64,000 nucleotides of DNA, from NCBI RefSeq assembly GCF_020921035.1, contig NC_063154.1, positions 868,001 through 932,000 on the forward strand, in the 5' to 3' direction. The notes beneath the pieces are model-generated. The model was not told the origin of the DNA and made no database searches. It saw nothing but the letters and a program-made list of their open reading frames with translations. This document shows positions 1-64,000 of the stretch, piece by piece; the stretch's first letter is position 1; each line of letters starts with the position of its first letter. Position numbers and translations under genes: made by a program. This DNA comes from Rhodamnia argentea (lineage: Eukaryota > Streptophyta > Magnoliopsida > Myrtales > Myrtaceae).

Positions 1-1190
1 TATTTTCTACAAAAGTGTGTTGATGTTAAGTCTTAACTTCAAGGCATGAGAAACCCTCTCCCTGGTAAACCATACCAGCATAGGTCCGTGGGTTGATAAA
101 ACTATGTAAGCCAAGCCCTCCCTCCACACTTGGTGAGAATGGGGAGGCACAAAATTGAGCAGCTAAACCTTGCACTTCTTGATTGTCAGGTCAATCCCTC
201 ACCACTATTCCGTTACGAAAATTTCACTTTTCAGATTCCTCCTGGATTTTCGTAATTAATTTGCAGTGCCACGAGAAAGACCAAGCTTAAGTCAGTTCCA
301 GAAAAGCGCAAGACACAATTGGGCGACACCTTCGAGGTAAGGAAAGTGATAAAATAATAAAATTTGAGAATAAATACCTATAATGTTGAGAAAAGGTAAT
401 TATAACCACTATCAATAGCTATTAGAGATCTTGAATTGTTCTATATTGAAACAGGGAGCGCAAAAGATGAAACAAGACTCTTGATGAACTTGAGAATACA
501 GGTGCCTACAAAATCTGCGTTGGTGAGAAATAGAATGAAACAATTTAGCATCATTTGCAAAGATCTATTTAGCATGTGCAGAACATCTGCAAAGTTTCCA
601 CCAAAAAAAAACATCTGCAAAGTCCTAGAAAGAGAACAGGTTGCCAAATTCTACTACAGCCTTCAAGCATTCGACCATTAACCGGCAAAGGAACACAGCA
701 ACATTAATGGACGGAAGACCAGTACCAGTATTTTGTAAAATATGACACAAGAGTTTCTGGAAATACAGAGGACTATTCAGTGAACATCATCTAAAATTTA
801 TGCAAAAGAATCTCCCAAATATCCACAACCCTAGAGCTCACAGAAAACTACTGCTATTAAGTTTGGAAATTTTTTACCCACGAGAGAACCTGCATCACTT
901 GGGACGAGTCAAATGAAATGAAAAAATCTTTTTGACTAACACAGTTAAGTGAGACATGATTTAAAACATGCAAATATTTAGAAAAAGAAATTCACTATCT
1001 GGTGCAAGCAAAAGCAAACAAGCAGCGTATCACAAGACGAACATTGGAGACGACCATTGGAGGTCCAATAAAAAATAAAAATAAAAAAAGCAAACTGGGT
1101 AGTCCGTACAAAAGGTCAGGCAAAACAGATCGAAACATGCAACTCAATCGATTTGGAGAAGCAGAAAAATCAAAACTTTACAACACATAC
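1..1190 (-). other. Start of MADS-gene intron 1 (runs off the window)
   Basis: This stretch lies downstream of the splice donor at 1190/1189 on the minus strand and holds no recognisable I-, K- or C-domain exon of a MADS gene. Long first introns are usual in MIKC MADS genes, so it is read as intron. The plus strand at 235-336 shows two splice-flanked open blocks, treated under findings. No other gene is visible. Confidence 0.5.
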
Positions 1191-1372
1191 CCAGAACTGG
1201 AGAACTCATAAAGCTTGCCAGTATTGGAGAAGATTATGACGGCAACCTCAGCATCACAGAGGATGGAGAGCTCCTGAGCCTTCTTGAGCAACCCAGAACG
1301 CCTTTTGGAGAATGTAACTTGCCTGCTATTTGCATTCTCAATCCTCTTTATCTCAATCTTCCCTCTCCCCAT
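1191..1372 (-). CDS. AGL15: MADS-box transcription factor, AGL15/AGL18-like, exon 1 only
   Basis: This 182-nt exon encodes a complete DNA-binding MADS domain. It begins [20 protein letters not shown], continues with a [20 protein letters not shown] core and ends in [10 protein letters not shown]. The ATG at 1372 is the first Met in an upstream frame that stays open but has no other ATG. The exon ends at a consensus donor, GG|GTATGT, at 1191/1190; 182 nt is the usual size of a MIKC first exon. Residues such as the [11 protein letters not shown] block fit the AGL15/AGL18 clade, whose members are nuclear regulators of embryo identity and flowering time. The presence of PPH on the same strand further along supports AGL15, because the two are adjacent in Arabidopsis. 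The I, K and C exons lie beyond the left edge, so the subfamily call rests on the MADS domain and context alone. Confidence 0.85.
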
Positions 1373-2080
1373 TTTTCCTTTTCTCAGACAAAAGATTGGA
1401 AAAACCCAATTGATCAAAATCAAAACCCAGAAAAATAAACCCCCTCCCACCCAAAAAAAAAAATTGAACTTTGATCCCAAACAAAATCTCCCTTCTGGGC
1501 TGTTTAAAAAAGCAACCCTTTTTCCGTTCCTCCAAAACCAAAAAAAGAACAAAAAAAAACTGGGTTTTAATGTCTGGGTTCTTGTGCTATAGATGGCAAG
1601 GGAGGAAGTACTAAATTCAGAGGAAGAGGAGAAAATAAAAGGGCGTGAAGAGAGAAAGAGAGAGAAAGAGCGTTTTGCACCAAATGGCAATTTTGCCTAG
1701 AAACGGCAAGTTTGCATGGCTCTGTAGACTAAGATAGAGTTGTGCATGCTTCCCTCTTTTGCCACTTTGAGTGTTTTCCTTTTAATAGGTCTCTTCTGTG
1801 GGCCCACCCCTGGTTTTCCCTGCTTTTTGAAATCCTCGTGAATATTGATATTGTGTCGATCCACCTCTTTATTTCACCATATCCCCAAATTTTCCACTTT
1901 ATTTTAAATGCATTGCCATACATGGGATAGCCCCATTGCCATAATAAGAGGACTTGCATTTATTTCCTTGCTGTATTTAGAGATATGTGAAACCAGAAAG
2001 GAAAGAGAGAGAGAGAGAGAGAGAGAGGAACTTACTTTTGTCTGTAATGTGGTGAGTCAAATTTGGGAATACAGTTCTTT
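1373..2080 (-). promoter_or_regulatory. Leader and proximal promoter of the MADS gene
   Basis: Upstream of the MADS ATG on the minus strand lies a CT-rich leader, seen on the plus strand as AGAGAGAAAG-type runs near 1650-1675. Further out is an (AG)n microsatellite at about 2000-2028. No coding potential is convincing here. The boundary between leader and promoter is inferred. Confidence 0.35.
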
Positions 2081-3004
2081 TTCCTTTTCTTGATGCAGAT
2101 TAAATCAATTGAAGAAGCTGCCTAAATTGGTCAAATTGGGGGGGAGTTGCCAAAAGTGGCTGTGGAGTAAAAAAGCAGGCAAAAAGCATCACCCTTGGGT
2201 TGCAGGATGAGGTGTGTGGTTTTCCCAATTTTGGTCATTTCATTTTCAAAAGTTGACAAGTTTTTTGGTGAGGGCAAGATGACTCCCCCCTTCATTCCTA
2301 ATCTGCTGTTTCTAATTTTAGAATTCTGGGTGCTCTTATTGCCATATTTGGAGTGCCCATAGCCTGGAAAAGGCATATTGGATTAAATACAATCCCTTTA
2401 CTTAGAATGCTGAGGTGCCAGACTTTACCTTCAATAAATGGCAACTCCTCCTTCTCACATACCAATTTCTTGACCCAATTCAAAACAACCATTGCCAAAT
2501 TTGGGAATTTGCAAAAAAATTTGGATATCTCTTCCATTTTCCTCTCCTTGACATTCCTTTTAATATTTGCCCATCTCTTGAAATGCCAGAATTAACGATT
2601 TTTTTCTTCTGGCTAAGCCATCCCCTTTTTTTGGCATTACTTGATCAATAAGAGATTATCGAGTTGATATTCATTATTTAAAATAGGCAGTTTTTTCAGA
2701 TTGTTTTACCATGAATTTCGGAAAGAAAAATCTTCCCAATCCATTCCACCTTCTTAAAATTTGTTCTTCCTTTCAATTTAAGCGGTTGATGCAAATGATT
2801 CATCAAGCTACAATTTACTTCTCGGCATAGATCACACGGGATTCTTGATCTAACCAACTTATATAGTCAGTCTTAGATGAGATCCTTGTTAAAAAAAAAT
2901 CAACGTAACCGCAAGATTTCCAAATAATCAAGACCTCTCTTTGACTTGCTAAATTTGTTTGAGTTGTAATTGACGATGAACTTAATCCACTAGATGCATC
3001 GGTT

Positions 3005-3330
3005 AATTGCTTGTTCATCTGTCCGCCACTTTTTTATTATTATTATTATTTTGGACAATCTCTCAGCCGAACCTAACTTTTCTGGCCAAATTCCCTTTTG
3101 TGTCGATGATTAATTTTCACACACAATACTAAATTTATCATGGCGCTTTCATCGAAAATAGATGGTTCAAGTTGGAACTAGTTAACTTGTGGAAAGCTAT
3201 TTCCTCGTGATCTAACTTCGACAAAAAAAAAAAAGGTTCGGTTATTCGGAGCGAATTTAAAATGATACATTTTTTTTTAAGTATGTTTATTGAAACTACG
3301 AAAAGAGGTATACATCCACATGAGAAAAAA
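3005..3330. repeat. Internal repeat, unit 1
   Basis: It runs from TTGCTTGTTCATCTG through GGAAAGCTATTTCCTCGTG to an AAACTACGAAAAGAGG block. It is matched with substitutions and small indels by 3865-4160, and more weakly by 6760-6960 in copy B. Confidence 0.65.
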
Positions 3331-3864
3331 ATTGATGAAGAAGAAAATAAAGTATAATTTGAAATACTTCAAAAGACGAATTTATCTTGCCGGTAAAGGA
3401 ACAAACTTTAATATAAATTTATAATACGTCAAAGGTTTTTTTTTTTTTTGGCCGAATAATAGATAAAAAAATTCGAAAGTTTCAATCACTCTGATTTTTT
3501 CTCATAAAGCTTTTTCATATTATAAGTTTATATTAAAGCTCTCTTATAAAATTTCTTAGAAGACTGTAAAATAGGCAAGCAACTTGACTGCTAGGAGAAG
3601 GGAACGCTGAAAGAAAAAGATTTCTAAAAGTGTTCCGTATGAAATCGAATATTTGGTTAGAGAATACACACTTTCTCTCGAAAAATAAAGCAATTAGTTA
3701 GTCCCCGAAGATCTACATTCAAGTCTCTAAGTACACTTGTTCCATTCTCTTTTCCAAAAGATTTCATTTTTTACATTCTATTCTCTTTTACAAAAGGATT
3801 TCATTTTTACATTTTCGAGTCTGAGAGCAACAATGCGAGTATCTTAGTTCTAATTGACACATCG

Positions 3865-4160
3865 GCCAATTGCTTGTTCATCTGACCAGCACTCTTAAGC
3901 TTTTCTTTGGATCATCTCTCGGCCGAGCCTCGTTTCTCTAGCCAAATTCCCTTTTTGTGTCGAGTGATTGAGGGATTAATTTTCACGCACATGACTAAAT
4001 TTATCTCGGCACTTCGTCGAAAATGGGCCGTTCAACTTGGAATTAGTCGATCTGTGGAAAGCTATTTCCTCGTGATCTAACTCTATCAAGTTACCGTCTA
4101 GGAGGAAGATGGTATATTTTTTTTCAAATGTGGTTATTAAAACTACGAAAAGAGGAACTC
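3865..4160. repeat. Internal repeat, unit 2
   Basis: This second occurrence of the 3005-3330 unit shares TTGCTTGTTCATCTG at its start, GGAAAGCTATTTCCTCGTG near 4055 and AAACTACGAAAAGAGG near 4140. Copy B has only one counterpart, so the extra unit arose within copy A or was lost from B. Confidence 0.65.
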
Positions 4161-4579
4161 AGACAAGAATGTAAGAGAGCAAGATTGATCTTTGGAGTTT
4201 TTTTTTTTTTTTTTATCGATCTTCCTTTAAACGAGGGGGTAATGGGTAGAGGGTGCACCAAGTTGACAATTGGTGGAGATTTAAACGGGCTTCTCTACTT
4301 TCTGTCCCCAGAATTTTCTTTCTTGGTTGAGAGCAAGATTGAGAATATAACGGGAATTATATACTTGTAATTCATGTGTTGATGTTAGTCAAGGAAATAT
4401 ACACTTATAATTATGAAATTCCTCCTAAGTTTGTTGAGAGTTAATTTCACATGCAATGGCAAAAATCCAATGAGTCACACCAGATCTTGCCGTGTGTATC
4501 GATTCAGAGCTGCTAAACTTCACAACTATGGCTAGTTTGCCTCCATTCGTGGTGCACATTTGCATGCGTGCATGTGTGC

Positions 4580-5018
4580 AATTGTCAAGGACCGAAGAGC
4601 ATCACATCATCAATCCAAAGGAACGTTGCATCATCGATCCAAAGAGAGCTCATCGAAACCGTTAAAGGGACTCAATCTCTACCATCGATTTTGGGTGACA
4701 AGGATTGACGATCTCAACTGTCGAATCGGGTTAATCTCCATCGTTGGATTAAGGTGACGAGGATCAATTAGATCAAGTGAATCTCCACCATCGGATCAAC
4801 TAGATAAGGATTGACATTCTCTACCGTTAGATTGTATAGTAGATCAATCATTGTAATTCGAAGGACTCTTGTATAAATAGGAGAGCCCTCCTCATTTGTA
4901 TCGTTCACTTCTTTAAGCAATACAAATATTCTAGAGCTTCACTCTACTTAAGAATTCCCTTCGCTGATTCGGGCGATTCACGATCTAATCATGATAAAGA
5001 ATCAATCCGTGATAGATG
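4580..5018 (+). mobile_element. Solo-LTR-like insertion in copy A
   Basis: About 440 bp here has no counterpart in copy B, although the flanks (GTGTGCA on the left, GATGCACACTTTTT on the right) align with GTGCATGCTTTTGTC near 7164. Inside are imperfect repeats of an ATCRATCCAAAG / CATCGGATCAA type. Near 4872 there is a promoter-like block, TTGTATAAATAGGAGAGCCC, followed about 40 bp later by AAGCAATACAAATATTC, the layout of U3-R in plant LTRs. No coding sequence, primer-binding site or second LTR is visible, so a solo LTR or small TRIM is the likely reading. The exact ends are uncertain. Confidence 0.5.
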
Positions 5019-5274
5019 CACACTTTTTTTTATGGAAAAAAAAAACCAGTGCATAAGTGATTGACATGGAAAAAGACTTATATTTAATGAAAAACGGATA
5101 CAATAATCGGACAAAGTTGTTTAGCTAATCGGCATCTTTATCAATCTCTAAATTTCGGACATATTCTCATATTGTACAGGTAACGCCTTCTTATTCCAAC
5201 AAATCCCCGAATTTTCCTTTTTCTATAGCCCATTTACAGGTGTTATTTTAACTATTTATTTATTTATTTATTTA

Positions 5275-7322
5275 TTTTCCTTGATGCGGGATTAAGTTAA
5301 TTAAAGATACTGCCTAAAATTTAATCAAATGCGGGGAGTTGCCAAAAGTGGGGCGGGGAGCAAAAGCAGGCAAAAAGCAACGAAGCATCAGCTGCAGCAT
5401 GAGTTGTCTGGTTTTGCCAATTATAGTTGTTAGAATTTTTGCATAGCCTTGTTGCCTCAATTGGAATGCCCACAGCTTGGAAAGGCTGATGAGCAGATGA
5501 GAGTGGATGTAATTTCTTTGCTAGCAGATGCAAGACTTTACACATTCAATAAATGTCAGCACTCTTTTTCTCATGTACAAATTTTTTTTACCCAATTAAA
5601 ACAACTATTGCCCAATTTGGGAAATGGCGAAAATGAATATCTCTCCATTTTATGCTCCCTTTTTAAAATTCTTTTTTTTTTTTTTTTCGTGGTGCATTTC
5701 GTCAAATATTTGCCCAACTCTTGAATTTGGGAATGTTACCAAAAAAAAAAACCATAAACTTGTTGCAATTGTGTCAGTTCAGTCATAAATCCTTTTTTTG
5801 CCAATTGAGAAATGAACCTTTTGCACTTATACAATTCAGTCCATTTGATCGATCGACGATAATGCCGACTTTGGCGTGAACAATTTTTAATTTTTTTTTC
5901 CTTTCTTTTCTTTTTTTTTCTTCTCACTGTGGCCGGCAAGAGTCAGCGAAGCTCGCCGGCCACTCAACTAGCTTACTTCGGGGTTCAAGCTAGCATTGAA
6001 CCATGGTCCTATGGGTTTGGTCGTCGCTACATTTAATCACTATGGATAGGTTTGCAACTTTTAGTGCCACATCTTCCAAAACTAGTGGCTCGCCGGCCCC
6101 TAGGCGAGGCCATGGCGAGGCCGCGAAGATCTCGTCGGCCACAGTTGGGAAAAAAGGTTTGTGACTCAATATTAGAAAGAAAAAGGTACAGGACTGAATT
6201 GCCATCAATTTATATTTTCTTGCAATTTCTGCATTAAACCGATGCTTCTTCTTGTTAGAATTCGGCGCACAACCCCAACGAAATAGAGCACAAATGCGAG
6301 AAAGAAAAAACGATACACCATATTTATCTCAGTTCACCCTTAAACTAGGATTACATCTAGTGGAGATTCTAGATTCTTAATGTAACCAACTTCCGGCACA
6401 ATTATTTGAGCTCATGATGAGGTCCCAGTAAAAATCAATTTAACCGTGGGATTTCGAAATCCAAGACCTCTTTGACTTTGTTTATTAAAAAATTTCATAA
6501 TAAATGAAAATATTTTTCGATAAAAATCATTTTGAAAAAAAAATGATTTTTTATTTATTTGATAGTTTAGGGAAAGCGGTTTTTTTTTTCACCACAAGGG
6601 AAAGTTATACTGGCCCAATTTAAGCTTTGTTATTTTTGTTTATGAAAAACATTTTCCATGACTCGATTAATTTTCTGCCATCCAAATAACGAAAAATCGA
6701 AAAACAAATTTTCAAAAATAATTTCCTTTAAAACAAAGGGACTCTTTAACAAATTGAACTTAATTCCTCTTTGTCCCAAATAGTGACCTGATTAATTTTC
6801 ACACACAAAAATAGATATATTTCCACACTTTAACGGAAAATAGATTGCTAGCGTCCATTTCCTCAAGATCTAACTGTAACAAATTACGCCTAAGAGGAAG
6901 CGAATTTAAAACGGTAAATTCTCAAAGTATGGTTATTTAAACTAAGAAAAAAATGGTATATTCAAAAGATTTAATCCATATCTAAAATGTGAAAGAACTT
7001 CATGAGAAAAGACCCTAGTGAATGATCCAGCCATGAAATTGTTGCCAAGTTTGTCGAGAGCTAGTTTTTAGAAGCAATTCATCAATTAAGAGCACATAAA
7101 CTTCAAAATCATCCCTCATCCGCTCCCATTCATAATGTACATTCACGTGCACATATGTACTTGTGCATGCTTTTGTCTGTGGGAAAAAGAGAAACAGAGC
7201 ATGTGCGACTGGCATGCATGGAGAGAGACACGTACAATTGCAACACAGACGAGAACAACGATCTGACCATGCAACATTATTTAGCTAATCAGCGTCTTTA
7301 TCAATATGATGTACACCACAAA
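5275..7322. repeat. Copy B of the diverged tandem duplication
   Basis: This is collinear with 2085-5160 (see copy A). It lacks the LTR-like insertion and the second internal unit. In exchange it has its own insertions: a repeat with a GC-rich centre at about 5738-6237, and AT-rich sequence at about 6480-6740 that resembles the AAATATTTTYC-type ends of the 18.5-19.8 kb element. Confidence 0.7.
5738..6237. mobile_element. Non-autonomous element with imperfect inverted ends and GC-rich centre
   Basis: The left end reads CATAAACTTGTTGCAATTG, then TCAGTTCAGTCATAAATCC. The right end carries the inverted counterparts near 6190-6230 (GGACTGAATTGCCATCAATT). The centre holds GGCCGGCAAG / CTCGCCGGCC motifs, which recur in similar elements at about 15.3, 19.4 and 50.7 kb. 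There is no coding capacity. It fits a long-TIR element that inserted only in copy B. Confidence 0.45.
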
Positions 7323-7603
7323 TACAGGGATAGGGACTAGGACAGAACAGAATTCTTCAAATGATGCAAATTACAAGACCCCTACATAATTCGAAAAGCA
7401 TCTTCAGTGGACCTTCCACATCCAGATGCATCACCATAGTCCCCAGATCACACATTTCGTGCAGAGAGATCTATGATGGTTTAATGAATTATCGTCCTGC
7501 TACTTAAATCAGTAGCCTATGATGTGACGAGCTATAACATACCTCAGAACTAGTGAAGAGTACAATGGGATAGCTAACCCGAACAAGATACTCTGAGAAG
7601 CCG

Positions 7604-10600
7604 CTATAAATGATCAACATCCAAAGAGTAGGTTGTTATGCTACTTAGCTCTGTCTCGTCCATCTTTTTGCACACATATATGAAGTGAGAATCTGGATCT
7701 TCCACCACAAAATCAGGTGGAAGTAAACCCTTCTCGGTAAGAGGCACAGGTTCCAGATATGACCTTGATGTTGAAGTATTGTTTCCCGGCTTCTGAAATC
7801 CTGGTCTGGCTGTAGAAAAAATGAATAGAGAATACTAAGAACAAATTCTCTCTTTACCTCACAGAAGAAACAAAACAAAAAACTCATGAGACAAACGACT
7901 ATTTAGTAAACTAGAAATCGAGGAAAGTCACAGCCAGCAATGTAAACCAAAGGTAAGCTTCAATTTTCTATAAAGCAACTTGTATGAAAATTTAGTTTGT
8001 GATTCTTCTCTCTGTTTTGCACTTTGGAATGACAAGTGCCACAAGAACATATTTATGCTAGAAAAATCAACAGGGATAACAAGTTCAATCAAGAGCACCA
8101 TATTGTACTTTAAACTAATGCATGTGGTGTAATACGCAATACCACAGAACTAACTTACTAATGATTAAATTAGAGTAGTCAGATGATCTCATGCTTTTAG
8201 GAGACAAATGATATAAAACAACTGGCCGGAAAAGTAAAGGATATGACAACAAGCTCTACGATGATCCCATGCCTGTAGATATAATAGATGTTCATAATGG
8301 TTAAAGTTCAATTACAGCAAGTAGTTTCTGCAGATTGTCAGGACATATTGGTCATATTCTTCCACATTAAAAGGGACTTCTCTCCTGATCAGGAGGACTT
8401 ACATATGATGTAGAGAATGATTTGCCAGTTGTACACTGATTGGTTCAAATGAAGCATCCTCGCACTCGGATCACCATAGGTAATCTGCAATTCATCATCT
8501 ATTATTGAAACCTAAAACCAGAAATGGATACGTGCAAGATACGCTTAACATGTTGCATTTAATTACCAGCATGTAGATTCCTCCAGCTTTGAGAAGTCTA
8601 CGAGCAAGTAACAAACATAAGTGAGGCCAATAGCAATTAAAAGAGAAGATGGACTTCGTCTTACAGAAAAAGTACCTATGAAATTCTAAAAGAACATAAA
8701 AAGAAGAAGTCAAGAAAGGGCAATCATGTACACGACCTGCTCACCTCTCCTAGCATTCGAGCAGCACTTATCGGCGCATCGGTGCCACACTAATCAAGAA
8801 AAGCACAAATTAAACAAAAATGCCGATGCATGAAATCATTGAGTATGTACTCACTACTCATACAATTGAATAAGCAACATACCATCAAGGAGTCAAGAGT
8901 TCCTGGTCCCATGTTAACAGGCTATGTGAATGCATATCTCAGGAAAAAAGAAGAAGAAGAGATGATGATCAGCACACCAAATTTTTGCGAATAAGAAGAG
9001 TATTTATTGAGGGGGAGAACTTTAACCTTTATCAATGACACTGTCAAACGACTCATCCGGGAAGAGGCTCATGTCCCTAACATCCATTTGCATGTCTGTC
9101 GGGCTTCATGAAGGAACAATAACCAGAATTTGGAAGCAGCAGGAGAAAAGTATCCGAAATCAAATATAGAAAGCTCAAAGGATACATTTAAGCTGAGGGA
9201 TGCATTCATATTTTCTTCTCATCATTTCAATAGCCACAGAGGAAATGTCAATGTTCGTTATGTCTTCATACCCATCCTTTACCATGTCTTCCGACATTAC
9301 TGCAAATAAGAAGAATTCTTATAAAATCATCTCAAACTACAGGAGAATGCCACAACTCTGCTGGAGTAACTTCTACAGAACCCCCATAAGCTTTCATAAT
9401 ATATATTACTTCTCCTATCAATACAACAAACCCAATATTCAAAAGTTTCAGATGACTTTGGTTAACAATCTGTTAGTGAGAAACAAAATAGTGACTCGAA
9501 AATCAAAATACATTCATTAGTGACTAGATATGTTTCTGCATTGAAGAATACAAGCTAGGTACTCCTCTGTTGCAATAAACTAACCATAAAAAGAGTGGTT
9601 AACAAGCAATTGAGGGCGTATGGCCAAACAAAAAAAAAAAAACTGAGGTTAGAGACTGGAGATGTTTTTCTACTTTATGGTCAAGAAATCTAGAGTTACA
9701 TTACTTACCTCCCTGCGTCTTTAATAAGAACCCAGACAGAGATGAAGGGATCAAACCCAGGATTCCCAAAGTGCAAACAAGAATAATTTCCTCTTTTACA
9801 ATTGATGAAGAAAATAGTCCATATTTCTCTAGCACTATCAATCAAGCACATTTTGTGTGGATTAGACATCTAAACAAGAGAGAAAACGGATGTTTATCAT
9901 GAACCATAACTAACTAGATTTATCCTAGGGATGCTTGCATTATTGCCATTTATCTAAGTATCCAAGACAGGCAGTCGATTTAGAGCCATCACATCCCCAA
10001 CAATATTCCAACCCAATCCACCCATTTTTGTTCGATGATCCATCATAATCACTGTCAACATTCTAAACCTGGCCCATCTCACAATCGAATTTCCATAGCC
10101 TAGCTTCCTACTAGTAGATATACCGAGGAAATAGCTACACAAACGATATAAAAGAACTTGCCAAAAAGAAAATGATATGAATCAAGCTCCACAATGAATC
10201 TGATAAAGAATAAGAAAACTAATCATGGTAAGGGAAAGAATCACCTGACGTCAAAAAACACTAAGAAAAAATAATGTAGTTGAAGTGGTGCAGCGGCAAA
10301 ATTAAGAAGACCTCTCATTTTCCTGAGTATCCACATGCATAACAAGGGCAGGAGCAAGACAAATAACAACACGAGTATGGCATGTGATGAGGTCGGTTTA
10401 GCATCTAAAAGCACTGGTGCCAGGCTCCTTTTGACCTCAGGAAGAACACTAAATAAGCAGAGGAAATGGCAGTATAGCCTAACTTCAAGAAGGGTTAACC
10501 ATTGACATCGTGATAATTGGGACCCTATGTTCACTCATCCATCTCTTTTACCTACAGAATGACCGTATGTAGAAAGCTAACACTTACAAAAACAGATTCA

Positions 10601-11511
10601 ATTCAAAGCTCTCACACTTCCAATCCAAAAAGCCGCCTTCTTTATCTTGTAGCGTAGTAATTGTCTTCCGAGTTTTCAAATTATGCATACCAAATACAGA
10701 CTGCAGCCTAAATTGCTACTGGAGAAAGTCATACTTTCCCACAATGATCGAAATGCAGAAAACAAAAAGCTCAAAGCCTCAAATACCATGTTCCTGATTT
10801 AATTCCTCGACGCATTGCAAGAGCAGAGTTTCACCAAAATCTATATACACATGTGTGAACAGATACTGGACGGATATAACCAGCGGGTCTAACTTACGGC
10901 CAGGCCAACTATCAATTCGAACCAAAAAAAGGAAAAAGACAACAATTTTCATGTCCTTGAGAGAATAGAATTCGTAAAAATCCAAATCAAGAATGCAATT
11001 AAAACCAGATGGATTGATTCAGGTCCAAGGTTCTTAGTCCACGGCACAACAAAATCGGGAAAACAAACTGGGACCAGTAACTTATAATTTTCCGCTCAAT
11101 TCATAGTAAATTTCCAAGAACTAACTAGTGGGTATCCACCAGCAAGATCCCAAAATTTTCCCTAAAGATCCCAAAGTTGAGCCTGTTCTCCCATACCCGT
11201 TAGCTGACAAGCAGATCGAAACAAAGCGACCCCACAACGACCATTGAGGATGCATGAAAAAGGCACGAATGAGCCGTGAAGGAAAACAGAGAAAGATTGA
11301 AGAGGCGAAATCACATACGGGCGTTGCCACATCCAACCATGAGGATGCGAGAGGCGAAGCTGGGGATGTACATGCGAACGAAAGGACGAAGGCCAGAGTA
11401 ACGCTGGTACCAGTCAAAATGGCCCATCTCTGCTTCCTGCACGTAGCGAGCGTCCCAGTACGAGGCGTCGCCATAGTTGTACGTGTTGCAGCTCGACACG
11501 TCCCTGTACAT
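7604..11511 (-). CDS. METTL13/EEF1AKMT4-like SAM-dependent methyltransferase
   Basis: Eight exons on the minus strand join to an uninterrupted 255-residue protein: 11319-11511, 9186-9299, 9027-9095, 8883-8902, 8737-8789, 8567-8597, 8403-8484, 7604-7809. All junctions are GT-AG and keep frame. It begins MYRDVSSCNTYNYGDASYWD; methyltransferase motif I is LMVGCGN (about residues 57-63), with an acidic NIDISS loop after it, a DESFDSVIDKGTLD segment and a late GGIYMLITYGDP strand. The C-terminal part includes PLTEKGLLPPDFV and EDPDSHFIYVCKK. The family resembles Arabidopsis At3g17365 and animal EEF1AKMT4/METTL13, which methylate lysine on elongation factor 1A; substrate and cytosolic location are inferred. 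Intron 1 is about 2 kb and exon 4 is only 20 nt. A MITE sits about 230 bp upstream of the start. Confidence 0.9.
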
Positions 11512-11739
11512 GCTCCTCCTCGTCCTCCTGCTTCTTCTTCGGCTCGGTCGCTGGTTCGCTGTCAAGCGAGTAGGTGGTTTGGTGGGGATTTCTGCTGCTT
11601 CTTTATTCTGTGGCGTGCGAGCGATGGGGCTCGGTTCGGCTGGGGTCTGTGGTGAGACAATTAAAGAGGGAGGCGATTTTTAGTTTGTTCGGGGCGTGCG
11701 ATTGCTGTTTGCCAACGACGAAGGTTGGTGGTGGTTTTC

Positions 11740-11952
11740 ATGGAGATCCATATTAAGGGTAACATAATCTCATCAGATCATTCATTGTTTTTTCAGACGG
11801 TCAATAATCAGTCAATTCAAATTTTAAAAGGAAGAAATTTTTGGATGGAATTTTTTTTTTTAATTGACGCGATTAATTGTTAATCTTCTGATGAGAAATG
11901 AATGGTCCGATATGAATTATGTTACCCCTACTATGGATCTCCAATGTTAGGA
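11740..11952. mobile_element. MITE with long terminal inverted repeats
   Basis: The left end GGAGATCCATATTAAGGG, followed by GTAACATAAT and a CATTCATT block, is matched in inverse at the right end (ATTATGTTACCCC, then GGATCTCC). The inverted similarity extends inward for roughly 80 bp per arm around an AT-rich centre. It is about 213 bp with no ORF. A target duplication is not clear. The element lies in the immediate upstream region of the methyltransferase gene. Confidence 0.7.
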
Positions 11953-13335
11953 GATCCATTTCCCACATCTCCACTTTAACATCGCTTGGGTCCTGCTTTG
12001 GAAATTTTCATCCATTACTTTACCCCAAAGTTCAAAAATGAAACAAATTTTGAAAAAGGAAAAGAAAAGAAATTCTTCGTAGTTTCAAGAAAATATGAAA
12101 AGATTTGAACACTCACCGTGCAAATATTTTAAAATATTCCAAGAATTTCCCATTTTATAAGAATTAAAGTATCATTATCATAACTTTTTTACAAGCGCAA
12201 GAATTGAAATTGAGATCCCAAACATTAACATTCCCATCTACTGTCCTATACCCAATCAATCCCTTACCATCAAAGTGAGCAATCAGCTTGAAATATTAAT
12301 TCACTCGATAGAGTTTTACATGATCGTATTAAAATAGTGTCATAAACTTATGGATTAACATGTCGATTAAGATTGTATTTTCCTCTTTCAAACTTACTGA
12401 TTTTCCTTTAACGACAAGCGACTTTCTCGCTTCTTCACATTTAAAGTACATTAAATGTATAAGATGATTCTCGTTTCGGGCTCTCAAATAAAGTTCAAGA
12501 TCCACTTACCCTTAACTACATGTACATTCTAATCTCACGAATCGAGCGCGGCAAACCCTTTTTTCATTACCCTTAACTACCCGTACAGCCTCGCGATGCT
12601 CCATCGCCCACCGCCTTGTTGGCGTCTCCATCCCCTCAACCATGACCAACGGCAGTTGCCCTATGATCACCACCGGCCTCATCTCTCTCTCTCCTCGAAG
12701 TTGGTGCATGCCGGTGACGGTGTTACTTAGTTATTCTTCTTCTTAAACACCATGATACTAGAGAAAAATCATAAATGACTCTTGAATTTTGACCTAATGT
12801 AATGTTATCGTTAATGTTTTTATTTGTTCAATGTGGTCTCTGAAAAATTGATAAAATTTTTGTTCAATCTAATTCTTAGACTAGATTATTCACGTAAGGT
12901 ACTCGCCTCTATTTAGGATATATAATTCACATCATCATATAATGATGAACATATTAACGACCTATTTTTTTTTTCTCTCTTCTTCTAAAGTAGTGGATAA
13001 AAAGATAGACAAGTTAACTCATTATTTTTAAAAAAATCCAACTCATCACATAATAATCAAATCATCAAATAAAATGACATTAAACACTTACGAATAGTTC
13101 AGTGATTATATTGAATAAATTAAAAGTATATCGCATGGAGACAAAATTTTATGGACTATTTGTGTCATTTTCCCTACTAATTATTCATTTGCACTTTTCT
13201 ACTCTATATCTAGGCATCCTAAAGTCAAGAAAAGAATATCTTCAGGGACTTCTAATGTACATTGTGACCAACATTTTGTTCAATACTTGAAATTCTCTTA
13301 ATTCAATTCACTCAAAAGGTCAAGCTATCAAATCA
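11953..13335. other. Intergenic, no gene seen
   Basis: AT-rich sequence between the methyltransferase promoter side and the glyoxalase gene. Short ORFs such as 12512-12709 (minus) and 13102-13290 (plus) show no family motifs and are taken as chance. An AGGAGATCCAT motif at about 11950 repeats the MITE end. Confidence 0.5.
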
Positions 13336-13339
13336 TATG

Positions 13340-13860
13340 TGCGCCCGTGAGTAAGGGTCAGCAAAAGAATTGGACCAAACCGGCCTATTTGGGCGGTTCG
13401 CGCAAGAATCGATCTAGTTCCTAATTCCTAAAATTTCAAATCGGTGAATATCGGTCCAGTTTCCGAAATCAGGTATGGATCCACCCATCCGGACCCCCCA
13501 AATTGAAATGATTTTTTTTTTTCAATTCTCATTGTTCTAATTTTTCAAAATCCTAGTTCTCGTTCTTTTCTCGCTTAAAGTCTCATACTCAGTCACGCTA
13601 GTGTTGCTCATGCTTCTCACTCTCACTTCTCTCGATCTCAATCAGGCACTCACGCCTCCCTCACTGCTCGACACCTCTCATTTCTCTTAGTCTCAGCCAC
13701 ACTCACGCCACTCGAGGAATATGAAAAAGAAGATGGAGATACAGCCAGTTCTTGGATCCGCCCAAAAATCGGGTGGATCCGGGCCGGGTTCTAGATTTCA
13801 CAAACTGGGAATTCGCCCACCTAGAACCACTCACCCCTTACCCGCGAGGGGTGTTACAAG
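13340..13860. repeat. Putative repeat with internal GGATCCACCC inverted motifs
   Basis: GGATCCACCCATCCGGACC near 13478 is inverted as GGGTGGATCCGGGCC near 13772. The intervening 290 bp is pyrimidine-rich with CTCACTCTCAC-type repeats. Outer blocks (CCGGCCTATTTGGGCGG; GAATTCGCCCACCTAGAACC) look like eroded element ends. There are no coding motifs and the boundaries are unsure. Confidence 0.3.
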
Positions 13861-13979
13861 AGTGTACCTTAAACATTAAGCTAAATAAAACGGGATACGG
13901 AACAGAAGTCGTCTTGCGGTATTCACACGTCCTGTGGCACCAAATGCCATCGACTCTACGTGTCCCCTCTCCATTTAAT

Positions 13980-13982
<3 letters not shown>

Positions 13983-14012
<30 letters not shown>
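13983..14012 (+). repeat. (CT)n microsatellite in the glyoxalase-gene leader region
   Basis: An uninterrupted CT dinucleotide run directly precedes an in-frame ATG at 14013 and lies 80 bp upstream of the preferred start at 14091. CT runs in this position are common in plant leaders and core promoters. Confidence 0.85.
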
Positions 14013-14014
<2 letters not shown>

Positions 14015-14090
14015 GGCGGGTGCCGCCATATATATAGCAAAAGAAAGGTGGCCGTGTCTTGAAGAAGCGAGGATAACATTAGAAGCAGAC

Positions 14091-14795
14091 ATGGAAAGCA
14101 AAGCGCATCGAGTCGACGGCGATTCCCGTGATCGAACGAACGGGGAGAGCGAAAGAGCTGACGTCGTGGACGACGCGGAGAAGGAAAAGGAGAAAGCGGG
14201 CGGCGGCGGCGAGGAAGGAGAGGAGGAGGAGGAGGAGGAGATGCCGTTGATGGCGCTGAACCACGTGTCGAGGCTGTGCAGGTCGGTGAAGGATTCGATG
14301 GAGTTCTACAGGAAGGTGCTAGGGTTCGTGCTGATCGAGCGGCCCCAGGCCTTCGACTTCGACGGCGCGTGGCTATTCAACTACGGCATCGGCATCCACC
14401 TGGTCCAGTCCCACGACGAGGACCGACTCCCCCCGGAGTCTCACCCTCTGGACCCCATGGACAACCACATCTCCTTCCAGGTTGTTATATCGAACTTGAC
14501 CTGCGTGACCTATTTCTGACTCTCTAATCTAATTATCATAAACTAGTGTGAGGACGTGGGTGCGGTGGAGCACAAGCTGAGCGAGATGGGCGTAGAGTAC
14601 ATGAAGAGGATGGTGAGCGACGACGAGAGCAGGGCGTCCATCGACCAGCTCTTCTTCACCGACCCCGACGGCTTCATGATCGAGATCTGCAACTGCGAGA
14701 ACCTCAAGCTCGTCCCCGCCGGCTCTTTGGGCAAGATCAAGCTCCCCTTGGACCGGCAAAACCCGCCAGTGGAGTCGAACAAGGAGGAGCGCTAG
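14091..14795 (+). CDS. Glyoxalase-I-family (VOC) protein, At2g28420-like
   Basis: Two exons, 14091-14480 and 14547-14795, join in phase 0 at CAG|GT..AG|TGT and encode 212 residues. The VOC fold starts at MPLMALNHVSRLC (about residue 51) and continues with MEFYRKVLGF, GAWLFNYGIGIHLVQ, MDNHISFQ, then in exon 2 DQLFFTDPDGFMIEICNCEN. Candidate metal ligands are the His of NHVS, the Glu of LIERP, the His of DNHIS and the Glu of MIEICN. The match is to the plant GLYI-like group (At2g28420, At1g15380, At1g80160) rather than the two-domain canonical glyoxalase I, so methylglyoxal activity is not assured. The first 50 residues are hydrophilic and end in a Gly/Glu tract absent from short relatives. A TATATATA at about 14028 supports the start at 14091; ATG 14013 would add 26 residues. 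Confidence 0.88.
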
Positions 14796-17030
14796 TCATG
14801 AGCACGGTTCGGAGGGGACCTTGGAACCATCATCTGTTGTGAAAGGGTGGTGTTGGGAGTGCTTGTTCTTGGGTCGTGTGTCAAGAAAGCTGCATTGTTT
14901 GGAACGTACCTACGTTTCTGTAACCAAATGTTGGATTTTCCTTGGCCGATGTAGGACAGATTTAACCTGTTAATCATGATGTTAAGTTGTTAACCTGGGC
15001 ATGCAAGTGTTCGGGGAAAGAAAAGGTGTGGTTTATTAATGTATTGGAGCTCGAGTAGATGAAGAGGGAGGCAAATAGAAGTACCTATTAAACGCATGAT
15101 GCTCTAGTTTTCAAGTTAATTAGAGGAGATCGGGTTAAAGGACATCCAAAGGCAGTACAACACTCGTTTTGGTGCCAAAAAAGTTTCTAAGGGGGCTTCT
15201 GTGACCATATTTGGTTTTCCAATTTTTCAATATAAAACAGGGAAATTTTATAGATATTTTCTTTTTCTTCTCCTTTTTTTTTTTCTTTTAACTGTGCCTG
15301 GCAAGGATTGCCAAGCACTCGCGGGGTAAGCCCCCTTGCTCGCTCGAGGCCGCGATGGCCTGGCGATCCTTATTGGCTACAAAAATAAAAATATTAAAAT
15401 GTTTCATGTCAGTATTGATCGCGCCACATATCATGGTCAACATTCTTATCGATGATTTTCAGTTAAGATTAGTTGGATGAACTCAATAGGCAAAATCTTA
15501 AATGATTTTAGGACTCAATTGGCATAATTAAAAGGACCGAATTGTCAAAAATGTAATAAGTTTATGACTTTTTGGATAATTTGGTCCATGACTAAGTTGA
15601 ACATGTTTCAAAAGTTCATGAATCATATTGGTCAAATTAAAATTTCAGGACTACATTGCACATAGGATTAAAGTGCATGGACCATATTGGTCAAAATAAA
15701 AGTTCAATCGAGACTAAGTTGAACGTGTTTCAAAAGCTCAGCCAGGATTAAGTTGTATTCGAGAGAGTCGAAGAATTGGGAGGCGGGTTTGGTCCGGTTT
15801 CGAAGAGGGAGAGTAACGTGGTGGGGGTTGTTTTAGAAAGACAGTTTGGTGTTTCCACGAGTAATGAGCACAAGGGCAAAAGAATAGTAATAACAATAAA
15901 ATTCAAAAAAGAACCTCAATATTTTCTGGAGAAACAGGGCTCTCCTTCGCCTTCGTGATGCTTCCATTCTCGTTCGCCCGATCCTTAACAAATTGTGGTT
16001 CAAGTGGTCCCTCAAAAAAGGTTTGGCGATGAAGTGAGTGATGTACAAAATTTACGACACTTATATAGTATCATTTTCTCAAGTAAATTTGATTGAAGTT
16101 TAGGCTTGTCCAAGTGAGTAATTGCCTTATTTTTACCACTTTCTATTTCGGAATTATTACATATTCTTTGTATTAAAGAATTGATTGCCATATAATTAAA
16201 AAAAAAAAAAAAAAAAAAGGAACCGTTGGTGTAGAATTGCTCAATTCATTATTTCGCCTTGGGTTAGTCCATGACATACTGTAGTTTAGAGCGACTGCTG
16301 ATTTATCAAATATGATAGTTTCGTGGTTTGGAACTTTTATTCGATTGAAAATTTGTGACAACATCTGGAAGCATATAGATGTCGAAATGCATTATTATAT
16401 TTCGTTTTTCTTGGTTATCTTTGAAATATAAAGTTGTGTTTGTTGGAGTGAAAGAATTTTTCGCTTTCACGAAATATTTTCCTGAAAAATAATTTTTGAG
16501 AAAGCATTTTTTCCTTTATTGTGAAAATTTTAAAAAAAAACTAATTCGCTGAAAATCCTTTTACTCAAACAAGCATATCCTTAAACTTAACCGTGATATT
16601 TTCTACTTCTATTTTTTTCTTGCACAAATGCTTTTATCAGCTTTATTTACTTTGTTTCAACTCGCTCCATTTTCTCACTTGGAAGTCCCTCTTTTCGGAA
16701 CACGATCCTCAGAAGCTGCTTTTCTATTTGTGGATCAAATTGATCGTTTCGACCGTGCAAACTCATCATCGAGATCTTTAATTGACATGCAATATCACCA
16801 TTAAGATTAAGAAAGACGAACTTAGTTTCACTTTCCGGCATTTTTTTTTTTTTGTTGGCAGGAAATTATAACAGTAAATGTGTCTATTATGTATCATATT
16901 TGGTAACCCATTTCAGGGCATTCGTGTTTCAACTCAAATGCGCCAAGATAAAATAATAAGAAAAATCCACCAGATTCTAATTTCATCAACTGTTTTATGA
17001 TAGTTTTCGACATGGAGCATGTCGCTTGAT
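14796..17030. other. Intergenic with decayed repeats, no gene seen
   Basis: After the glyoxalase 3' end lies AT-rich DNA with a GC-rich island at about 15290-15375 (GGCAAGGATTGCCAAGCAC, GAGGCCGCGATGGCC). Near 15590-15730 are repeated phrases of the type AAGTTGAACRTGTTTCAAAAG and CATATTGGTCAAA. These resemble the 57.9-58.2 kb fold-back and other eroded non-autonomous elements. The open frame 16647-16841 (minus) shows no motif I know. Confidence 0.5.
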
Positions 17031-17039
17031 ATTCCTCAA

Positions 17040-17663
17040 GGGGGGAGATTGTCAAAAAAGTCCTAAATCTTTTGCGCTTTGGCCAATCAGTTTTAAACAT
17101 TTTAAGTTTGTTGATTCAATGCTAAGCCTTTTTCACCTTTTGACAATTCGGTCCAATTGACCGAAAATCGCTGACATGGACATTGGCCGTCTCACGTGGC
17201 ATAGCCGGTGCTGACGTGAACAATTTTTAATGATTAGTTTAATATTTTTAGAATTTTTTATTTTTAATTTAATTTTTTTATGATTTTCTTTTTCCTTTTC
17301 TCTTTTGTTTCCTTTCTTTCATTTTAATATGATATTATCTTTTTTTTTCCATGCGAGGGCGACCCACGCCTCACATCAGAGGGAAAAAAGAAAGGAAAAA
17401 AGAAAAAAAGAAAAAAGGACAAAGGAAAAACATGAATAAATAAATAAAAATATTCGGAAACATAGTAAAATAATATTTACAATTTTCACGTCAGCACCGT
17501 AGTACCCAGTAGAACGGTCGGCGTCCATGTCCGCGATTTCCAATTACTATGACTAAATTGACAAAAGATGAAAAGGTTTAGAATTGAATCTACAAACTTA
17601 AAAAATTTAAATTTGAATTAGCAAAAATGCAAAAAGGTTTATGACTTCTTTGACAATCTTCTT
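17040..17663. mobile_element. Long-TIR non-autonomous DNA transposon
   Basis: Arms of roughly 190 bp face each other. The left reads GATTGTCAAAAAAGTCCTAAA and runs to GGTGCTGACGTGAACAAT; the right is the inverse, from ATTTTCACGTCAGCACCGT to GACTTCTTTGACAATC. The flanks carry TTCCTCAA at 17032-17039 and again at 17664-17671, a plausible 8-bp target duplication that defines the element as 624 bp. The centre is a purine/pyrimidine-rich tract without coding potential. The duplication length would suit hAT; the long arms would also suit a MULE relative. Confidence 0.7.
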
Positions 17664-18540
17664 TTCCTCAAAAGAATTAATAAGCTACGCTTTCGTGATT
17701 AAATTTTCTGTGCATTCCTATATGGTTAAGCCGAAAGGGCCTTCAAAAAACCCTCTTTAGCTTTTCTGTAACATTCAGAAAATTAATTCAGTTTTTAAAT
17801 TTTACCTTTTTTTGATGACCTAAGGTATTTATCATTTTAATGGTGGTTAAGATTGGGATTAAAAGTCAAAAGGGGAACTCAATCCAAAACCATACACTTG
17901 CGTACACACTTGGCATATCCCGATTGGCAGGCTGACATAAAACCACTACACACGGCAGCCAAACTGGAAATTTGCCGGACTGACAAAACTATCCGCGAGG
18001 CTGCTGTTTAGAGATAACTTAATATGCTTTATGTGCTAATTGAACTTTTTTTTAACCTTTTACGGGACGCAAATAAGTTGTTAATTATTCATTTACTGAT
18101 TAATGGAGTTAAGTACACATGTTAACTTCATTTAGGGAGGAAGAAGAAAAAGAGAAATAATCATCGTGTTTGCACACCAATTTGTTAGGGCTAGGATAAC
18201 CTTCTATCCACACTAATTCGTTATTCGTTCATAGTTAAATCAAATTTGATTGAACTATCGACCCTGTTTGTTAAACCTTTACTTCATAAAAAACATTATT
18301 AATAAAAAACTTTTCCAATAATGTATCAACTTATTCGAGTGCTCTTGAAAGATTTATCCTCGCTTCTCATATAAATACTTGCATCAGCCAATTTTAAAAT
18401 CTAGCGTCTGTTATATATGATAAAAGTCGAAGCTGAGAAATTTGTCATGTAGCATAACATGTGGCATCAAGTAATGATTTGGCATTTACTAGTTTCTATC
18501 TCTTATTGGATTTAAATTACAAACCATAAATGAAGACTTC

Positions 18541-19772
18541 GGCTCCGTTTGTTTCGCCGAAATCAACTTTCGGGAAAATATTTTCCGAATTTTTCAACGT
18601 TTGGTTCATTGAAAATATGTTAGTCAAGAAAAACATTTTTTACCCATGAAAAAAATCCTTCAACAGTAGATGTTTTCATAAAATATTTTCTTCTTCTTTC
18701 CTTTCTCCTCTCTTTCACATTTCTTTTCTTTTAATTAATTTTTTACTTTATTTTCATATTTATTTATTTTTTAAAAATTTGCAAATTTATTTTTAAATTT
18801 TTTTTCTTTTTAAAATTTTTTCCTTTTCCTTCTTCTTCAGCCGGTCGCCGGCCCGTAACAAGGCCAGGCATTGCCAAATCTAGTGAGGCTTGTTCACCAA
18901 CCTCACGGCATCAAGCTCGCTAGATCCGACTTCGAATTGATGGATCAATACCCGGTGCGATTTGCTCGAAACAGAAGTTATTGCGTTGCGATAATCGAAT
19001 CCATATCGAGAACAACATAGCTCGAGGGAAAAATTTAGAGCTGCAACATTATTTCATTTTATAGCTGGGAAATTGTCGTTCAATTAGTGAAGGATCATAT
19101 ATTCATCGTCCAAAGACTAATTTATGCCTAATATGATAGGTTTCAATGCTTGAATCACAATCTCAACCAATTAAGGAATAACCAGTGTGACTTCGGTTTA
19201 AGCGTCGCAAACTAAAGCTACGTTTGAAAAAAGGCGAGATAATGGAAATAAGAAACTTTTGGTGGAGAATTATATTGTATTTTTTCTAAGTAAGGACGAG
19301 AAGGAAATTTTAAATGTGACGGTATTTTTCATATAGGCGATTGATCAACTGAAAATCTAAAACTTTACTATGATCAGAGTTAGTTCTAGTTTTTTTGAAA
19401 TCGTCCTTGCCCGAGGTTGGCAATGCTCGGCCATTGGAATCTGGTGAGCTTGAGCCTCGCCGGCTGGTGACAAGGCTTGGTGGTCGGTTGCCAGCCTAAG
19501 AAGAAAGGAAAAAATAAAAACAAGAAAATAAAAAAATGAAAAATGAGAGAGAAAAAAGATAGAGAAAATAAGTAAATCGATTTTTCTTTTAAATTATTAA
19601 AAGATGTATTCGGCGAAACTTGAGTTTTTTTACTAAATGGAAGAAAATATTTTTCGGTTCGTTTTCGAGTTTAAGTCAAACACTGAAAATATATATCATA
19701 ATTTTCTCGAAAAACAGCTTCCTAGAGAATATTTTCCAAAAACGCCACATTTTTCAAGAAATAAACGAAGCC
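18541..19772. mobile_element. Long-TIR element, GGCTCCGTTTGTTTC ends
   Basis: The left end GGCTCCGTTTGTTTCGCCGA, followed by a GGAAAATATTTTCCG block, is inverted at the right end as GGAAAATATTCTC...GGCTTCGTTTATTTC (read on the minus strand). GC-rich motifs (GCCGGTCGCCGGCC; CTCGCCGGCTGGTGACAAGG) lie inside. It is about 1.23 kb with no ORF of a transposase. Flanking duplications are not clear. Confidence 0.6.
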
Positions 19773-20846
19773 TTAATCTCTTATTAACTTCAAAACTATC
19801 CAAAAAGGATAAATTAGAGTAACCACGATCATGTATACTCTATTATCTTCCAATTTTTATATTGTACGTATATTAAGTTTAGATATTAAAAATAGATATA
19901 ATGAAAGTATATCAATATTTTATATCTCTATTAAGTTAAAATTCAGAGAAAGATAAACTAGAGAAAGTAATTCAAGTTATACTCTTCACTACCGTGGCTT
20001 ATTCTCTATATAGTTTCTTAAATGTACTTGTAAACGAAAATTTCAAGCCATATTTATGGAAATATTCGAGTTTAAGCTTAAACAAGTAACCAAAAATATG
20101 TTTAAATAATACTAAAATGACGTGGTTTGTATTTTAACAAAACAGAGACTACAAACGAAAATCGTAAATTATGCCTACTGTTAAACTAATAAATCTTTTT
20201 ACATATTAAAAAATTCCAAAATTTATATCAGCATGGCAAGAATATCGCATGTCGATCATAAAAAATAAATAAAAAAACCTCAAAACTTTGCTCATACTAA
20301 TAATTCGAAAATGAGTGTAGATTCGCACTATTTATATATATGTGTGTATATATATGTATATATTTATATATATTTACAGATGTATATGAAACTCCAAAAT
20401 GTACTTTTTGCAACTTAAACCTATGCGAAATTGTGGTTTTGTGGAAATCTTAAGGTGTAAAATACAGCACTGGAAATGTAAAAAAATTTCACACGTTACT
20501 TCAGTAACTGCGTTTCCCCAATCAGAAAATGACTTAATAAGCTACAAAATTAACGCTTTTAATACAAGAAAAAGGGGACGATAATACATTCCTCAGTGAC
20601 ATAGAAGAAACACAAATCACTCCTCTGTGTCTCTGTCCCTGTCTCTCATCTCCCTCCCCTCTCATGCACAGATCAGATCACGCAAACCCTAGACCATCAG
20701 GATCATCAACGCCCCCCCTCTCTCTCGCGCTCTTTCATTACATCCATTCGCAGATTGATCCGATTGATTTGTGCTGTATCGATAAATCCATAATTTGAGT
20801 TTTTTTTTTTTCCTAATTTTGTGTCCGCGGTTCTGCAATTCCGGAG
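19773..20846. promoter_or_regulatory. Upstream region and CT-rich leader of SEC31
   Basis: AT-rich sequence with a TATATA-rich microsatellite at about 20332-20375 is followed by a pyrimidine-rich leader from about 20615 to 20730 (CTCTGTGTCTCTGTCCCTG and similar). The ATG follows at 20847. The promoter extent is inferred. Confidence 0.4.
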
Positions 20847-23800
20847 ATGGCGTGCATAAAGGGTGTGAGCCGGTCGGCGTCGGTGGCTATGGCGCCGGAC
20901 GGCGGTTACTTGGCGACCGGGACCATGGCTGGGGCGGTGGATCTCTCCTTCAGCTCATCGGCCAGTCTCGAGATCTTCAGGCTCGATTTCCGGTCCGACG
21001 ATCGAGATCTTCCGCTTGTCGCCGAAACACCCAGCTCTGAGCGCTTCAATCGTCTTTCTTGGGGCAAGAATGGATCCGGCACCGATGAATTCTCCATGGG
21101 GCTAATCGCTGGTGGCCTCGTTGATGGAACCATTGGTCTTTGGAACCCACTACCTCTGATCCGGTAATTGAGAATTGTTTGATTTGATTTCGAGTGTGGA
21201 TTGGTGTTTTGGAGTGGAGATCTAGCTGAAGCGTTTGTTTAGCTGGTGAATGGTTGTTCCTGGATGCAATCGCCGTTTCTCGATTTGGAAACTGAATGGG
21301 ATTTCAGGCCTTTAGTTTATTGGGGTGATGGTGTAATAGAATGGTGGTAATGTTAATTTTCGGTGTAAGTTATTCTGAAGTCCGAACCTCCTCCTTACGA
21401 ACTGGTGAATATTGCGGAAGACCAGTTATTCTTGAAATGAGTATCCATACGAAAGAAGGGTCCATAGGATCGAATCCAATTCATTTTCTTCTCTGTCATG
21501 CTTTGCATCTCTAGTTCTTAAACAAGCTCCATTGCAGAATAAAGAATCAAGGACTGCCATCTAGTTTCTGTATGTTTCTAGCTTATGTATAGCAGGATTA
21601 TTGTTGTGGTTTAGAAGTAGAGGAGATTACATTTTTGAAGAATACGTCTTTGAATTGAATATTTTGGCTTACTTTTTATTCTCCTTCATCTAAATACAGA
21701 ATGGGCGTCCCTTAGTATTTGTACTTCTTATATTTAGCGATATAATAATGGTAGAGTAGAATCAATCCAGAAATTGTTAGTTGAGATTAGGTATCTGAAG
21801 GGAAGTCCTTTCTGTTATTGGCCACTTATCGGGTCTTATTTGAAGCCATGTTTTGTTACGCTAGGGCCTGTTTCCTTGATGGAAAATTTCAAAATTTCCT
21901 TTTTGTTCTCATTTGAGAATGAAAACACCACTGAAACTGTGTTTGGAGGGATTGCGGAAAAGTTTGCAAATGAAGGCACGGTAACCTCGTTTTTGTTTTT
22001 TAGGCACAAAAAAGAAAACACCTTCCTGGTGTCTCACTGTTTTCAGTCCGAAACGGGAACACATTCATTTTGGACTGATATACATGTTTTTCATGTTGTC
22101 TTAGGCTCTTAGCTTTCTCAAACTCATTTTAAGTAAAAGAACAATTATAGCATTTTTGCTTAGGAAAGGGACATAACTTCTTCTTCTTTTTCAATTGAAG
22201 CATCAAACAGGTTTTGTTTGACTTACTAAACACGTTATCAGAATAGCGGGCAACGAAAAATAAGAAGTGTTTGCATTCACTATTTCTTATGGAAAAGGTA
22301 GCCAAAAATGTTTCTCGAACCAAAATGTCCCCCCTCATATTCTCATTCTGGTGTGGCATTATAGGATGAACGACTTGGACAAGAATTGAGTGATGATGTT
22401 CATTCAAGAAATATGGTCAAGAGCAGTAGTGGATCGAGGTTGATTTCAATTTTATGTTGCCCATTTAACTGAGTTAAGGGCTTTTGTAAGCTGCAAGCTG
22501 CAATTATCCATTTTATTTCTGGGTAATTAATTTGGTATTTTTTTTTTCTGATAGGTCAATAGATTTAACTGTAGAGGACCAAGGGGGTGGGGAAACCCAT
22601 TTGCAAAACGAGCTCAAAATACTGAATCCCTATACAAGAAACTCAAAGATCAGAAGAGAGCTCTTGCATTAACTAATATACACCAAGGCATGAACATCCA
22701 TATGCAAGTTTCTACTATACGAAAAGTTTAAGTCTTTAATTCAGTTATCAATCAAAACAAAAATGGAAATCCCTCTCTATCAAAAGCTCTCTTGTGCTGT
22801 TCCTTCCAAATCAACCAGAAAACAGAGAGTAGATGTTAAAATTATTTGGTGGAGATTATTTAGTCTTCTGGAGTAAGATAATTCAAATAATCCATCCATA
22901 TAATGAGGGCTCTCTTCTTTTCAGAACTGATGTCGTTTTTATGCAAAGTGAAATTGTCATTGGGTTGGAGTGCCATATACTGAGATTAAAGAAGTAGGAT
23001 CACTGAGTTGGTTACCTATTGGTTCTGAAGAGAAAATTGTAGATGTTCATCTCCATTTTCACCACAGGAGTTGGACCAGAACTATATTGTTTGGGTTTCG
23101 TCGTTAAATCTTGATCTAGCTGCTTCATTCTGTCGTGGTGGCTTTAGTTTCTACCTTCCTCTAAATTTTTCTATTCTGACAATTGACTTTTATGAAGGTT
23201 CCATCGAATTTTTCTATTCAGACCATCCTGTAGTGTATTAAGAGACCAATATAACAAGTCTTGCCTGGCCTTCACTATGTTGCTGTTAGTACTTTGGTAT
23301 TATTTTTTTGAAATATTTTCTCTTGGAGACCTGGGGGTAGTGTTTCCCATCCTAACTTTTTGTCACATCCTGTCTTGTTTTGGCATTGAGACATGTCATA
23401 ACATGGAGGAGCAAGGGGTGACACTACTCAGTCTTTTCTTCCTCTCTCCATCTCTTTACCAATCATGAAAAGTGCCGCTAGACCTAGTAATTTAGTCTTT
23501 CAAGTCCTGCTATTTCTCTGAAGCTGGCATGTGATTTTCTCTGTTCTTTTGTTTAGTTTTTCAACAAAAGAGTGAGAATCCAGATCAGCATCCACTGAGT
23601 TCAATGATTTGTCAAAATCAAGAGTGAATTTTCAATGGGAGTGATCAAAAGAAAGCTTTTAAAGAAATTTCATGTCCAAGCTTCCTCTGAAGCTTTAAGC
23701 CTTGAAGCTTTGGTTACTCTTGATGACGTTTCTTGAAGCTTCTTCGAGCTTGTTATGTGGTTTGTTTTGTTGCTTTGGAATGTTTGTTTAGGTTCCTATT

Positions 23801-26800
23801 CAGTGATCGAGATTTAATTTGGAGGGTAATCTCCTCGATTTCCCTTTGTCGAGGGGTTTTAGTTGGCATTTGTCTTTTTAATCAAGAAACATGATTATCA
23901 AATGCATATTCTTAAATTCTTTTGAAAATAACTTAAAACAGAATTTATTTTCAGTCGGCATTCTCGTAAAATTTACCTTTTTCATGTAGTAACGTATTCT
24001 CAAGAACCAAAACAACAATCAGATTTGAAAAAGTATTCTATATTTGTTTTTCGTGCAAGTTCTTGCCGAAAGTATTTTCTGCGACAGAATGCAGCCGTAT
24101 AGTATATATCGTAAGATAGCCTGATAACTGCCAGTTAAAGCTGTTTTGAGAAGGTGGACATGTCATGTTAAGTGATAGGAATCCATGCACTTTAATAACC
24201 AGTAAACTGGAAAGGTGGATGGTTGTTAATATGGCCTGGATATTGGTAAGATCAACAGGGTGATTACATGTATCCCTCTTTTCTTATGGCTGAATAAATA
24301 TCACGTGCTTTTGACCTTATTTTTGTAAGTAGCTGAGCTGCCAATTCCTGTGGACTTCTGTGCTGATTATTGATTTGCAATAAAAGTATCAGCTGGTGTA
24401 TATTTGGATTGAGACTATTGTTTTGTTTGGAGGAAGTATACTTCGGCTTCTGTATTTGATGTTACTCCCTTTTCAGTTCTGAGGCTGGTGAGAAGACAAG
24501 TGTAGGACAACTTTCTAGGCATAAAGGACCTGTAAGTCTCCTTGTCTTCCTCTTTTTACTGCTTATTATTGGCGTTCCGTCTCTTGATGCTTAGGTTAAT
24601 GGTTTGGTTATGTTGATTTCTCAATTCAGGTTCGCGGTCTTGAGTTCAACACTATTGCACCAAACTTGCTTGCTTCTGGGGCTGATGATGGTGAAATTTG
24701 CATTTGGGATTTGGCTGCACCAAGAGAACCTTCTCATTTTCCTCCTCTCAGGGTATGTTGGGATCTGAGGATTTTTACCATATTTCACTTGCATATGAAT
24801 CTATGTATGTTGTGTAATAAATGGATATTTGCTCCCAATATCAACAAAGCCTTACACCCCTAGGTGGGACATCATGGATCTTTTTAATGAAGGCATTCAT
24901 CAGTGAGGGATTAAGGTCTGGATTTGTTCAGTATAATTTTAACTTCTAGACTAGACAGATGTATTTGAGGATTCTTTTGCCCACAAGCCACTGTAGTGAG
25001 CAGCGACCATGCTGGTGTTTGGATTTTGCACTTCTCAGCTACTTGCTTGCCAGTGAGCAGGCCATCCAGGCACAAATGCGATTCGTGTTTTGGAAATATA
25101 TTGGTTCTCGACTGCTCTGCCCTTGCATGTGAGCTGGTTTGTCTCTGATTGTAGTTTCGGCGGGTTTTCCCAAAAAGTGTGCACATTATCGGAACATAAT
25201 CAGACTTCTGCATGGAATGCATCATTTACAATCCGTGATGCATTGTCCCAAGCATGATATTGAATGATGCCCAAATAGGTTGTGTCTTGGCCAGGCCTTG
25301 ACATTTTGTATGGTACTCTGGTCTGTGATATGAAACAATCTCCTACTTATATTGTGGAACTGCCAAATTTTCAATTGTACTTGCATCTCTTTCCTGATGT
25401 TGATTGTTGAAACTTTTATTTTCATGGGCATTTCATGCGTCTTGTCTTGGTGGGTAAAGTTCACTTAATTATAGACACAAGAATGCAGAATTCTGTCACT
25501 TGTGTCCATCAATGCTCTTTTAAGTTAACATTGTTGGTTGACTATGATGCCTATAAGGAAGATGAAGATCAAAGGGTGAGTTTGCTGAGGCATCTTAGCC
25601 AAGTCCTTATATTATTTCTTGCAGGGTAGTGGTTCTGCTGCTCAAGGGGAAATTTCATTTTTATCTTGGAATAGCAAAGTTCAACATATATTAGCCTCCA
25701 CTTCTTACAATGGGACAACTGGTGAGAAACAAAGATATTATCCCTTCTTTTTAAATTCTTAAGTGCTGTTTGTCTTCTTATTGGCGAAAGTCTAATTTCT
25801 TGCTTTTCAGTTGTATGGGATCTCAAAAAACAAAAACCAGTCATAAGGTAGCTTTTGACCTCTAGCTTCCTCACATGTGTATTTGCTTGGTTTTTATTAT
25901 CTTTACAGCTATCTAGACAACACTAAATATGATTTACCCTTTACCAAATGGCAGTTTTTCAGATTCAGCTAGAAGGCGTTGCTCAGTTTTGCAATGGAAT
26001 CCTGATCTGGCTACTCAACTCGTTGTTGCATCAGATGAAGATAGTTCTCCTTCTCTCAGGGTAATGACCTGACTTGGCATTGCTATCCCATTTATAAACT
26101 CAGGGTAGGTAGAGTGTCTTATTGATCTCTCGTTGTGATGGTGTTTTGCACAGCTTTGGGACATGAGAAACATAATGTCACCAGTTAAAGAATTTGTGGG
26201 GCATACAAGAGGTACACATCTATGCCAATAGTATTAGCTTTTGTTGTTACATTAAAAATTTTATAATTCCTAATGTCATATTGATAGAGGCAGGGAGGAG
26301 GGAGAAGTTGATTTGGTTGTAGCACACAAATGCAGAATCCTTAGTACTGGTCTCATGGTAATCTTCTAGGTGGATTAATTTGGAAAGTGGTATGGATAAG
26401 TAGCTTGAGGTTGCATTTAGTCACCAAGAAATAAAATCATATAGGATAGGATAGGATAGGATGGATCTCATGTCTAGAAAATACCGAGTATAAGAACAGT
26501 TCCTAACCAATTGAGTTTTTGGAGACCTAACTAAAATTGGTCAAAAATTAAAAAATCAAATGGATTACAAAAATAATGTTATGGAACCCTGACAATATAG
26601 AATACAGACAAACAGAGCATTGTCTTGGTGGTGACAGCCACCACGGTGATCACTGTCGACTGCGCGTGTGAGCAGCGCCACTGCTCTTAGCTACCGCCTC
26701 ACGGAGACTTCCTTCTCTTTCCTTTTTCACTTTCTTGTCTTGTAAGAAGAAATCATTGCCCTGATGTTTGTGTGCAGTTAACTTGATGTCAAAAGTGTCA

Positions 26801-29800
26801 ATTTTATCTGGTTAGAATTGTCAGCTTGATATAATCTCTCTTTGGTTTTTTTAATCCTTTCCTCCACTTATTTTCTTTATGTTGACAAGATGATACTGTT
26901 CTTATAGCGGAATAACCAGTCTATCTCGGGAATAATGATTTTGCTTGAACATGTGTAATGCAATGTGGAAGTCCATGTTACTTTTAAGTGTAATCAAAGT
27001 TTATTCTTTAGATACCTGGTATGGCTCACTTTTCTTGCTGCGGTTTGTTTTTACATCCTTTTGTCTATTAGTGAAACATACCATTTTCCACGTGCATAGT
27101 AATAAGTATTTGCTCTTATATCTTTTAATTTCCACCATTTGTATCTGTTTTGAATGTATTAAATGTTCTGCTATAACTGAGTTGATGGCTTCTCTGCTTA
27201 CCTCTCCCGCTTGCATATTCGACATCAGGTGTTATTGCAATGTCGTGGTGTCCTAATGATAGTTCCTATTTGGTCACCTGTGCTAAAGACAATCGAACTA
27301 TATGCTGGGACACAGTTACTGGAGAGGTACTTATTAGGATGCTGGTTTTAGGTTTCCCATCTACCTTTACTAGTTCACATTTCATATTCAATTTCTATTC
27401 TTTATTTTGCGTCACTCATTTAGTGGCAATTCTGGCTGGTATTATGTCAGGCTTTATGTTGTGACAATTTCCATTTACTTATGTTTGGCATAGATTGTTT
27501 GTGAATTGCCTGCTGGGTCCAACTGGAATTTTGATGTACATTGGTACCCTAAGATACCTGGAGTTATATCAGCATCTTCATTTGATGGGAAGATTGGCAT
27601 CTACAATGTTGAGGTATTTCTTTTCCTTTTCTTCTGTGTTGAAAGGTCTGTATTTGGTGCACCTTGTTGAAGGCCTAATGATTTCAATTTGAGAATATTA
27701 GAGATGGCAAGGTAGAGAAAGACTCAAGGCTTCCTCTCATATGATGCAGATAACTAAAATTGGCACCAAAGATGTTTTCTGTTTATAGATTCCTTTGAGA
27801 TATGTGGTCTCTCTATTAGAATGGTTTCAATTGGATCTTGGAATTATGAATGCTAGAAAAATACCCACACTATGCCACGGGACAAAAAATAACCAAAGTA
27901 GTACTTCCATTAAGGGAAAAGAGAAACTCTACGTATTTTCATTTATCCCCAAATTGTAAAGTGATTGCTTGAAAATAGACAAATGACATTTACTCTCTTG
28001 TTCTCCAATTTTTGAACATTTTTTTTTTTTTTTGGCATAGAAACCGAGCTAAATCGTAACTTATTTCTACTTAAAAGACAAAGAATAACATATGTGATTC
28101 CATTTTAAGTTATCATTAGATTGAGATTTTTTATAGATTAGGAAAAATCAGCCCTAAACATTTGATAATAACATCGGGGTAGTGAACTTTTTTTTTATCT
28201 AAAGTATGAGAAAGTATGACAATTAACTATATGCAAGTTCGATTTGGAAATGTGTAAAAACAAAAGTTCTACTGTGCTTAGCAGATAAGTAGGGAAAGAA
28301 ATAAAGAAAAGAGAAAAATTTGTTCGTATAGATTAAAGGAAAATAAAAATAAAGAGGAAAGCAAGAATAATGAAAAAAGGAGACAGTGGATAACCTCATG
28401 TTTTTTCTGTCACATAATCTTAGGTTTGCTGAGAAAAAAGGAACAATATCATACAAGAAAAGAAAATGAAAAGAAAATGAAAAAAGTGAAAGAGTAAAGG
28501 CTGGAATTCCGGCAATATCTCAAAAAAAAAAAAAAAAGGACAAAAAAAAGAAAGAGACTCAGAAGCCAGCAGGATTCGAACCTTTGCATCCTCATTACAA
28601 AAGTGGCTAGTTCCAGCTGGGCCACGTCTTCCTTTCCCTTTATTATTGTGACAACATATTTAAATAATTAGTAAGACCAGATGGACCAATCATAAAACGA
28701 ACGTGTAGTGAGTTTGGATGCACGCCTGGGCTATTCTCTTTTGGTATATTTCGTTAATGTACTTGAAGATTTCCATTATTAATCTACCTAGATGTATAGA
28801 TGCATAAATTTGTTCGTAGATATAGACATGTACTCATACAATCTCCCATTATTTTGCAGGGTTGTAGCCGCTATGGTGTCAGCGAAAATGAATTTTGTGC
28901 TGGTAATGCTATCCTAATGACTGGAGTTTTCTTTTGTCTGTCCTTTACAGTTTATTAATAATTTCATGTTTCTGCTGGTCTACATTTGGTTATATAGTGT
29001 AATACTGTCTGAGAAGAAATGATATGTCAGCACAATTACATTTAGCCAGGTTAAAATTTGCTCGCGCGTGTGCATGCCCCCTATGGACGGGGAAGAGAGA
29101 AAGAGAGTTCGTTTATCAATTGTTTGGTGTCCTCCTCTCATGCTTCCCTCTATAATTTGCTTATTAGATATGGTCACTCTTCATCTCAGCTTGATTCTTG
29201 CCAGTTGCATGTCTTAACTCAAGCAACTCAACAGAAATTAAAGAACAAATGAGAAAGTTGATTCTCTCATGTAATATGGCAAGTTCTAGTCAGCTTCTAT
29301 GATGTGACAACCAAAGCATTCATGCTATTAGTTTTTTTATTTTTTCAAATTAATTCTGCACTCGTTGGAAAGGGAGCTGATGATGAGTCAAACAACTTAT
29401 ATACTCTATTGCTCACAAACAGTTTGCATCCTTTTTCACATCTGTTAATTTGTCTGCTGTGGTTCTCTTGCACTCCAGAAGTTTAACCTCTATTTTCCCA
29501 CACAGCAACTCCGAGAGCTCCAAAATGGTTTAAACGACCTGTTGGCGCATCCTTTGGTTTTGGAGGCAAAGTGGTTTCATTTCATACACGGTCAACAGGA
29601 GGTTCTACAGTTAATTCCTCAGAGGTACATGTTTTTTACCCTTGACTACTTTTGCTATTTAGATCTTAACATTCATTTTTTTTCAATGTGTTCTTTTCCA
29701 GGTTTTTGTACACGATATTGTTACAGAACAAACTTTAGTGAGCCGTTCATCTGAATTTGAAGCTGCATTCCAAAGTGGGGAGAGATCTTCATTGAAAGCA

Positions 29801-32800
29801 TTATGTGAAAAGAAGTCTCAACATAGCGAGTATGTCACTTATTCATTTAGATGATTTTTCTTTTTATCTTCTTTGTAGAATAATAACTCTTTTCCTAGCA
29901 GATCTACGGATGACCGCGAAACATGGGGGTTCTTGAAAGTTTTGTTAGAAGACGATGGAACTGCAAGGTCAAAGCTACTTACTCACCTTGGTTTCGATAT
30001 TCCTGTGGAGATGAATGATGGTTCACAAGAGGATCTCTCCCAGCAAGTTAATGATCTTGGGCTCGAGGATGTAACTGCAGATGTAGTAGTGCAGCAGGAC
30101 AACAGTGAAACTACGGTGTTTCCTACTGATAATGGCGAAGATTTTTTCAACAATCTTCCTAGTCCCAGGGCTGAGACACCTGTATCAACTTCTGCTGATG
30201 GCTTTGCCACTGTGAGTGCTGCCATGGAACCATCACAAGACGAAGTAGGAGGATTTGAGGAGAGCTCTGACCCGACGTTTGATGATAGTGTTCAACGTGC
30301 TTTGGCTGTTGGAGACTACAAGGCTGCTGTTGCATTGTGCATATCTGCTAATAAATGGGCTGATGCTTTGGTTATTGCACATGTCGGAGGTGCCTCCCTA
30401 TGGGAGAGTACCCGTAACAAGTACCTTAAGATGAGCCGCTCACCTTACTTGAAGGTGACATGTTTTAAGATAACTGAAATTTGTTTTTCTCTCTTTTTGG
30501 ATAGATATTAATTTGGTGTAATACCTTGGTACAGTAGGATTACTTTAAATCTATCTCATTTATTGAATGAATCATCTTGCTTTCAGGTTGTTTTTGCAAT
30601 GGTGAATAATGATCTCCAGAGCCTTGTGGACACCAGGTCCCTCAAATTCTGGAAAGAGACACTCGCTATTCTGTGTAGTGTAAGTTTCTTAATACTGTAG
30701 GAAAAATTGGTAGAAATGAATTTAATTGTTATGTTATTGTTGGTTAAGACACTACACCAGTTGGGGTTTCTGTAACAGGAACTTTCTATGGAAGTTACTG
30801 TTGTTATGGCCCTCATCAACCCATGCTCATGATTAATATACTATTATTTGAATGCCTTCTGTTCATTTGCTTAGTATGATGTGCAATGAATCCTTTTTTA
30901 TGCCATATCCTTGCATCTGCTGCTTTATAGCAGGAATGATAGAAAAATTACTATTTTGCTGTGCCGCTTTGATTTTGATCTCTCTGTGGACACTGGTGGT
31001 AGAGCTGTAAAGTCATGTGGATGCACATGATATCTATCTTCCTCAGAGAAAGTCCAGCTCGCTATATATCCCTGATAAGTTTCCATCTCGTCTTGATTTG
31101 ACGCCTGGAAGTAATATATCCAAGCTAGTTGATTGGAGAGCCTAAATCACATCATTGATGTACTGAAATTGTCAATCACTGGTGTAAAATTTAGTATCAT
31201 ATTACTAACTAGCACTGCTTTGGACATCTACTGATGCATCTAAATTCTGGTTTTTTAAAGTTTGCACAGGGTGAGGAGTGGGCAGTGCTCTGCAACTCGC
31301 TAGCCTCAAAACTTATGGCAGCTGGTAACATGTTGGCAGCAACACTCTGTTTCATTTGTGCTGGGAATATTGACAAAACAGTGGAAATTTGGTCGAGAAG
31401 TCTGGCAACTGAACATGAAGGGAAGTCCTACATGGACCTTCTTCAGGTTGTTACCTCCTTTTAATCGTTTTATGTCATTCGTTTCTGGTCAACTGAAAAG
31501 TATTCATATACGTGTTTTCTTCGGATCAGGATTTGATGGAAAAGACCATTGTCCTCGCATTGGCTAGTGGCCAAAAACAATTTAGTGCTTCAGTGTGCAA
31601 GCTTGTTGAAAAATATGCTGAGATATTGGCTAGTCAAGGGCTTTTGACAACAGCAATGGAATATTTGAAGCTGTTGGGGACAGATGATTTGTCACCTGAA
31701 CTAGCAGTCTTGAGAGATCGTATTGCTTTCTCCGTGGAAGCTGGTATGCTTTTGCTATAGCATCTGTTTACACATTCTTAAAGACAGATTTGCATGCTCA
31801 AAGTCCAAATAGTCTGGTTTTGATACTTTCATTGAAGCTACGATACAAAAATGGACATCCGGTCATGGATTGTACTTAGTATGTTCCGTTCCTAGCATAC
31901 ATTGAGAGAATCGCTTGTCCTGCCTACTAGCAGTTCCCTTTCTATGTTTAATGAATGAGATGTCCGTACGGCCAAGGGGGTTTCAACTAATTAGGAGCTA
32001 CTGGGAAGGAAGTCTTATCCCTGTTTTATAGAAGTAGCTGGAGGGCTAAGCACAGGGAAAGCCGCTTCTGGAGCAGATTCAAAGCCCAGTTAATAGTTAC
32101 CGGTGGGAAGAGTTTAGAACTATCTTTCAGTCCACTAGACCATTTGCTGTTGTTTTTTTTTGTCTGTTTTATCTTTTCTGCTTCGTCTCTTCTCTAGTAG
32201 AATCCAAAAGCTCAAAAGAATAACATGAGCCTTAGGAACATGAGGTTAATCGTGGGTAGCAGAATTATTTGCAATTGCTATATCCTTCTACCTAATAAGG
32301 ACAGGGTTGACAAAGCTTCGTTCCTTAGGGTGGGCGGGTTCAAACTTTCTTGAATAACAAATTTGTTGAAGTACTTTGAATTAATCATTTAAATATAAAC
32401 AATGGGGTTGTTTCTGCTACTTTCTTGGCTGCAATAAAATATGTCTTGAGAAGCAGCGTAGGAAGTGCAATTATTTGATACTTGGGCTTCCTTTCCCATT
32501 AACAACATTGTTTTGATAGGGATGCAACAAGTGATACTAATATCTGGACTAGTTTAAGATAGTCATTTTATATACAAACAGCACTCGAAGTGTATAAAAG
32601 TTGAAATATCTTTAATCTTCACTGTTATGTTTCTTTAAAGCTAAAAGTGTGATTGAACGTTTTCTTTTGAATTTGTTGCAGAAAAAGGAGCCAACATCTC
32701 TGCTTTTAATGGCTCTCAAGATCAAAGAGGTGCAGTATATGGTGTCGATCAATCCAATTATGGCATGGTTGATGCTTCTCAGCACTATTATCCGGTGCGT

Positions 32801-35422
32801 TCATCTAGCTGTTGAGCTTTCCGATCTTTTCTTTTCTCTTCATTTCTTTTGCAACTAAGTTTTTCTGTGATTGTCGATGTTCGGCCTGTTCTTATGACTG
32901 CTTAGGAAGCAGCACAACCGCAGGTGCAGCATACTGTTCCTGGTAGCCCTTATGGTGAAAATTATCAGCAGCCTTTTGGTTCTTCATTTGGGAAAGGATA
33001 CAATACTCCCATGCAATATCAGGCTCCTGCACAGCCGTCTATGTTTGTTCCATCTGAGCCACTTCAGAATCCCCAGGTATCTTTGGTGGATAAATAATCT
33101 ACATTGGCATGAAGAGGGAGCTGATACTGTATTAGATTTTTCTGATAATTTATTTTACTACAGGCTCTATCGGAGCCTTTACCTTCTTTACCCAATGGAA
33201 AAGATTGGTGAGAATATAAAAAGCTGAGAATAACGAGGATAAATGGTGAATTGTTCAAAAGAGTGATGATCAAATTTGGGAATAGTATAGTGGGATATTG
33301 TCATTGCTCTTTCTCTCATCTACAAATGAATTTTTTTCATTTGCTGTCTCATTGCCCCAAAGAATAGAAAAGTAACTACTTGCTTGCTACCTGTGCCCTG
33401 TGGAGTATGAGTCAGATAATGTGCTGGCACACTTACTGTAGTAGTGGTTTATAATTGAACTTGTACATATGTTCTTTTATCTTCTAAATATGAAAACTTA
33501 TACTAGCAAGGATGAGGACAATGTTTTATCATGTTTGCTTTGCATACTGTGACCTTGATTTCTTGCAAAGGATCACTGGGTTGACCATTTTTCTCTCTTT
33601 CTAGCCAAGTTTTGTTCCAACTCCTGTAACCAATCAGCCCGCGACGAGATCGCAATTCATACCAGCACCTTCTCTTGCGCTGAGGAACCCAGAGCAGTAT
33701 CAGCAGCCAACGTTGGGTTCTCATTTGTATCCGGTATGTATGTCTACGTAGTACCAATTTTGACCATAGAAGCTTCTAAATTGACTGACTCTGTTCTCTT
33801 TTCATGTCTCATAGGGAACTGTTAATCCTACTTTTCAACCTTTGCCTCATGGACCTGGTCCAGTTGCCCCTGTGCCACCACAGGTGAGCTCTGTTCCTGG
33901 CCAGATGATGCCACAAGCTGTGGCTCCTTCTCAAATGAGGGGGTTTATGCCAGTTACTAATCCAGGGGTCGTTCAAAAGCCTGGGCCAGTTTCCATGCAG
34001 CCGGCTGGTCCCATTGAATCAGCAGCTGCACAACCAGTTGTTTCACCTGCTGCACCCCCACCTACCGTGCAGACAGCCGATACTTCAAATGTTCCTGGTA
34101 GGAGCTACCTTTCTTGTATATGATTTTATAAAAATAGCTGCCTTTCTCATTATTTATGGTTTATGAGGGCTTGTTTGGTTCCACTTAAAGACAAGTAAAA
34201 AACACTAGTTGGCTTTCTTGCCAAAATTTATCATCCATATTTTAAACATGATGTAGAAATTATGTCGTGAAGGTTTCAAGTATTGTTGAAATAAACTCAA
34301 AGATCCCACTCCACGGAGGTTAGATTAAGAAACTTGTAAAATGCAAAATCAATTCAAACATGCCCGTGTGCTTGCATATTGGATGTGCTGTGTTTTTGTT
34401 TCTGTTTTCAGTAAGCAAGACTTGTTTGATTCTGCTTTTAGTAGAAAACTGATAGCTTCTGATGCTCTTAACCCCTCCCTCCCTGGAAAAATGGTCATGA
34501 CTATCCCAAAAGTGCCTGAAAGTTTGAAGAAACTGATAACCTCTTTTGGCGCATGGAAACCAGGCCTTAATCTCGATTTTGAGCTTTCTTTATATTCCAT
34601 CCTTTGGTTTTTCACTAGGCACTTGAGCTGGCATAAATGGAGTCAATTGCAATTCCTAACTAGTGATTTGATCAATTCTGTTCAAATTTTTGTATGAAAA
34701 TGCTACAACCCATGAAGCATACAACCAGACGCCGAGCTCATTATTTGTCTAGAAAGGGGCTACGGCAAACTTCCGTGCTACTTTTTAATTCCATCTCATG
34801 CGTACGAGTAACTCTAAGCACTTTACACTTGAGTTAGCATCCATTGGCTGAATAAATAGCTGGTGGAGACTGCATGTGCAAACTTTACTACTTCCTTAAA
34901 ACCAATGAGAGTTCGGCTTTCCCTTGTGGTGTCTTGATGGTATTCCTATTTGACACATAACTGGAACTCTTTTCTGCATCCATGCACCAGCCCACCAGAA
35001 ACCAGTCATCACAACATTGACGAGACTCTACAACGAGACATCAGAAGCATTGGGAGGTTCACGTGCAAATCCTGCCAAGAAGCGTGAGATAGAAGATAAC
35101 TCTAGGAAACTAGGTGCCTTGTTTGCAAAGCTCAACAGTGGAGACATATCTAAAAACGCAGCTGATAAACTTGTCCAGCTTTGTCAGGCTTTAGACAACG
35201 GTGATTTTAGCACTGCTCTGCAAATACAGGTGCATTTCCTGCAAATTAGAGAGTAACTATTTTTGTTATTGCACGAGGCAGTAGTGTATTCAATGATTTT
35301 TGTGTCTTTCGATTATTCTTCTCCAGGTACTTCTCACGACTAGCGAGTGGGATGAGTGCAATTTCTGGTTGGCGACGTTGAAGCGGATGATCAAGACGAG
35401 GCAGAATGTGAGACTAAGCTGA
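20847..35422 (+). CDS. SEC31B: COPII outer-coat protein SEC31 (SEC31B-like)
   Basis: Twenty-two exons give an open 1125-residue protein: 20847-21163, 24477-24531, 24630-24752, 25625-25721, 25811-25847, 25955-26060, 26154-26211, 27229-27326, 27494-27613, 28860-28902, 29506-29624, 29702-29829, 29902-30454, 30587-30679, 31261-31446, 31530-31743, 32682-32794, 32906-33076, 33605-33733, 33815-34097, 34991-35229, 35327-35422. SEC31 pairs with SEC13 to build the cage of ER-to-Golgi vesicles. The N-terminal third is a WD40 propeller ([24 protein letters not shown]-like and LWDMRN repeats). An alpha-solenoid follows ([34 protein letters not shown]). Exons 17-20 encode a Pro/Gln-rich linker, and the last two a C-terminal SRA1-like helical domain ([32 protein letters not shown]). 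Length matches Arabidopsis SEC31B (about 1100 residues). Intron 1 is 3.3 kb. Exon 13 has a tandem NAGNAG acceptor at 29896-29901. Confidence 0.95.
26280..26900. repeat. Degenerate repeat material in SEC31 intron 7
   Basis: Intron 7 contains a short (ATAGG)n tandem at about 26443-26462 and a GC-rich island at about 26620-26705 with CCACCACGGTGATCAC-like sequence unlike the rest of the intron. Together these suggest an old insertion. No ends can be defined. Confidence 0.3.
28505..28632 (-). mobile_element. tRNA-derived SINE in SEC31 intron 9
   Basis: On the minus strand, box A TGGCCCAGCTGG (28613-28624) is followed 30 nt later by box B GGTTCGAATCC (28572-28582), the spacing of a Pol III internal promoter. 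The 3' side is pyrimidine-rich and ends in a long T run (28521-28539 as A on the plus strand), typical of plant SINEs. It does not fold as a complete tRNA, so it is called a SINE rather than a tRNA gene. It is antisense to SEC31. Confidence 0.65.
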
Positions 35423-38194
35423 GAAGAGGCCAATTCTCTCAACGCATCTTCTTTGTTCTTTTTTCTCTCTTAGCCTTGTGTGGTGGATTTCGTAGGGGAA
35501 TTGATCATTTCTGTGGAAAGAATGGCTCTCTTAGATTGCTACTGGAGTAATTTTTGGTCTTTTGTTATAGAATGTCTTTTTCCATTGATGTTAACTTCTG
35601 AAAGCCGTTAGGATAGTTTTTGAAGGAGTTGGTGATTATTGATTTCCACCCAATATATGTAGCGTCAAGGAATTAGAGAGCATTTTACTAGCCTTGCTTG
35701 GATGTTTTTGACACAATATTTTTTGCTATGAGTTACTCTCCTGGGCTGGTCCCCTCTGCGATGCATGAATGAACGATTGTTTACGAATCATTGGTATCTT
35801 TTTGGTGAATAGCTTGTCAAAGAGTGAGAGAGGCTTGTAACGAGAAGGCAATTCTTCTCGATGTCGGGGTGAAGTGTTTTGGTTTTGTTTTTATTTTATA
35901 TTTCCATTATCTAGATAAGGAAGACAGCAGCAAACACTGTCGCTGAAAAATAATAATATTTTTTAGATAAAGAAATGGGAAAGGCAGAAGTAGTGAGAGA
36001 AGACTCGGTGGGATGTATTAGTTGCTGTTGTTCCAACGAGCAAATCCACCTTTAGGATTTTCTGGCTGGCCTATGTAATCAAGTCAACATTTTGCGACAA
36101 CTGCAAAAAAGTAGTAGGATTGCGGATCATGTGCAAGCTTTGTAATCTAGTGTTGCGACTATTGACTTCTAATTATCATAGTAGAAAAATAAAGGCACGT
36201 TGCTGGTATGAAAACCTCTTATAGAATTCTCTGTCCTTTTAGTTAGCTTTGCAAAGCACATGAACGATTAGTCATCAAGGGTGCTTAAACTTCAACCGGA
36301 GTGTGGAAGCAGACGGTTCTTTTTGAATCTCCAAGAGCATGTGAAAGGAGCAAGTAGCAATGTAAGCAAAACAACAATCATATCTAGCCAGAAGTAGGAT
36401 TAAAATAAGAAAAGCCTCCCCTCGAAGGTCAGCCTGTCAATGCTAGTTTACACAAGTTATGAGGTGAAATTCAAAACCAATGAAGTGGGTGAAGTGACTG
36501 GACACACCAGAGCCTAGAAAAACTGACCCATAACTCATTCAATCATCAAAAAGGGCCAAGAGCTCGAGGACAAACAATGCCCTTGGGAAGATGAAATATC
36601 TTCGATATCTTCCCTTGTTTGGCCAATGCATTACAATGTCCCGTCGTGTGTTTGTATAAGCAATTCCATGCTCCATCTTCTCATAATTCTGTTTTATATT
36701 GCTACTCCAAAAAGAATCAACTCTATGGTGGGTCCTTATCAAATATTCTACTCATATAATTTAGTCCATGGCTTTACGTGTGAAAGAATTACCGTTTTCC
36801 CCAGCGAAGCACTCAGAAGAGCGGAGCACTGAGAGATTCTAACAAGAAAAAAGGCTCCTTTTCTTTTGGAATGATTAATGGTCTGCCTGCACAAATTGGG
36901 CGGTCCATTCGAGGAAATGGGTGTTGAGGTCAAAGGTCCATGCATAGATGATGGATCTCAAAAGGGTATGTAAGAAAAGAAGAGGCACATGCTGGTATAA
37001 AAATATATTATAGCTGTAAAGCCTTGACATGAGGAAAAAGATCCACAGATACTTTCATCCTTGGTTGCTAACTGCTGATAGCTAAGAGACAGCATGCCTC
37101 GTATTTCCAGGGTTTTGAATATACTAACTTTTCCTCCAATTCCTGTTGTTTTTGTTATTGACTCCACTTATTTGCACAGTTGGGCACTTTCGGTTTTGGC
37201 AGCAACAACGATTCTTGCCTGCTGGAGTCTCACATGGCTGTTCTTTTTTCTAACTCAAGTATAGTCCTAAAATTTTGTAAACCGGCCCATAACAGCGAAG
37301 ATTAATCTGCCTATCTTGCACCAGATTCTTCTTTCAGGCTTCCTTTCCCCTTTTGTTGTTTGTAGCAGTTGAATGTCTTTCATCTGTCCTAAGCTCGAAC
37401 TTACGGAAGAGGAGGAGAGAGGAAAGATCCATGGAGGAGACTTAAAGTTGGAGATGTGATGGTGTCACCATTATATCAGGGTTGTTACCAGATAGTTAAG
37501 ATCAGGTTGCCACCTGCGCAAACACCAGTATCTGTCGTTTGACGCACAATTGTGCTTGAGTGGTTGACGTGACACATGTATATACGATTTTCTAAAGTCA
37601 TGATAGCCACCCTAACCAACTCAAACATATTATTTTGTCCAAAGAAATTCAAACTTTCTTCTTATGATAGATTATGGAGGGGTTGTCCGCATCTGCAACT
37701 TGCAGCTTCTGGTCGATCTACTATGACCACCATGAGCACCAAAGAGATTATTAACACAAGAAGCTACTGCAGAGATGGAGAAATCTAACAAACTAGTTCT
37801 TCAAACCGTCCCAGTTAGGAGCCATTGTTTTGTTGACCAGAGGAGAAAATTTGCTGTTCAAGGATCACCTGATTCTTTGGAGGGAAATAGATAAAAGTTC
37901 CAGATTGAGTTACTCCTTTCAACAGAAGGAACATATTAACTGTAAAAAATGAGATTAGGACAAAATTAAAGGACTCCAAAAGTTAGCCTAGCTCTCTTTG
38001 TATTGAATAGCAATTTCCTCATACACAATATTTGCAGCATTCAGGTATGAATACTGATAACAAGTACAATTGACATCTATAAAAGGTGGTGAGACACCAG
38101 TGAGGTCCCCAACATAATCAGAAAATGAAAGAAAACACATGAACTATTCAATTAGAACTCGATTTCTTGAGGGAGATCCGACAGGATATCTACA
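35423..38194. other. SEC31 3' side and intergenic, no further gene seen
   Basis: The first several hundred bases are the probable SEC31 3' untranslated region. The last few hundred are the probable 3' region of the opposite-strand kinase, so the two genes converge. ORFs here (for example 36539-36742, 37576-37788) are short, without motifs, and read as chance. Confidence 0.5.
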
Positions 38195-39673
38195 TCAATG
38201 CAGTTTGCGATCAAGCTGTAATGACTGAGTTTGTGAACGAACTGCCGAATCATCTATGGCTGGAAAGCTTTGGGGACTTCCCCCGACCGAACGGTTTCTC
38301 CTCACAACAAAGGCAGCATCATCTCTGCGACAGGATTGAGATTGAGTTCTTACCCTGTTCATGTATCTTCCGCTACCAAATCTAAAACTGTATGAGTGGT
38401 TTGGCAATTTCGAAGGAGGCTCAAGTCCCCTACCCTGCCTTTGCACTTCAGATTCTTCGTCTGTATTTGCAGCCATGAGATCCATCAAGTCACTCCTGAA
38501 CCCCAAATCCGAGAACACTCTTCGTGAATTTCTCATAGCTGGTTTTGAAAATTTCCCATCCAGAGCGTCTAGATACTCCGTGTCAATGTTATCTAATCTA
38601 GAACTGCTCTGCACATTCCTGGATTCGACTGGCTGTCCCATCGTCTCCACCATCAGGCATGGATTGTTAAACCCATTCCATGAATGAAGAGGGACCAATT
38701 TGCTCAGCCCGGTCAACCAATCGACAATCTCCTTCATCGCTGGCCTCCTCTCTCTACAAGATCTCACACACTTGGCAGCTATAACAGCTAATTGCTTCCT
38801 AACGACCGGATCTTTTGGGGGCGCCATTCTCGGGTCATAGACACAAAGGAGCTTTCCCTTTTTAATCAAGGGGATTGCCCAGTCCACGATGGACGGCGGC
38901 GAGTATGCAACATCGATGGCCTTCCTCCCACTGATAATCTCCAACAGCAATATCCCAAAGCTAAACACATCAGTCTTAGTACTCAAGTTATCAGGGGTCA
39001 CATAGAGCGGATCAAGATACCCGAGAGTCCCAGCTGGGGGTGTGGACAAGAGCCTAAAATCATTGACATGACATCTGAGAGCCAACCCAAAATCGCCCAA
39101 ACGAGCATTGAAGTTCCTATCTATCAACACGTTAGCAGACTTTATGTCTCTGTGAATTATAGGGGGGTACTGAGAATGAAGCGTCTCAATGGCCTTGGCG
39201 ATCTGCAGGGCGAGCCTAATCCTGCGACCCCAATTCAAGACACGCGTGTTGGAATGAAGGATGTCGTAAAGCGTACCGTTGCTCATGAACTCGACGACCA
39301 AGAGGCGGTTCTTGGAGTCGCTTGCGAAGCCGACAAGGTTGACCAGCCGGGGACTCTGGATCGTGGACAGGATCTCGAGCTCGTTGTCGACCTCGGTAGC
39401 GAGCTCGAGTCCCTTGGAGGGCTTCTTGACGGCCACGTGGCGGCCGCGGAGGAAGGCCTTGTAGACGTAGCCATGGCTGCCTTTGCCGAGCAACTTCTGG
39501 TCGGAGAAGCCATTGGTGGCCGCCTCGACGTCGCTGTAGTCGAACTGCTGAATCTTGATCGGCCTCTCTCTCTCTTGCTTGAGAGGGCGTTGGTTCTTGG
39601 AAGACGACGACGACGGAGCGTGAGAGTGGGAGACGGCAATGGAGGATTCAGCTTTGCAAGAAAGATAACCCAT
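38195..39673 (-). CDS. Receptor-like cytoplasmic kinase, At5g23170/At3g51990-like
   Basis: An intronless gene encodes 492 residues starting MGYLSCKAES. The codon before this ATG is TTG, so 39673 is the start. Kinase landmarks are in order: Gly loop GKGSHGYV (63-70), catalytic lysine in HVAVKKPSK (K83), catalytic loop HRDIKSAN (174-181, D176), DFG (194-196) and activation segment GTLGYLDP. There is no signal peptide or transmembrane segment. The N-terminal Gly2 and Cys6 suggest lipid attachment to the plasma membrane, although Tyr3 is unusual for N-myristoylation. The C-terminal 170 residues are low-complexity and basic/Ser-rich. Arabidopsis relatives are annotated only as serine/threonine-protein kinase-like proteins, so the pathway is unknown. 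Catalytic residues look intact. A CT-rich leader (GA run at 39801-39837 on the plus strand) precedes it. Confidence 0.93.
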   Translation of the reverse strand: MGYLSCKAESSIAVSHSHAPSSSSSKNQRPLKQERERPIKIQQFDYSDVEAATNGFSDQKLLGKGSHGYVYKAFLRGRHVAVKKPSKGLELATEVDNELEILSTIQSPRLVNLVGFASDSKNRLLVVEFMSNGTLYDILHSNTRVLNWGRRIRLALQIAKAIETLHSQYPPIIHRDIKSANVLIDRNFNARLGDFGLALRCHVNDFRLLSTPPAGTLGYLDPLYVTPDNLSTKTDVFSFGILLLEIISGRKAIDVAYSPPSIVDWAIPLIKKGKLLCVYDPRMAPPKDPVVRKQLAVIAAKCVRSCRERRPAMKEIVDWLTGLSKLVPLHSWNGFNNPCLMVETMGQPVESRNVQSSSRLDNIDTEYLDALDGKFSKPAMRNSRRVFSDLGFRSDLMDLMAANTDEESEVQRQGRGLEPPSKLPNHSYSFRFGSGRYMNRVRTQSQSCRRDDAAFVVRRNRSVGGSPQSFPAIDDSAVRSQTQSLQLDRKLH

Positions 39674-42635
39674 CAAAGAAAAACTGAAAAGATCGAATTT
39701 TTGGCTGGTTCAAAACTTGAAAGCTGGTGATGAGAGAATTTATGGAGATAAATTCTGTTGGTCCTTGATGGCTTTATGAGCAGAGCTGTAATGGAGTCTC
39801 AGAAGAGAGGGAGAGGGAGAGAGAGAGAGAGAGAGACTACCAAATTGGAATCCCAAGGACAATCTAATCTACCGATGAATCCGTGGCATGTATTAAGGTG
39901 GTAATATTATCACGCAAGCATACCTGTATTGCAGACCTGTTCATTTTACCTTAAAGTCAACGCGGTACATTTACTGTATCTGTACACACCCTCTTTTTCA
40001 TTTTTTCTTTTGCTTTTATTTTCCTCGCAAGTCCTTTTCCAACTCATCTTCTGTTCTGGTCTCGTCTTCCTCCCTTTCTACCTTGACATTTACCTTTTTA
40101 CCCTTGATGATGCCCAATCCATACATCCGAGCATTTTCCTACGCACATATGAGCATTGGAATGCACAGAGAATAGTGGTTTTTATAGCATTTAATAACTT
40201 TTCATTGCACAATTCTTCATTTTCGACTGTTTCATTTATGAAATTACAATAACAATCCGTAAGGTAATTAAAGTATGTACGTGAAATTATTATTCTCGTC
40301 CATTAAATACCGATACGAATTGCACCGATATTACATGCTCTTTGAAATTCGAAAGTCCCGATTACTTAATCGGTTCGATTTGGTGTTGAACTTTCATGAA
40401 AATTTAGATTTTCCGTTATTCTTTTGTACCCACATTCCAACTTTCTGTAAACTTTTTCCCCTTTGTCGTCGAAGGGAGACAGTGGATAAAGATTCCAAAA
40501 TCCGCGACTTTGGAGAAGTGGTTTGTCTGGACAGAGAGCTACCTCTTCAGCATCGCACAGCACTATTGTACTTTCGCAGCCTGTAGGGCATCATTGCAGT
40601 AATGCGTTAATATTACAGCTAGTGGCCACGAGGTCTATGTACACGCAATAATACAAGAGGACTATGATTTTGTTATGTCATGTGCGTATTTATCAGCTTG
40701 GCATATATCTGGTGGTTGATACCTTGGTCCAGCTTCGAGAGAGAACGATCGATTGCTTGCTCCTAACGTTGTGGGTCTCCATTATTGTCCTCCTCTTCTT
40801 TACGAACCTTTTGTCAGCTACACAACGACAATGCTAACTACAAAAGGGGAAAGCAAGGAGAACAGAAAAGAACAAGGTCTTTTTGGCCAAGATCTGAGTC
40901 GATAGCATTGCAAAAATCGTAGCTTTTGAACGGGTCGCGATGTTTCGGTTGCTCTAACATGTGTATCTTGCTCCTACCGGATATCACCAAAGCCGCGATG
41001 AACGACACACTAATTCTATGTTTAGACATTTTATCGCATATTTTTTGGGCGAAAGAGAAAGCTGGCGGTAATTGTCGGTCTAATTCAGGAAAAATTCTAG
41101 TTGACCGGTTAAAAAACTCAAGTTGGTGAATGAACAAATTTACAATTTCCATCTTTGATTCTTCTCTCCTTTCCCTTTTTCCCCCAAGTGGTCACCAAAG
41201 AAGTGTAGGAGATGAAGTGTAACCATCCAATTCGTGTGTATATATATATATATGATGGTGGTCGCTGCTTACCCATTAGGCACGACCCAACCTACGTGCC
41301 TTAAAGGCACAACCTTGGCTGAGACCACCACGTGAAATCAAAGTAGTTTCCTCTTTTCCTTGATTCGTCATCGACAAGAACGAAACCTGAAGATCCACAT
41401 CATTAGCTGCACTGGTTAAAACACAACTCAGGCAAGCAAATCGATGCACCAGTTACTTTCAGGCCCCATAAAGTCACTAGTCAATTATCGAAAGCAGCAT
41501 GTCATCATCAGTTAAAGTTCTACTCTTTACTGTGCATTGAAAGGAGAAAAAAGCTTCATAATTTTTCCATCACTTTCACCTGTAGATCGGCCATTTAAGT
41601 TTTAACAGTCCATGGCTGAGAGCCTGAGAATGACCTACTCATCATGACAACGGTCCTCTACTTTTTCTAAATGAATTTCGAAAGACTACTGCTTCGCAAA
41701 ATTTACTAGAGTAAGGAATCGAAGATGACGAAAAGTGCCTGGATTGGCAAATCATATCTAAGCTCACCAAGGATCAATTAGTTGTATTTTTTCTTTTTCT
41801 GGCTTACCAGTCCAATAATGTGAGTCTTTGCATCAAAGAACCTAGCTCAATCTCTTCTTCTTGAACTTGCAGAAACATTGTTCATTATGCTGAACGCAAT
41901 AGCTAACCGCAGCAGTTAGGTGCATCACACAGAGGGTGAAAGGTGCCTTTTCACACTAAATATCAGGATGACAGCACACACACACCCCACAACATGAGTC
42001 GCACATTCTAGTGATTAGTGCAAGGTTGCGTGACTTCAGAAAATGGCAAGTTCCAAGCATGGATACACAGACCTCTCTTCCATTTACAGGAATATAGAGA
42101 GAGGCTGAAGCCTGGCAAAACACATAAAGAAAGGTTAACTGATGTTGGTGTCTCCCAATTCGCCCGTAGAATGAAAAAGAACAAAAATTGACAACAAATG
42201 GTTCAATGAAATTAGCTTCGAATACACCAGTTATATGCCTCTAAACAATGATGTTTCCCGTAATTTCTCGAAACAAGGAGTACAAAAAAGTGTTCAAGTG
42301 GGCAGATACAAACTTAATCGAAAAGATGGGATGACTAACAAATGAAAAACAACTAATTTTTCCTCCACATGGAACCTTAACAACTGTTTTCTTCATTCAT
42401 TTTACTTTACAATGTGAATGTGAGGGACATCTTTTTGGCTGTAATCTCACCCAGTCCCCTTCGCCAGTTCGAATGATCGCAAAGTTACAAGTAAAACAGA
42501 ATAAAAAGACCTGCATACTGTGCAACTGCCAATAGCATTTACATGTATCACAATATGCTAGCAATTCTATAGGGCTGTAACTTAACTTTGGACATATTAA
42601 CATCTTGTACCTTGGTGAAAGTGACAACCCATGAA
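39674..42635. other. Kinase promoter and intergenic, no gene seen
   Basis: The kinase 5' leader and promoter occupy the first few hundred bases. The rest shows only short ORFs without motifs, a (TA)n run at about 41239-41252 and a nested palindrome at 41256-41330 (see findings). The side next to 42636 is probably the 3' untranslated region of the GIY-YIG gene. Confidence 0.5.
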
Positions 42636-44432
42636 TCAAGTAAGATTCAGTTTCCAATTAATTTCCAAAAGACTGCAGTCAAGCACACCTTTAACTCTAT
42701 CCAAAGCCATTTGTCTATGCTGAAGCAATAACTGAGAGACACCTTCTGCTTGCTTTTCCATGTCACCGCATGACCTCCGGCGAGGTAGTTTCCTTGAGAA
42801 ACTTTTCCATTTTGACTCAAAAACACAGGCTGCACAAAATGTGGAGAAAATCAGAGCTTAAAACTATTGGGTACTCACAATCATGTGGATGCTTGAGCCA
42901 GTGGCATGACAATAATTCTCATCATGATATGAGGAAACAAAACATCTGGGCTGAAAATGTGCAAAGGGTAAAACATAAGGGAGGACGCCCACAACTTGCA
43001 GAAGGTGACTCATTGCAGGATGGTGAGCAATGAATGTTGCTTATATTTCGTACATGTTGCACTTGGTGAGAGTTGCATATTTTCAAAGACATGGTTGTAA
43101 GCTTGTAGTTGCCGATGTGGAAGAAAGACATGAGTTTCAAGCTAGCGCTCTAGTCAACTAACAAGAAAGTTAGAAAATACCTTCACTTCGGTCCTTGAAG
43201 CCCTGAACAAGGCAGGCACAGAGCCATGGCCTTCCAGCTCGAGATGCTTTGGCACCACCGTTAAGCTCCCCATTATGTTGCCTCAAACTTCAAGACATGC
43301 CAACCGAAGAAAATAAGCACTTAGGTATGCAGACAGAAAACCACATGCTATCTAATTAACCACAGATGCAATGAGGCGTACAGATTCAAATATTCGAGCA
43401 TTGTATGACATGACCATCAACGAGAAAATATACAACCCAAATGAAGAGTAGAGACAAGAAGCCAAGTATCTGCCTGCTATTTCAGATACTAATTGACAGG
43501 GAATCAGAGTGGAAGAAAGATCGCAAGAACATTTCCAAGTTAGGGGAAGTCAAAGCAGAGGACTACATAGCACACTTAACCGTATGAGGGGGAAATACAG
43601 TTCATGAGCCAATAGCAGCATATCAAGCATATATCAACATGTACCATACGACTCAGTCACATACTCCAAACTTCCTACCAACACACTCGAGTCAAATGCT
43701 TAATACATTCCTCCAGGCATAGCCAGTCGAAAAGAGAATATAGAGAATGGAACCAGCATCAATTCATGAGCTGCCGGAGGAAGGTGATCCCTGCCTCCTG
43801 AGCATATAGAATGAAATAATCTGCAAAAGCTACACATTTTCTAGTGCATTAATGTATCATGAGAATAGAACATTACAAGAAAATGCACATCGCATCAAGG
43901 GAACTCATTAGATACATAACTTGGTCGTCAACCAACTCAGCAAGAACCTAGCACAATTACATGAAAAACTACCAATGTACCTAGACAACGCACAAAACCG
44001 TTCAAATGTTCAATCTTTTTTCTGCTCCCAGTTACATAACCACCAACAGATCCACCTATCAACGCACAAAAAAAGGAACTTTTCTCGAAAAAGAGATTCA
44101 ATCAAGGAACGAAGCAGCATTACCTACCGGCGATGGAAATCGTTGGTGACGCCAACGTAAGTCTTGATAGGGGGGCTGGTGGAGAGGATGAGATAGACGC
44201 ACCATGTTCTTGAATCATCCGTATTGGGTTCCGATCTCGTTCTTGAAATCGCCGACGCAGACGCTGAAGGCGAGGATCGCGAGAGCTTCAATGGAGATGA
44301 TGATGATGATGATGATGATCTCGAAGGGCCTTTGGGCTTAGTAGAAACAGAGCTCGGGTGCTTGATGGATCGAAATGTCCCGGAGAGAAGCCTCGTCATC
44401 TGGAGATCAATCTTGGGCAGATTCAGATTCAT
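42636..44432 (-). CDS. GIY-YIG nuclease-domain protein, At5g43210-like
   Basis: Three exons, 44128-44432, 43181-43287 and 42636-42829, join in frame to 201 residues. The GIY-YIG core is visible: WCVYLI (about 77-82) stands for GIY and TYVGVT (91-96) for YIG, followed by NDFHRR and, from exon 2, LRQHNGELNGGAKASRAGRP. Exon 3 supplies FESKWKSFSRK and ends in a helical LLLQHRQMALDRV segment. This is the single-domain plant family related to the UvrC N-terminus and to SLX1; it lacks the RING finger of SLX1. The first 70 residues are Ser/Arg-rich with few acids, like an organelle transit peptide, so plastid or mitochondrial targeting is possible. Met12 (44399) is an alternative start. A TGA lies immediately upstream of ATG 44432. 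A (GAT)n run encodes the poly-Ser stretch. Substrate is unknown. Confidence 0.9.
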
Positions 44433-46554
44433 TCAGCTCCTGCCCAATCGTGCCGTACGACCAAAACCTCGGATGCTCCGATTCTTTCGCCGGTGACAGT
44501 TACTGATGAATTGAGGGTAGGTAGTTGGAGGAGCAAACCAATTACAAGTTTATTCAGATTATTTCGTGAAAAATTAGTAGTTTGTATTGTTTATAAAACT
44601 CAATAAATGAAAATAATTTTATTTTTTCAAGGAAATATTTAAATATAATTATACTCGATAATGAATCTTTTTTCATTGTTTAATTATTTCAAGCGATAGA
44701 AACGAGCATTTTTAGAAAAATGTTTTTAAATTTATTCATTTTCCACAAAACAAACGAAACGTAAATATTAAACTATACTTGAGATCGAGTTGAAATGTTA
44801 ATTACATGTAATAGGATTAATTTTGCACAAGTTAGTGATGAATTCAATGCATACAACATCGATAATTTTATCTATATGTCTGGATTAGTAATTTACAATT
44901 AGTTAATTTCTCTTTTATCGAGGTAGTAACTTTTCGAGAATTATAGATAAATACATCGCAAGGAAACACGGTTTTTATGGGTAATGAGTTCTTAAAATGC
45001 TTCTCATGTGTGTGTGTCTATGTATATATATATCCAAATAGTAATCAAAGTAATCAATCCAATTAATAGTAAGTTCTATTATAAATTGTATTAGGTCTAG
45101 GCAAGTTATGATTATAATATTCGTTTGCATGTATAATGTGAAAAGAAATATGATTTCAAGCATATAATAAGAAAAGGGCAAATCAGTAAGAAGAACTTGC
45201 CGATTGTAGGGTATGTAAATTAAATGATAGGAATTTAAATATAGAAATGTAAACGCAAGTATGTAAAGATAATAAGCAAAGATACAGACCAAACACAGGA
45301 GGTAGAACCTACCGATTGCGGAGTTTGTTCTGGATATGAAAAACACTTTTTTATTAAGAGAAACTGAAAGAATACAATATGAAAAATTGCAGAGATATAA
45401 AAGGATTAGTAGACCCTGTGCATACAAATGCAGATATTAAAACTTAAAATCCACAGACCATCAGCAGATCTGAAACTTATAGGGAATCAAGAAAGAAGAT
45501 GAGGATATAAAGGATACTTACTGGATCTGGTTCCAGAAAGTAGGTATGAAAGGTATTCAAGGTTCTGAGAAGGGTATTGAAGAGGTGGAAGGTCTTTAGG
45601 GTGAGAAGAGAGGTTTCGGAGAGAGAAAGAGAGATCTGGATCTGAATTTCTGAATGCTCTATGAGGTGTTCTCCCGAAAGTTGGTATATACATATATAGT
45701 TGTGACTACATAATCTGATTTTTGAAAAATTTTATATTTTGATTGTTGATATATTTAGTTAAGCTGGACTCTAGGGATTTTCCAATTTTCTATGGATTTA
45801 TTGAAATCTTCTATGCTTATTTCTTCCCCATGTATAGGACCCTGATCTAAGGACATTTATGATGCAAAACTGGAGAAAGATACTGATCTTCTTAATAAAT
45901 TCATCTTAATAGGTTTGTTTTCACGCTTCTTAGGCTACCAAACGGAGCTAATCATATATATATATTGAAGGAATCAATACCTCTTTTCTATGGGATACAA
46001 ATAGTGCAATCATAATTTCATATTGAGATAAAATTAAACTACTTCATAATTGCTACATTTCCTTTAAGGGAAAGCTCCCCTTTTCCAAACTTATTTTCAC
46101 CATGGCCCATGGCCTATGATGTCCATCAGGGGAATACATTTTGATTGATTTTCTAGGCAAAGCAGCTTTTGCCCAGCATAGAATCAATTACCTCCATTAA
46201 CTTACGGATTGGGTTTTCTTTATGGCCAGCAATTTTTCATTGGCTTGACCAAACTCTTTCTGTAGCCTTTCTACAGTTCAGCGATAATCCAACTTGGTGT
46301 CTAACAGTGATCCTTATTCTATATTTCTGCCAGAAAAACGGATTTCTCCAATCTCAAAATGTGTAATTGTGTATAATCATGACTATGACATTAACATTTC
46401 CCTTTCACTAGTTACATCGGGTTAATCTAAAACAAAGAGAAAGCGCTTGATTACAAACCATTACATTGCAGATGAAAAACTATCAACTTAAAGACTACAT
46501 TTGCACCTTTGAGTATCCATCTTACATTTCTTCTCTCAACCTTAGGGTCTAAAA
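44433..46554. other. Intergenic, no gene seen
   Basis: Very AT-rich. The 150-codon ORF at 44975-45427 (minus) is a hydrophobic, Tyr/Leu/Ile-rich translation of AT-rich DNA and has no family motif. A GAACYTRCCGATTG motif occurs twice (near 45195 and 45307), hinting at an eroded tandem repeat or LTR. The stretch next to 46555 is probably the PPH 3' untranslated region. Confidence 0.4.
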
Positions 46555-49412
46555 TCAAGATTTCAGTTTCAATTTCCCAACATGGGATCCAATGAAAGAG
46601 CTTATCCTATTCCAAAGTAAGGATGTTGATCCGACGAATCTCACTTTGACAGATCTTTTTGCCCCTTCTCTCGCAAATTCTAAATCCTTTGCAACGCTGT
46701 GCTGAATAGTTTCCAAGTCATCGAGCAGAGGCAATGCCACTGAGCCCTGTGATTCTAGGTTCTTAATCCATCCTCGTAACAAAAAATTCACCACCTGCAT
46801 ATAGAATGACACGACATAAGAACCAACAGCATCCAAGGCAGACTTGGAATACAACCTGCCATAGCTATCCCAGGAATCCGGTGAGAGTGACAAATCTGTA
46901 GAACCAATTTCGCAGTTCAAAGTTTCTTGAAATTTCTCAATCGGTTTAACATTAATACATAAGGAGAGGCACTCTAAACTTAAGATGCCGAAATTGATTT
47001 GGTCTTCCGGATAATAGATTATCAACCTGAACCAGTGGGTATCGGGGGACTTTGGTCAGGAACATATAAAGCAACGATAACATACTACATAGAGGATTAG
47101 TGATTCACCATTTTGAACTTTCAAGTAGATAGAGAACAGTAAATTTATACACAACCCTTCATCTTTAGAGTCGACCATTTGCAACTAAGAAGTAGTACAT
47201 GAAAAAAAGTCGTCGGTAACGGTTGTCTCCACAGGTAAAACTTAAAGAATGGAGAAGACATGCGCGTGATATTACTTCAACTTATTAAACAATACCTCAG
47301 GAACTTCATCATGAGGGCAGTGACCTGCAGGGCTGATCTCGTAGTATGGAGCTTCGGGTACTTGTCTTTTAACCTGAAGGCCCCAGACAGGCTTCACCCA
47401 TGGGTCTTCTTTTCCATACATAAGGCAGACAGGCATATTGTTCTTCCGACATCTGCAAAGTAACCACAATAGAGTAACGTGGTATACAGGAAAAAAGCAT
47501 ATTATACTTGTATAATGATAATGCCACCATTAAGAATAACGATTTATATCTTTACCCAGATAGAGCCTCGTTGAAAGACAATTGTCCCTGAGGAGCAAAC
47601 ATGATAGAGGCAAATGAGGCAGCAGCAGCTGGATGTTCTGCTGTTTCAAGTATACGGGAAACGACTTTGTCGACATTTGTTGAATGATCTGCATAAACCT
47701 GCTTGAGCACCTCGGCTATGCTCCTTGGATCACTTATTTTCTGCCAACTGTTACAGCGTAGGAGGCAGTCAGGATCATGGAACGTATAGCGGTATGGTCC
47801 ATGAAGCCAATGAGAATAAAATGACTTTGTCTGTGACTTTCCCATTTTCATGGTACACTTACAACTTGCCCTCCGATCCTTTTGGTTTTTTTGGCCATCT
47901 TGCTCTCCCATGTTGGATGAATAAATCATAAATGAGGAAAAGAAAAATCTCACTATATATATCTGGTATTTACATGCTGATTTGGAAAAGACATTGTTTA
48001 ATTCAATCAAGGGAGAACAATGAAGTTTCCCAGTCTTGGTAGCAAACAAGAGAATGTGACCAATTTAGCTGACCAACTTACACAATTTCTGTGAGCTTTC
48101 TGACTCTGGAAGGCAGAGGAAATGTCCCAGCCCATGGAAATATCCTAGCCAATCTTGGAGATCTCACGGGGTTAGGAAGAAACCCCCAAAAGGGGGTAGC
48201 ATTCAGCAGGGTAACACCCTTGACCAAGTGTGGGTTGCTTGCAGCAAAGTATAGTGCGACGAATCCTCCAAGTGAATTCCCGACAACAAAAACCGGTTCT
48301 CCGATGACCTGAACAAAAACAATCGTGCAAAATTCAATCATTAAGTTGAGTTTTGGTCCATTCTGCTCCAAACACAAAAATGTCCAGATCTGTCCAAATA
48401 ACAAGCAGTTTCTAGAACATGTTCCACTGGCGCAGAGAATTAAATGCGATTACAAGCTAAGTATTTTTTAACTTCACATCAGAACAACAATCTGGAAGAA
48501 ATGAAAGGACCGCCAAACACGAGTGATTTATGGTCGAAAGTAGAATATGCATTAGAAATGTACAGCTCCATAAATTTTACATATAGTAGTATCTGAAGGA
48601 TGCCATGTATCACTTTTGGAGGATACACTAAGCAAAGACCTAGCTATTTAAGGTACCTCTTCCACGAAGTATTGAACTTGATCCTGCCATAAGTCAATTG
48701 AATAAACCAGCTCACTTGCCCATGGCTCCGTTTCCTCTCCAAATCCCCACACAGTCTCCTTCCCTTCCGGGTCATTTTCTCTGTGATGCTGAGGTGCAGG
48801 ATCTTCAAATGGTAATGACCTTCCCTGCCCGAGAAAATCCAATGCCCATACTCTAAAGTCGCGACCTAAATCCTTTAACTGCTTCTCGTAATGAAATGAA
48901 CCAACCCCAAAACCAGGAAGAAACAACACCGGCGGGGACCCCACGTTTTCGCACCCTGCTTTCTCATAGTGCACAGTTAGCTTCGGTTTCCACTCCCAAA
49001 AACAGCTGCTTATAGGAGCTCCACATTCGCCATTGGATTCATCAGGCAAAGCCGGAATCAAAACCTTGGCCTTGGATTCCCCTTCTTCAGGAATACTGCT
49101 AGCATCCTCTCCCCCACCAATCACATACCCATTGTAACTTCCACACGAGACCTTCAAGTCTGCATTTCTGGAACTTTGGAGGGTTTTCGAAGATTTAACG
49201 GTAATACTGGTCCTAGAATGGTTTAGGCCAGGATGACCTCCTGCAGACAGGCTTGCACACTGAACTCTTTTATGGATCCTGACAAGCGAAACTTTACTTC
49301 TTTTCCCACCCACAAGCTTAGCCTGCCTAGAATTCAGATGCTTATTGTTCGAATTCCATCTCATACCCGCAACTCGACAGCATGGTGCAAAATTGTGCGA
49401 GAGAATTTCCAT
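46555..49412 (-). CDS. PPH: Pheophytinase, chloroplast chlorophyll-breakdown hydrolase
   Basis: Five exons, 48657-49412, 48082-48308, 47556-47747, 47296-47452 and 46555-46794, join in frame to 523 residues. PPH removes phytol from pheophytin a to give pheophorbide a during leaf senescence, in the chloroplast. The sequence has a long N-terminal region with transit-peptide character, then the PPH-specific VHYEKAGCENVGSPPVLFLP and GFGVGSFHYEKQL. The alpha/beta-hydrolase nucleophile elbow GNSLGG has its Ser at about 264, the acid is in MYGKEDPW and the His in SPAGHCPHDEVPE. QHPAAAASFASI-like and FLRGWIKNLES segments also match PPH. Arabidopsis PPH has 484 residues; the extra length here is mainly at the N-terminus. 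Catalytic residues are intact. PPH (At5g13800) adjoins AGL15 in Arabidopsis; both lie in this window on the same strand. Confidence 0.95.
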
Positions 49413-50625
49413 GTCCAGAATCTACGTCCTGCAGATAAGGAATTGGATCAATTCTCCAGGTGGGATTGGCCCCAAAGCAAAAGAATTTATACTAAAACAC
49501 TGCAAAGGAGAAGGAAAGGAACTCGATGAACAGTTTGCTGTGTGGAAGTTTTGATTTGTGAACACCAGAAATCTCCAAATCTTCACTCTCTTTTCTCACC
49601 CGCCACGTGCCAGGCAATTGGAAAGGGAATTGAGTAGAAGGAAAAAAAGTGATAAATGAATGAGCTTCCCATTTATGATGACATAGAGCAGCTTCCAAAG
49701 ATCACAGCATACGGACCCATCAAAAAGAAGAAGAAGAAAAATTACAACTTATTCAACCAAAAAACTGCAACGCGAGGGACTGAGAATGAGAGAGGCTTTA
49801 CCCTCAATTTGCAGAACGAAGAGTCATGAGAGCAGAGACTTCAATCTGCCTCCTCCAAATTATTGGGAGGATTGATTCCAGCAAAGCGAAGAGAAAGGGG
49901 GATGTTAGGCTTGCTTGAAAGCTTCTTCTTCCTCTAGAAAGCCAAACCAAGAAAAAAGAGGTGTCTCTGTTTTGTTCTTTCTCTACTGATTTTCCGTCCT
50001 TCACGTAATGAATATCGAAATCCCTCTCGAAAAAAAAAATATTAATCCGTGTTTTCACATTTCTTGTTTATCTGAAATTGAATTTAACTCGTGAGAATTG
50101 TTCCGAACATTAATGGGTTGAAATTATTTATCGTTTTTAAGCACAAACACAGAGAATTATTATTAGAACCCAAGAATTCATGAACAGAGAATTTTGCTTG
50201 TCAATAAGAAGGGACGATCAATCCCCCCATCGTTTCGTTTTCGTGTCCATACAGAAAAATCCAACTGGGAAGTCCCCTCGAGAATGGACTAGAGATGGGC
50301 TCGAGTGATGAGGTGCCACCTCATCCCAGCAGCAGAAAAATCTAGTACCATCTGACTTTTTCCTTTCGTTCTTCTTCTTCATCATACATCCTCACGAAGA
50401 TTTTTATGCAATTTCTTTTTTTTCTTAATCGTAAGAGGAGTCCCACCGGTCTCGGACAGACTCCTCGGGTCGATCTGATTCGATTTCAGATTTCAAACTA
50501 TCATTACCGACCCACTCCTGATTCTGGAATTTACCTTGTATTTTATATTCATGTTGTTGCCCTCTGGCCTCTGGTAAACAAAGGGACGTTTTATTAAAAT
50601 TTCCTTTTTAAGAAAAAAAAAAGAA
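49413..50625 (-). promoter_or_regulatory. PPH leader and upstream region
   Basis: Sequence upstream of the PPH start on the minus strand. A GCAAACTGTTC block at about 49530 is preceded on that strand by CTTCCACACAG, a possible acceptor of a leader intron, but this cannot be settled from sequence alone. No other coding region is convincing. Confidence 0.3.
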
Positions 50626-50629
50626 ACAA

Positions 50630-50960
50630 AAAATGGCTGAAATTTTTTCGAATAGACCCTTAAATCTGACTAGACCGCCTGTGTTTGGCGACCGGCCAGA
50701 GGCAAGGGCTAGCAAGTTGCTGGACCTTGACGGTCGGCTAGAGGAAGAAGAAGATTGAGAAGAAAAAATTCAGAAAAAAAAAATGCTGAAGTACTATTAT
50801 AAATTATCGGGTTAGCCTCGGCAACATCACGTCAACGGTCTCCAGTCAAAATTGATCGAATGAACTGAATTGATACAAATATAAAAGGTTTAGAATTAAA
50901 TTGATAAAAAAAATATTTTTGACTGAATTGATAAAATTATAAATAATTTAGACTTTTTTT
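50630..50960. mobile_element. Partial long-TIR element
   Basis: The right part repeats phrases of the 17.0-kb element family (TTTAGAATTAAATTGATAAA, ACGTCAACGGTCTCC) next to a GC-rich island with GGCGACCGGCCAG and GGTCGGCTAGAGG. A clear left arm is missing, so it appears truncated. Confidence 0.35.
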
Positions 50961-52730
50961 TATATAATTTTCTCCAAAACGAGGCTGACCATATGCACGG
51001 TGGTCGTGTACTGCATGCATGCAGACAAAAACAGCACCAGAGCCGGTGGGGATTCTTGACCTTGAGCAAGTTTTAGGGAGGTTTTTTCCTTCACCAGAAG
51101 GAACTTCTTATGTTTGGTAGATTGCAGCATTCGACACGCCATGTGTTCAAATATCTCGAAATGACATGGATGGCTTGAATTTTTCCTTGACTTTGTCACA
51201 GAGAATTTGGCAGAAGGATCAATTTGGTTAAAATAGCATTCCTATCACTGAATGATTCATATTATGTATCAATAAGAGGAGGTATATTCGGAGTTTCTTT
51301 CGATATTAGTGGTTGCCCATCAATAATCACCTAAAGATGTTTAAGTTGAATTTGCTATTGTACTTTTTTGAGTTTAAGCTGCTTAGTTTTTATAAGTATG
51401 ACCTTGCTTGAATTCAGCAGAAATTTCATACTAAATGCAGCCTCAACCCCACCCCATCACACCCCCCCTCCCGCCCCAAAAAAAATCACAAATTTGATGA
51501 GGTTCATGGGCATTGATCTTTCCCGTCTATATAAATGGGTCGCGCTTTTTCCGATCTCATTATGATTAAAACACTCTAGCACATTATTTTGACAATGTTA
51601 ACCTTTATGGGTTCCACCTTTTTTATCATTTGCCTTTCTTCTTTCCTTTTTTTTTTTTTTGTGTGCCACTTTCCTTCTTCTCATTTATTTTATGTTCTCT
51701 CTTTCTAAAACATCCCTCTCATGCCACTGATAGACAAGTTTTTGACACCCCAACCTCCTTCACCGCCACAAGCAATTGACTTAGTTGAAGCCCATATTTG
51801 CATAAACCTATTTCGCACCCAACTAGTCCTCTTCAATATCCACTTTTCATTTCAAAGCTCAATTGTAAGTTAAAAAACCCAGCTCACGTCTCTTCACTCC
51901 TCACACACATCCCATGCCTTTCACTCTCTATGTTGTTCGTTTTCCCATTTCCCATTTAATACTTCGATTAGTCGATCACGAAGACAAGAAAAACCCCGAT
52001 TAAGGTTCCAATCCAGGAGCTTGAGCGCCTCTCAAATCCTTATCAAACTCATCGGTAATGTCCGCTTCTTCGTATTCGTCTTGTTGGTTTTGATCATCAC
52101 CATTATCGCCGATTTGCCATTACTTACCAACCTCCGGATCCATGGCTCGAATCCGCCCCTTCTCTCACAAAGTTGTTTACGCAAACCAAAAATGCTACCT
52201 TCAACAACGAAAATCCTCTACACGGTGAGGATTTGGCCCCGCTTGCCTCGATGGTCTCTCCACTTTTGCTCTAATCTCGATCGCCGAACCGCCATCACAA
52301 GCGAGCGTGAGGGCTAAAGAGGTGTTAGTGAACTCCTCAAGTCCAACCCCCTATGCAATGAGGAGGCAATGTTGCCTGTCAATTGTTTGAATCCCTCTGT
52401 TCTAATTGCCATTAAAATATTCAATGGGATAGCCTTTAGATCTATTGTGTTCTTAGGTATCAAACTCCGATTAAAGATTTAGAAATCAATAAGTCCAATG
52501 TGGACTAGATGCCAAGTGCCAGAGGCAGATCATAAAGGAGAGTATTGTTTTTTTTTTTTTAAGAGATACTACCAAAGCTTGAACCATGATTAGATCAAGA
52601 GAAAACAGAGAGAAGTAAGAAAAAATAAGGAAAATGGAAATCACAACAAAAGACAACGAAGAAAATAAACAAGACACCACAGCCAAATAAAAAGGATACT
52701 TAAAAAAAGGTGAGATTCACAAGCGTTAAT
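50961..52730. other. Intergenic, no gene supported
   Basis: AT-rich DNA with homopolymer runs. The ORF at 52021-52317 (plus) begins with a hydrophobic stretch like a membrane anchor but then turns into unpatterned sequence; I cannot assign it and treat it as chance or a relic. Confidence 0.4.
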
Positions 52731-52734
52731 ATTA

Positions 52735-53275
52735 TTAAAATACGATAATTTGAAGTTTGAAGCACCGACACTCTCTATGGGTCTATATGCCATGTCCGAC
52801 ACTCTCCGACAATCCAACACTATCCCGACACTTTTTGACATGCGACCGACCCATGTATAGGAAGGGTCAATGCAGTTTTTAGAGCACTTGATTTTCCAAT
52901 CGGGTTTGGCACACACACACCAGCAACACGCAAATCTAGCATCCCGACAAGCCATTTTGACACAAACGGGTCAATTTTAAGCATTTTCAATAAATTAGGG
53001 ATCAATATGTAAATTTATTAAAATATATACACTAAAGTTATATACCTAGCCACCCCAAAATTATTATACTCAGCCCGAAAAAAAAAAAAACTAATTGTGA
53101 TATAATAGAAGAAGAAGAAGAAGAAGAAGGAACTTGCACAAGCAATATATAATGTGTTCCAAAGTGTCGAAATTCTTTATTTTTTTAGAACGACGTGTCG
53201 GCGTATTGTGTTGTGTAGTGTCGTGTCGTGTCGCGTGTCGGTGTCGGTATCAATGCTATTTAGATTTGAAGTATT
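52735..53275. mobile_element. Putative element with GTGTCGG-type ends
   Basis: The left side has TTAAAATACGATAATTTGAAG and several CCGACACT motifs. The right side has the inverse: tandem GTGTCGTGTCG / GTGTCGG motifs, then AGATTTGAAGTATTTTAA. A (GAA)n run lies between. The inverted ends are imperfect, so this is a tentative DNA-element call of about 540 bp. Confidence 0.4.
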
Positions 53276-53644
53276 TTAACTACTATGGAGCGAAAAGGTA
53301 GGACCCTAAATTGTAGTTTTCACATTTAACATCCTTACCCGAGGTGTGAATTCTTTGGGGAAAAGAAAGGTCAACTATGAAAGAGAACATAAAAGTTGGT
53401 TTTGTGCCTAACTATGATTAATTATTGCATAATGTTTTGTGCCTAACTATGATTAATAATTGCAGCCTCCACTGTGAGTTGACTTTGATAATTATTGCCC
53501 ATGGGGCACTTGAGATTTATGCTAGACTTTGATTATTCCTATGGTTCTAATTTTGTAAAACACGGCAAAGTTAATCTGGAAAATACCGAAAACATACCTC
53601 GCTTTTTATTTCACAACTATTGACAATGACATCCCTCAAATTTT

Positions 53645-55104
53645 AGAAAATTTCAAAAAAATGACTTGAAGTGCTCTCATTTTCTCAAATAAGAGCTTGA
53701 AGTGAATTTTATTTCAAATAAGGGCCTGAAATGTTTAAATTATTTCAAAGAAGGGCCCGACCGAATGGCATTTTTATCATTTACTTTTTTGAATTTTTTT
53801 TTCTATTTTTTTTTTTTTGCATGTTCTTTTCTATTTTTCTTTTTTGTTATTTCCTTCCCCTCCCCTCCCCAGGCTATGGTCAGCTTCAGGCAATGGAGCT
53901 CGCGATGGTGTTAGGTGCTCACAGCAGTGGACTCAAGGTGGCCGGCGTTGGTGCATACCAATTGTTGCCCTTGGCGATGACCCCGACTTTCGACTGGAAT
54001 TTGAGAAACAAGGCAAGAAATTGTGGCTCGGATTTGGACCGAACACCACCACGAACAGTGGCTCCTTTCTTTTTTTTTCTTTGGTTTTTTCCCTTAATTT
54101 CGTCGGCCAACCAGGCCACTGGTGAGGGCTGGGAAACCTCACTTAGGGCCGTCGAGGTGAGGCCTCCCTTGACGGCCTCGAGGGATGGCCTCACCCTGCC
54201 CAGGTGTAGCAGGGGAGGCCACCCTCATCGGCCACGGCAAGGTGAGCCCTTGCCCAGATCTAGAGAGGGCTTGCCTCGTGGCTATCGAGGGCGCCTCATT
54301 TATGTATGAATTCAAACGAAAATCAAGTGAATTAGGAGATTCAGATGAGGTTTCTGAAATCGTGTCGTTCAAAAGGTTCAATTCACCAAAATCAAAGCGT
54401 TCGTGAGAGGAATTGCAGGTAAAGCCAAGAAATTCGTCGAAGAAGATGACGAGGGGGATAGAGAATGTTTGTGTCTGAAGGATAAAGTATTCGACGTTCT
54501 AGCGCTAAGAAAGATGGTGAAGATCGAGAGGCGGAGAGCGATCGCAGCGTCTATGGAGCTTGAGAAGAGCGGATTGCGGCCGCGTCGACGTTGGATGAAG
54601 CGATGTCCCTGATGCTACGACTGCGAAGCGAAAAGAGCTTGATCAAGATGAGAGCCAATCAGGATCGCCAGCTGGCGAAGCAAAGCAGCAGTACAACTAG
54701 GAAGTGATCAAGCCGCTCCGATGGATGGCGACGAGCCATGAGTCGCGGAGGAGAGCGTCGGAAGGTCGGTTGAGGTCAGGCAGACAGAGGGTCAGTTGAG
54801 GATGCGCGTGAGTAGCAAGGGCTCGAGCGGCGATGAAGGCGAGGGTTGTTCGACGGTGGTACGAGGAATGGAGATGGGATGAGGAAGAAGGAGAGGCCCA
54901 GGAAAAAACCAAAGGACAAAAGGGAAAAAATAGAAAAGAAGAAAATGAAAATAATAAATAATAAAAGTAAATGATAAAAATGCCCTTAATTATGTCATTA
55001 TTTAAAACAAAGAGAGCAATCTAGGCCCTTATTCGAAACAGAATTCACTTCATGCTCTTATTTAATAAAATGAGGACACTTCATGCCTTTATTTGAAATT
55101 TTCT
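53645..55104. mobile_element. Pack-MULE-like element with captured gene fragment
   Basis: Long inverted arms of about 150 bp start AGAAAATTTCAAA on the left (53645) and, inverted, at the right end (55104). Both arms continue through CATGAAGTG/CTTGAAGTG, AATAAGAGC and GGCATTTTTATCATTTACTTT. An exact 11-bp direct repeat, CCTCAAATTTT, flanks the element at 53634-53644 and 55105-55115; this is the target-duplication length typical of Mutator-like elements. No transposase is present. The interior holds GC-rich sequence (about 53870-54300) and a broken DUF593 coding segment. These features together meet the usual description of a Pack-MULE. Confidence 0.8.
54297..54705 (+). pseudogene. Captured fragment of a GTD-binding (DUF593) protein gene
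   Basis: Frame-shifted conceptual translation shows VFDVLALRKMVKIERRRA and AASMELEK in one frame, then in the next frame AAASTLDEAMSLMLRLRSEK and SLIKMRANQDRQLAKQ. This is the coiled-coil signature of the GTD-binding domain, also called the zein-binding or myosin-binding domain, found in plant myosin receptor-like proteins. A one-base deletion at about 54568 separates the two parts. A second break near 54403 separates an upstream Ser/Asp-rich stretch. There is no start, the rest of the gene is missing, and the fragment lies wholly inside the 53645-55104 element. It cannot make the normal protein. Confidence 0.75.
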
Positions 55105-55479
55105 CCTCAAATTTTGAAACTACAAGTCTGCACCCTCACCCTCGAAAAATTGCACATTTTTACACAATATTGTTGTTTTTCTTTTCAAAAGTACCTTTAC
55201 CAATATTTTCCCATTTTCCAACATACACACCCCGGCAAACCCCCTAAAGGCCCTCACTTAGGCACCACATGCACTTCGTCGTTGCCGCCTCCGATCACTC
55301 ACCCCCACTCCACCACCATGAACCACCAGCTCCGGGGGACCTCGATCACTTGTTGTTGACTCCACTGTTGAAGTTTGTTTGAAAAACAAATAAAATATTA
55401 CCTTTTTGCATCCCATATAGGATGAAAAGAAGAGGGCAATTCATTTTATTAGTTAGAAGGTTAACATTATCTTTCAAAG

Positions 55480-56110
55480 AAAGAAATGGGCAAATGGACT
55501 ATACCCCACTATACCGGCGTGCGGGTGCGCGTGTGATTGCGCGATTTTGAAGCGATTATTAGACGCACTTAGCACTTTGCGCGCTTACGCGATCTTTGTA
55601 GCCAATTCAACAATTCTAAGGTTTACATCTGTTCGGACATAACTACCAAACAGACATTGTTGTAACCTTTGGAATGATTTTGTCTATTCGAAAATAACTA
55701 CCGATTCGGACATGAAAAGGTGTGATTGTATGTACTGTTTCGAATATGAAGAGGTATGTTTGAACTATCCGTTATCAGACACAAAGAGTTGCAATTTTTT
55801 AAAAACAAAAAAATTGTTTTCGAACAATGAAAAGGTATGTGAGAATTAACACATTTTCGGATGCGACAAGGTGTGTTCTTTTCTCATTATATATTCAACT
55901 ATTCTGCTCATTGTTCATAACTTTTAATTTCAATTTTCTTCCTTTCCAAACAAGAGAAATATAGCCTTCATTTCCAATTGTTTCCTATAGAGTTCTCAAA
56001 GAAATATTAGAATTGCTATCTAATATTCTCGCTTGATACTCTGTTGTATTCTGGAGAATTTTTGCTAGAAACCATTAGCAACGTTATGGGGCAAATACTT
56101 CCTTAAAACC
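55480..56110 (+). mobile_element. Probable LTR or leader of a decayed copia element
   Basis: Short motif families alternate here, such as AAAAGGTRTG and CGGACAT. A TATATATTC block near 55890 and pyrimidine-rich sequence lead up to the gag-like reading frame. No primer-binding site or defined LTR end is visible, so the call depends on the adjacent gag sequence. Confidence 0.35.
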
Positions 56111-56224
56111 GTTGATAAAATATGGTCAAACGGGATGAACAAAGGAATCGGACTTTGAGGCGTGATGGCATTTTTTTTAAGGAATTATTTGCTATCTCAA
56201 CCTCTTGAAGATGCACTTCAACAA
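56111..56224. repeat. Left arm of 114-bp inverted repeat
   Basis: This matches the reverse complement of about 57317-57429 with roughly 87-90% identity by eye. Shared blocks include TCAAACGGGATGAACAAA, TGAGGCGTGAT and AAGGAATTATTTGCTATCTC. Confidence 0.8.
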
Positions 56225-56272
56225 TTTTAAGAAATTATTCGTTCAACAATAAAGTCAGAATCAATCGAGGTT

Positions 56273-57337
56273 ATGAACCAGGATATGGTGAAATTGGACC
56301 GGTTCGATGGCAACAATTTCGTTATTTGGAGAGACAAGATGATGTTTCTCCTCACCGCCCCGAGGATTTCCTATATCCTCGACCCCAATTTTATGCCTAT
56401 AGAGGATCCGGTGCCTACCACTGAAGGAGGAGAACCTAGTACGGAAGATGTTGAGAGGGTCAACAAGGAGAGGAAGAAACGTGAAGAAGATGAATTGCTT
56501 TATCGATGCCATATACCGAATACGTTATCCGATCGTCTCTATGACTTGTTCACCGAGATGAAGTATGCTAGAGAAATATGAAATGCGCTCGACTTCAAGT
56601 ATAACGTGGAGGAGCAAGGTACGAACAAATATCTGATCGCTAAGTATTTTGATTTCAAGTTTGTTGATACTAAACCCTTGTCAGAGCAAGTCCACCAATT
56701 GTAAGTCTTGGTCAATAAAATTCATGCTCTAAAGATAGATATTCCAAAATCTTTTCAAGTTGGAGCAATTATTGCAAAATTACTTCCGAGCTGGAAAGAT
56801 TATGGAAAAAGGATCTTGCATAAATCTGAGGACATCACTTTGGATCAAATTCAAAAATATCTTCGCATTAAGGAAGAGTCACGTTTATGTGATAAATCTG
56901 TTTTATATGATACCAAAGTGAATTCTGTGGAGGGAAATGGATTTCAATCCAAAACACACCAAAACTTCAAACGCAAGAGAGGGCAGAATTTTAAGAAACC
57001 ACAAAAGAAGAAAAAAGGTTGTTACTTTATTTGTGGCAAGGAGGGTCACTATACAAATGAGTGCAAACACCGCAAGAGCACATTCAAGGACAAGAATACT
57101 TCAACAGTTAAGGCAGATGCAAATATGGTTGAAGAGAACTACGTGGCCATGGTTTCAACCAAGTTTTCGAATTTGAAAATTTCCGAAAAGGTTAAGGATT
57201 CTGTGGCCATGATTTCTAAAGTCAATTCTGCCATGGTTAAATTTACTTGGTGGGTTGATTCTAGTGCAACTGTGCACATATGCAAGAATCGATCAATGTT
57301 CAAGCACTTTGAAGAGATTGTTGAAGTACATTGTTAA
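56273..57337 (+). pseudogene. Decayed Ty1/copia gag and start of protease
   Basis: The reading frame resembles a copia gag (UBN2-type) region: VKLDRFDGNNFVIWRDKMMF near the start, then LLPSWKDYGKRILHK, LDQIQKYLRIKEESR, a CCHC-like knuckle CYFICGKEGHYTNEC and a protease start, WWVDSSATVHICKN. It is broken by stops at about 56578 and 56702 and ends at a stop at 57335-57337. The knuckle has one residue too many between its first cysteines (CX3C instead of CX2C), and the protease site reads DSS instead of DSG. There is no integrase, reverse transcriptase or RNase H after it. This is a dead fragment of a plant LTR retrotransposon. Confidence 0.8.
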
Positions 57338-57429
57338 GAGGTTGAGATAGCAAATAATTCCTTAAAGAAAGTGTTATCACGCCTCAGAGTCTGATTTCTT
57401 TGTTCATCCCGTTTGATCATATTTTGTCA
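57317..57429. repeat. Right arm of 114-bp inverted repeat
   Basis: This is the inverse of 56111-56224. It overlaps the last codons of the protease-like frame, so part of the copia coding sequence is present in both orientations on either side of gag. Confidence 0.8.
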
Positions 57430-57865
57430 ACATCCACCACCACGGCCAGGTGGTGTTGACAGCACCGTCGGTGGTGGGGCCCCGTGGTGGAGTCCATTGA
57501 CAGACTTGGACAAGAACTTCACGGGAGTTGGTAGGGGATGATTTAAGGGCAGGAGTTTTTTTATTCTTCTTTTGTGGACTTTACATAAGGACAGTGCTTG
57601 ACTCTTTCTTTCTTTTCTTTTTTTTTTGGGTCGAAGTTTAAGTCATTTCAGTGGGGGTGAAAGTGGATATCTGACTTCTGGAAATAGATGTAAGTACTTG
57701 ATACTAGGTTGAAAATTCAACTATGTTTTTGGTTTTTTCTAAAAGTAACTACAAAAGATAGAAATAATTTTCAACTCTGAATATGTTGGATAAGTTAAGC
57801 CTCCCACGACCGGAAGAACTAAATATGTAGTATTCACACGTCATCACAAGATATATATCATGAAA

Positions 57866-58245
57866 GGAAAAATGACACAAATAGTTCATAAATTTTGACT
57901 CTATATGTAATATGATCCATGAATATTTAATTTGATCAATATGATCCCGTAATTTCGGTACTTTTAATTTGTTCAATATGATTTTCGAACTTTTGAAACA
58001 TATTCAACTTAGTTCTTGAACTATAAGAAAATGTTCAAATTCATTCATGAACTTGAATTAATGAAATGACTACATTGAATATATTCTTATAAGTCGGGAA
58101 TTAAATTGAATATGTTTTAAAAGTTTAAGGATAATATTAGTCAAATTAAAAGCTCAGTTGCATGTTGAGCTAAAGTTTCGAAATTATATTTGACAAATTA
58201 AAAATTTAGAGGTTATAGTTCAAAGATTATTTGCGCTATTATTCC
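57866..58245. mobile_element. Fold-back MITE-like element
   Basis: The left end AATGACACAAATAGTTCATA and the right end (inverse: ATAGCGCAAATAATCTTTGA) face each other. Similar AATATGATC / TTTTAATTTGATCAATAT phrases run inward on both arms. It is about 380 bp, AT-rich and without ORF. The phrase ACATRTTCAACTTAGT relates it to sequence at 15.6-15.7 kb. Confidence 0.5.
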
Positions 58246-58910
58246 ATTACGAAAATAGGAGAAAAACCACCGCTCCGTACTTTTTTGGTTTTTTTTGGGT
58301 CGAAACCACTCGAGACTTGAGGGGCCATTAATTAATTGATTTCCTATTAGTCAAAGCCTGAGGTGGCGAATGGTTGAAGCATCACGCTCAGAAAAAGATC
58401 TTCCTTTTTTCGCATAAATCTCGAATCTTGATGCCATACGATACAGGATAAACTTGCGTTTCTCGCTTTTTGATAGGGATTGGTCCCGTCATTTTGCACC
58501 CACTTGAAGAAGCTCGGATTCTTCTCTGCAGGGGATTAGGTACTTCAGATAAAAGTCTGTTCACATTTGTCGAATTGCCTTGTTTCTGGGGTTTTATCCC
58601 TGGTTGGGGTCGCACAAAATCGACCCTTTTCTTGATATATACGATTTGATCGATCGTGATGAAGATGGGCAATCGGTATATTACGTTCTGTTTCTGTCGT
58701 TCTGGTCCTTTGCATATGTTCTTGGGTTGTAATGGCTCTGGCTGAAAAGGGTCTGCGTCTTAGCAGGAATTGCAGAGGTCTGTCTATTCAGTTCAGTTCT
58801 TTGGATGTTCAGGATTTCTGAAAGCCTGGATACACTGCGGTTGTAGACGAAGTTTTGTTCTTGACAGCTTATAGGGCTCCTCTTGAAGCATTTGAAGGGA
58901 GGACAAGGAC
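58246..58910 (+). promoter_or_regulatory. Upstream region and leader of the bZIP gene
   Basis: This is a less AT-rich stretch directly before the bZIP start. A possible leader-intron acceptor, GGAATTGCAG|AGG, lies near 58773. The transcript start is not determinable. Confidence 0.3.
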
Positions 58911-59693
58911 ATGGATGATGGGGAGGTGGAGGCTTCGGATCATGTCCTGTTACCGAATGTCGACTCTTCGAGCAATCTCCAGAGCTCAGCCTCTGTGGAC
59001 TCTTTCTTTGACGAGTTTTTGAAAAATACTAGGACTTGCACTCACACTCACACATGCAATCCTCCTGGTCCAGACGCTGCTCACACTCACACATGCTACC
59101 ACACCCACACCCAAATGTTCTCGTCCGAAGACGATGAAAGGTGCAATGGGAAAAAGCCGTTCTCGAAGGTGAAAAGGCCTGCAGGTAATAGAGAGGCAGT
59201 GAGGAAGTACAGGGAGAAAAAGAAGGCTCACACAGCTTACTTAGAGGAGGAAGTCCAGAAATTGCGTATGTTGAATCAGCAATTGGTTAGAAAATTGCAG
59301 GTTCAGGCATTTCTCGAAGCTGAGGTCATAAGGCTTAGAAGCCTTGTGGTAGACCTCAGAGGTAAAATTGAAAATGAGTTAGGTGCTATCCCCTTTCAGA
59401 AGCCTTGCAATTCTTCGTCTATTAAGGAAGGTGATTGTGGGGTCCAGTCTGGCAGTGGACTGGTCGGGCTACGGTGTTCGACTGAGTTACTGTGCTTTCA
59501 TCCTCACACGGGCTCGTCGTCTCTAGCAGGTGTCGGCAGGAGCGATGATACTATGGTCTTGTGGGGCGGACAAAACTGCCAGCGAGTAATTGGGGATTGT
59601 CAGGTCAAGGCAAATGTTGGCATGAATTCTGATGTACACAATTCGAACACGGTCGAAAATATCGTGTCAACCACTTCTCAAGTCGAACAATAG
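58911..59693 (+). CDS. F-group bZIP transcription factor (bZIP19/23/24 type)
   Basis: A single coding exon encodes 260 residues starting MDDGEVEASDH. A Cys/His-rich zinc-sensor motif, CTHTHTCNPPGPDAAHTHTC followed by YHTHT, lies at about 43-67. The basic region NREAVRKYREKKKA (93-106) lacks the common NxxSAxxSR spacing but matches the F-group NREAVRKYREKKKA form. The zipper begins at L111, L118 and L125 and then weakens. In Arabidopsis, bZIP19 and bZIP23 bind zinc directly through this motif and switch on ZIP transporter genes under zinc deficiency; bZIP24 acts in salt response. The HTAYLEEEV segment and the FQKPCNSSS...KEGDCG stretch look nearer to bZIP24 as I recall it, while the N-terminal MDDGE resembles bZIP19/23, so orthology is open. 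The motif appears intact. Confidence 0.92.
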   Translation: MDDGEVEASDHVLLPNVDSSSNLQSSASVDSFFDEFLKNTRTCTHTHTCNPPGPDAAHTHTCYHTHTQMFSSEDDERCNGKKPFSKVKRPAGNREAVRKYREKKKAHTAYLEEEVQKLRMLNQQLVRKLQVQAFLEAEVIRLRSLVVDLRGKIENELGAIPFQKPCNSSSIKEGDCGVQSGSGLVGLRCSTELLCFHPHTGSSSLAGVGRSDDTMVLWGGQNCQRVIGDCQVKANVGMNSDVHNSNTVENIVSTTSQVEQ

Positions 59694-60257
59694 CAGGTCT
59701 TGTGCAAGATCTCCCAAATTTCGCCAACTTTGATGTATGCTGTACTCTCATCCGTAGCCTAAGTGTAGTAGCTCCTTAGTTCGGATTAGGGAGGGGAGCC
59801 CAGCAGCAGTTTGCTTGTAATGTTAGTCAGCAGTTTGAACTGACTCTGTAAATACAACACATAGGTAAATACATACCACATGAGGCATGACTATGTAATG
59901 TATCGACAAACTAGTTTATTTTTCATCTTGTTGAACAGATTGTACATGAAATCTTGTGGATGTTTGATAGAAACACAACCTTCATGTAAAAGCTCTTGGT
60001 TCTTTTATTTGTGGAGATGGTGATTCTTTTACCGAGCATTGCATGATTTACTGGGAGGTTGTCCCCTATGCCGTTTGTGATATGTTTCAATTGTACACTC
60101 TACTGCTAATTCTGATGACTGATGAAGAAGGCCGAATTTGCAAAGTTCTGACTTAACTGATAGCACAACAGTTGCTTTCACCGTATCACAGAGTTAATTG
60201 TGAAGTAGAACTCGTTATTCTAGTGTAGAAGTTGGCTAGTGTTTTTGTAAGAAACTG

Positions 60258-60321
60258 GGATTCCACTGGAAGTGTTTGTTTTTTTTTTTTTTTTTTTTGG
60301 TCGAAGGATTCCACTGGAAGT
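60258..60321 (-). mobile_element. Ultrashort retro-insertion with 16-bp target duplication
   Basis: GGATTCCACTGGAAGT occurs at 60258-60273 and exactly again at 60306-60321. Between them are 32 bp: a GTTTG followed by a long T run ending GGTCGAA. Read on the minus strand this is TTCGACC followed by poly(A), the extreme 3' end of a non-LTR retroelement. Confidence 0.7.
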
Positions 60322-61220
60322 TGAAGAAGCTAGCACTCGGTATGATCTGTACCGGAAAGGGTGCTCTGTTTCAGCTTGTTCTAGGCTAATGGGTGGCTAT
60401 CAAGCAAAGAGGCAGTGCTGATATATCAATAGCTAGGCTCGGAACGCTTCTGGTCATGGCCTGCTATCAGATGAGATGCTTCAAGGTGATCGAGATTAAT
60501 TGTGACTGGCGAGTTGGATCGGAACTGATGCACAGTCCAGTTTGCCTTTGCTTGCGACTTATCACTTCTTCACATTAGAGTATTTGCCGTACTATTAGAT
60601 TGTCCATATTGTCGTCTGGTTTCAACTAAGGTTTTCAAACTTTCACCACTTTTAAGCAAAGCAAAGCCACAGAAAGTGACTTCTTCGCCAATTTTAGGGG
60701 GTGAATTCTCATTGAACTCTTGTGATCATAGCTATCCAGCTTGAGCAAGAACTGGGCCTCTTTTGGTTGGGCCTTTCTTGCGAAATGCGCTGCGTGTGGG
60801 CCGTAATCGTGTCAAAGAGAGCAATACAAACGAATTTATCACATGACAATTCAACAAACACAAACGAGTTTCTTGTTAGTGGTGAAGAACATACTCTTGA
60901 AGAAATGGAACATGGAAGGAAACTACACGTTCAACTCTTACATGGGCCGAATCGAACTAGCAATACCCATCCAGTGGGGTCGGGCCCAATTCAGATCAAA
61001 TGGGCCATCACGCGATACACAGGCTCTCGTCGGCCCATCTACATTCGAATGATGTTAATTGTATGATTAATGGGATTATTCATTTTAAATGAAGATTCTA
61101 ATTCTTGATGCACATTTCTATTGACTAGTTGCATATATGATATTTGAGAAAATAGTCAAGGTGGGGAAGTGCATGCACGAGAGAGTACGGATGAGATAAA
61201 TTGGTTGGAGAGAGAGAGAG

Positions 61221-61262
61221 AGAGAGAAGCATTTTTTTTTGGTCGAATAGAGAGAAGCATTT
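61221..61262 (-). mobile_element. Second ultrashort retro-insertion, 14-bp target duplication
   Basis: AGAGAGAAGCATTT at 61221-61234 is repeated exactly at 61249-61262. The 14-bp insert is TTTTTTGGTCGAAT, the same minus-strand TTCGACC-poly(A) tail as at 60274-60305, at a different target. The left copy abuts an AG microsatellite, so part of the duplication could be slippage. Confidence 0.6.
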
Positions 61263-63100
61263 GATATTGACTGCAACACATGGGTTTGTATTTTTAGTCC
61301 GGCAAGATCTTGTCGGATCTGAAATGCATGTCCCTTTCCATCGACCTTGCACAAGACAAAAAATCACATTAATTTGAGTATAATAACAATAGTAATAAGG
61401 AAAATTAGCTTGTGTAATTGCTAATTTAGAATTGCCTAACGTTATTGAAATTTTTTTTTTTTCAAAAGGGTTTTTTGGGAGATGGCTCTGAAACAGAAGG
61501 AGACAAAACAATTATAAATTCGGACAGTGCATGGTCACATCCGCGAAAGCCACAACTCCTTGTCTCGTTGCCTGTCTGACTCAGCCGTGCGTTGGACCCA
61601 TTCGACTCGGTTCTTGCCCCACTGCCACAACACTATTATTAGGGTTTTTCTCTTAGTACATCTTTGTTGTGACCAGAGTCCACATGGGTTCCTACTTCTC
61701 TACCCTCTTATTTTCCTTTTTATTTTTGTATTTCTTTTGGTCAACAATCTCCCTTTCTATAAAATAATTGCGGAAAATTTTCACTTAAATAGAGCATGTG
61801 AAGAATCTTATTTGTTCATCACGAATAGAAGAAATTAGAGGGCGTTGATTTAACATAAAAAAAAAAAAGAATAGATAACATGGTGATGAGGAAATTTCAT
61901 AAATGCATCTTTCTTTTCGGGATAAAATTTCGTGTTGTCATGAACAAAATCCATGACGCTCGCATGCTTAGTCAGTATCGAAATTTCAAATCACGGGTGA
62001 TTTTTAATACTGAAGATAATGAATCACATGTGGTTCGGTGTAAAGAATCGATGCCCTCAAAACATGTACAGCTTCCAAATTCTCATATCCGAGTCTAACG
62101 GACAATGAAAATAACCCACGTTTTATTCGATGAAAATGGTAGGTTTATGTGATCTAGGAAAGGCATGGTCGAAAGATGGTCCAAGATTCAGAAGTAGCTG
62201 TTTGAGGGTTCATTGTAGGAGACGGTAGGGGAGACGCTGTCCATACAGAAGTGTCGAAAGGCAATCCAACACCGGTTGAAAGAGACTATTTAATAATCAA
62301 ATTATCATGCATTAATCATATTTAACGAGTGCCCTACAACAAGACTGCCTAATAAGAAAAGCTTTTGTTTTCAAAACACCGATCACGAAAGAAAAAGTTA
62401 ACATTTTAGAGCTTGAAGTTTCTGCTCTCTTGGTTGCTAGGGCGCGCATGACAACATTTTTAAAGTAAATTTTTTGTTTCAGGAGTATTTCTCGAGCAGA
62501 AGTTCGCTTGGTAACACAACTTTTGGAGTAGAAATCTGTTTGGTTAAATAATTTTATTTTTCTACTTTTGAAGTAGTTTTGAAACCACCTAAAGAAGCAA
62601 AAAAAAAAAAAATTTACTTCTTTCTAGAAATATAAAAAATTAAATTTTGACTAGAAGTTGATTTCTAGAGCAAAAGTGTTATTACGTTTGTCCTAACAAG
62701 TGTATTTGTGACACCAATTAATTAATTAACAATATAAATATATTTGATTATTCGTTCGTTTATTTGGTGTTTGGTCCGAAGAAAGAGACATGATATATAT
62801 GGCCCTTTGCATGCAGCCAGTTACATCACATTTAGGTGCCGCATCTACCCTTTTTCTAGGAGTGGTTGCTCAATTATATCCCCTCTGTCTCTCTCTCTCT
62901 CTCTTCCTTTTATCCCCATTCATTGCTTCCATTTTTTTTCTCCCTTTTTGCCTTTCTTCACTCTTTTAAAGACAAGGACTTGAAATTGTGGGTGGCCCTA
63001 GGATCGAAAAATTAAAGGACTTTTTACATTGCTATGTAATGAAATACAAGTAGGATACTCTTAGCGAACCACTTTCATTTTACAGATTTAAGTTTTTATA

Positions 63101-63772
63101 TTAAGGATTAATATCACGAAAAATTTCAAATTAGTGCACTCATAACAAAATTACATTCAAATTAATTTTTGTGCCACAAAAAATCCCAAACTGATACATT
63201 TACCTTAAATTAAATTTTGGGTCACAAAAAATCTCAAACCGATACACATATGACACATTTTCCCTCTGTTATCTTCCTTCAATTTTACCGTGAAATTATT
63301 GAGCTGGATGACACATGACAATAACTAAGTTGACATGATAAATTCACGTGAAAATTTAGGAGATGCATAAATAGATTTTCGGGCATATTTGAGCAAACCT
63401 TCTAATGGTGGTGGAGTTTGGTTCATAGAGTCCAATGATCGGAAGACAGTTACCTTTCATTCGTCAAATTATAGGTGTGCAAATAAATTTACCCTTCCAC
63501 TTGCCAAATCAACCGAGTTATTGTCATGTGTCATCCAACTCAATAATTTCACAACGAAAATTTGACGGAAGCTAACGAAGAGTAATTGTGTCAAGCATGT
63601 ACCAATTTGGAGTTTTTCGTGATCTAAAAATTAGTTTGGAGTAAAATTATTACATGTGTACTAGTTTGAGATTTTTTTTTTTGTAAATACCAGTTTGAGA
63701 TTTTTGGTAACCTAGAAATTAGTTTAAGGTACATTTGTATTGGTTTTGAGATTTTCGTGATGTCAACACTTA
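63101..63772. mobile_element. Long-TIR element with tandem subrepeats in the arms
   Basis: Inverted arms of about 230-300 bp. The left has ATCACGAAAAATTTCAAA, CACAAAAAATCCCAAACTG and CACAAAAAATCTCAAACCG units, then TTGAGCTGGATGACACATGA. The right shows the inverse, with ATGTGTCATCCAACTCAATA and repeated AGTTTGAGATTTTT units. The short spacer has no ORF. Target duplication is not clear. The last 228 bp of the window beyond it are AT-rich and hold nothing recognisable. Confidence 0.65.
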
Positions 63773-64000
63773 CGATAAGGTGATCTAATTAGAAAATTGT
63801 ATAGTAATTAGGAGTTTTTAAGTTCAAATCTTGTTGCTCTTAGCCCACACTTGAGGAGGAGTGGCAAGAGTGTTAAAATATTTGAATAGCGAACAAATTT
63901 TCGATATAATAATTGAAAATTTTTAGAACAATTGATAATAATCCCATAAAATTCTAACTTCTTTAACTTTTAAAATTGTTGGTACCGACCTTACAAAATT

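What the first reader, a model, noticed from the sequence alone, without database searches (positions are those of the whole stretch)
53634..55115. Pack-MULE-like transposon carrying a GTD-binding (DUF593) gene fragment
The element has about 150-bp inverted arms, an exact 11-bp flanking direct repeat (CCTCAAATTTT) and no transposase, yet its interior reads as the coiled-coil of a myosin-receptor-type DUF593 protein with a one-base deletion. Exact target duplication and clear arm similarity suggest the insertion is fairly recent. Capture of this domain would be a new case of transposon-driven exon shuffling and could produce small RNAs against the parent gene.
Basis: partly seen in the sequence, partly recalled or inferred. 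Interest (0 to 1): 0.75.

Follow-up and report, generated by a model that had tools for sequence, protein, structure and literature searches.

The report
Old two-gene Pack-MULE jumping element
A decayed jumping-DNA element in a plant chromosome carries broken copies of parts of two plant genes, an example of a well-known way that plant transposons pick up and move host gene pieces.

Summary
Window 53644-55105 is a 1,462-bp non-autonomous Mutator-like element with ~145-bp inverted arms. By family comparison its target duplication is 9 bp (CTCAAATTT); the reported 11 bp adds one chance match per side. A TIR motif of its family occurs 2,344 times genome-wide (reversed control 0), and a 6.7-kb element with the same TIRs encodes a MuDR-type transposase broken by a stop. 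A sister copy on C6 shares TIRs, both captures and a frame-breaking deletion. Branch counts fit decay without coding constraint in the element and constraint in the gene. 'Fairly recent' is not supported: focal-sister K2P is 0.178, the largest of six same-interior pairs compared. Small-RNA silencing of the parent is untested; two exact matches of at least 21 nt remain (25 and 35 nt). Verdict: a well-evidenced new member of a known kind (Pack-MULE).

The parts
53635..53643 (.). left 9-bp target site duplication CTCAAATTT
   Evidence: exact match to 55106-55114; boundary placed by the family TIR end GGGAAAATTTC
53644..53793 (+). left terminal inverted repeat with internal ~30-bp repeat units
   Evidence: BLAST of the arms, repeats, 88% to the 150-nt consensus of 26 arms
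53947..54044 (-). captured fragment 1: decayed antisense exon, with intron-side bases, of the nuclear NdhN gene (chloroplast NDH subunit N)
   Evidence: 79% over 98 bp to C8:9147627-9147724; sister 85% over 110 bp, running past the inferred exon edge; the neighbouring C8 exon matches PF11909 and the captured exon matches PF11909 and NdhN chains 9grx_N, 7eu3_N, 7wfg_N
54045..54302 (.). GC-rich filler of unknown origin
   Evidence: outside the sister element, nine dispersed places match parts of 54065-54277 at 70-87% over 54-211 query bases
54303..54894 (+). captured fragment 2: DUF593 (Zein-binding) gene fragment homologous to parent CDS ~301-935 of 1,017, frame broken
   Evidence: PF04576 E 3.7e-9 on 54564-54707; 81% gapped to C11:18580491-18581045; indel list; right end by alignment
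54956..55105 (-). right terminal inverted repeat
   Evidence: 83% to the TIR consensus
55106..55114 (.). right 9-bp target site duplication CTCAAATTT
   Evidence: exact copy of 53635-53643

Best explanation
This is a non-autonomous Mutator-like transposon of the Pack-MULE kind, moved in trans by a MuDR-type transposase that recognises its TIRs. Before it split from its sister copy on C6, the ancestral element had taken up genomic DNA from two host genes: an NdhN exon with intron edges, placed antisense, and about 590 bp of a single-frame DUF593 gene, placed sense relative to the left arm. It then transposed to at least two sites, making 9-bp target duplications, and decayed. Shown: TIRs, duplications, a sibling family, a TIR-matched element with MuDR-type transposase domains, both parent loci, a sister with both captures and a shared frame break. 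Inferred: movement in trans, DNA-level capture, capture before the sister split, absence of coding constraint. Not shown: any transcript, small RNA or effect on the parent genes.
For: TIRs and duplications; a duplication with at most one mismatch in 16 of 17 elements, the focal one included (boundaries left free, lengths 7-12), and in 13 of 14 further ones; exact and at least 9 bp in 9 and 10 of these. Family size. TIR-matched element L057 with exact TSD TTAATTAAT and DBD_Tnp_Mut, MULE and SWIM domains. DUF593 parent. NdhN parent. Sister. Changes at codon positions 1/2/3, three-way comparison: parent 2/1/11, element 14/8/11. GC 0.51 inside against 0.28 at the ends.
Against: L028 and L051b have no duplication that passed. 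The one TIR-matched element found with transposase domains has a stop inside that frame, so a working partner is not shown. The C11 gene lacks about 30 nt that the copy L011 carries and of which the element seems to keep about 19 nt, so the direct donor was an older or other version. In the smaller four-way comparison the element's own changes are 4/2/6, too few to prove absence of constraint; pairwise dN/dS to the parent is 0.24. The joined flanks match nowhere else, so no empty site was seen.
Confidence: 0.96

Rival explanations
1. An in-place DUF593 pseudogene or segmental duplicate that happens to lie between two unrelated repeats; no capture by a transposon.
For: A truncated DUF593 copy without long TIRs exists on C11 (L011), so copies can arise in other ways.
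Against: The sister on C6 has the same TIRs, the same two fragments in the same order and its own exact 9-bp duplication TAAAATGAA; the focal duplication is exact.
Confidence: 0.02
2. The element is a functional regulatory locus: transcribed from a TIR, it gives small RNAs that dampen the DUF593 parent (or NdhN).
For: Maize Pack-MULEs and other capturing elements are described as siRNA reservoirs that can act on donor genes (PMC13317346, passages). The focal copy keeps exact runs of 35 and 25 nt to the parent CDS (20 windows of 21 nt, 14 of 24 nt), and the sister keeps a 22-nt run to the NdhN locus. The two captures lie in opposite orientations, so a transcript from either arm would be antisense to one parent.
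Against: The focal copy has no exact run above 14 nt to NdhN, and the sister none of 21 nt to the DUF593 CDS. No transcript or small-RNA data were available.
Confidence: 0.08
3. The fragments were captured as processed RNA copies rather than as genomic DNA.
For: The DUF593 parent is a single open frame, so its fragment cannot tell DNA from RNA capture.
Against: The NdhN homology runs past both inferred exon edges into intron-side bases, most clearly in the sister (110 bp). The exon edges are inferred from splice-site bases and protein matches, not from transcripts.
Confidence: 0.04

Closest known systems
Pack-MULEs (rice, maize, Arabidopsis, tomato; passages of PMC8903248 and PMC3310237)
   Same: Long TIRs, 9-bp duplications, no transposase seen inside, captured gene fragments (in known cases sometimes from more than one locus), siblings with different interiors.
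   Different: The captured genes (NdhN exon + DUF593) and the host plant, unnamed here. The TIRs carry ~30-bp internal repeat units, unlike the whole-TIR tandem duplications of PMC3310237.
MuDR/Mutator superfamily of DNA transposons
   Same: The TIR family includes a 6.7-kb element with DBD_Tnp_Mut, MULE and SWIM domains.
   Different: No transposase was seen in the focal element; movement in trans is inferred.

Membership tests
Pack-MULE | long terminal inverted repeats (typically 100-500 bp, PMC3310237 passage) | tested here: met
   about 144 bp, 78%
Pack-MULE | 9-11 bp target site duplication (PMC3310237 passage) | tested here: met
   exact in the focal copy; with at most one mismatch in 16 of 17 elements (focal included) and 13 of 14 further ones; three of these are 8 bp only
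Pack-MULE | host gene fragment with a parent gene elsewhere in the genome | tested here: met
   DUF593 gene on C11; NdhN gene on C8
Pack-MULE | no transposase in the element itself | tested here: met
   longest of 33 stop-to-stop frames is 195 aa; 5 of the 33 given to Pfam, no transposase match
Mutator (MuDR-type) superfamily | TIRs shared with an element encoding a Mutator-type transposase | tested here: met
   L057, C3:8703714-8710416: same TIRs, exact 9-bp duplication, PF03108 + PF10551 in one frame and PF04434 in the next, separated by a stop
Mutator (MuDR-type) superfamily | transposition activity in trans | not testable with these tools
   needs accessions or an assay; only dispersed siblings are seen
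MyoB myosin receptor (DUF593) | parent protein binds myosin XI through DUF593 | not testable with these tools
   parent has PF04576 at 170-259 of 338 aa; PMC5181578 (passages) reports that binding differs among DUF593 proteins, FL1 not binding

The most novel reading that the evidence does not exclude
The chimera is transcribed from its TIRs; because the two captured pieces lie in opposite orientations, transcripts from either arm are antisense to one parent gene, and small RNAs from the remaining 25- and 35-nt exact matches still tune the DUF593 parent.
Probability: 0.05. Interest if true: 0.5.

Novelty: new member of a known kind. Interest (0 to 1): 0.3.

Why it matters
It is a well-documented gene capture: both parent loci, a sister copy, the TIR family and a relative carrying transposase domains are in one genome. 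Elements with the same TIRs carry at least two further host-gene-like sequences (LysM receptor ectodomain, GH17 glucanase), so the family could serve to study how MULEs in this plant choose and join gene pieces. The kind itself is long known (Jiang et al. 2004, seen as a reference in PMC13317346), so this adds an example and not a principle.

Tried and rejected
Within-window search for siblings or donors gave, besides the element's own arms, only short weak matches, mostly of its A/T-rich stretches. The joined-flank query for an empty site elsewhere hit only the locus itself. L011, a truncated DUF593 copy on C11, has no long inverted repeats; I do not count it as a family element. Low pairwise dN/dS between element and parent (0.24) first looked like coding constraint on the element; branch counts place the constraint on the parent; no formal test was run. 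L058 holds two separate short elements, at 88-1341 and 4112-5104, and no longer one. Two frames for the captured NdhN exon were given in the wrong frame and matched nothing; the right frame was run. The origin of 54045-54302 was not found. Donor genes for the LysM siblings and the PF11909 genome search did not complete.

Rows dropped before counts: of 18 sibling loci L009 and L012-L028, L013 and L020 were left out of the duplication test (L013 shows only a short second arm and its place was refetched as L042; L020 has two arms in the same direction). Of L042-L056, L052 and L056 were left out because a full second arm was not found. L015 and L017 share their flanks and are probably one insertion later duplicated, yet count as two. 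Two wrong-orientation alignments (L022-L048, L050-L051) were discarded for the right orientation. Pfam was run on 40 frames from 21 sibling elements, not on every frame; matches above cut-off came from 4 of 21 elements (L022, L024, L048, L045). That no transposase hit listed lies within 10 kb of a TIR place was checked by eye; L057 was found through the TIR places, of which 100 of 2,344 were listed.

Full report
Place. The window is C5:868001-932000 of an unnamed assembly of 346,658,060 bases in 74 contigs. The gene families found point to a plant (inference); the species was not identified.

Observation. At 53634-55115 there are two inverted arms of about 144 bp (78%) and an exact 11-bp direct repeat. 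Sibling elements end in GGGAAAATTTC or near it, mostly with 9-bp duplications. By that rule the focal element is 53644-55105 (1,462 bp), its ends read TAGAAAATTTC and GAGAAAATTTC, and its duplication is CTCAAATTT.

Family. A 22-nt TIR motif with up to two mismatches occurs 1,168 + 1,176 times in the genome, against 0 + 0 for the reversed pattern; an arm can hold more than one unit, so this is not an element count. Duplications with at most one mismatch were found in 16 of 17 elements including the focal one (boundaries left free, lengths 7-12, so lenient) and in 13 of 14 further ones. They are exact and at least 9 bp in 9 and 10 of these. L028 and L051b have none. Interiors of siblings differ while the TIRs are shared. 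A 6,703-bp element on C3 (L057) has the same TIRs, an exact TSD TTAATTAAT and the domains PF03108, PF10551 and PF04434, in two frames separated by a stop. MULE transposase domains are common in this genome (150 scored matches of 474 candidates). The family is therefore Mutator-like and the focal element a non-autonomous member.

Captured gene 1, DUF593. The frame 54564-54707 hits PF04576. The genome has 13 PF04576 matches: ten in open frames of 264-537 aa and three fragments (focal, the C6 sister, and L011 on C11). The nearest intact gene is at C11:18580491-18581045, a 338-aa frame (L010:5347-4331, minus) with PF04576 at 170-259 (E 4.1e-25) and three hydrophobic N-terminal stretches. The captured piece matches CDS ~301-935, 86% identical over 524 aligned bases. 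The C11 gene lacks about 30 nt that L011 carries and of which the element seems to keep about 19 nt, so the true source was an older or other version of this gene. The parent is 33-44% identical in protein to the other nine DUF593 frames, but 74% over 39 aa to the focal fragment, so the lineage of origin is clear.

Captured gene 2, NdhN. 53947-54044 matches C8:9147627-9147724, 79% over 98 bp; the sister matches 85% over 110 bp. On the C8 minus strand a neighbouring exon hits PF11909 NdhN (E 8.1e-21). The captured exon itself hits PF11909 (E 1.2e-5, 25.5 bits, cut-off 25) and chloroplast NdhN chains 9grx_N, 7eu3_N and 7wfg_N (E 7.5e-13 to 8.4e-13). The homology runs beyond the inferred splice edges, which points to DNA-level capture. 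It lies antisense to the DUF593 piece.

Sister and order of events. The C6 copy (L009:2111-3354) carries the same TIRs, both captures in the same order, its own 9-bp duplication, and the same one-base deletion at CDS 572. The captures and that frame break therefore predate the split of the two copies (inference by parsimony). Focal-sister K2P is 0.178 over 1,190 sites; five other same-interior pairs give 0.030 (L050-L051), 0.043 (L015-L019), 0.103 (L014-L016), 0.110 (L022-L024) and 0.110 (L022-L048). This argues against 'fairly recent' for the element lineage, although the exact duplication leaves the date of this insertion open.

Selection. Three-way counts at codon positions 1/2/3 give 2/1/11 for the parent, 14/8/11 for the element and 9/5/9 for L011. 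In the four-way comparison with the sister, over fewer sites, they are parent 2/0/9, element 4/2/6, sister 6/5/5, L011 3/3/4. This fits constraint on the parent and none on the copies; no formal test was run. Pairwise dN/dS is 0.24 (element-parent) and 0.45 (element-sister). Of changes unique to one copy, C>T or G>A make up 10 of 12 in the focal copy, 10 of 16 in the sister, 4 of 10 in L011 and 2 of 11 in the parent, as expected for methylated DNA (inference).

Small RNAs. Exact runs shared with the DUF593 CDS are 25 nt (54324-54348) and 35 nt (54511-54545), the others being under 18 nt; the focal copy has no run above 14 nt to the NdhN locus. The sister's longest runs are 20 nt (DUF593) and 22 nt (NdhN). 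A silencing effect was not tested.

Empty site. The joined flanks match nowhere else in the genome, so no paralogous empty site is available.

Literature. Passages of PMC8903248, PMC13317346, PMC3310237 and PMC5181578 were read; other papers were seen in listings only. In one search none of the 10 papers joined Pack-MULE with DUF593, zein-binding or GTD-binding; one held Pack-MULE and 'floury' once each. Pack-MULE with Myrtaceae gave 0 papers; with Eucalyptus 4, one mention each. None of the 10 of 23 papers listed joined Pack-MULE with NdhN. Only an open-licence library was searched.

Noticed in passing
L022:587-2437 (C5), L024:582-2450 (C8), L048:281-2118 (C8): Three siblings with the same TIRs carry a LysM NFP/LYK-type receptor ectodomain fragment (PF23457, E 7.2e-21, 1.5e-24, 1.7e-24); L022 also has a PMEI match below cut-off. 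Donor genes not found because the searches did not complete.
   Followed up: partly
L045:8461-8958 (C10, near 2.18 Mb): Sibling element with a glycosyl hydrolase family 17 fragment (PF00332, E 5.1e-16).
   Followed up: no
L050:8399-9824 and L051:245-1668: A sibling pair of low divergence (K2P 0.030) with HIRAN-like frames below Pfam's cut-off (20.6 and 22.0 bits against 24.7).
   Followed up: no
L011:4741-5302 (C11:19861240-19861801): Truncated, decaying copy of the same DUF593 gene without long inverted repeats; how it arose is unknown.
   Followed up: partly
L015 (C1:10556608-10557830) and L017 (C1:10470736-10471933): Two siblings about 86 kb apart show the same flanking bases on both sides as far as printed, so one insertion was probably copied by a segmental duplication.
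   Followed up: no
window 56705-57337 and 58896-59693: By eye: a decayed Copia-gag-like frame and a bZIP-like frame downstream of the element; neither was tested.
   Followed up: no
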